NCBI GenBank assembly: GCA_030148915.1 | Contig: JASBSN010000080.1 | Coordinates: 1 to 32,617, forward strand | Direction of reading: 5' to 3' | DNA: 32,617 bases | DNA from: Thiogranum sp. | GTDB taxonomy: Bacteria > Pseudomonadota > Gammaproteobacteria > DSM-19610 | Notes under the pieces: model-generated | The model's input: only the letters and a program-made list of their open reading frames with translations | Told to the model about the DNA's origin: nothing | Databases searched by the model: none | Program-made: the position numbers and the translations under genes | Shown here: positions 1-32,617 of the stretch, piece by piece | How the letters are laid out: every line of letters begins with the position of its first letter | How positions within the stretch are numbered: position 1 is the stretch's first letter

Positions 1-776
1 TCTTCGACGTTGTCGGACACAGTCTTGAACAGCATGGAGGTTTCAAACAGCTTGGCCTGAACTTCCGGGTTCTTGATCATGTCGATGACGTCGTTGCCGC
101 GAACCATACCGTCCAATACGGTGCCGTATTCCTGCACGTCCTCGGAGAAGCGCTCAATGGCCATTTCGACATTTTCGCCGTTCAGCGCGAGATTGACGTT
201 GTTGACGATACGCTGGCTGAGCATCAGCTGGCGGGTCGCCAGGTTGATGGTCGTCCGGTCGGCCTTTTTGTCCAGCAGGATATTGACGATTTCCTCATCG
301 TAGGCTTGCAGTTTGGGGATAACTTCGTTAATGACGCCGCCGATCTCCGCGACCGCGACCGCCACCGTTTCTTTGGAACCGAGCACAAAATCGACACTCT
401 TGCGAAAGCTCGCCCAGTTTTTCTCCAGCGCTGAGAGATCGTCATCGACTGACTCGCGACTCGGCGGCAGACCGGTGGCCACGTTGCCGTTGCGCTCTTT
501 GTCCAGCGCGTCTTCAAATCTGTCGCGATACAATGTCAACTGAGCGAATGCATCGGTCACCCCATTGGACGCCTCGAGCGCGTATTTCGCCACCTGCTGC
601 GACAACACCTGCTGCTCGCTGGTATAACCGATGTATTCCTTATCGTAGTCGGCTTGAATGCCAACATACCAGAACACGCCAACCATGGAACTCAACGACA
701 GCAACAAAGCTGCAATCAAGTACATCGTCCGTTTGTGTGAACCCACCTTGGCGTGGGGTTGCTTTGCTGTGCTCAT
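1..776 (-). CDS. pilJ: PilJ, pilus methyl-accepting chemotaxis protein (5' part only)
   Basis: This is the N-terminal 258 or so residues of the transmembrane receptor of the Pil-Chp pathway that controls type IV pilus twitching. The protein begins MSTAKQPHAKVGSHKR, followed by a membrane segment at about residues 18-39 (YLIAALLLSLSSMVGVFWYV). A long helical periplasmic part follows, of the PilJ sensor type, with the motif TRQLMLSQRIVNNVN near residue 190. The HAMP and methyl-accepting signalling domains lie beyond the window edge. It is the last visible gene of the minus-strand pilG-pilH-pilI-pilJ operon and starts 81 bases after pilI. Identification rests on the operon order together with the topology and sensor sequence. 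No stop interrupts the frame up to base 1. Confidence 0.9.
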   Translation of the reverse strand, partial: MSTAKQPHAKVGSHKRTMYLIAALLLSLSSMVGVFWYVGIQADYDKEYIGYTSEQQVLSQQVAKYALEASNGVTDAFAQLTLYRDRFEDALDKERNGNVATGLPPSRESVDDDLSALEKNWASFRKSVDFVLGSKETVAVAVAEIGGVINEVIPKLQAYDEEIVNILLDKKADRTTINLATRQLMLSQRIVNNVNLALNGENVEMAIERFSEDVQEYGTVLDGMVRGNDVIDMIKNPEVQAKLFETSMLFKTVSDNVE

Positions 777-857
777 GTCTCGTCTCCTGACCTAATCGAC
801 TAGCTTCTTCCCAGATGTTTACCAAAACCCCGAATTGAACGCGCTACCCGGTGCCAG

Positions 858-1403
858 CTACACCGCGGCCTGTAAAAATTGCGGCGTTTCGGCAAGCTTG
901 TGCATGCTGAACACACCCCAATGTTCGGCGCCGATACGAAACCCGTGCGCCATATATTCGTGTACTTGCTCGTCGTGGCCGGGCAACTCATCGCAGCGCT
1001 GCTCTTCACGAAAGTGACGCAGCCCGAGCACCGCGTCCACCACCAGCCCCGAATACACCCCCCGATGATTGACCACCAGGATGCGGCTGCGACGATTGAG
1101 CGACGGCGCTGTGTCGTGCAGATAACCCTGCAGATCCATGATCGGCATCAGATTGCCTCGCACGTTGGCGATACCGCACACCCATCGTTTGGTGCGCGGC
1201 ACCTGCGAGAGACTTGGCGGCGCGAGGATTTCAGACACCTCGCCGAGTGGTGCCACCAGGTGCAGATCGCCAAGACGGAAACCGATACCGATCCACTCTT
1301 CCTCGGTTTGCTGTTGCTGCGGTAACCCGAGGGCGTGCTCAAGGCACAACCTCTCCAGACAGGCCAATCGTTGCAGTGGCGATTGAGATGCGTGAGCGGT
1401 CAT
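858..1403 (-). CDS. pilI: PilI, CheW-like coupling protein
   Basis: This 181-residue protein is a CheW-domain adaptor. In the Pil-Chp system PilI couples the receptor PilJ to the histidine kinase ChpA at the inner face of the membrane. The CheW fold runs from about residue 37 (WIGIGFRLGDLHLVAPLGEV) to 175. It includes the typical stretch VPRTKRWVCGIANVRGNLMPIMDL and the later VVNHRGVYSGLVVDAVLGL. The length matches known PilI proteins. The ATG lies 13 bases after the pilH stop and is preceded by a purine-rich AGGCGGGTAGG stretch, so the two genes are very likely co-transcribed. Assignment as PilI rather than another CheW homologue rests on its place between pilH and pilJ. Confidence 0.93.
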   Translation of the reverse strand: MTAHASQSPLQRLACLERLCLEHALGLPQQQQTEEEWIGIGFRLGDLHLVAPLGEVSEILAPPSLSQVPRTKRWVCGIANVRGNLMPIMDLQGYLHDTAPSLNRRSRILVVNHRGVYSGLVVDAVLGLRHFREEQRCDELPGHDEQVHEYMAHGFRIGAEHWGVFSMHKLAETPQFLQAAV

Positions 1404-1416
1404 AGCCTACCCGCCT

Positions 1417-1785
1417 CTAGACCAGTTCAAGCGCGTTGTTGATTTTTTCCATGAGCACTTTTTCGCCAACCGGCTTGGTGAGGAAATCCCGCGCGCCCTG
1501 ACGCAGGCCCCAGACCCGATCCGTTTCCTGGTCCTTGGTGGTTACGATAATTACCGGTATATCCTTGGTGTCGGCGTCTTTGGTCAGCTGTCGGGTAGCC
1601 TGAAAACCGTTGAGACCCGGCATCACCACGTCCATCAGGATCAGGTCCGGCTTGATCTCCCGCGCCCGCTCAATGCCCTCGGTGCCGTTCTCCGCGGTTT
1701 CGACATCAAAGCCGTTCTTCTCCAGTATGCCCTTCAGAACGTGTGCTTCGGTCGGCGAATCATCAACGATCAATATCTGTGCCAT
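1417..1785 (-). CDS. pilH: PilH, twitching-motility response regulator
   Basis: This is a single-domain CheY-like receiver of 122 residues. It receives phosphate from the ChpA kinase and modulates pilus retraction. The sequence begins MAQILIVDDSPTEAHVLKGI, with the acidic pair at residues 8-9, the phospho-acceptor Asp52 in LILMDVVMPGLNG, Thr82-Thr83 and the conserved Lys104 in FLTKPV. I chose the ATG at 1785 because a GAGGT ribosome site sits 7 bases upstream and homologues start there. A longer open frame to 1824 adds 13 residues unlike the family. The gene follows pilG by 61 bases and precedes pilI by 13. Confidence 0.93.
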   Translation of the reverse strand: MAQILIVDDSPTEAHVLKGILEKNGFDVETAENGTEGIERAREIKPDLILMDVVMPGLNGFQATRQLTKDADTKDIPVIIVTTKDQETDRVWGLRQGARDFLTKPVGEKVLMEKINNALELV

Positions 1786-1846
1786 TGGTGTTACCTCTTG
1801 TTTGGTTACTGCGCCCAAGGGCAAATCGATGCCCTGGCATTACCTG

Positions 1847-2323
1847 TCAATACTTACCCTGTACCTGTACGTGGCTACGAATCGCACCCAGCAGTTCGTC
1901 CTTGGTAAATGGTTTGGTCAAGTACTGATCGGAACCGACAATTCGCCCGCGCGCGCGGTCGAACAAACCGTCCTTGCTCGATAGCATGATGACCGGCGTG
2001 TCTTTGAAAACCTGATTGTTCTTGATCAGCGCGCAGGTCTGGTAACCGTCCAGACGCGGCATCATGATGTCGACAAAGATGATGTCCGGTTTTTCATCGG
2101 CGATTTTCGCCAGAGCCTCAAAACCGTCGGTGGCGGTGACCACCTCGCAACCTTCTTTCTTCAGTAGGCTTTCGGCGGTGCGCCGGATGGTTTTCGAGTC
2201 GTCAATAATCATGACTTTCAGAACCCCGACACCGGAGCTCGCCATGGCCGAGTCACTGCGCTCGTCCGACGGCTCGATTTCTTGCGTTTCTTCTGGATCT
2301 ACAATGGTTTGCATACGGCTCAT
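1847..2323 (-). CDS. pilG: PilG, twitching-motility response regulator
   Basis: PilG is the CheY-like receiver of the Pil-Chp pathway that promotes pilus extension. The receiver domain spans about residues 34-155, from LKVMIIDDSKTIRRTAESLL, with phospho-acceptor Asp85 (IIFVDIMMPRLDG), the SSKDG switch loop and Lys137 (QYLTKPF). The receiver part is close to Pseudomonas PilG as I recall it. An acidic N-terminal tail of about 27-33 residues (DPEETQEIEPSDERSD) is longer than usual. A second possible start, the ATG at 2245, would give a family-like length but has no ribosome site that I can see. The start at 2323 has GGGTCAGGT just upstream. It is the first gene of the minus-strand operon and is divergent from gshB across about 205 bases. 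Confidence 0.92.
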   Translation of the reverse strand: MSRMQTIVDPEETQEIEPSDERSDSAMASSGVGVLKVMIIDDSKTIRRTAESLLKKEGCEVVTATDGFEALAKIADEKPDIIFVDIMMPRLDGYQTCALIKNNQVFKDTPVIMLSSKDGLFDRARGRIVGSDQYLTKPFTKDELLGAIRSHVQVQGKY

Positions 2324-2528
2324 ACCTGACCCAATTGTGATGTCCTATGTCGCGCCCGCCGAGCGACAGTTGCCACCGTCAACCCAGGCGTACTTCAAGC
2401 GCCCGATTTGCCGACAGATTTACGCTACAATGACGGCTACACGCTTCTATCGTCCGCTCGACAGTAAACTTTACACTTATGAATTCGTTCACATTCTGTA
2501 AACCCCATCCGCCAACGGTGGAACACCG
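2324..2528. promoter_or_regulatory. Divergent pilG/gshB intergenic region with repeated GTAAAC boxes
   Basis: This 205-base gap must hold promoters for both the minus-strand pil operon and the plus-strand gshB operon. Visible elements are a palindromic GTAAACTTTAC at 2464-2474 and a second GTAAAC at 2498-2503. TTTACA (2470-2475) and TGTAAA (2497-2502) form an inverted pair 21 bases apart. A TACAAT hexamer near 2425 resembles a -10 box on the plus strand but lacks a good -35 box at the right distance. I cannot assign a regulator or a start point. Confidence 0.35.
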
Positions 2529-3488
2529 ATGAGCGTCCAGCTGGGTATCTTGATGGATCCTATCCAGTCCATCAGAGTCTACAAAGACAGCAGCTTCGCT
2601 ATGCTGCTCGCCGCCCAGGCACGTGACTGGGAATTGTTCTATATGGAACAGCCGGATCTGTATCTGCGCGACGCTACGGCATTGGCCCGCATGCGCCGCC
2701 TGCGGGTGCAGGATCAACAGCAGGACTGGTTCGAACTCGACGAGCCGCTCGATCGGCCCCTGGCCGAGCTGGATGTGGTTCTGATGCGCAAGGACCCCCC
2801 GCTGAATCTGGAATTTCTCTATACCACTTACATTCTTGAGCAGGCCGAGCTGGCCGGAGCCCTGGTGGTCAATCGCCCCGAAGCGTTGCGCAACAGCAAC
2901 GAGAAATTGTTTACGGCACGCTTTCCTCAGTGCTGTGCTCCCACCGTGGTCAGCCGCGACCCGGCCCGGCTGCGCAGCTTTCTGGACCAGCAGGCGGATA
3001 TCATCCTTAAGCCCTTGGACGCCATGGGCGGCAGTTCGATATTCCGGGTTCGCGCCGGAGATCCGAATATCAGCGTAATTCTCGAAACCCTCACCGATCT
3101 CGGGCAGCGCAGCGCCATGGCACAAACGTTTATTCCGGCCATCAGCGCCGGCGATAAACGTATCCTGATGATCGATGGGGAGCCGGTCCCCTACGCCCTC
3201 GCGCGCATCCCCGCGGCAGGGGAAACGCGGGGCAACCTGGCCGCCGGCGGGCGCGGCGAAGGCGTCGAGCTGAGCGAGCGCGACCGCTGGATCTGCGCCC
3301 AGGTCGGACCGGAATTGCGCGCCAGGGGTCTGACGTTCGTCGGCCTTGACGTGATTGGCGATTATCTGACCGAAATCAATGTCACCAGCCCCACGTGCAT
3401 CCGCGAACTGGACCGGATTTACGGGCTGGATATTGCCGGGCAGTTGATGGACAGCATTGCCGAAAAACTGCAACCCTCCCCGCGGTGA
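2529..3488 (+). CDS. gshB: Glutathione synthetase
   Basis: GshB is the cytoplasmic ATP-grasp enzyme that joins gamma-glutamylcysteine and glycine to make glutathione. At 319 residues it has the usual bacterial length. Visible family marks are the N-terminal LGILMDPIQSIRVYKDSSFAML, the domain stretch VLMRKDPPLNLEFLYTTYIL, the ATP-binding loop LKPLDAMGGSSIF near residues 162-174 and the C-terminal EINVTSPTCIREL, a hallmark of this enzyme. A GGTGGA ribosome site lies a few bases before the ATG. Its position divergent from pilG is the same as in Pseudomonas. The stop codon overlaps the GTG start of the next gene (GTGA), so the two are probably translated together. Confidence 0.97.
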   Translation: MSVQLGILMDPIQSIRVYKDSSFAMLLAAQARDWELFYMEQPDLYLRDATALARMRRLRVQDQQQDWFELDEPLDRPLAELDVVLMRKDPPLNLEFLYTTYILEQAELAGALVVNRPEALRNSNEKLFTARFPQCCAPTVVSRDPARLRSFLDQQADIILKPLDAMGGSSIFRVRAGDPNISVILETLTDLGQRSAMAQTFIPAISAGDKRILMIDGEPVPYALARIPAAGETRGNLAAGGRGEGVELSERDRWICAQVGPELRARGLTFVGLDVIGDYLTEINVTSPTCIRELDRIYGLDIAGQLMDSIAEKLQPSPR

Positions 3489-4552
3489 ACGGTTTACGCC
3501 TGGTTCTTGCCGCCTTTGCGGCGCTCACGCTGATCGGCTGCGGACAAGCTCGGCAAGACACCTACGAGCAACAACTGATGGCCTTCGGCACCCTGGTCGA
3601 TATCAGCCTCTACGGCGTCGAACCGCAGCAAGCGCGACAGGCCGTCGAGGCGGTCGACGCGCTGTTCCAGCAACAGCATCACGACTGGCATGCCTGGCAA
3701 CGCGGCGAACTCGACTCGCTCAATCAGGCGATTGCCGCCGGCCGCAGCCAGCAAGTCGACGCCTCCATCGTCCACCTCATCGAACTGGGCCAGCGCTTCG
3801 AGCGACTCAGCCACGGCCTGTTCAACCCGGCCATCGGGCACTTATTGAAATTGTGGGGCTTCCAGCAGGACGCACCGGGCCATAGCCCACCGGACCCCGC
3901 TGCGGTGCGCCGCTGGGTTCAGGCCGCGCCGAGCACCCTGCAATTACACATCGACGGGGGTCGCGTCAGCAGCTCCAATCGGGCGGTGAAACTGGACTTC
4001 GGTGGCTTTGCCAAAGGCTATTCGGTAGACACCGCAGTGCGCCTGCTGGAACAGCGTGGCATCCACAACCTGATCGTCAACGCCGGCGGTGATCTGTGTC
4101 TGCGCGGTCGCCACGGTGAACGCCCCTGGCGCATCGGCATACGGTCCGCGGACGGCGCCGGCGTACTGGCAAGCATGGATCTCGAAGGGGCCCACTGCGT
4201 GTTCACCTCCGGCGATTACGAGCGCTACTTCGAGTATCGCGGCAAACGCTACACGCATATTCTCGACCCGCGCAGCGGTTATCCAGCCGCAGGGGTGCAT
4301 TCGGTCACCGTGGTCACGAGCGACGCCGCGCTGGGCGACGCCGCGCTGGCCGACGCCGCGGCCACGGCGCTGTTTGTCGCCGGCGTGCCCGACTGGCAGC
4401 GTATCGCCCGCGCCATGTCTGTAGACGACATTCTGCTGGTCGGCACCGATGGCATCACCTACGTCACCGACGCGCTGCGACCGCTGGTGCATTTTGAACA
4501 GCCGCCGGCCCACCTGGAAAGCGTGCGGTTGGACGCTCAACTGGCGCCCTGA
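3485..4552 (+). CDS. apbE: ApbE-type FAD:protein FMN transferase, lipoprotein
   Basis: ApbE proteins are periplasmic, Mg-dependent enzymes that attach FMN to a Thr or Ser of target flavoproteins such as the Rnf and Nqr subunits. From the GTG at 3485 the protein has 355 residues and begins with a lipoprotein signal ending LTLIGC (Cys19). I prefer this start over the upstream ATG at 3395, which would run inside gshB and bury the signal. Family motifs are complete: NPAIGHLLKLWGF, DFGGFAKGYSVDTA, LIVNAGGDLCLRG, SGDYERYFEYRGKRYTHILD with PRSGYPA, and ADAAATALFV. The gene overlaps gshB by 4 bases. In the Pseudomonas version of this locus, as I remember it, nothing stands between gshB and tonB. No target flavoprotein is encoded in this window. 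Confidence 0.92.
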   Translation: MNGLRLVLAAFAALTLIGCGQARQDTYEQQLMAFGTLVDISLYGVEPQQARQAVEAVDALFQQQHHDWHAWQRGELDSLNQAIAAGRSQQVDASIVHLIELGQRFERLSHGLFNPAIGHLLKLWGFQQDAPGHSPPDPAAVRRWVQAAPSTLQLHIDGGRVSSSNRAVKLDFGGFAKGYSVDTAVRLLEQRGIHNLIVNAGGDLCLRGRHGERPWRIGIRSADGAGVLASMDLEGAHCVFTSGDYERYFEYRGKRYTHILDPRSGYPAAGVHSVTVVTSDAALGDAALADAAATALFVAGVPDWQRIARAMSVDDILLVGTDGITYVTDALRPLVHFEQPPAHLESVRLDAQLAP

Positions 4553-4558
4553 ACGCGG

Positions 4559-4564
4559 TATAAT
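4559..4564 (+). promoter_or_regulatory. Possible -10 box (TATAAT) before the TonB-like gene
   Basis: A perfect TATAAT lies 57 bases before the TonB-like start. No convincing -35 hexamer stands 16-18 bases upstream; the best TTGGAC (4529-4534) is 24 bases away. If used, transcription would start near 4571, exactly at the ATG of a 17-codon frame. Confidence 0.3.
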
Positions 4565-4570
4565 AACTGC

Positions 4571-4624
4571 ATGCTGAAACGCTCACTGTCAGGTCTTGGA
4601 CGCAAAAAGCGACGCCGGTCATGA
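4571..4624 (+). CDS. Possible 17-codon leader frame before the TonB-like gene
   Basis: A short frame encodes a very basic 17-residue peptide (MLKRSLSGLGRKKRRRS). Its stop overlaps the ATG of the TonB-like gene in an ATGA arrangement. That arrangement would allow translational coupling, which could matter because the TonB-like gene has no clear ribosome site of its own. There is no visible ribosome site for the small frame either, although the TATAAT at 4559 would make it nearly leaderless. It may be chance. Confidence 0.15.
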   Translation: MLKRSLSGLGRKKRRRS

Positions 4625-5475
4625 ACGCCACTACACAAGCCCCCTATTCAGCCCCCGGCGCTGACCGTCTCGCCTTGACACTGTTTATCGCCACGGCGCT
4701 TCACGCTTTGGTCATTCTCGGCATCAGCTTCGATGTCTTCGAGCGTCGCCCGGAAGACGCCCTCCCGCCGACGCTGGACATTACCGTAGTCAACCGTAAA
4801 GCCGCCAAAGCTCCGCAGGACTCCGATTATCTGGCCGAGAGCAGTCAGGACGGCGCCGGCAACACCGAGGAAAAAGTACCCCCCAAACAACAGACCGTGG
4901 AGCAGGCGCCACCCCCGAGGCCGGCCCGTGTCACCCCCCCGGCACCCGCCCCGGTCCTGACAGCCAAGACCGCCCGCAAAGAGACCCGCAGCCGTGAGCC
5001 GGCCAAAATCGAGGAAAAACCCGCCGCGGCCAGTGCCGAGGAACTGATCAGCCGCAGCATGGAAATGCTGGCGCTGAACCGGGAGATCCATCAGAATTTG
5101 CAGGTTTATTCCAAGACGCCGAAGAGCAAATTCATCTCCGCACGCACCAAGGAATTCAAATATGCCAGCTACATGCGCGACTGGGTGGCCAAAGTCGAAC
5201 GGGTCGGCGACCTGAACTACCCCGATGCGGCGCGACGCAGGAATCTCTCCGGCAAACTTATTGTCCAGGTGGCTATCTACCCGGACGGTACGGTGCGGGA
5301 AATCACCATCCGCAAGCCGTCCGGCCACAAGATTCTGGACGACGCCGCGGTCCGTATCGTCAAGTTGGCGGCGCCCTTTGCGCCGTTCCCGGAGGATATC
5401 AAGCAGGAAACAGATGTCATGTATATTACCCGTACCTGGGTTTTCACCAGCGGCAACCGTCTGCAGAGCGATTGA
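4621..5475 (+). CDS. tonB: TonB-family energy transducer
   Basis: This 284-residue protein has the standard TonB plan. A short cytoplasmic tail is followed by one membrane helix at about residues 17-37 (LALTLFIATALHALVILGIS). A Pro/Ala/Lys-rich periplasmic linker of about residues 60-135 comes next. The C-terminal TonB domain runs from about residue 175 to the end, with NYPDAARRRNLSGKLIVQVA and the DG-type turn IYPDGTVREITI. It would pass proton-motive energy from ExbB-ExbD to outer-membrane partners, but neither exbB nor exbD is present here. It sits next to gshB and pil genes as tonB3 does in Pseudomonas aeruginosa, where it affects twitching motility. The same role here is an inference from position only. 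Confidence 0.9.
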   Translation: MNATTQAPYSAPGADRLALTLFIATALHALVILGISFDVFERRPEDALPPTLDITVVNRKAAKAPQDSDYLAESSQDGAGNTEEKVPPKQQTVEQAPPPRPARVTPPAPAPVLTAKTARKETRSREPAKIEEKPAAASAEELISRSMEMLALNREIHQNLQVYSKTPKSKFISARTKEFKYASYMRDWVAKVERVGDLNYPDAARRRNLSGKLIVQVAIYPDGTVREITIRKPSGHKILDDAAVRIVKLAAPFAPFPEDIKQETDVMYITRTWVFTSGNRLQSD

Positions 5476-5536
5476 GCGACGCAGCGCTAGTGTTGCGCCC
5501 CTTGTGAAATCCCCATAGCTCACTGATACTGTAAAT

Positions 5537-6100
5537 ATGGTAGAGACGCAGTACCTGACCAACCAGTTCCTCATCGCCATGCCCGGCCTCGAGGATCCCA
5601 ATTTTTACCATTCGGTCACCTATATTTGCGAACATAACGACGAAGGCGCCCTCGGACTGGTGATCAACCGGCCGCTTGGTATGCGCCTGGGTGAAATTCT
5701 CCAGCAGGTCCACCTGGACAATGCCGAGCTCGAGGCCCGCCAGATGTCGGTGCATCTGGGCGGCCCGGTACAACAGGACCGCGGTTTTGTGCTGCACGAC
5801 CCGCTGGGAGACTGGGAAGCGACGCTGAAAGTCACCGATCGTATCGGCATCACCTCCTCGATCGATATTCTCCACGCTATCGCCCGTAACGAAGGGCCGG
5901 ATCGCGCTCTGGTCACACTCGGTTATGCCGGCTGGGGCGCCGGACAGCTGGAGGAGGAGATGGCCGGCAACGCCTGGTTGAGCGGGCCGGCGGACCCGCA
6001 GATTCTGTTCTCTACCCCGGATGACGAACGCTGGCGCGCCGCCGCCGCCTCGCTGGGCGTGAACCTGGATCTGCTCTCGGGGGACGCCGGCCACGCCTGA
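5537..6100 (+). CDS. yqgE: YqgE/AlgH family protein (UPF0301)
   Basis: This 187-residue protein belongs to the YqgE/AlgH family, whose biochemical role is not settled. Family signatures are the opening LTNQFLIAMPGLEDPNFYHS, then VTYICEHNDEGALGLVINRP near residues 28-47, VHLGGPVQQDRGFVLH, and GYAGWGAGQLEEEM in the C-terminal half. It starts 61 bases after the TonB-like gene. Its stop shares one base with the ruvX start (TGATG). The pairing yqgE-ruvX is common across gammaproteobacteria, which supports both calls. In Pseudomonas the name algH came from an effect on alginate, which cannot be assumed here. Confidence 0.95.
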   Translation: MVETQYLTNQFLIAMPGLEDPNFYHSVTYICEHNDEGALGLVINRPLGMRLGEILQQVHLDNAELEARQMSVHLGGPVQQDRGFVLHDPLGDWEATLKVTDRIGITSSIDILHAIARNEGPDRALVTLGYAGWGAGQLEEEMAGNAWLSGPADPQILFSTPDDERWRAAAASLGVNLDLLSGDAGHA

Positions 6101-6534
6101 TGGCAAAACAACTGCGACAGACCGACGACCCGCGCACCCTCACACTGCTCGGGTTCGATTATGGGCGCAAACGTATTGGCGTCGCCGTGGGCCAGACCCT
6201 CACGGCGACCGCTACCGCCCTGACCACGGTGCGCGCGCGCGACGGCAAACCGGACTGGTCGGCCATCAGTACGCTGCTCGCGCAATGGCGGCCGGGCGCG
6301 CTGGTGGTGGGAATACCGTATCATATGGATGGCAGCGAACAGGACATGAGCCGCGCCGCGCAGCGCTTCTGCCGTCAGCTCGAAGGCCGCTATGGCCTGC
6401 CGGTGCACCGCGCTGAAGAGCGGTTGAGCTCCTACACCGTGGAAGCCGCGCTGGGCGCCGGCACGCAGGAGGTCGACCCGCTGGCCGCGCAGGTCATCCT
6501 ACAGGACTGGTTACAGCAACACGCACAACAATGA
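6100..6534 (+). CDS. ruvX: RuvX/YqgF, putative Holliday-junction resolvase or pre-16S rRNA nuclease
   Basis: RuvX (YqgF) is a small RNase H-fold nuclease. It has been linked to 16S rRNA 5'-end maturation and, in some bacteria, to Holliday-junction resolution. The 144-residue protein has the expected acidic residues: Asp in LLGFDYGRKRIGVAVG at about residue 20, Glu in the HRAEERLSSYT stretch, and Asp in EVDPLAAQVILQDWL near the C terminus. A gly-rich VVGIPYHMDGSEQDMS loop is also typical. The N terminus carries about 13 extra residues before the fold begins. The stop overlaps the pyrR ATG by 4 bases. Confidence 0.94.
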   Translation: MAKQLRQTDDPRTLTLLGFDYGRKRIGVAVGQTLTATATALTTVRARDGKPDWSAISTLLAQWRPGALVVGIPYHMDGSEQDMSRAAQRFCRQLEGRYGLPVHRAEERLSSYTVEAALGAGTQEVDPLAAQVILQDWLQQHAQQ

Positions 6535-7031
6535 GCGAAACTTACGACATACCGGCCCTGATCGATCAGATGGCCGGCGAATTGCGCCGGCAGCTACCCA
6601 TTGATGCGCGCACCGTCATGGTCGGCATCCACACCGGTGGAGTCTGGGTCGCCCGGGCGCTGCACGAAAAACTGAGTATCCGTGAACCGCTCGGCGTTCT
6701 GGACATCTCTTTTTACCGGGACGACTTCACCCGTATCGGTATCAACCCCCAAGTGAAACCCTCACAGCTGCCGTTCAACCTCGACGACCGGCACATTATC
6801 CTGGTCGATGACGTGCTGCACACCGGGCGTACGATTCGCGCCGCCATGAACGAGCTGTTCGACTACGGCCGCCCCGCCTCGATCACGCTGGCGGTGTTGA
6901 TCAAGCGCGATGGCCGCGAACTGCCGGTCCAGGCCGACGTGGCCGCCCTCTCCATGCCGCTCGGCGCCAATGAACAGGTCAAACTGAGCGGCCCGCAACC
7001 GCTGAAGCTGGAGATCAGGAGCGTCACATGA
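6531..7031 (+). CDS. pyrR: PyrR, pyrimidine regulator / uracil phosphoribosyltransferase
   Basis: PyrR is a phosphoribosyltransferase-fold protein. In Gram-positive bacteria it attenuates pyr mRNA in response to UMP, and it can also convert uracil and PRPP to UMP. The 166-residue protein has the PRPP-binding motif [22 protein letters not shown] near residues 85-106, the substrate region [13 protein letters not shown] and the family stretch [16 protein letters not shown]. It directly precedes pyrB with a 4-base ATGA overlap, as in Pseudomonas. I see no antiterminator/terminator pair around it, so an attenuation role in this organism is not supported by the sequence. Confidence 0.94.
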
Positions 7032-8008
7032 GCCGCGCCAATCTGCAGATCACGGACGAGGGAAAGCTACGTCATTTTCTGTCCACCGAGGGCCTGACAC
7101 ACGCGCTGCTCAGCGAAATCCTCGACACCGCGGAATCCTTCGCCGGTGTCACCGAGCAGTCAGTCAAGAAAGTCCCGCTGCTGCGCGGCAGAACCATCGT
7201 CAATCTGTTCTTTGAAGCCAGTACGCGCACCCGCACCACCTTCGAGCTGGCCGCCAAACGCCTTTCGGCCGACGTACTGAATATCAATGTCGAGGCCTCT
7301 GCCACGGTCAAGGGCGAGACCCTGCTCGATACCCTGCGCAATCTTGAAGCCATGCACGTCGACATGTTCGTGGTACGCCACTGTGACAGCGGCACGGCGC
7401 ACTTTATCGCCCGCCATGTACAACCGCACGTCAGCGTCATCAATGCAGGCGACGGCGGCCACGCGCACCCCACCCAGGCGATGCTGGACATGTTCACCAT
7501 CCGCCGGGAAAAAGGCGCTGATTTCGGCCGCCTGCGGGTGGCCATCGTCGGCGACATCGCCCATTCGCGCGTGGCCCGCTCGCAAATCCACGCGCTCAAC
7601 CTGCTCAACACCGGCGAGGTGCGCGTTATCGCGCCGCGCACACTGCTGCCCGCGCACGTCGAATCGCTGGGTGTCAAGGTTTACCACGATCTGCGTGACG
7701 GGCTGCGCGATGTCGATGTGGTGATCATGCTGCGGCTGCAGAACGAGCGCATGAAAGGCGCCATGCTGCCGAGCGAACACGAATACTTCCAGCTCTACGG
7801 TCTGACCGAGGAAAAGCTCTCGATGGCGAGCCCCGATGTCACCGTGATGCACCCGGGGCCGATCAATCGCGGCGTGGAAATGGACTCGCAGGTCGCCGAC
7901 GGCCCGCGCTCGGTGATCCTGCAGCAGGTGACTTACGGCATTGCCGTGCGCATGGCGGTGATGTCCATGGCCATGCAGCAGCGCCCGAGCCTGGAGACCC
8001 ATGTCTAA
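7028..8008 (+). CDS. pyrB: Aspartate carbamoyltransferase, catalytic subunit
   Basis: PyrB condenses carbamoyl phosphate with aspartate in the first committed step of UMP synthesis. The 326-residue protein shows the carbamoyl-phosphate motif [19 protein letters not shown] near residues 60-78 and the [13 protein letters not shown] motif near residue 150. It also has the aspartate-domain motif RLQNERM and the C-terminal [17 protein letters not shown]. An extended N terminus of about 15 residues precedes the core, as in Pseudomonas-type enzymes. It overlaps pyrR by 4 bases and the next gene by 8. In Pseudomonas this subunit forms a dodecamer with the inactive PyrC' encoded just downstream, and the layout here matches. 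No pyrI is present. Confidence 0.97.
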
Positions 8009-9287
8009 ACCGCGCATCAAAATCACCGGCGGTCGCCTTCTCGACCCCCACAACCGCCTCGATGCCGAACTCGATCTGTGCATCGCCGAGGGTCGGATAG
8101 CCGCCATTGGCGACACCGATGACGATTTCAGCAGCGACGTTGAAATCGACGCCAGCGGCCTGTGCATCATTCCCGGGCTGATCGATCTGTGCGCACGGCT
8201 GCGCGAGCCGGGACTTGAGTTCAAGGCCAGCATCGACAGCGAGTGCCGCGCCGCCGCCGCAGGAGGTATTACAACGCTGTGCTGTCCACCGGATACCAAC
8301 CCGGTGATCGACACCCCCGCGGTGATTGAATTGATCCACCACCGCGCCCGCCAGGTAGGCGCCGCGCGGGTGGTCGGACTGGGCGCGCTGACGCACAACC
8401 TGGATGGCGTCCACCTTAGCGAGATGGCCGCGCTACAACAGGCCGGCTGCATCGGGGTCAGCAACGCACGTACGCCACTGGCCTCTACGCTCATCGAGCG
8501 CCGGGCTTTCGAGTACGCGGCGACCTTCGGCCTGACCGTTTATCTGCACGCCGACGACGCGGCGCTGTCCGCCAACGGCTGCCTGCACGAGGGCCGCGTC
8601 TCTACGCGGCTCGGCCTGCCGGGCATCCCCGAGGCCGCCGAGACGGTCGCCGTGGCCCGCGATCTGGCGCTGATTCAGCAGACCGGGGTGCGGGCCCACT
8701 TCGGCCGCCTCACCACCGAGCGCGCGGTGCGCATGGTGGCGCGCGCCCAGTTTGACGGCGTGCCGGTCAGCGCCGATGCGGCCATCCCCTACCTGTATCT
8801 GAGCGAACTGGATGCGGCTGATTTCGGCGGCGACTATCATTTTATGCCACCGCTGCGCACCCCTGAAGACCGCGACGGCCTGTTGCAAGGGCTGCGCAAC
8901 GCGACTCTGAGCGCAATTTGTTCTGACCACCAGCCGCACGAGGCCGACGCCAAGCTGGCCCCCTTCCCGGCCACCCAGCCGGGCGCCTCCGGGCTCGACT
9001 CGCTGCTCCCACTGACCCTTAAACTGGCGCAGGATGCTCACCTGCCACTGGCCGATGCCATTGCGCGCCTGACCTGCGGCCCGGCGCAGATTCTCAATCT
9101 GCCTTATGGCGAACTGGGCATCGGACGAGCCGCGGACATTTGCATCTTTGACCCCGGCGCCCTCTGGCGCCTGGACAGCGCCACTATGCACAGCCAGGGC
9201 AAGAACACCCCGTTCCGCGGCTGGGAAATGCCGGGCAAGGTGCGCTACACGCTGCGCGACGGCCTCATCATTTACAGCGGCGATTGA
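8001..9287 (+). CDS. pyrC': PyrC', inactive dihydroorotase-like partner of PyrB
   Basis: This 428-residue protein has the dihydroorotase amidohydrolase fold but lacks the metal site. Active enzymes carry DxHxHxR after the first strand; here the motif reads D62-L-C-A-R-L-R68, so both zinc-binding His are replaced by Cys64 and Arg66. The region that normally supplies another His ligand reads [11 protein letters not shown] instead of a TPHHL-type motif. The late SDHQPHE motif keeps its Asp. In Pseudomonas a similarly degenerate PyrC' is not catalytic but is needed to assemble active aspartate carbamoyltransferase. The 8-base overlap with pyrB fits that role. A true dihydroorotase should therefore be encoded elsewhere in the genome. 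Confidence 0.93.
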
Positions 9288-10174
9288 GCGTGAAACATCC
9301 TGCTCACCGGCACACCATCGAACTCGAAACGGCCACGGTGCTCTCGCACCAGGCCTGCGACGGCGAGCAGTATATTGTGCGGCTGCAGGCGCCGGGTTGC
9401 GCCGCCACCGCCAGAGCCGGGCAGTTCGTACACCTCAGTTGCGATCCGCAGTTGGCGATGCGCCGCCCGCTGTCGATCATGCGCGTCGACGCCAACGCGG
9501 GCTGGGTGGAATTGCTCTACAAAGCGCTGGGACAGGGCACCCGCCTGCTGGCCCAGCGCCGGGTAGGCGATACCCTCAGCCTGTTGGGGCCGATCGGGCG
9601 CCCTTTTGCGCCCGACCCGCTACGCCCGCGCGCGCTGTTGCTCGGGGGTGGAGTGGGCATGCCGCCGATGATTTTTCTGGCCGAGTCACTGCGCGCTAAC
9701 CGTGACTACGCCCCCCTGGTGCTGCTCGGTTCTGAAGTACCGTTCCCTTTCACCCGGCAGCCCTCGCGGATCATGGTCGCGGGGATACCCGAGGGCGTGA
9801 TCGGCTGCATGCCGTTGCTCGAGGACTGGGGTGTGGCCAGTCGGCTGGCCAGTGGGCAAGGTTATCCGGGTTGCTTTGAGGGCTACATCACCGATCTCGC
9901 CCGTAGCTGGCTGGAGACACTGGATGAGGCCGGCCGCCGGCAGGTGAGTGTGTATGGCTGCGGCCCGCATGCCATGCTTGAGGCGGTATCCCGATTGGCC
10001 GCCGAATACGACCTGCCCTGTCAGATATCGCTGGAGGAATACATGGCCTGCGCGGTCGGCGGCTGCGCGGGCTGCGTGGTTCAGGTGCAGACAACCGAAG
10101 GCCCGGCGATGAAACGCGTCTGCGTCGACGGGCCGGTGTTCGACGCTTATTCGGTGTTCAACACCGGCGCATAA
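9284..10174 (+). CDS. PyrK-like electron-transfer flavoprotein (dihydroorotate dehydrogenase B family)
   Basis: This protein of about 296 residues belongs to the ferredoxin-reductase-like family that includes PyrK, the subunit that passes electrons from dihydroorotate dehydrogenase 1B to NAD. It has the FAD-binding RRPLSI at residues 60-65 and a nucleotide-binding GGGVGMPP at 121-128. A C-terminal 2Fe-2S site has Cys256, Cys261, Cys264 and Cys280 (ACAVGGCAGCVV, then KRVCVDGPVFDA). The start may be the TTG at 9284, which overlaps the pyrC' stop, or the GTG at 9290, two residues later; neither has a clear ribosome site. No class 1B pyrD is in the window, so the electron partner is unknown. It ends 13 bases before the convergent pilU stop. 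Confidence 0.85.
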   Translation: MSVKHPAHRHTIELETATVLSHQACDGEQYIVRLQAPGCAATARAGQFVHLSCDPQLAMRRPLSIMRVDANAGWVELLYKALGQGTRLLAQRRVGDTLSLLGPIGRPFAPDPLRPRALLLGGGVGMPPMIFLAESLRANRDYAPLVLLGSEVPFPFTRQPSRIMVAGIPEGVIGCMPLLEDWGVASRLASGQGYPGCFEGYITDLARSWLETLDEAGRRQVSVYGCGPHAMLEAVSRLAAEYDLPCQISLEEYMACAVGGCAGCVVQVQTTEGPAMKRVCVDGPVFDAYSVFNTGA

Positions 10175-10187
10175 CCGGCTGGCCGCC

Positions 10188-11303
10188 TTAGGGCGACTCG
10201 ACCAGGGTCACGCCATCGAGGGCGCTGCTGGCGTCGACTTCATTGTCTTTGAGCTTGATCATCAGACGCACTTCATTGGCCGAATCGGCATAGTGTATTG
10301 CGTCGTCCTGGGTGATTTCGCCGTCGCGGTAGAGTTCGTAGAGCGCCTGGTCGAAAGTCTTCATACCCTGCTGGGTCGAGCGCTTCATTAAATCCTTGAG
10401 CTTATGAATCTCGCCCTTGCGGATCAGATCCGCGGCCAGCGGCGTGTTGAGCAGCACCTCAACGACGACCCGCCGCCCTTTGCCATCCGGAGTGGGTACG
10501 AGCTGTTGGGCAACGATCGCCTTCAGGTTCAGCGACAGATCCATCAACAATTGATCGCGGCGGTCTTCGGGAAAAAAGTTGATCATCCGGTCCATCGCCT
10601 GGTTGGCATTATTGGCGTGCAGCGTCGCCAGGCACAGATGGCCGGTTTCGGAAAACACAATCGCGTGATCCATGGTTTCGCGTGTGCGTACCTCGCCGAT
10701 CAGGATCACATCCGGCGCCTGGCGCAGGGTGTTTTTTAGCGCCACGTCGAACGACTCGGTGTCGATACCGACTTCGCGCTGGGTGACAATACAGCCGGCG
10801 TGCTGGTAGACGAACTCGATAGGATCCTCGATGGTGATGATATGCCCGGTGCTGTTGTGGTTACGGTAACCGATCATCGAGGCCAGCGACGTCGACTTAC
10901 CCGTGCCGGTGGCGCCGACGAAAATAATCAGACCACGCTTGGTCATCGCCAGGTTCTTGATAATCGGCGGCAGGTTCAACGAATCGACGGTCGGAATCTG
11001 CGTTTCGATGCGCCGCAAAACCATCCCGCAGTGATTACGCTGATAGAACGCACTGACGCGAAAGCGCCCGACACCCGGCGCGCTGATGGCGAAATTGCAC
11101 TCGTGGTGTTTTTCGAAACTCTGGCGCTGATCGGCGCTCATGACGCCGAACACCGCTTCGCGCACCGTATCCGGGGTCAGCGTCGATTGCGACACCGGTT
11201 TGATCCGGCCGTTGACTTTCATGCTGGGCGGCATGCCTGCGGTGATAAACAGATCCGATGCGCCCTTGTGCACCATCATTTTGAGTAAGGAACTGAAATC
11301 CAT
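10188..11303 (-). CDS. pilU: PilU, type IV pilus retraction ATPase
   Basis: PilU is a PilT-like hexameric ATPase at the pilus base that assists retraction. The 371-residue protein has the Walker A motif GATGTGKSTSLASM near residue 130, the Asp box IITIEDPIEFVYQ, Walker B DVILIGEVRTRETMDHA and the His box GHLCLATLHANNA. PilU-specific traits are the opening MDFSSLLKMMVHKGASDLF and an extended C-terminal tail past EITQDDAIHYADSANEVRL. An AGGTGAG site precedes the ATG. It follows pilT by 12 bases on the same strand, the standard pilTU order. Confidence 0.96.
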   Translation of the reverse strand: MDFSSLLKMMVHKGASDLFITAGMPPSMKVNGRIKPVSQSTLTPDTVREAVFGVMSADQRQSFEKHHECNFAISAPGVGRFRVSAFYQRNHCGMVLRRIETQIPTVDSLNLPPIIKNLAMTKRGLIIFVGATGTGKSTSLASMIGYRNHNSTGHIITIEDPIEFVYQHAGCIVTQREVGIDTESFDVALKNTLRQAPDVILIGEVRTRETMDHAIVFSETGHLCLATLHANNANQAMDRMINFFPEDRRDQLLMDLSLNLKAIVAQQLVPTPDGKGRRVVVEVLLNTPLAADLIRKGEIHKLKDLMKRSTQQGMKTFDQALYELYRDGEITQDDAIHYADSANEVRLMIKLKDNEVDASSALDGVTLVESP

Positions 11304-11315
11304 TATCTCACCTGT

Positions 11316-12353
11316 TCAGCGGAACATTTCTTTGTTCATGGCTTTGGACTTGGCATCGCTACGGCTGATCAACCCGCGGTCGACCAGATCCTGCAGGTTC
11401 TGATCGAGTGTCTGCATGCCCACCGCCTGGCCGGTCTGAATGGCCGAATACATCTGCGCCACTTTGTCCTCGCGGATCAGGTTGCGGATAGCCGGCGTAC
11501 CGATCATGATTTCGTGCGCCGCGATGCGTCCGCCGCCGGTTTTTTTCAGCAACGTCTGCGAAATCACCGCTCGCAGGGACTCCGAGAGCATGGAGCGCAC
11601 CATGGTTTTTTCCGCCGCCGGGAATACATCGATAATACGGTCGATGGTTTTGGCCGCCGAGCTGGTGTGCAGTGTGCCGAACACCAGATGCCCGGTCTCC
11701 GCCGCGGTCAGCGCCAGGCGAATGGTTTCCAGGTCGCGCATTTCACCGACCAGGATGATATCCGGATCCTCGCGCAACGCCGAGCGCAGCGCCTCATTGA
11801 ATCCGTGTGTATCACGGTGCACTTCGCGCTGGTTGACCAGACATTTCTTGCTTTCATGGACAAATTCGATCGGATCCTCGACGGTCAGGATGTGCTCGAA
11901 GCGCTCGTTGTTGACGTGGTCCATCATCGCCGCCAGCGTGGTCGATTTGCCCGAGCCGGTCGGACCGGTGACCAGCACAATGCCGCGCGGCTGATCGGCG
12001 ATGTCCTTGAAGTGTTTCGGACAGCCGAGTTCTTCCAGCGTCAGGATAGTCGAGGGAATGGTACGGAATACCCCGCCGGCGCCGCGGTTATGGTTGAACG
12101 CATTGACACGGAAGCGCGCCAGATTGGGGATTTCGAAGGAAAAATCCGTTTCCAGGAACTCCTCATAATCCTTGCGCTGCTTGTCGTTCATAATGTCGTA
12201 AATCAACCCATGAACGGTTTTGTGATCCAGTGCCGGTACGTTGATGCGGCGTATGTCGCCGTCGACGCGAATCATCGGCGGCAAGCCCGCCGAGATATGC
12301 AGGTCCGAGGCGTTGTTCTTGACGCTGAAGGCGAGTAACTCGGCAATATCCAT
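11316..12353 (-). CDS. pilT: PilT, type IV pilus twitching motor ATPase
   Basis: PilT powers pilus retraction. The 345-residue protein begins MDIAELLAFSVKNNASDLHISAGLPPMIRVDG, as PilT does. It carries Walker A GPTGSGKSTTLAAMMD near residue 130, the Asp box ILTVEDPIEFVHE, Walker B DIILVGEMRDLETIRLAL, the His box GHLVFGTLHTSSA and the C-terminal AIRNLIRE motif that is needed for retraction in homologues. An AAAAGGAAA ribosome site precedes the ATG. The gene is divergent from proC across about 211 bases. In many gammaproteobacteria yggS lies in this gap; here it does not. Confidence 0.97.
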   Translation of the reverse strand: MDIAELLAFSVKNNASDLHISAGLPPMIRVDGDIRRINVPALDHKTVHGLIYDIMNDKQRKDYEEFLETDFSFEIPNLARFRVNAFNHNRGAGGVFRTIPSTILTLEELGCPKHFKDIADQPRGIVLVTGPTGSGKSTTLAAMMDHVNNERFEHILTVEDPIEFVHESKKCLVNQREVHRDTHGFNEALRSALREDPDIILVGEMRDLETIRLALTAAETGHLVFGTLHTSSAAKTIDRIIDVFPAAEKTMVRSMLSESLRAVISQTLLKKTGGGRIAAHEIMIGTPAIRNLIREDKVAQMYSAIQTGQAVGMQTLDQNLQDLVDRGLISRSDAKSKAMNKEMFR

Positions 12354-12564
12354 GCGCGTTTCCTTTTAATAGCTTCCGGATTTTCATATCGTCCTTCCCG
12401 CCCGGAACTTAACCGCAAGACAGCTCCAAGCGGCACATTTCAGCGCAATCCGGGCAGCGATGCAAAAACCTCTCACGGCGCCGCGGCGGATGCCGGCGGG
12501 AGAGATGGCGCGGTCCCGGCTCATCGCTTGTGTCAGGCGTTTAAGTTCCTGTATTGTCTGCGCC
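12354..12564. promoter_or_regulatory. pilT/proC divergent intergenic region
   Basis: This 211-base region holds the start signals for pilT (minus) and proC (plus). On the plus strand TTGTGT (12528-12533) and TATTGT (12552-12557) stand 18 bases apart. This resembles a weak sigma-70 promoter whose start point would fall almost at the proC ATG. I see no remnant of yggS and no clear terminator. Confidence 0.3.
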
Positions 12565-13392
12565 ATGAATGATCCACGTATCGCTTTTGTCGGCGCGGGC
12601 AACATGACCCGCAGCCTGATCGGCGGACTGATAGCCGATGGCCGCAACCCCGCCCGCCTGTGTGTCTCAGACCCTGACACCCATCAGTTAAGCGCCGTGG
12701 CGAGCCGCTTCCAGGTGCATACCGATACCGACAATCAGCGGCTTACGGAAAACTGTGATGTCGTCGTGCTGGCCGTCAAACCGCAAGTGATGGCCACCGT
12801 CGCCCGCGCTCTGGGGCCCAGCGTGCAACACCGCCAGCCTCTGGTTATTTCCGTTGCCGCGGGCATCCGCACGGCAGACCTGGAGCGCTGGCTGGGCGGG
12901 CGCTGTGCGCTGGTACGTTGTATGCCCAATACGCCCGCCCTGGTGCAGAGCGGCGCCACCGCACTGTTTGCCACCGAGGGCGTTTCGCCCCCCCGGCGGG
13001 ATCTGGCCGAGAGCCTCCTACGCGCCGTGGGCCTCACCTTGTGGGTTGAGGACGAAGCGCTGATGGACGCCGTCACCGCAGTGTCGGGCAGTGGGCCGGC
13101 TTATTTCTTTTTGCTCATCGAGGCGCTGCAGGAGGCCGGTGAGGCGCTCGGCCTGGGGCGGAAAAGCGCCCGGCTGCTGGCCCTGCAGACTGCCTTCGGG
13201 GCGGCTAAAATGGCGCTGGAAAGCAGCGACGATGCCGCCATTCTGCGCCAGCGTGTCACCTCGCCCGGCGGCACCACACAAGCCGCTCTGGAGGTACTGG
13301 AATCCGGCGCCATGAAAGCGCTGTTGCAAAGCGCCGTGACAGCCGCGCGCGATCGATCCAGGGCTTTGGCACAACAACTCGGAGCCGACTGA
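12565..13392 (+). CDS. proC: Pyrroline-5-carboxylate reductase
   Basis: ProC reduces pyrroline-5-carboxylate to proline with NAD(P)H, the last step of proline synthesis. From the ATG at 12565 the protein has 275 residues and begins MNDPRIAFVGAGNMTRSLIGG, with the Rossmann GxGxM motif in the first 15 residues. Other family marks are the LAVKPQ stretch, RCMPNTPALVQSGATAL, the SGSGPAYFFLLIEAL motif near residue 170 and VTSPGGTTQAALEVLE near the end. A longer frame back to 12460 adds 35 residues that do not look like ProC. It shares one base with the yggT start (TGATG). Confidence 0.96.
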   Translation: MNDPRIAFVGAGNMTRSLIGGLIADGRNPARLCVSDPDTHQLSAVASRFQVHTDTDNQRLTENCDVVVLAVKPQVMATVARALGPSVQHRQPLVISVAAGIRTADLERWLGGRCALVRCMPNTPALVQSGATALFATEGVSPPRRDLAESLLRAVGLTLWVEDEALMDAVTAVSGSGPAYFFLLIEALQEAGEALGLGRKSARLLALQTAFGAAKMALESSDDAAILRQRVTSPGGTTQAALEVLESGAMKALLQSAVTAARDRSRALAQQLGAD

Positions 13393-13958
13393 TGGGCAGC
13401 ACCTACATCACCACCCCCGTTGAATTTCTCATCAATACGCTGTTCGGGCTTTATATCCTGGCGGTCATGCTGCGCTTCCTGCTGGCCCTCGTGCGCGCGG
13501 ATTTCTATAATCCGGTGAGCCAGTTTCTGGTCAAGGTAACCAACCCGCCGCTGAAACCCCTGCGCCGCGTGCTGCCGAGCATCGGCAAACTCGATACCAG
13601 CGCCCTGTTGCTGATGCTGGCCCTGCAGATGGCCTCGTTGGCTATCATCGCCTTGCTGCGCGGCGCCCAGCTGTCGCCGGGCGCGCTGGTGATTATCTCG
13701 CTGGCTGAACTCATCGGCCTGTTCCTCAACGTGCTGCTGTTTGCCATTCTCATCCAGGTCGTCATCAGCTGGGTCAACCCGGGCACCTATAACCCCGCCG
13801 TCGCGCTGCTCTACAGCCTGACCGAACCGGTGCTGGGGCCTTGTCGGCGCCTACTGCCGCCGATGGCCGGTATCGATCTGTCTCCCCTGGTGGCGCTGAT
13901 CGCCATCCAGCTGGTGAAAATGCTGCTGCTACCGCCCCTCTACGCGTTGGCCACCTGA
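13392..13958 (+). CDS. yggT: YggT family membrane protein
   Basis: This is a 188-residue integral membrane protein of the YggT family, with two similar halves and about four membrane helices. Each half shows the helix-then-loop pattern LRFLLALVRADFYNPVSQFLVKVTNPPLKPLRRVLPS and VVISWVNPGTYNPAVALLYSLTEPVLGPCRRLLPP (given here as overlapping family features around residues 22-58 and 120-156). Family members have been linked to osmotic stress and cell division, but no firm biochemical role is known. The proC-yggT pairing is widespread. Its TGA stop at 13956-13958 is followed at once, in the same frame, by the DUF167 gene. Confidence 0.93.
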   Translation: MGSTYITTPVEFLINTLFGLYILAVMLRFLLALVRADFYNPVSQFLVKVTNPPLKPLRRVLPSIGKLDTSALLLMLALQMASLAIIALLRGAQLSPGALVIISLAELIGLFLNVLLFAILIQVVISWVNPGTYNPAVALLYSLTEPVLGPCRRLLPPMAGIDLSPLVALIAIQLVKMLLLPPLYALAT

Positions 13959-14249
13959 CTGTCCGCCGCCTGGTACCACTGGCAGGGCACCGCCCTGATC
14001 CTCCACCTGCGAGTCCAGCCGCGGGCCTGCCGCACCGAAATCGCCGGTGTCTATGGACAGCAGCTGAAAATCCGCCTGGCAGCTCCCCCCGTTGACGGCA
14101 AGGCAAACCAGACGCTATTGAAATTTATAGCGAAACTTTGCCGTGTCGCGCCCGGGCAGGTCACCCTTCTGAGCGGCGACAGCGGACGCGATAAGCGTAT
14201 TCGCATCGACCAGCCGCGCTCGCTGCCCGAAGGAATCACGCCCCCCTGA
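13959..14249 (+). CDS. DUF167/YggU family protein with a CTG start
   Basis: A 96-residue frame without ATG, GTG or TTG start encodes a clear DUF167 protein. It shows LHLRVQPRACRTEIAGVYGQ near residues 15-34, then LKIRLAAPPVDGKANQTLLKFIA and a C-terminal SGDSGRDKRIRID. All the family's conserved positions are present from the very first codons. Its first codon CTG (13959) lies directly after the yggT stop and in the same frame. No usable standard start exists nearby, so translation must begin at CTG or another near-cognate codon, or continue through the yggT TGA to give a YggT-DUF167 fusion. The family's function is not known. Sequence identity as DUF167 is clear; the start is inferred. Confidence 0.82.
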   Translation: MSAAWYHWQGTALILHLRVQPRACRTEIAGVYGQQLKIRLAAPPVDGKANQTLLKFIAKLCRVAPGQVTLLSGDSGRDKRIRIDQPRSLPEGITPP

Positions 14250-14311
14250 GGGCTCGTTGCGAGCTCCGGCCGGCCTGTCTCACACATTCGCTAACCCATT
14301 AATAAACAGAC

Positions 14312-14338
14312 TAAAGAGTGAAGCTTAGTGGCCGCTAG
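14312..14338 (+). promoter_or_regulatory. Possible sigma-28 (FliA) promoter
   Basis: TAAA at 14312-14315 is followed after exactly 15 bases by GCCGCTAG at 14331-14338. The FliA consensus is TAAA, 15 bases, GCCGATAA, so all of the -35 core and six of eight -10 positions match at the right spacing. It lies about 70 bases before the dynamin-like GTPase, on the coding strand. No flagellar gene is present in the window, so chance is possible. Confidence 0.35.
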
Positions 14339-14348
14339 GACGGTGGAT

Positions 14349-14411
14349 ATGCATGACTTCAGCCCGAAACCGTGGGCTGAAAAAACCACCGACCGGGACA
14401 CAGTCGCATGA
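14349..14411 (+). CDS. Possible 20-codon leader frame before the GTPase
   Basis: An ATG at 14349 opens a 20-codon frame (MHDFSPKPWAEKTTDRDTVA) whose TGA overlaps the GTPase ATG in an ATGA arrangement. An AGGA stretch lies about ten bases before it, a better ribosome site than the one before the GTPase. An inverted repeat (TTCAGCCC / GGGCTGAA) lies inside it. It could couple translation to the GTPase, or be chance. Confidence 0.22.
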   Translation: MHDFSPKPWAEKTTDRDTVA

Positions 14412-16399
14412 AGCAAGACCAGTTCGACCAGAGCCTTCACTCGTACAGCGCTTGGCGGGCGGAGCTGATCCAGACCGTCGAGCGGTACCAGGCGTGGCTG
14501 GAGACCCATGACCTGGCATCGCCGGAACAGGAGTTCCGTATCTTCGAAGCCATCGATGCGCTACGCCGGGATCGCTTGACGCTGGCCTTCGTGGCGGAGT
14601 TCTCACGCGGCAAAACCGAGCTAATAAATGCGCTGTTTTTCTCCCACTACGGGCAGCGCTTGCTGCCCTCGGAGGCCGGGCGCACCACCATGTGCCCGAC
14701 CGAACTGTTCTTCGACTCGGTCAGTGAGTCCGCCTACATCCATCTGCTGCCGATTGAAACGCGCCTGCAGGATAAAACTATCGCCGAGTTCAAGCTCGAA
14801 CCGATCCATTGGAACCAGATCGCGCTGGATGTGAACGACACCGCCCAGGTCGCCGAAGCGCTGCACCAAGTCATACGCACCCGCCAGGTGTCACTCAAAC
14901 AGGCGCGTGAACTCGGTTTGTACGACGAAAGCAGCGACCCGTATTTTCGCGCTCATCAGAGCACCCCGGCGCAGGTGGAGATCCCGCACTGGCGCCACGC
15001 GCTGATCAGCTTCCCGCATCCGTTTCTCCAGCAGGGCCTGGTGATCCTGGACACCCCGGGACTCAACGCCATGGGCAACGAACCGGAGCTGACGCTCAAC
15101 ATGCTGCCCTGCGCCCAAGCGGTGCTGTTCCTGCTGGCGGCCGACACCGGCGTGACCCGTAGCGACATGGAAATGTGGCAGCACCACGTCCACGCGCTGC
15201 GCGGCCAGGCTGGAAATAATCTGATCGTCGCGCTGAACAAAATCGACACCCTGTGGGACGAACTCAAGGAGCCCGCGCGAGTTAACGCCAGCATCGAGTC
15301 ACAGCGCCTGGCCAGCGCCGAACAACTGCAAGTCGACAGCGCGCGCGTTTTTCCGATCTCGGCGCAAAAGGGGCTGATTGCCAAAATACGTGCCGACGAG
15401 CGCCTGCTTGAGCGCAGCCGGCTGGGCGAGTTGGAAGCTTTTCTGGCGCAGACGGTCCTGCCGCACAAGCGGGAGATTATGCGTGGAAACGTGGTCGTAC
15501 AGATCGGCGCCATGATCGACGAGAACCTGGCCCTGCTCGAAGCCCGCAAGCAGGCGGCCGGGGATCATTTGGCGGAATTGCGTTCGCTGCGTGGCAAGAA
15601 CGCCGATGTGATCGTTCATCTGATGTCCAAGTCGCGCGAGGAACAAGCCGCCTACCTGCGCAATGTGGAAAGTTTTCAGAACAGCCGGCGCCTGCTCCAG
15701 ACTCAGGCCCGCAACATGCTCGAGGCACTGAGTCTGGACAGTGTCGACAAACTGATCAACAAGACCCGCGCAACCATGACCCACAGCTGGACGACCACCG
15801 GCATGAAACGCGCTATGGAAACCTTTTTCGACGGCGCGCGCGATGCCATGGAGCAGGTCAGCGGTCACGCCGAACAGACGCGCATGCTGATTCGCGCCAC
15901 CTATAAGAAATTTCACGAAGAGCACGGCCTACCGCAGCTCGCGCCGAAACAATTTTCCACCGCCTCTTACTCGACGGAACTGGAACGACTCTATCAGGAG
16001 GCAGATGCCTTTCGCCGCAGTCCGGCCACGGCCATGACCGAACAGTCCTTTGTCATCAAGAAATTTTTCATCTCCCTGGTCAGCCACACCCGCAGCCTGT
16101 TTTTCAAGGCCAACCAGGATGCCAACAATTGGCTTAAGGAAGTCATGAACCCGCTGGTGCGCCAGATCAAGGAACACAAGACGACCATGGAAAAACGGCT
16201 CGACACACTGCGCCGTATCAGCGAATCACGCGATACCCTGGACAGTCGCATCAAAGAGCTGGAGGTTGGCTTGCGAGACACACGCCAGCAGCTGGACACG
16301 CTGCGGCAGCTGCGTCACGCGCTCGACTGCAATGTTTCCGCGCCGCCCCCGCCCTCTTCTGAGAGCAAGGCACACTCGAGCAGCGAAGTGGCGGTCTGA
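14408..16399 (+). CDS. Dynamin-like large GTPase
   Basis: This is a 663-residue protein of the bacterial dynamin-like group. The GTPase motifs are in order. G1 is AEFSRGKT at residues 63-70, with Ala where most P-loops have Gly. The switch region has TTMCPTEL at 93-100, G3 is DTPG at 215-218, G4 is NKID at 277-280 and G5 is SAQ at 318-320. The long C-terminal half is helical. It includes a weakly hydrophobic, aromatic patch around residues 545-565 (VIKKFFISLVSHTRSLFFKA) that could touch membrane, and a coiled coil at about 600-645. Such proteins remodel or guard membranes in other bacteria, but I cannot name a role here. It occupies the place between DUF167 and DUF4426 where Pseudomonas has metX-metW. 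The tail ends with a Pro- and Ser-rich stretch. Confidence 0.88.
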   Translation: MKQDQFDQSLHSYSAWRAELIQTVERYQAWLETHDLASPEQEFRIFEAIDALRRDRLTLAFVAEFSRGKTELINALFFSHYGQRLLPSEAGRTTMCPTELFFDSVSESAYIHLLPIETRLQDKTIAEFKLEPIHWNQIALDVNDTAQVAEALHQVIRTRQVSLKQARELGLYDESSDPYFRAHQSTPAQVEIPHWRHALISFPHPFLQQGLVILDTPGLNAMGNEPELTLNMLPCAQAVLFLLAADTGVTRSDMEMWQHHVHALRGQAGNNLIVALNKIDTLWDELKEPARVNASIESQRLASAEQLQVDSARVFPISAQKGLIAKIRADERLLERSRLGELEAFLAQTVLPHKREIMRGNVVVQIGAMIDENLALLEARKQAAGDHLAELRSLRGKNADVIVHLMSKSREEQAAYLRNVESFQNSRRLLQTQARNMLEALSLDSVDKLINKTRATMTHSWTTTGMKRAMETFFDGARDAMEQVSGHAEQTRMLIRATYKKFHEEHGLPQLAPKQFSTASYSTELERLYQEADAFRRSPATAMTEQSFVIKKFFISLVSHTRSLFFKANQDANNWLKEVMNPLVRQIKEHKTTMEKRLDTLRRISESRDTLDSRIKELEVGLRDTRQQLDTLRQLRHALDCNVSAPPPPSSESKAHSSSEVAV

Positions 16400-16416
16400 T
16401 CCGCCCCCGGAGTCTA

Positions 16417-16476
16417 CCAAACGCGCGCCCCCACCCCCGGGCGCAGCGCCGCTGCGCCCGCTCTGCGCGCGTTTGG
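16417..16476. repeat. Nested inverted repeat after the GTPase gene
   Basis: A perfect 12-base outer pair (CCAAACGCGCGC at 16417-16428 and its complement at 16465-16476) encloses a perfect 8-base inner pair (GGGCGCAG at 16439-16446 and CTGCGCCC at 16452-16459). The inner loop is 5 bases. The structure is very G+C rich and could act as a transcription terminator or as an mRNA end stabiliser for the GTPase transcript, although no T run follows it. Confidence 0.6.
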
Positions 16477-16478
16477 GC

Positions 16479-16484
16479 TATAGT
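16479..16484 (+). promoter_or_regulatory. Possible -10 box (TATAGT) before the DUF4426 gene
   Basis: TATAGT matches the -10 consensus at five of six positions and lies 42 bases before the ATG, just after the nested hairpin. There is no recognisable -35 box at the usual distance, because that position lies in the hairpin. Confidence 0.3.
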
Positions 16485-16525
16485 GTTAAGGACTGAACAC
16501 CCGTATCACGACAAGGAGACTGCGG

Positions 16526-16972
16526 ATGCTTAAGAAAACCACGATAGCGTTCTGTTTCAGCCTGCTGGCGGCGCTAAGCGCACCCGTGTTCGCCGAGAAC
16601 TCACAGGATTTCGGCGACTATGTGGTGCACTTCAACGCCCTGAACACCACCTACCTGCCGCCAAGTACCACCCGCGAATATGACATCAGACGCAGCAAGA
16701 ATCGCGGCATGGTGAATATCACCGTGCTGTCCAAGACACTCGGCACCGCCGGCAAGCCGGTGGCTGCACAGGTCGGCGCGGTGGCCAGCAATCTCACCGG
16801 GCAAAAACGCACCATCGATCTGCGTGAAATCCACGAAGGACCGGCCATTTATTATATCGGCGACTTCCCTATCACCAACGAGGAGACACTGCGCTTTCGG
16901 GTTAACGTCACGCCGGAAGGCCAGAAAGACACCTACGAAGTGAACTTCAAACAGCAGTTTTTCACCGAATGA
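16526..16972 (+). CDS. DUF4426 periplasmic protein
   Basis: This 148-residue protein has a clear signal peptide (MLKKTTIAFCFSLLAALSAPVFA, written here as residues 1-23, cleaved before ENSQDF) and a single beta-rich domain of the DUF4426 family. Conserved parts include FGDYVVHFNALNTTYLPPS, the KNRGMVNITVLS stretch and the C-terminal TPEGQKDTYEVNFKQQFF. The family has no known function. In Pseudomonas a member lies in the same neighbourhood, downstream of proC-yggT and metXW. A strong AAGGAG ribosome site precedes the ATG by 8 bases. Its 3' end overlaps the convergent gene by 11 bases. Confidence 0.88.
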   Translation: MLKKTTIAFCFSLLAALSAPVFAENSQDFGDYVVHFNALNTTYLPPSTTREYDIRRSKNRGMVNITVLSKTLGTAGKPVAAQVGAVASNLTGQKRTIDLREIHEGPAIYYIGDFPITNEETLRFRVNVTPEGQKDTYEVNFKQQFFTE

Positions 16973-17648
16973 GCTGCACCAGGGCATAGCCGCCAAAGCC
17001 CATCACCAGCAGACCGGCCAGTCGGCGCAGTCGCGGGTCGCGCGCCTGCGCCGAGAGGCGCTCCGCCACCACCCCCATAGCCAGCAGGTTGGGCAAGGTG
17101 CCCAGGCCGAAACTCAGCAGCAGTGCCGCGCCATACACTGGATCGGCGCTGGACACCGACCACACCAGGACACTGTACACCAGACCGCACGGTAGCCAGC
17201 CCCACACCAGGCCGAGCACAAAAGCCTGAGCCACGCTACGCACCGGCAGAAAACGCCGGCCGAAAGGCTCGATACGTCGCCACACATGCCCCCCGGCCCG
17301 CTCCACCCAAGCCAGCCCGTGCCACCAACCACCCAGATACAAACCCAGGACCAGCATGAACAGTGCAGCGATCACTTGCAGCACGAGTTGCACCTGGTGA
17401 AGGCCGCTCCAGTGGGTAACCAGCCAACCGACACCGCCCATCAGCCCGCCCGCCAGCGTGTAGCTGCTGATCCGCGCCAGATTGTAGGCCAGCAGAAACG
17501 GCCAGCGCGCGCCGCCGCCGGCCGCTCTCGCCGGCAAACCGAAAGACAGGGCGGCGACAATGCCACCGCACATCGCCACGCAGTGCACGCCGCCCAAAAG
17601 CCCGACGATGAACGCCGCCAGCAGGGAAACGTCACTGATCATCGCCAT
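16962..17648 (-). CDS. DsbD/UreH-like membrane protein (annotated as TauE/SafE-type)
   Basis: This 228-residue membrane protein has about six helices. It carries the paired motifs GLLGGVHCVAMCGG near residues 17-30 and WGWLPCGLVYSVL near residue 150. These Cys- and His-containing motifs are typical of the DsbD-like/UreH-like branch that databases often label sulfite exporter. Members have been linked to metal or electron transfer across the membrane, so copper or thiol handling is a better guess than sulfite export. The gene overlaps the 3' end of ampG by 17 bases and is probably co-transcribed with it. No cytochrome oxidase genes, a frequent context for this branch, are present. Confidence 0.8.
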   Translation of the reverse strand: MAMISDVSLLAAFIVGLLGGVHCVAMCGGIVAALSFGLPARAAGGGARWPFLLAYNLARISSYTLAGGLMGGVGWLVTHWSGLHQVQLVLQVIAALFMLVLGLYLGGWWHGLAWVERAGGHVWRRIEPFGRRFLPVRSVAQAFVLGLVWGWLPCGLVYSVLVWSVSSADPVYGAALLLSFGLGTLPNLLAMGVVAERLSAQARDPRLRRLAGLLVMGFGGYALVQLIR

Positions 17649-18864
17649 CCCGGTGCAGCCAGGGGCGAAACCGCTGCAGCAATACCAGCCCCGGGATAGC
17701 GATCAGCGCACAGGCACTGAAAAACACTGTCCAGCCCAGCCATTCGGCAAAATAACCGGTCGGCGCAGCGACGATGACCCGCGGCACACCCATCAGGCTG
17801 CTCAGCAGCGCGTACTGTGTGGCGGTGAACTTTCGATTCGTCAGACTGGCCATGAAAGCGACAAAAGCCGCAGTACCCATACCGGCACTGAGATTTTCGA
17901 AGGCGATAACGCCAGCCAGCCATGGCAGGCTGTAACCGACCTGGGCGAGCAGTGCGAAACCGGCGGTGGACAGCGCTTGCAGAACACCGAAACCCCACAA
18001 GGCACGGTAAATGCCGGTACGCAGGATAATGACGCCACCGACGATGCTGCCAATGATGGTGGCCCAGAAACCAAACAGCTTGACCACCGCGCCGATCTCC
18101 GTCTTGCTGAAACCGATGTCGAGGTAAAACGGCGTGGTCATGTGGCTGGCCATGGTATCGCCGAGCTTGTACAGCAGGATGAACAGCAGAATCAGCAACG
18201 CGTCGGGGCGCCGGAAGTAATCCACGAACGGCTGCACCACGGCCTGCTGCAGGGTCGTCGGACTGCCGGCGTGCGCGTCAGGTTCAGGTGCCAGCAGTGT
18301 GGTCACTATGCCCACCAGCATGAACAGCGCCATAAACTGATAAACCAGGGTAAAGCTGATCAGATCGGCCAGGATCAAGCCACCGCCCGAGGCCAGCAGC
18401 ATGCCCACCCGGTAGCCGTTGACGTACAGCGACGCGCCCAATCCCAGCTCTCTGTCGCTGAGCGCTTCGCGCCGGTAGGCGTCGATAACAATATCCTGGC
18501 TGGCGGAAAAAAATGTCAGCAGCCAGGCAGCCACGGCGACCAACAGCGGGCTGCTCGCCGGTTGCGTCCAGCCCAGCGCCGAGATGCTCACCATCAACAG
18601 CACCTGAATCAGGATCAGCCAGCCGCGCCGTCGACCAAAGAACGGCAGACAGAAACGGTCGACCAATGGCGCCCATAGGAACTTCAGGGTATAGGGCAAA
18701 CCCACCAGCGCGAACAGCCCGATGGTGCCCAGATCGACCCCCTCCTCGGTCATCCATGCCTGCAGCACCGAGCCGGTGAGCAGTAAGGGCAGGCCCGAGG
18801 AAAAGCCCATCAGCAACGCGACCAGCATGCGCCCGGAGAGCAAACTTTTCAGCACCGGGGTCAT
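17632..18864 (-). CDS. ampG: AmpG-family muropeptide transporter
   Basis: AmpG is an inner-membrane permease of the major facilitator family. It brings anhydro-muropeptides released from the cell wall back into the cytoplasm for recycling. The 410-residue protein has about 12 membrane helices. It shows the family stretches FSSGLPLLLTGSVLQAWM, VGLPYTLKFLWAPLVDRF near residues 53-70, and FFSASQDIVIDAYRREAL near residue 118. The second half keeps LGDTMASHMTTPFYLDIGFS. It is shorter than the 491-residue E. coli protein, which has extra C-terminal helices, but matches short AmpG forms. It starts 27 bases after the nuclease gene stop and likely shares its transcript. Confidence 0.93.
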   Translation of the reverse strand: MTPVLKSLLSGRMLVALLMGFSSGLPLLLTGSVLQAWMTEEGVDLGTIGLFALVGLPYTLKFLWAPLVDRFCLPFFGRRRGWLILIQVLLMVSISALGWTQPASSPLLVAVAAWLLTFFSASQDIVIDAYRREALSDRELGLGASLYVNGYRVGMLLASGGGLILADLISFTLVYQFMALFMLVGIVTTLLAPEPDAHAGSPTTLQQAVVQPFVDYFRRPDALLILLFILLYKLGDTMASHMTTPFYLDIGFSKTEIGAVVKLFGFWATIIGSIVGGVIILRTGIYRALWGFGVLQALSTAGFALLAQVGYSLPWLAGVIAFENLSAGMGTAAFVAFMASLTNRKFTATQYALLSSLMGVPRVIVAAPTGYFAEWLGWTVFFSACALIAIPGLVLLQRFRPWLHRDGDDQ

Positions 18865-18891
18865 CGCCGGATCGCCGCCGCGGCGGTCGCC

Positions 18892-19665
18892 TCAGAGCGG
18901 ATAGTCATAGTCCATTATCAGCGGTGCATGATCGGAAAAGCGTTTGTCCTTGTAGATTTTCGCCGCCTTTATGCGCCCGGCGATGCCCGGGGTGACCACC
19001 TGGTAGTCGATGCGCCAGCCGACATTCTTTTCCCAGGCGCGCCCGCGATTCGACCACCAGGTGTACTGGTCGGGGCGCGGGTCAGCGACGCGGAAGGCGT
19101 CGACGAAACCCGCCGGCCCGAACAACTCGTCCATCCACGCACGCTCCTCAGGCAAAAAGCCGGAGTTTTTCTGATTGCTACGCCAGTTCTTCAGATCGAT
19201 CTGCCGATGAGCGATATTCCAGTCACCGCAAATGATGTATTCACGGCGCTTGCGGCGCAACTGGCGCAAATACGGCATGAAGCGCGCCAGCATGTCGAAT
19301 TTGACCTGCTGGCGCGCCTCGCTGGAGGACCCCGACTGCAAATACAACGATATAACACTGAGTTTGCCGAAGCGCACCTCCAGATAGCGTCCCTCCGCAT
19401 CGACGTCGGGCCAGCCCAGGCCCTCGATCACTTTATCCGGCCGGTGGCGGGTATAGATGGCTACTCCACTGTAACCCTTTTTCTCGGCATCGTGGAAATA
19501 GGCTTGAAAGTTACGCGGACGGTAGACCTTGTCCTGCAGTTGCTCCAACTGGCAACGGGTTTCCTGCAAGCAGACCACATCGGCGCGCTGGCGACTCATC
19601 CAGCTGAAAAACCCCTTGCGCGCGGCGGCGCGAATACCGTTGACGTTGACGCTGATAATGCGCAT
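18892..19665 (-). CDS. xthA: Exonuclease III family protein at the crc position
   Basis: This 257-residue protein of the exonuclease/endonuclease/phosphatase superfamily lies divergent from pyrE, where Pseudomonas has crc. Pseudomonas Crc has the same fold but has lost its catalytic residues. Here they are all visible: Asn7-Val-Asn9, Glu35 in CLQETR, Tyr108, Asp148 and Asn150 in CGDWNIAH, Asp220 in WRIDYQ, and Asp245-His246 in FSDHAPL. This predicts an active AP endonuclease / 3'-exonuclease. Overall sequence, including [11 protein letters not shown] and [10 protein letters not shown], is nevertheless close to Crc. I chose the ATG at 19665, which has a GAGGAG site just upstream. A longer frame to 19707 adds 14 residues of no family resemblance. 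Confidence 0.92.
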
Positions 19666-19691
19666 GCGTTCTCCTCGTTCAGCTGCGCGTG

Positions 19692-19697
19692 TATCAT
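19692..19697 (+). promoter_or_regulatory. Possible pyrE -10 box (TATCAT)
   Basis: TATCAT matches the -10 consensus at five of six positions and lies 31 bases before the pyrE ATG, in the 62-base divergent gap with the nuclease gene. The -35 position reads TTCTCC, a weak match. Confidence 0.3.
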
Positions 19698-19727
19698 ACC
19701 GGAGCATCGCAACGCAGGTGGATCAAC

Positions 19728-20369
19728 ATGCAGCAGTACAAACAGGACTTTCTCGAATTCGCTATTCAGGCCGGCGTGTTGCGCTTTGGCGAATTCACGC
19801 TCAAATCGGGCCGCGTCAGTCCGTATTTCTTCAACGCCGGCCTGTTCAACACCGGCGGCCAGCTGGCGCGCCTGGGGCGTTTTTATGCCCAAGCCATCGT
19901 CGAGACCGGTGGTGAGTTTGACACCCTCTTCGGTCCGGCCTACAAGGGCATCGCGCTGGCCGCCGCCGCCGGCATCGCGCTGGCCGACCATCACCACCGC
20001 GATCTGCCTTACTGCTTCAACCGCAAAGAGACCAAGGATCACGGCGAAGGCGGTATCCTGGTGGGCGCACCGCTCCAGGGCCGGGTGTTGATCATCGACG
20101 ACGTTATCACCGCCGGTACGGCAATCCGCGAATCGCTGGCGATTATCGCCAACGCGGGCGCCAGAGCCGCCGGCGTGGTGATCGCCCTGGACCGCCAAGA
20201 GCGCGGTCAGGGCGCGCGCTCCGCCATCCAGGAAGTCGAGCGTGATCTGGGCCTGAAAGTGACCAGCATAGTCAGCCTCGCCGAGCTACAGCTGTTTTTG
20301 CAGGGGAAAGACGAATATCGCGGCGCGCTGGAGAGCATTGCCGACTACCGGCGGCAATACGGCGTCTGA
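19728..20369 (+). CDS. pyrE: Orotate phosphoribosyltransferase
   Basis: PyrE transfers phosphoribose from PRPP to orotate, making OMP in pyrimidine synthesis. From the ATG at 19728 the protein has 213 residues, the usual length. It shows [19 protein letters not shown] near residues 20-38, the [13 protein letters not shown] motif near residue 70, [15 protein letters not shown] and the PRPP-binding [17 protein letters not shown] near residue 120. An AGGTGG site lies 8 bases before this ATG; a longer frame from 19689 is less likely. The gene is separate from the pyrR-pyrB cluster. Confidence 0.97.
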
Positions 20370-20374
20370 GCGCC

Positions 20375-21151
20375 TCAACCGGCCATCAGCCTCGCGCCGA
20401 TCACCAGCGTGATAACTTCGAAGGCGCGCTTGATCCAGCGATTACCCTTACGGATGGCAAGATGAGCCCCGGCGTAGCCCCCCAACAAGGAACCGGCCAG
20501 CAGCGCCGGCAACCACTCCCAGCGGATATCGGCCAACAGTCCCAACATCAAGGCGCCGGTGCCGTTCCAGAAGATCCCCACCAGCACCAGGGTATAGGCG
20601 ACCGCGCCGCGGTAGTCGAGACCGAACCAGCGCACCAGCCACAGGGTCACGAACAAGCCGGTGCCCGAGGTCAGTGAGCCGTTCAGCACCCCGATGACGA
20701 ATAGGCCCAAGCCGCCAACGACATACCCAAAGCGATCGCGGTGTAAGACCGTCTCTTGCTCGCCCAGCCCCGGGTTCAGCCAGGAATACAGGCCAAGACC
20801 GGCGGTAAGCACCCCCAGGGCCATTTCGGCGCTGCGCCCCGGTATCGCCAAAATCAGGTTGGCGCCTACCAGCACACCCGGCAAACCGGTCGCAAGTATA
20901 AATAATGCAAGCTTTTTCTCCAGGCCTCCGTGCCTCAAGTGGCGCAGGGTCGCGCCGATACCCAAGGCAACACTGGCAACTTTATGGGTCGCCAACGCCA
21001 CCACAAACGGCAGACCAAGGAAAATCAGCGCCGGTAATTGAACCAGGCCGGCACCACCCCCGGAAAACGCCGAAAACAGGTTGGCCAGCAGTGAAATGAG
21101 GAACAGCAGCAGCTGATTGAGCGGCTCCATCAGTACAACCCGAACAGACAC
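20375..21151 (-). CDS. TauE/SafE-family membrane permease
   Basis: This 258-residue protein with about eight membrane helices belongs to the TauE/SafE family of anion exporters (sulfite, sulfonate or related substrates). It shows the family's two similar halves: FSAFSGGGAGLVQLPALIFLG near the start and VLNGSLTSGTGLFVTLWLV in the second half. The substrate cannot be told from sequence. The GTG at 21151 is the longest start. An ATG at 21130 would give a 251-residue protein with a more typical N terminus, and neither has a strong ribosome site. It converges on pyrE with only 5 bases between stops and diverges from the DUF4124 gene by 9 bases. Confidence 0.85.
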   Translation of the reverse strand: MSVRVVLMEPLNQLLLFLISLLANLFSAFSGGGAGLVQLPALIFLGLPFVVALATHKVASVALGIGATLRHLRHGGLEKKLALFILATGLPGVLVGANLILAIPGRSAEMALGVLTAGLGLYSWLNPGLGEQETVLHRDRFGYVVGGLGLFVIGVLNGSLTSGTGLFVTLWLVRWFGLDYRGAVAYTLVLVGIFWNGTGALMLGLLADIRWEWLPALLAGSLLGGYAGAHLAIRKGNRWIKRAFEVITLVIGARLMAG

Positions 21152-21160
21152 TTTACCGTC

Positions 21161-21811
21161 ATGATGAATACAAAAACTCTCTACCGCGGTACCCGCCTGG
21201 CGTTAGGTGTCCTGATCGCCCTGTACGCGATCACGACGCAGGCGGGCAAACTCTATAAGTGGGTGGATGAAAAAGGTCAGGTGCGCTACGGCGACAGCAT
21301 ACCACCGCAATACGCACGCCAGAGCAATCAGACCCTGAACGACCAGGGCATTGTAGTGGAGCGCAAGCCGGCGGCCAAAACCCCCGAGCAGCGGGCGGAA
21401 GAAGCGCGCAACAAAGCCGCCGAGGCCGAGGCGCAACGCCTCCGGCGGGAAAAAGCACACCAGGATCGCATCCTGCTCGACACTTTTACCAATGAAGACG
21501 AAATGATCATGACCCGGGAGGGCAAAATCCAGGCAATCGAGGCGGTCATCCGCATCACCAACGGGCGCAGCGAGAAACTCAAGCAACGGCTCACGGAGCT
21601 GAAACAACGCGCGGCCAATCTGGAGCGCGCCGGCAAACCGATTCCCCCGAGTCTGGTCAGCGAGATTTCCGACTCGCGCCACCAGATCGAACAAAATCGC
21701 GCCTACGTGAAAAACCGTCAGAGCGACCAGCAGAACATCCGCCGCAAGTTCGAGGCGGACATTTTGCGTTTCCGGGCATTGAAAACCGCCGAGGCCGCCA
21801 GCGAGCAGTGA
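21161..21811 (+). CDS. DUF4124 domain periplasmic protein
   Basis: This 216-residue protein has a signal peptide ending near TTQAGK and then the short DUF4124 domain, recognisable as LYKWVDEKGQVRYGDSIPP near residues 31-49. The rest is a long, charged helical region (about 65-205) rich in Arg, Glu and Lys that should form coiled coil. The DUF4124 unit is common in gammaproteobacterial envelope proteins of unknown function. Two ATGs in a row (21161, 21164) make the exact start uncertain by one residue. It ends directly at the argB stop on the other strand, with no gap. Confidence 0.85.
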   Translation: MMNTKTLYRGTRLALGVLIALYAITTQAGKLYKWVDEKGQVRYGDSIPPQYARQSNQTLNDQGIVVERKPAAKTPEQRAEEARNKAAEAEAQRLRREKAHQDRILLDTFTNEDEMIMTREGKIQAIEAVIRITNGRSEKLKQRLTELKQRAANLERAGKPIPPSLVSEISDSRHQIEQNRAYVKNRQSDQQNIRRKFEADILRFRALKTAEAASEQ

Positions 21812-25284
<3,473 letters not shown>

Positions 25285-25323
25285 TGTTTCCCCTGCTGCT
25301 GCCCCGGTTGTGTGGTACCGCTC

Positions 25324-25779
25324 TCAGGCCCGGCCAGTGTGACCAAAACCGCCCGCTCCCCGGCTACTATCGACAAAATCCTCAACAACTTCAAACCCCG
25401 CGCGCACTACCGGCACGAACACCATCTGCGCAATCCGCTCCCCGGGTTCGACGCTGAAGGTGCTCTGGCCGCGATTCCAGCAGGAGACGAAAAGCTGTCC
25501 CTGGTAATCCGAGTCGATCAGGCCGACCAGGTTGCCGAGCACAATGCCATGCTTGTGACCGAGCCCCGAGCGCGGCAATAACACGGCCGCCAGGGACGGA
25601 TCGGCAATATGGATGGCGAGGCCGGTCGGCAACAGCTGTGTGTCGCCGGGGGCCAGCGTCAGAGCTTCGTCCAGGCAGGCACGCAGATCCATGCCGGCGG
25701 AACCGCTGGTGGCGTAGGCAGGCAACGGCCAGGTGGTACCGATGCGCCTATCGAGTATTTTCAGTTGAATGCTTTGCAT
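25324..25779 (-). CDS. dut: Deoxyuridine 5'-triphosphate nucleotidohydrolase (dUTPase)
   Basis: Dut splits dUTP to dUMP and pyrophosphate, keeping uracil out of DNA and feeding thymidylate synthesis. From the ATG at 25779 the trimeric-type enzyme has 151 residues. The five motifs are present: [43 protein letters not shown] and the C-terminal arm [16 protein letters not shown] site precedes this ATG. A longer frame to 25833 adds 18 unrelated residues. The 5' end overlaps the coaBC 3' end by 32 bases, so the two are probably translated together. Confidence 0.96.
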
Positions 25780-26989
25780 GGGGCTCCACAACGTTAAGTG
25801 CCGATAATCGGTAGCGCGCAGCGATCTGCGCAATCAGACGTACCGCGAGGCGGTATTTGGTGTCTTTCTCAAGCTGCAGCTGCCCGCCCTCCCAGACCAG
25901 CAGCAGTGCGTTGTCCTCGGTCTCGAAACCCAGCCCCGGCCCGACCAGATTGGCGACGACCATCGCCACGCCCTTGCTCAGGCGCTTTTTCTGCGCGTTT
26001 TGCCGCAGGTCGCCGGTTTCCGCCGCGAAACCCACACAGAAGGGCGCGGTTGGCAGCGCCGCGACTGCGGCCAGGATGTCCGCCGCCGGCTCCAGTGCCA
26101 ACACCCGGTCGGCGGCCTGTCGTTTGATTTTCGCCGGCGCAACGGTGGCTGGACGATAATCGGCCACGGCCGCCACACTGATAAAAAGGTCGCTCGCGCG
26201 CGCCAGCGGCAGCACCGCTTCGAGCATCTCTTGTGCCGACTCCACCCGCTGCAGCCGCACGCCGGCGGGCGCCGGCAGCACCACCGGACCGCTCACCAAC
26301 TCGACCGTCGCACCCGCCTCGCGGGCTGCCGTCGCCACCGCATAACCCATCTTTCCAGAACTGCGATTGCTCAGATAGCGCACCGGATCCAGCGCTTCGC
26401 GCGTGGGCCCGGCGGTTACCACCACGCGCAGACCGGCGAGCAGTCCGTGCTGAAAAGAATCCGCCAACGCCTGGGCCAGCACTTGCGGTTCCTGCATCCG
26501 CCCCGGGCCGACGTCGCCACAGGCCTGCTCGCCCTCGTCTGGCCCATAAACCTGCACGCCGCGCTCGTGCAGGACTGACACATTGTGCTGTGTGGCCGGG
26601 TGCCGCCACATGGCCTGGTTCATCGCCGGGGCCACCGCCAGTGGCGCCTCGCAAGCCAGGCACACAGCGCCCAGCAGATCGTCGGCGCGGCCTTGCGCCA
26701 GGCGCGCCAGCCGATCGGCGGTGGCGGGGGCGATAAGAATGCGCTCCGCCCAGCGCGCCAGTTCGATATGCTGCATGCCGCTGCGATCATCCGACCACCG
26801 TTGCCAGACCGGTTCGCCGCTCAACGCCTGCAGCGTTCGGGCGCCGATAAACTCGCCCGCGCTGGCCGTCATGACCACGCGCACCTGTGCGCCGGCGCGC
26901 CGCAGCACGCGCACCAACTCGGCGCTTTTGTACGCGGAGACGCCCCCGCAAACGCCGACAAGGATGTGTTTTCCCGAAAGAAATTCCAT
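25748..26989 (-). CDS. coaBC: Bifunctional phosphopantothenoylcysteine decarboxylase / synthetase
   Basis: CoaBC (Dfp) carries out two steps of coenzyme A synthesis, joining cysteine to phosphopantothenate and then decarboxylating the product. The CoaC half (about residues 1-185) is a flavoprotein with [16 protein letters not shown], active-site His74 in [10 protein letters not shown], the PAMNQAMW motif at 121-128 and Cys157 in [10 protein letters not shown]. The CoaB half has [19 protein letters not shown], the [10 protein letters not shown] motif, AKIKRQ and [11 protein letters not shown]. From the ATG at 26989 the length is 413 residues, close to the 406 of E. coli. The frame extends to 27019, but the shorter start fits the family. 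It is the first gene of coaBC-dut-algC-argB. Confidence 0.96.
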
Positions 26990-27073
26990 GTCTGGAAGTG
27001 TACCAGAAGCTGCGCGCACGGGAAGCGGCGGAAAAGGCTTTACAGTCAGCGCAGGCGCTTACATCATGCCGAT

Positions 27074-27093
27074 GCGGGGCGATACCGCCCCGC
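27074..27093. repeat. G+C-rich hairpin in the radC leader
   Basis: GCGGGGCG and CGCCCCGC form a perfect 8-base stem with a 4-base loop about 25 bases before the radC ATG, just ahead of its ribosome site. It could modulate radC translation. There is no T run, so it is not a standard terminator. Confidence 0.4.
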
Positions 27094-27116
27094 CACTGAG
27101 CACAAGGAGGTGCTGT

Positions 27117-27791
27117 ATGTCGATTCCGCATTGGCCGGCGGCCGAGCGTCCACGGGAAAAGCTTTTGTCGGCCGGTCCCCGGGCGCTGTCCGACGCCGAA
27201 CTGCTGGCTATCTTTCTACGCAGCGGCTGCCGCGGCCAGAATGCCGTCGAACTGGCGCGCCAACTGATCCGCGATTTCGGCGGCCTGCGGCAGCTGATGC
27301 TGGCCGACCAACACAGGCTGCTCGCCACTCGCGGCCTGGGACCGGCCAAGTATGCACAGCTACAAGCGGTGCTGGAGCTGGCTAAACGTCACCTCGGAGA
27401 AGCCTTGCGCCGAGGTGACGTACTGACTAATCCCGATCTGACCCGTGAGTATCTGTCGGCCCGCCTGCGCGACTATGACTATGAAGTGTTCGCGTGCCTG
27501 TTCCTCGATGTGCGCCACCGGCTGATCCGTTATGAAGAACTGTTTCGCGGCACCATCGACGGCGCCAGTGTGCATCCTCGTGAAGTGGTGCGGCGCGCCC
27601 TTGAGCATAACGCCGCCGCCGTGGTGCTGGCACACAACCACCCATCCGGGGTCGCCGAACCGAGCGATGCCGACCGGCGCATCACCCGGCGCTTACGCGA
27701 CGCCCTGGATCTGGTGGACATCCGTGTGTTGGACCATCTGGTGGTCGGCGACCGCGCCTCGGTGTCCTTCGCCGAGCGCGGCTGGCTGTGA
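27117..27791 (+). CDS. radC: RadC/MPN-domain protein
   Basis: The RadC family has a helix-hairpin-helix N-terminal part and a JAMM metalloprotease-like domain; the older DNA-repair assignment was withdrawn and the role is unknown. From the ATG at 27117 the protein has 224 residues. It shows [27 protein letters not shown] at residues 11-37, the hairpin [21 protein letters not shown] and the complete metal motif HNHPSG at 173-178 with Asp185. A perfect AAGGAGG ribosome site sits 7 bases before this ATG, which decides the start against a much longer open frame running back to 26583. It is divergent from coaBC, as in E. coli and Pseudomonas. Confidence 0.95.
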
Positions 27792-27819
27792 GCGGTTACC
27801 GACGAACACAGCGGTTACC
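27791..27819. repeat. Direct repeat of AGCGGTTACC behind radC
   Basis: The 10-base sequence AGCGGTTACC occurs at 27791-27800 and again at 27810-27819, 19 bases apart start to start. The first copy overlaps the last base of the radC stop. The rest of the 189-base gap up to rpmB holds the rpmB promoter; I see no other feature. Confidence 0.5.
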
Positions 27820-27893
27820 AAAAACCTTTTAATAGTCAGTGAGATAGGGAAGCCTGAAAGCCGCCCGCCGAGCCCCGCCCACCGACGACGGTC

Positions 27894-27922
27894 TTGCCTG
27901 CGGCAGTTCGCTCTGGTATAAA
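27894..27922 (+). promoter_or_regulatory. rpmB-rpmG promoter (sigma-70 type)
   Basis: TTGCCT at 27894-27899 and TATAAA at 27917-27922 are separated by exactly 17 bases. The -10 box matches at five of six positions and the -35 box at four. The start point would lie near 27929, giving a leader of about 50 bases before rpmB. This is the best promoter in the window. Confidence 0.7.
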
Positions 27923-27980
27923 GCGCGGTTCCCGTTGCCCGCTCGATGCGGGCCGTGACTGAATTTTTGAGGATCTGACC

Positions 27981-28217
27981 ATGTCCAAAGTGTGCCAGGT
28001 GACCGGCAAGCGCCCGATTACGGGTAATAACGTTTCCCATGCGCATAACAAAACCCGCCGCCGGTTTCTGCCGAACCTGCATTCACACCGCTTTTGGGTG
28101 GAGGGCGAGAAACGCTGGGTCAAGCTGCGTGTTTCCTCCAAAGGCATGCGCATTATCGACAAACAGGGCATTGAGTCCGTATTGGCCGACATGCGCGCCC
28201 GCGGCGAAAAACTCTAG
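27981..28217 (+). CDS. rpmB: 50S ribosomal protein L28
   Basis: L28 is a small basic protein of the large ribosomal subunit. The 78-residue sequence matches the E. coli length and family pattern: [20 protein letters not shown], then ARNK-type [17 protein letters not shown] and the C-terminal [19 protein letters not shown]. It has a single Cys at residue 5, so it is not the form with four zinc-binding cysteines. A GAGG site lies about 9 bases before the ATG. It is followed by rpmG after 8 bases in the standard rpmBG pair. Confidence 0.98.
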
Positions 28218-28225
28218 GAGCTCCC

Positions 28226-28381
28226 ATGCGTGACAAGATCAAAATGGTATCCAGCGCCGGCACCGGGCATTTCTATACCACTACCAAGAACAAGCGCACC
28301 ACGCCCGACAAACTGGAGATGAAGAAATTCGATCCGGTGGTTCGTAAGCATGTGACGTACAAGGAAAGCAAAATCAAGTAA
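28226..28381 (+). CDS. rpmG: 50S ribosomal protein L33
   Basis: L33 is a 51-residue basic protein of the large ribosomal subunit, too short for many gene finders. The sequence runs [20 protein letters not shown], then [20 protein letters not shown] and ends [11 protein letters not shown]. It has no cysteine, so it is the zinc-independent form. A TAGGAG site precedes the ATG. It follows rpmB and is followed by a strong terminator. Confidence 0.98.
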
Positions 28382-28399
28382 TCCCTGCTGCCTTGGCCT

Positions 28400-28430
28400 A
28401 AAAAAAGCCCGGCGTCGCCGGGCTTTTTTT
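28400..28430. terminator. Strong intrinsic terminator, usable on both strands
   Basis: AGCCCGGC and GCCGGGCT form a perfect 8-base G+C-rich stem with a 3-base loop (28406-28424), flanked by A6 on the left and T7 on the right. It ends rpmBG on the plus strand. By symmetry it also ends the desaturase gene, whose stop lies at 28449 on the minus strand. Confidence 0.92.
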
Positions 28431-28448
28431 GTTGCTGTAGGCAGAGGC

Positions 28449-29651
28449 TCAGGCCGGCTGCAGACTGTAACCCTTCAAGCGCCGCGCGAACTGCTGCAAA
28501 GCGTGCACCCCGGTGGCCTCGGCCTGCTGACACCATTCCTGCAGGGCCTGCAAGAGATGCTCGTGACTCGAGGCCGAGCGGTTCCAGATACCCTGGAGCC
28601 GCTCGCGGTACTGATAAACGGTGCGCAGGTTGGCGAAACGCTCCAGCACGCCCTCCAGGAGACCACGACTGCGGGCATCCATAATCGCCGGGTTGCGCAC
28701 CAATAACCGGCGTGCATGGCGCAGGCGCCGGCGGCAGGCGCCGTTGCGACACCGGTATTCCTGGCGCACCACCGGCAGCACCACTTCACGGGCGTAATTC
28801 GACATGACATTCAGCCGATTGGCAATCACCGCGCGCAGCGTATCCATATCCACCCGCTCCTTGTCGTTGATGATATGCGCCCTCGGCGCAAGCTTTTTGA
28901 CGCGCGCCAGACCCAGCGCCTGAAGCACACGGATGTACCCCCACCCCAGGTCGAATTCCCAGCGACGGTTGGAAAACTTGGCCGAACTGGCAAACGCATG
29001 GTGATTGTTATGCAGCTCTTCGCCGCCGACCAGCAGTCCCAGCCAGGCGATGTTGCGCGAGGCATCCGGGGTTTCGAAGTTCCGATACCCCCACCAGTGG
29101 CCAACGCCGTTGATCACCCCGGCCGCCCATACCGGAATCCATAACATCTGCACGCCCCACAGCGCCAACCCGGCAAATCCAAACAGCGTAAAATCGATTA
29201 TCAGCAGGATTGACACCCCCAGTATCGGGTGGGCACTGTAGAGGTGCCGCTCCAGCCGGTCGTCGGGAGTGTTGTGGCCGTAACTGTCCAGCGTCTCCCG
29301 GTTTTCGGCCTCGGCGCGATAGAGCTCGGCGCCCCGCCACAATACGGTGGAAATCCCCCGGGTCTGCGGGCTGTGCGGGTCCTCGGGCGTTTCGCACCTG
29401 GCGTGGTGTTTACGGTGAATTGCCACCCATTCCCGGGTCACCATACCGGTGGTCAGCCACAACCAGAAACGAAAAAAATGGCTGACCGCAGGATGCAGAT
29501 CCAGCGCCCGGTGCGCCTGATGGCGATGGAGGAAAACGGTAACGGCGATAATCGTAATATGGGTCAGCGCCAGCGCGGTCAACAGCCAGCCCCACCACGG
29601 CAATTGGATGAAACCGGAATACCAGGAATACTCTGAAAGCAGCGTGGACAT
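28449..29651 (-). CDS. Membrane fatty-acid desaturase (acyl-CoA / delta-9 type)
   Basis: This is an integral-membrane di-iron desaturase that would put a cis double bond into saturated acyl chains, helping membrane fluidity. From the ATG at 29651 it has 400 residues. The three His boxes are complete: HRHQAH at 42-47, HRKHH at 79-83 and HNNHH at 214-218. Hydrophobic segments lie at about 22-42, 55-70, 142-162 and 165-185. The C-terminal 150 residues are a charged helical extension, longer than in minimal desaturases but seen in proteobacterial relatives. GAGGTGAAG stands right before this ATG, which decides it over the frame start at 29669. The substrate form (acyl-CoA, phospholipid or ACP) cannot be told. 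Confidence 0.92.
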   Translation of the reverse strand: MSTLLSEYSWYSGFIQLPWWGWLLTALALTHITIIAVTVFLHRHQAHRALDLHPAVSHFFRFWLWLTTGMVTREWVAIHRKHHARCETPEDPHSPQTRGISTVLWRGAELYRAEAENRETLDSYGHNTPDDRLERHLYSAHPILGVSILLIIDFTLFGFAGLALWGVQMLWIPVWAAGVINGVGHWWGYRNFETPDASRNIAWLGLLVGGEELHNNHHAFASSAKFSNRRWEFDLGWGYIRVLQALGLARVKKLAPRAHIINDKERVDMDTLRAVIANRLNVMSNYAREVVLPVVRQEYRCRNGACRRRLRHARRLLVRNPAIMDARSRGLLEGVLERFANLRTVYQYRERLQGIWNRSASSHEHLLQALQEWCQQAEATGVHALQQFARRLKGYSLQPA

Positions 29652-29759
29652 CTTCACCTCGATACGCAAATATGCCCTCGTATTCTACCATACGGCGTGG
29701 AAAAGCCTCTCTCCGTGGTCTTTTCTGCGCCGGCAAACCTGCCCTTAAAGCGCTGTAAC

Positions 29760-29768
29760 TGATAGAAT
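29760..29768 (+). promoter_or_regulatory. Possible extended -10 promoter of the EAL-HDOD gene
   Basis: TGATAGAAT is an extended -10 element (TGN plus TAGAAT, five of six) 33 bases before the ATG. The -35 position (TGCCCT) is poor, as is common for extended -10 promoters. The rest of the 150-base gap with the desaturase gene shows nothing I can name. Confidence 0.4.
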
Positions 29769-29801
29769 CCTGACGACAAAAATATTTTCCAGCGGTTTAC
29801 C

Positions 29802-31010
29802 ATGAATGACATTTTTATCGGTCGTCAGCCTATCTACGACCGGGAGTTGAGGGTTTTCGCCTATGAGCTGCTATTCCGGGCGGCAGCCGACAACCGGGCT
29901 GAATTTGTCGATGGGGATCAAGCCACTACCGATGTCATCGTCAACACCTTTCTGGAAATCGGCCTGGATAATATTGTCGGCAAGCACCTTGCGTTCATTA
30001 ATCTGACACGCGCTTTCTTTGTCGGCGAGCACACCATTTCACTGCCCCGCAACCGCGTCGTGCTGGAGTTGCTCGAAGACATCGATGCGGACGAGGAAGT
30101 GATTGCGGGGGTCAAGCGTCTGGCCGATCTGAATTACACCATCGCTCTGGACGATTTTATCTATCATGAATCACTGCAACCGCTGGTGGACCTGGCGCAT
30201 ATCGTTAAAATCGATCTGACAAAACTCGACCGTGACGGCGTTCGCGAGCATGTGCGGCAGTTGCGTCACTATCCGTTGCGACTGCTGGCGGAAAAAGTCG
30301 AGACCCAGAGTGACTTCGATTTCTGTCAGTCGTTGGGTTTTGATTACTTCCAGGGGTATTTCTTCGCTCAGCCGAAAATCATTCGTGGACAGCGCCTGCC
30401 GAACAACCGGCTGAGCATCCTCAGGCTGCTGAGCCGCCTGCAAAACCCCGGCATAAGCCCCGAAGAGCTCGAAACGCTGATCTCTCAGGACGTAGCGTTC
30501 AGCTATCGCATTCTGCGCTACGTCAATTCGGCCTCGCTGGCGCTGAGCCGTAAAATCGAATCGATTCACCAGGCCGTGGTGATCCTCGGTCTGCAGACTA
30601 TCAGGTGCTGGACCACGCTGCTGGCCATGTCCCAGGTGGACAATAAACCCGCCGAGTTGGTGGTCACGGCGATGGTGCGCGCAAAAATGGCCGAAAGCCT
30701 GGCCAAGGCCATACGCGCCGAGCAACCGGAAACGTTCTTCTGCGTCGGCCTGTTCTCCGCGCTTGACGCGCTGATGGACAACAGCATGGAAGAAATACTC
30801 ACCCAATTGCCGCTGGCCGATCACATTGCCGATGCCCTGTTGCACCGCCGGGGCCTGCACGGCGAAATTCTCGATTGCGTGCTTGCTTATGAGCGCGGCC
30901 AATGGGACAACCTCGGCTGCAATCAGCTCGGCTCCCACAAGATACGCGATTGTTTTCTCGAAGCCCTGCAGTGGGCGTCGGGTGTCAGCCAGCAATTGAT
31001 CGAAGAGTAA
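29802..31010 (+). CDS. EAL-HDOD signalling protein (YuxH/CdgJ-like)
   Basis: This 402-residue soluble protein joins an EAL domain (about residues 4-195) to an HDOD domain (about 200-400). EAL domains bind or cleave cyclic di-GMP; HDOD domains are regulatory modules. The EAL signature reads ELL at 22-24. Most acidic and amide positions remain: Asn67, Glu89, Asp117-Asp118, Lys136, Glu164 and Gln184 in FQGYFF. However, the DDFG loop reads DDFIYHES and the Asp normally a few residues before the KID motif is not evident in LAHIVKID. Many proteins of this arrangement lack activity; CdgJ of Vibrio affects motility. Activity here is uncertain. A link to the pil genes in this window would be natural but is not shown. 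Confidence 0.9.
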   Translation: MNDIFIGRQPIYDRELRVFAYELLFRAAADNRAEFVDGDQATTDVIVNTFLEIGLDNIVGKHLAFINLTRAFFVGEHTISLPRNRVVLELLEDIDADEEVIAGVKRLADLNYTIALDDFIYHESLQPLVDLAHIVKIDLTKLDRDGVREHVRQLRHYPLRLLAEKVETQSDFDFCQSLGFDYFQGYFFAQPKIIRGQRLPNNRLSILRLLSRLQNPGISPEELETLISQDVAFSYRILRYVNSASLALSRKIESIHQAVVILGLQTIRCWTTLLAMSQVDNKPAELVVTAMVRAKMAESLAKAIRAEQPETFFCVGLFSALDALMDNSMEEILTQLPLADHIADALLHRRGLHGEILDCVLAYERGQWDNLGCNQLGSHKIRDCFLEALQWASGVSQQLIEE

Positions 31011-31104
31011 TCGCGCTCCTTGCCGACGAGCGCCGGCATTTTTCGGTTGCACCTGCCGGGTGTATCGGAAACAATGCCGTCAATCCCTCAACGCGCAGCG
31101 CCCC

Positions 31105-32616
31105 TTGAGCCAGACAAACGACTCTCGCCCGCTGGCCGCCATCGATCTGGGCTCCAACAGCTTTCACATGATCGTTGCCGAACTGCGGCACGGCCAGTTG
31201 ATGATCATCGACAGGCTGCGCGAGACCGTGCGCCTGTCCGAAGGACTGGAAATCAACGGCAAGCTGGGTGCCGCGGCACGGCAACGGGCACTCGACTGCC
31301 TGTCCCGGTTCGGCGAGCGTCTGCGCGACATGCATGCCTCGAAAGTGCGCGCGGCGGGTACGAGCACCTTGCGGCGCGCGCGCGACGCCGGCGAGTTCCA
31401 GTCGCGGGCTGAAGAAGCACTCGGGCACCCGATCGAGGTCATCTCCGGCATCGAGGAAGCGCGCCTCATCTACAATGGCGTATTGCACAGCATGCCGCCA
31501 CACGCCGGGCACCGGCTCGTGCTCGACATCGGCGGTGGCAGCACCGAGCTGATCGTCGGCAAGTGGCCGGAAACGCGGGCGCTGGAAAGCCTGCCTCTCG
31601 GCTGTGTCGCGATGACCGAACGCTACTTCACGGGCGGGACAATCACCCGCGATGCCTTCGACGCTGCCCGGCTCGCGGCGCGACTCGAGTTGCGTCCGGT
31701 CAAGGCGTTTTTCAGGAACCTCCCGGACCTGCAGGCGGTTGGCACCTCGGGCACGATTCTCGCGACCGAGCGCGTGGCGCGCGGGACCGGGGTCACCGAA
31801 AGCGACGGCCTGACGGTCGGGGCGGTCGAGGCATTGATTGACAAGGTGATCGGCCTCGAACGAATCGATGCGCTGCAACTGGACGGGCTGTCGGAACGGC
31901 GCGCGCAGGTGTGGCCGGGCGGGCTCGCGATTCTCGTCGAGCTGCTGGGCGTGCTGCAGGTCGGCCGCCTGCAGGTGTCGACCGGTGCCCTGCGCGAGGG
32001 CCTGTTGTACGAGCAGGTCGGCCGGCTGCGGCACGAGGACGCGCGCGAGCGAACCTTGCAGGCCATGGCCCGCCGCTACCACGTGGACGAAGACCAGGCG
32101 ATGCGCGTGCGGGACACCGCCGCGCGCCTCCTGGTGCAGTGCCGGGACTCCTGGGAGCTGGGATCCGAACTGGCCGCCAACGCGCTGGCCTGGGCCGCGC
32201 AGCTGCACGAGATCGGGCTCGACATCTCGCATGACGGCTACCAGCGGCACGGCGCCTACATCGCGGCCAATGCCGACATGCCGGGTTTTCCCCGGGCCGA
32301 GCAGGCCATGCTCGCCTACCTCATCTCCAACCAGCGCCGGCAGCTGACGACCAGCCCGCGGCTGCGCCTGCCCTCCGGCTGGCGGCGAAAGGCGCTGCGG
32401 CTGGCCGTGCTCCTGCGTCTCGCCGTGCTGCTGAACAGGAACCGCAGCGCCGATCCGCTGCCGGCGTTCCAGCTCCACGCCGAACGCAACAAGGCGAGCA
32501 TCCGCTTTCCCGCGGCCTGGTTGCACGACAATCCGCTGACGGTGGCCGATCTCAAGCGCGAACAGGGTTATCTTGAGCAGGCGGGCATCGGGTTGCTGGT
32601 CGAGGAGTTCGACTGA
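31105..32616 (+). CDS. ppx: Ppx/GppA-family exopolyphosphatase
   Basis: Ppx removes terminal phosphates from polyphosphate; the related GppA converts pppGpp to ppGpp. The protein has the actin-like ATPase fold with AAIDLGSNSFHMIVAEL at the start, AAGTSTLRRARDAGEF near residue 85, ISGIEEARLIYNGV, the second phosphate loop LDIGGGSTELIVG near residue 140 and a C-terminal HD-like helical part (AAQLHEIGLDISHDGYQRHG). With TTG at 31105 it has 503 residues, close to Ppx length. A longer ATG frame begins at 31060 with 15 unlikely residues, and neither start has a good ribosome site. It is complete and stops one base before the window edge. It looks richer in G+C than the gene before it. Ppx and GppA cannot be told apart with certainty. 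Confidence 0.88.
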   Translation: MSQTNDSRPLAAIDLGSNSFHMIVAELRHGQLMIIDRLRETVRLSEGLEINGKLGAAARQRALDCLSRFGERLRDMHASKVRAAGTSTLRRARDAGEFQSRAEEALGHPIEVISGIEEARLIYNGVLHSMPPHAGHRLVLDIGGGSTELIVGKWPETRALESLPLGCVAMTERYFTGGTITRDAFDAARLAARLELRPVKAFFRNLPDLQAVGTSGTILATERVARGTGVTESDGLTVGAVEALIDKVIGLERIDALQLDGLSERRAQVWPGGLAILVELLGVLQVGRLQVSTGALREGLLYEQVGRLRHEDARERTLQAMARRYHVDEDQAMRVRDTAARLLVQCRDSWELGSELAANALAWAAQLHEIGLDISHDGYQRHGAYIAANADMPGFPRAEQAMLAYLISNQRRQLTTSPRLRLPSGWRRKALRLAVLLRLAVLLNRNRSADPLPAFQLHAERNKASIRFPAAWLHDNPLTVADLKREQGYLEQAGIGLLVEEFD

Positions 32617-32617
32617 G

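Follow-up and report, generated by a model that had tools for sequence, protein, structure and literature searches.

A dynamin-like GTPase of Thiogranum sp. behind a conserved sigma-28-type site: a possible link to the flagellar regulon

In this study, we believe that the dynamin-like GTPase (DLP) encoded on a 32,617-nucleotide stretch of Thiogranum sp. DNA (contig JASBSN010000080.1; the whole stretch is called the window below) may be a late flagellar gene product that acts in the decision to swim or settle or at the flagellated pole, and we give this reading a probability of about 0.5. Judged from the sequence, its GTPase motifs, its fold class, its conserved sigma-28-type site and its core inheritance in the genus are established. 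For many bacterial dynamins no function is known, and experiments on them begin from membrane-stress guesses. A conserved flagellar promoter would give a concrete cue for the function of the DLP, namely motile cells, and would tie a dynamin family that is so far unstudied to motility via its control region. We recognised no description of this family or of its sigma-28 promoter in the titles and abstract openings of the open-licence PMC literature, and the remark in a preliminary description of this DNA that the DLP has no assigned role still holds.

The gene and its GTPase motifs were located as follows.
14408..16399, + strand: DLP gene, 663 amino acids, from ATG to TGA
14588..14620, + strand: codons of residues 61-71 (FVAEFSRGKTE), which include the Ala-type P-loop, residues 63-70 (sequence, invariant columns)
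15050..15061, + strand: G3 motif DTPG, residues 215-218 (sequence, invariant columns)
15236..15247, + strand: G4 motif NKID, residues 277-280 (sequence; I279 not invariant)

This is an intact dynamin-like GTPase gene, as had been proposed together with its Ala-type P-loop. The product matched Pfam Dynamin_N with 52.8 bits (E 6e-14, cut-off 27). The P-loop reads A63-E-F-S-R-G68-K69-T70, and A63, G68, K69 and T70 were invariant among 29 aligned relatives, as were T93, T94, D215-T-P-G218, N277, K278 and D280. The dynamin rules for G1 (GxxxxGK[ST]), G2 (Thr), G3 (DxxG) and G4 ([TN]KxD) were satisfied by these motifs, with the first Gly of G1 replaced by Ala in 29/29 aligned relatives; the general P-loop rule [AG]x4GK[ST] permits Ala at this position. 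Compared with five genus relatives, dN/dS was 0.10-0.15, with dN of 0.11-0.20 and dS of 1.1-1.4, the latter being near saturation.

The control region carried two boxes.
14312..14316, + strand: -35 box of the sigma-28 (FliA) type, TAAAG, invariant in 15 aligned upstream regions
14331..14337, + strand: -10 box of the sigma-28 type, GCCGCTA, separated from the -35 box by 14 bases, with a spacing peak at 14

The whole site is TAAAG-N14-GCCGCTA (14312-14337). In the 15 aligned upstream regions (14 from the genus and 1 from the same family), the columns without any variation ahead of the start codon were CTAAAG, GCCG-TA and two isolated bases. The pattern TAAA[GC]-N14-NNCG[ACT]TA was found in 42 of 115 distinct DLP upstream regions (15 from the genus together with its nearest relative, the remaining 27 from others), compared with 0-2 for any other spacing from 6 to 24, 0-1 for reversed boxes and 0-1 for the opposite strand. 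A best-match score of at least 11 of 13 was reached by 42/115 DLP upstream regions versus 1.6% of shuffles, and by 21/77 DLP upstream regions versus 24/875 upstream regions of other genes at the same loci. The sigma-28 consensus used here agrees with the sigma-28 sites printed in the excerpt of PMC4183435. Genome-wide, the bare pattern was not commoner than its reversed control in the genome of this DNA (G000, 3 versus 14) or in a complete genus relative (G008, 18 versus 21); therefore, single sites mean little without conservation. A sigma-70 promoter search upstream of the DLP found 0 (0.7 expected); the upstream signals that the preliminary description had assigned to the gene look like a sigma-28 promoter. 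A leader hairpin at 14358-14381 was not significant (z -1.8) and, by eye, not conserved. At the level of sequence, we consider control of the DLP by a sigma-28 promoter to be well supported.

On a tree of 112 DLP proteins (FastTree, several long branches flagged), the site label required 9 changes, compared with a mean of 34 for shuffled labels, and was found on both sides of the midpoint. No score of at least 11 was seen in the Methylococcales rows, except for L105 (-35 box TCGAG), nor in any Acidiferrobacterales row. Because these rows are without a site, the core function of the DLP, as far as the tree tells, cannot need the sigma-28 promoter.

The genome of this DNA encodes FliA (G000:C87:28033-28692, 272.6 bits, cut-off 189.6) in a cluster that we read as flhA-flhF-flhG-che-mot. 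It gave no strong flagellin match and one weaker Flagellin_N match (E 4.5e-22). Flagellin promoters were taken from the 13 strongest of 24 flagellin-family loci in the genus, and the start was located in 11; the upstream regions of all 11 had TAAAG-N14 (one N15)-NNCGCTAA, and the CGCTA -10 is common to the flagellin genes of the genus relatives and the DLP. In G008, TAAAG-N16-CGYTA fitted 18 sites. Nine of these sites are followed within about 165 bases by genes, namely two flagellins (one frame broken), two chemoreceptors, a GGDEF protein, a PilZ protein, an SprA-related protein, the DLP itself and an ORF of 53 residues.

Among the 74 DLP carriers of the class sample, a site scoring at least 11 was found in 26/60 with FliA versus 1/14 without FliA (p 0.013), the looser pattern, set post hoc, in 30/60 versus 1/14 (p 0.005), and the strict pattern in 19/60 versus 1/14 (p 0.09), all with statistics that ignore kinship. 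Half of the carriers with FliA (30/60) had no site even by the looser pattern. The sole FliA-minus genome with a site was G091, whose site is conserved with two FliA-plus sisters; the scanner gave a second site of equal score there, and the conserved one was identified separately. FliA status was transcribed by hand, with the best E-value as a proxy for the cut-off, and the resulting 116 genomes without and 160 with FliA equal the tally. With one genome per family, DLP and FliA co-occurred in 28/35 versus 52/106 (p 0.0015, ignoring kinship); without genomes below 2.3 Mb, by size classes taken from rounded sizes, the values were 27/34 versus 45/67 (p 0.25, ignoring kinship). Co-occurrence was not used as evidence by itself, being weak once small genomes are dropped.

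The surroundings of the gene gave one further feature.
16417..16476, + strand: strong hairpin behind the DLP gene, without a U-run here (fold computation)

Upstream of the DLP lie proC, yggT (13392-13958) and DUF167 (13959-14249), the next gene downstream is DUF4426 (16526-16972), and no second dynamin gene adjoins the DLP within the window. The hairpin is part of a fold that spans 91 bases (-46.5 kcal/mol, z -4.66), and at its position the loci of three relatives (L006-L008) show a stem and a T-run. The motif CTATAGT was found within 110 bases behind the DLP stop in 13/15 rows of the genus and family and may be read as the -10 box of a promoter of DUF4426 itself; an operon of DLP and DUF4426 is thus unlikely in the genus and family. 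Both the self-contained one-gene unit and the hairpin of the preliminary description were borne out. Few GGDEF-like matches were found among 1172 neighbour ORFs of DLP genes by a regex scan run without a formal control.

The DLP was present in 16/17 genus genomes (the exception, G007, is 82% complete), in 3/3 other genomes of the family and in 74/276 genomes of the class sample, four weak-match genomes (G140, G199, G240 and G257) having been left out of an initial 78; 66 of the 74 carriers had a single copy. The order yggT-DLP-DUF4426 was kept in all 14 genus loci fetched, as far as the contigs reach; this set leaves out the carriers G005 and G012, which gave pieces only. On this distribution, we regard the DLP as an old, vertically inherited core gene of the genus. 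The gene had been described as inserted into a housekeeping block in place of metX and metW. Since 16 of 17 genomes carry it and 14 loci hold it between yggT and DUF4426, it is a core gene at this same locus throughout the genus, which argues against insertion; the preliminary description had itself named such a finding in relatives as one that would refute its reading. Replacement was rejected as well, because the DLP stands directly before metX-metW in 7/80 named loci (both confirmed by profile at one of the seven), and for the same reason the genus probably lost metX-metW. In 4 of the 80 loci (L050, L067, L078 and L120), the ORF caller missed the DLP and the order is unread; the cluster names yggS, pyrE, hemW, metX and metW were confirmed on one member each, and other cluster labels are our own reading. 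In G000, metX gave no match and metW scores of 39.9 and 33.4 bits, far under the cut-off of 189.5; MetA (PF04204) was found in 14/17 genus genomes.

The C-terminal part of the protein has two elements.
16022..16144, + strand: residues 539-579, made up of a loop and helix 547-579; candidate surface for lipids or a partner (conservation and model helix; role presumed)
16148..16327, + strand: long C-terminal helix, residues 581-640, coiled-coil-like (structure model)

The structure model (pLDDT 82, pTM 0.62) had a GTPase domain followed by a helical bundle or trunk. Foldseek ranked BDLP at the top (E 7e-20), in a loose superposition (TM 0.41). The structural Z scores for mini-mitofusin-1, BDLP and IniA were 25.8, 20.9 and 19.7, with rmsd of 3.9, 5.1 and 5.0 over 336, 369 and 325 aligned residues, respectively. 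The structure prediction suggested as a check thus returned a BDLP/mitofusin-type fold, and we take the protein to be most probably a cytosolic GTPase of this type. The terminal coiled coil announced earlier appeared as the single long helix 581-640. Of the membrane patch, a transmembrane stretch was not found (among 19-residue windows, hydrophobicity peaks at a mean of 1.5 for residues 227-246, inside the GTPase domain), and the conserved, hydrophobic and basic helix 547-579 stands as a candidate surface; residues 541-560 had the highest conservation outside the GTPase domain.

In this paper, we propose that the DLP is transcribed as a one-gene message by the sigma-28 (FliA) form of RNA polymerase from the site 14312-14337. 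The DLP would then be a late (class 3) flagellar gene, and its protein would therefore appear once a cell has completed its hook and is turning motile. In such cells it would most likely form a GTP-gated, self-assembling scaffold on the cytosolic side of the cytoplasmic membrane, which would tune whether the cell swims or settles or would serve the flagellated pole. We infer transcription by FliA, GTP hydrolysis, this location and a part in motility or c-di-GMP control. More tentatively, the widespread DLP family may be an ancestral, dedicated member of the sigma-28 regulon in much of Gammaproteobacteria, acting at the flagellated pole by membrane or array remodelling or by GTP-gated control of settling, independently of E. 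coli RdcA/RdcB.

General membrane maintenance is possible and somewhat less probable again. Here the DLP would bind the cytoplasmic membrane through helix 547-579 and tether, fuse or seal it when the cell is stressed, a role suggested for other bacterial dynamins, and sigma-28 would only add supply in motile cells. The BDLP/mitofusin/IniA-type fold, the character of that helix and the retention of the DLP in 14/74 carriers without FliA above the cut-off speak for this; however, the protein has no transmembrane stretch, its lipid binding would be putative, and sigma-28-type boxes as the top conserved upstream feature are left unexplained. These boxes might instead be another conserved signal that resembles a sigma-28 promoter, such as an activator site. 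Chance matches to a single pattern are frequent, and some 20 bases before the -35 box 14/15 aligned upstream regions share a further conserved box, CTAA, but the spacing of exactly 14 is kept across distant families and the DLP has the flagellin -10 form in the genus, which makes such a signal improbable.

Within the flagellar reading, the DLP could do directly what RdcA does in E. coli, namely dock on a membrane diguanylate cyclase and raise c-di-GMP when GTP falls. RdcA is, in the excerpt of PMC6510439, a dynamin-like GTPase of the flagellar regulon, and GGDEF and PilZ genes lie behind sigma-28-like sites in G008. We consider this sub-case unlikely: MASE1, the docking domain of RdcA, was found in just 1/17 genus genomes and not in G000 (4/14 genomes of the control set matched), an RdcB relative in 0/17 by a search without a positive control, and the alignment is limited to the GTPase domains. 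Least probable by far is a LeoA-like accessory dynamin for phage defence, which the preliminary description had mentioned for bacterial dynamins, or for vesicle or toxin release. PADLOC matches were weak, at 30 bits for LeoBC and 28 bits for LeoA, whereas the DLP is core at a fixed locus, mostly in one copy, among housekeeping neighbours and with no relative found in plasmid, phage or viral collections. The defence reading thus appears largely refuted by distribution, and the DLP as a mobile or defence unit was rejected.

Returning to the DLP as a possible late flagellar product, its relation to known systems is as follows. Among solved structures, BDLP of Nostoc punctiforme (PDB 2j68/2j69) is the best relative both by sequence profile (E 1.2e-10) and by Foldseek. 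It shares the GTPase domain and long helical trunk with about 16% identity in the structural alignment, whereas the DLP family has Ala in place of the first Gly of the P-loop and carries the signature EFSRGKTE. IniA of Mycobacterium smegmatis shares the bacterial dynamin fold, as does 5owv chain B (Z 23.0, rmsd 3.7, 311 aligned); 5owv/5oxf is a dynamin pair of Campylobacter, whereas the DLP has no second dynamin gene beside it within the window, and promoter and host range differ from both systems. LeoA of enterotoxigenic E. coli is a dynamin-like GTPase with a weak profile match (Z 16.5 at rmsd 21), and the DLP scored 14.4 bits against the LeoA/HP0731 family NF041922 (NCBIfam), below the cut-off of 325. 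According to the excerpt of PMC4159319, the LeoA gene lies on a pathogenicity island; in contrast, the DLP is core in the genus. A LeoA-like dynamin of Pseudomonas pseudoalcaligenes has a colonisation phenotype in the excerpt of PMC6344628, and was set aside as a precedent because there it adjoins a phage integrase and is annotated as a LeoA orthologue.

A precedent for a dynamin-like GTPase under flagellar control is RdcA (YjdA/CrfC). In the excerpt of PMC6510439, its operon, with the partner RdcB, is described as FlhDC/FliA-controlled, and RdcA activates the diguanylate cyclase DgcE. In the excerpt of PMC4183435, FliA is mapped to a site within yjdA that serves yjcZ, and a site upstream of yjdA is judged wrongly predicted; we likewise found no good sigma-28 site upstream of rdcA in E. 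coli. In contrast, the sigma-28-type site of the DLP is upstream of the gene, the gene that follows is DUF4426 instead of rdcB, and hhalign covers residues 54-340 only (probability 93), with 31% identity over 132 residues by BLASTP. If our reading is true, dynamin-like GTPases joined flagellar control at least twice, as RdcA and as the DLP family, which would hint that GTP-driven assemblies recur in the swim-or-settle decision.

The dynamin-like GTPase gene (DLP) lies in the window with the following elements:
14312-14337, sigma-28-type site TAAAG-N14-GCCGCTA, between DUF167 and the DLP start codon
14408-16399 (+), open frame of DLP, 663 codons
16417-16476, strong hairpin behind DLP (z -4.66), with no U-run in this genome

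In 15 aligned upstream regions (14 of the genus and one of the same family), the only invariant columns were CTAAAG and GCCG-TA, apart from two isolated bases and the start codon itself; a sigma-28 promoter would be expected to leave such a trace. The pattern TAAA[GC]-Nk-NNCG[ACT]TA was present at k = 14 in 42 of 115 distinct upstreams (15 of the genus or nearest family, 27 others), against 0-2 of 115 at any other k from 6 to 24; controls with the -35 or -10 reversed, or on the other strand, gave 0-1. A mismatch score of at least 11 of 13 was reached by 42 of the 115 upstreams versus 1.6% of shuffles, and by 21 of 77 DLP upstreams compared with 24 of 875 for the remaining genes at these loci. 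We believe that this site is very probably a sigma-28 promoter. In the genus, a second conserved box lies about 20 bases before the DLP -35, with CTAA in 14 of the 15 aligned upstreams (GCTAA in 12).

Flagellin genes are standard sigma-28 targets. The strongest 13 of 24 flagellin loci from the genus were examined, and all 11 with a located start carried TAAAG-N14-NNCGCTAA upstream (one with N15). The E. coli sigma-28 consensus has CGATA in the -10, where the genus flagellins and the window's DLP share CGCTA. No strong flagellin was found in the genome containing the window, which has one weaker Flagellin_N match; its FliA gene is at C87:28033-28692, and we read the adjoining genes as flagellar and chemotaxis genes. 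In G008, a complete genus relative, TAAAG-N16-CGYTA gave 18 sites versus 21 for the reversed control, so many of them are chance matches. Nine of them are followed, no more than about 165 bases on, by genes for two flagellins, of which one has a broken frame, a pair of chemoreceptors, DLP, a GGDEF protein, a PilZ protein, a SprA-related protein and a 53-residue ORF, which looks membrane-like by eye. The G008 loci L218 to L231 together form a candidate regulon under sigma-28 in the genus. Among the genes neighbouring DLP in the collected loci, a sigma-28-like site was seen in 8 of 67 pilT/pilU upstreams, and FliA control of these twitching ATPases is possible in some relatives; among 19 other neighbour clusters in at least 10 loci (DLP apart), 17 had no site, yggT had it in 2 of 39 and the DUF4124 gene in 4 of 11.

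A FliA promoter should be rare upstream of DLP in genomes without FliA. With carriers counted as independent throughout, scores of at least 11 occurred in 26 of 60 FliA-positive and 1 of 14 FliA-negative carriers (p 0.013), scores of at least 10 in 35 and 3 (p 0.017), the strict pattern in 19 and 1 (p 0.09), and a looser pattern, chosen after the data were seen, in 30 and 1 (p 0.005). The site of the FliA-negative exception, G091, aligned with that of two FliA-positive sisters, so this genome either lost FliA recently or lacks it in the assembly. In a FastTree phylogeny built from 112 proteins, the site label required 9 changes versus 34 on average for shuffles and was present on both sides of the midpoint, which fits an old promoter that some groups, most Methylococcales among them, would have lost.

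As told by its promoter, DLP would be made late in flagellar building, and it may help to decide between the motile and the sessile state or work at the flagellated pole; we give this whole statement a probability of about 0.5. A point against the FliA reading is the co-occurrence of DLP and FliA, which was 28 of 35 versus 52 of 106 over all genome sizes but only a weak association with genomes below 2.3 Mb excluded (27 of 34 versus 45 of 67, p 0.25). Since 14 of 74 carriers also lack FliA, the DLP product has a use beyond flagella. The main rival explanation is general membrane maintenance by DLP; with these FliA-free carriers on one side and the conserved sigma-28-type site on the other, we regard it as rather unlikely. 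Eight class carriers have two or three DLP copies (G075, G195, G283, G092, G293, G268, G115 and G221), and FliA over the cut-off is missing in all of them except G115 and G221; in those six the copies may have taken on other roles.

The preliminary description of a dynamin-like GTPase with an Ala-type P-loop was confirmed, with a Dynamin_N match of 52.8 bits (Pfam cut-off 27); no NCBIfam family reached its cut-off. In an alignment of 29 relatives, A63-x4-G68-K69-T70, T93/T94, D215-T-P-G218 and N277-K278-x-D280 were invariant, and Ala replaced the first P-loop Gly in all 29, so it is a family mark. DLP is under purifying selection (dN/dS 0.10-0.15 against five genus relatives, with dS near saturation). 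Its AlphaFold2 model (pLDDT 82, pTM 0.62) matched BDLP best in Foldseek (E 7e-20, TM 0.41), and BDLP was again top in a profile search of PDB sequences (E 1.2e-10). Among the candidates that Foldseek returned, structural alignment gave Z 25.8 for mini-mitofusin-1 (rmsd 3.9, 336 aligned), 23.0 for 5owv chain B (3.7, 311), 20.9 for BDLP (5.1, 369) and 19.7 for IniA (5.0, 325). No transmembrane stretch was found in the 663 residues. Conservation outside the GTPase domain peaked at residues 541-560, with a mean majority share of 0.87; this segment takes in the start of a hydrophobic and basic helix (547-579). DLP looks like a cytosolic, self-assembling GTPase. A second Dynamin_N protein of this genome (contig C19, L187:4680-6188, 502 aa) has a hydrophobic stretch near residues 375-392, and its weak BLASTP alignment to DLP lies within the GTPase domain.

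DLP was present in 16 of 17 genus genomes, own included (two as pieces at contig ends), in all three other genomes of the family searched, and in 78 of 276 class genomes, or 74 once four weak matches were dropped. Among the matches listed, a relative is encoded by at least 583 of the 592 stretches that fit the search pattern. The 80 named loci kept include Thiogranum, Ectothiorhodospiraceae, Thiohalomonas, Thiodiazotropha, Acidiferrobacterales, Methylococcaceae and a few MAGs labelled betaproteobacterial; no relatives were found in the viral contig, plasmid and phage collections searched. In the genus, yggT upstream and DUF4426 downstream were each found in 13 of 14 fetched loci, the exception being at a contig end. 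At several Methylococcaceae loci DLP follows pyrE, and hemW often precedes it (the identity of each was confirmed in one member). The order DLP-metX-metW occurs in 7 of the 80 loci (L049, L052, L059, L061, L080, L088 and L096; MetX and MetW profile-confirmed at L049), followed by DUF4426 at L059. Given this distribution, the fixed genus neighbours and that gene order, DLP is an old resident of its block, not an insertion that replaced metX-metW, as had been proposed. The window's genome gave no metX match and only metW scores far below the cut-off, and MetA was present in 14 of 17 genus genomes; metX-metW were therefore probably lost in the genus without DLP taking their place.

The proposal of a self-contained one-gene unit stood. 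The hairpin is followed by a U-run in the related loci L006-L008, and CTATAGT, which we read as a putative -10 of DUF4426's own promoter, lies behind DLP in 13 of 15 rows (genus and family); because of these two elements DLP looks like a one-gene unit. Elsewhere in the window, an AlgC-type phosphomannomutase (22708-25284, -, 858 aa) is extended at its N terminus by about 400 residues, as its Pfam domains begin only at residue 407.

The nearest precedent for DLP comes from E. coli, whose dynamin-like GTPase RdcA (YjdA/CrfC) is, according to PMC6510439, encoded in an rdcAB operon described as FlhDC/FliA-controlled and activates the diguanylate cyclase DgcE via its MASE1 domain. DLP is not RdcA itself: the alignment is limited to the GTPase domains, MASE1 occurs in 1 of 17 genus genomes, and a search without a positive control found no RdcB relative in the genus. 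The FliA site mapped in E. coli is internal to yjdA and directs transcription of yjcZ (PMC4183435), and no good sigma-28 site was found upstream of E. coli rdcA. Working like RdcA is a minor possibility for DLP. None of the open-licence papers listed was recognised as describing a bacterial dynamin family with a conserved flagellar promoter; bacterial dynamins are already known as a kind, and the conserved putative flagellar promoter would be the new aspect.
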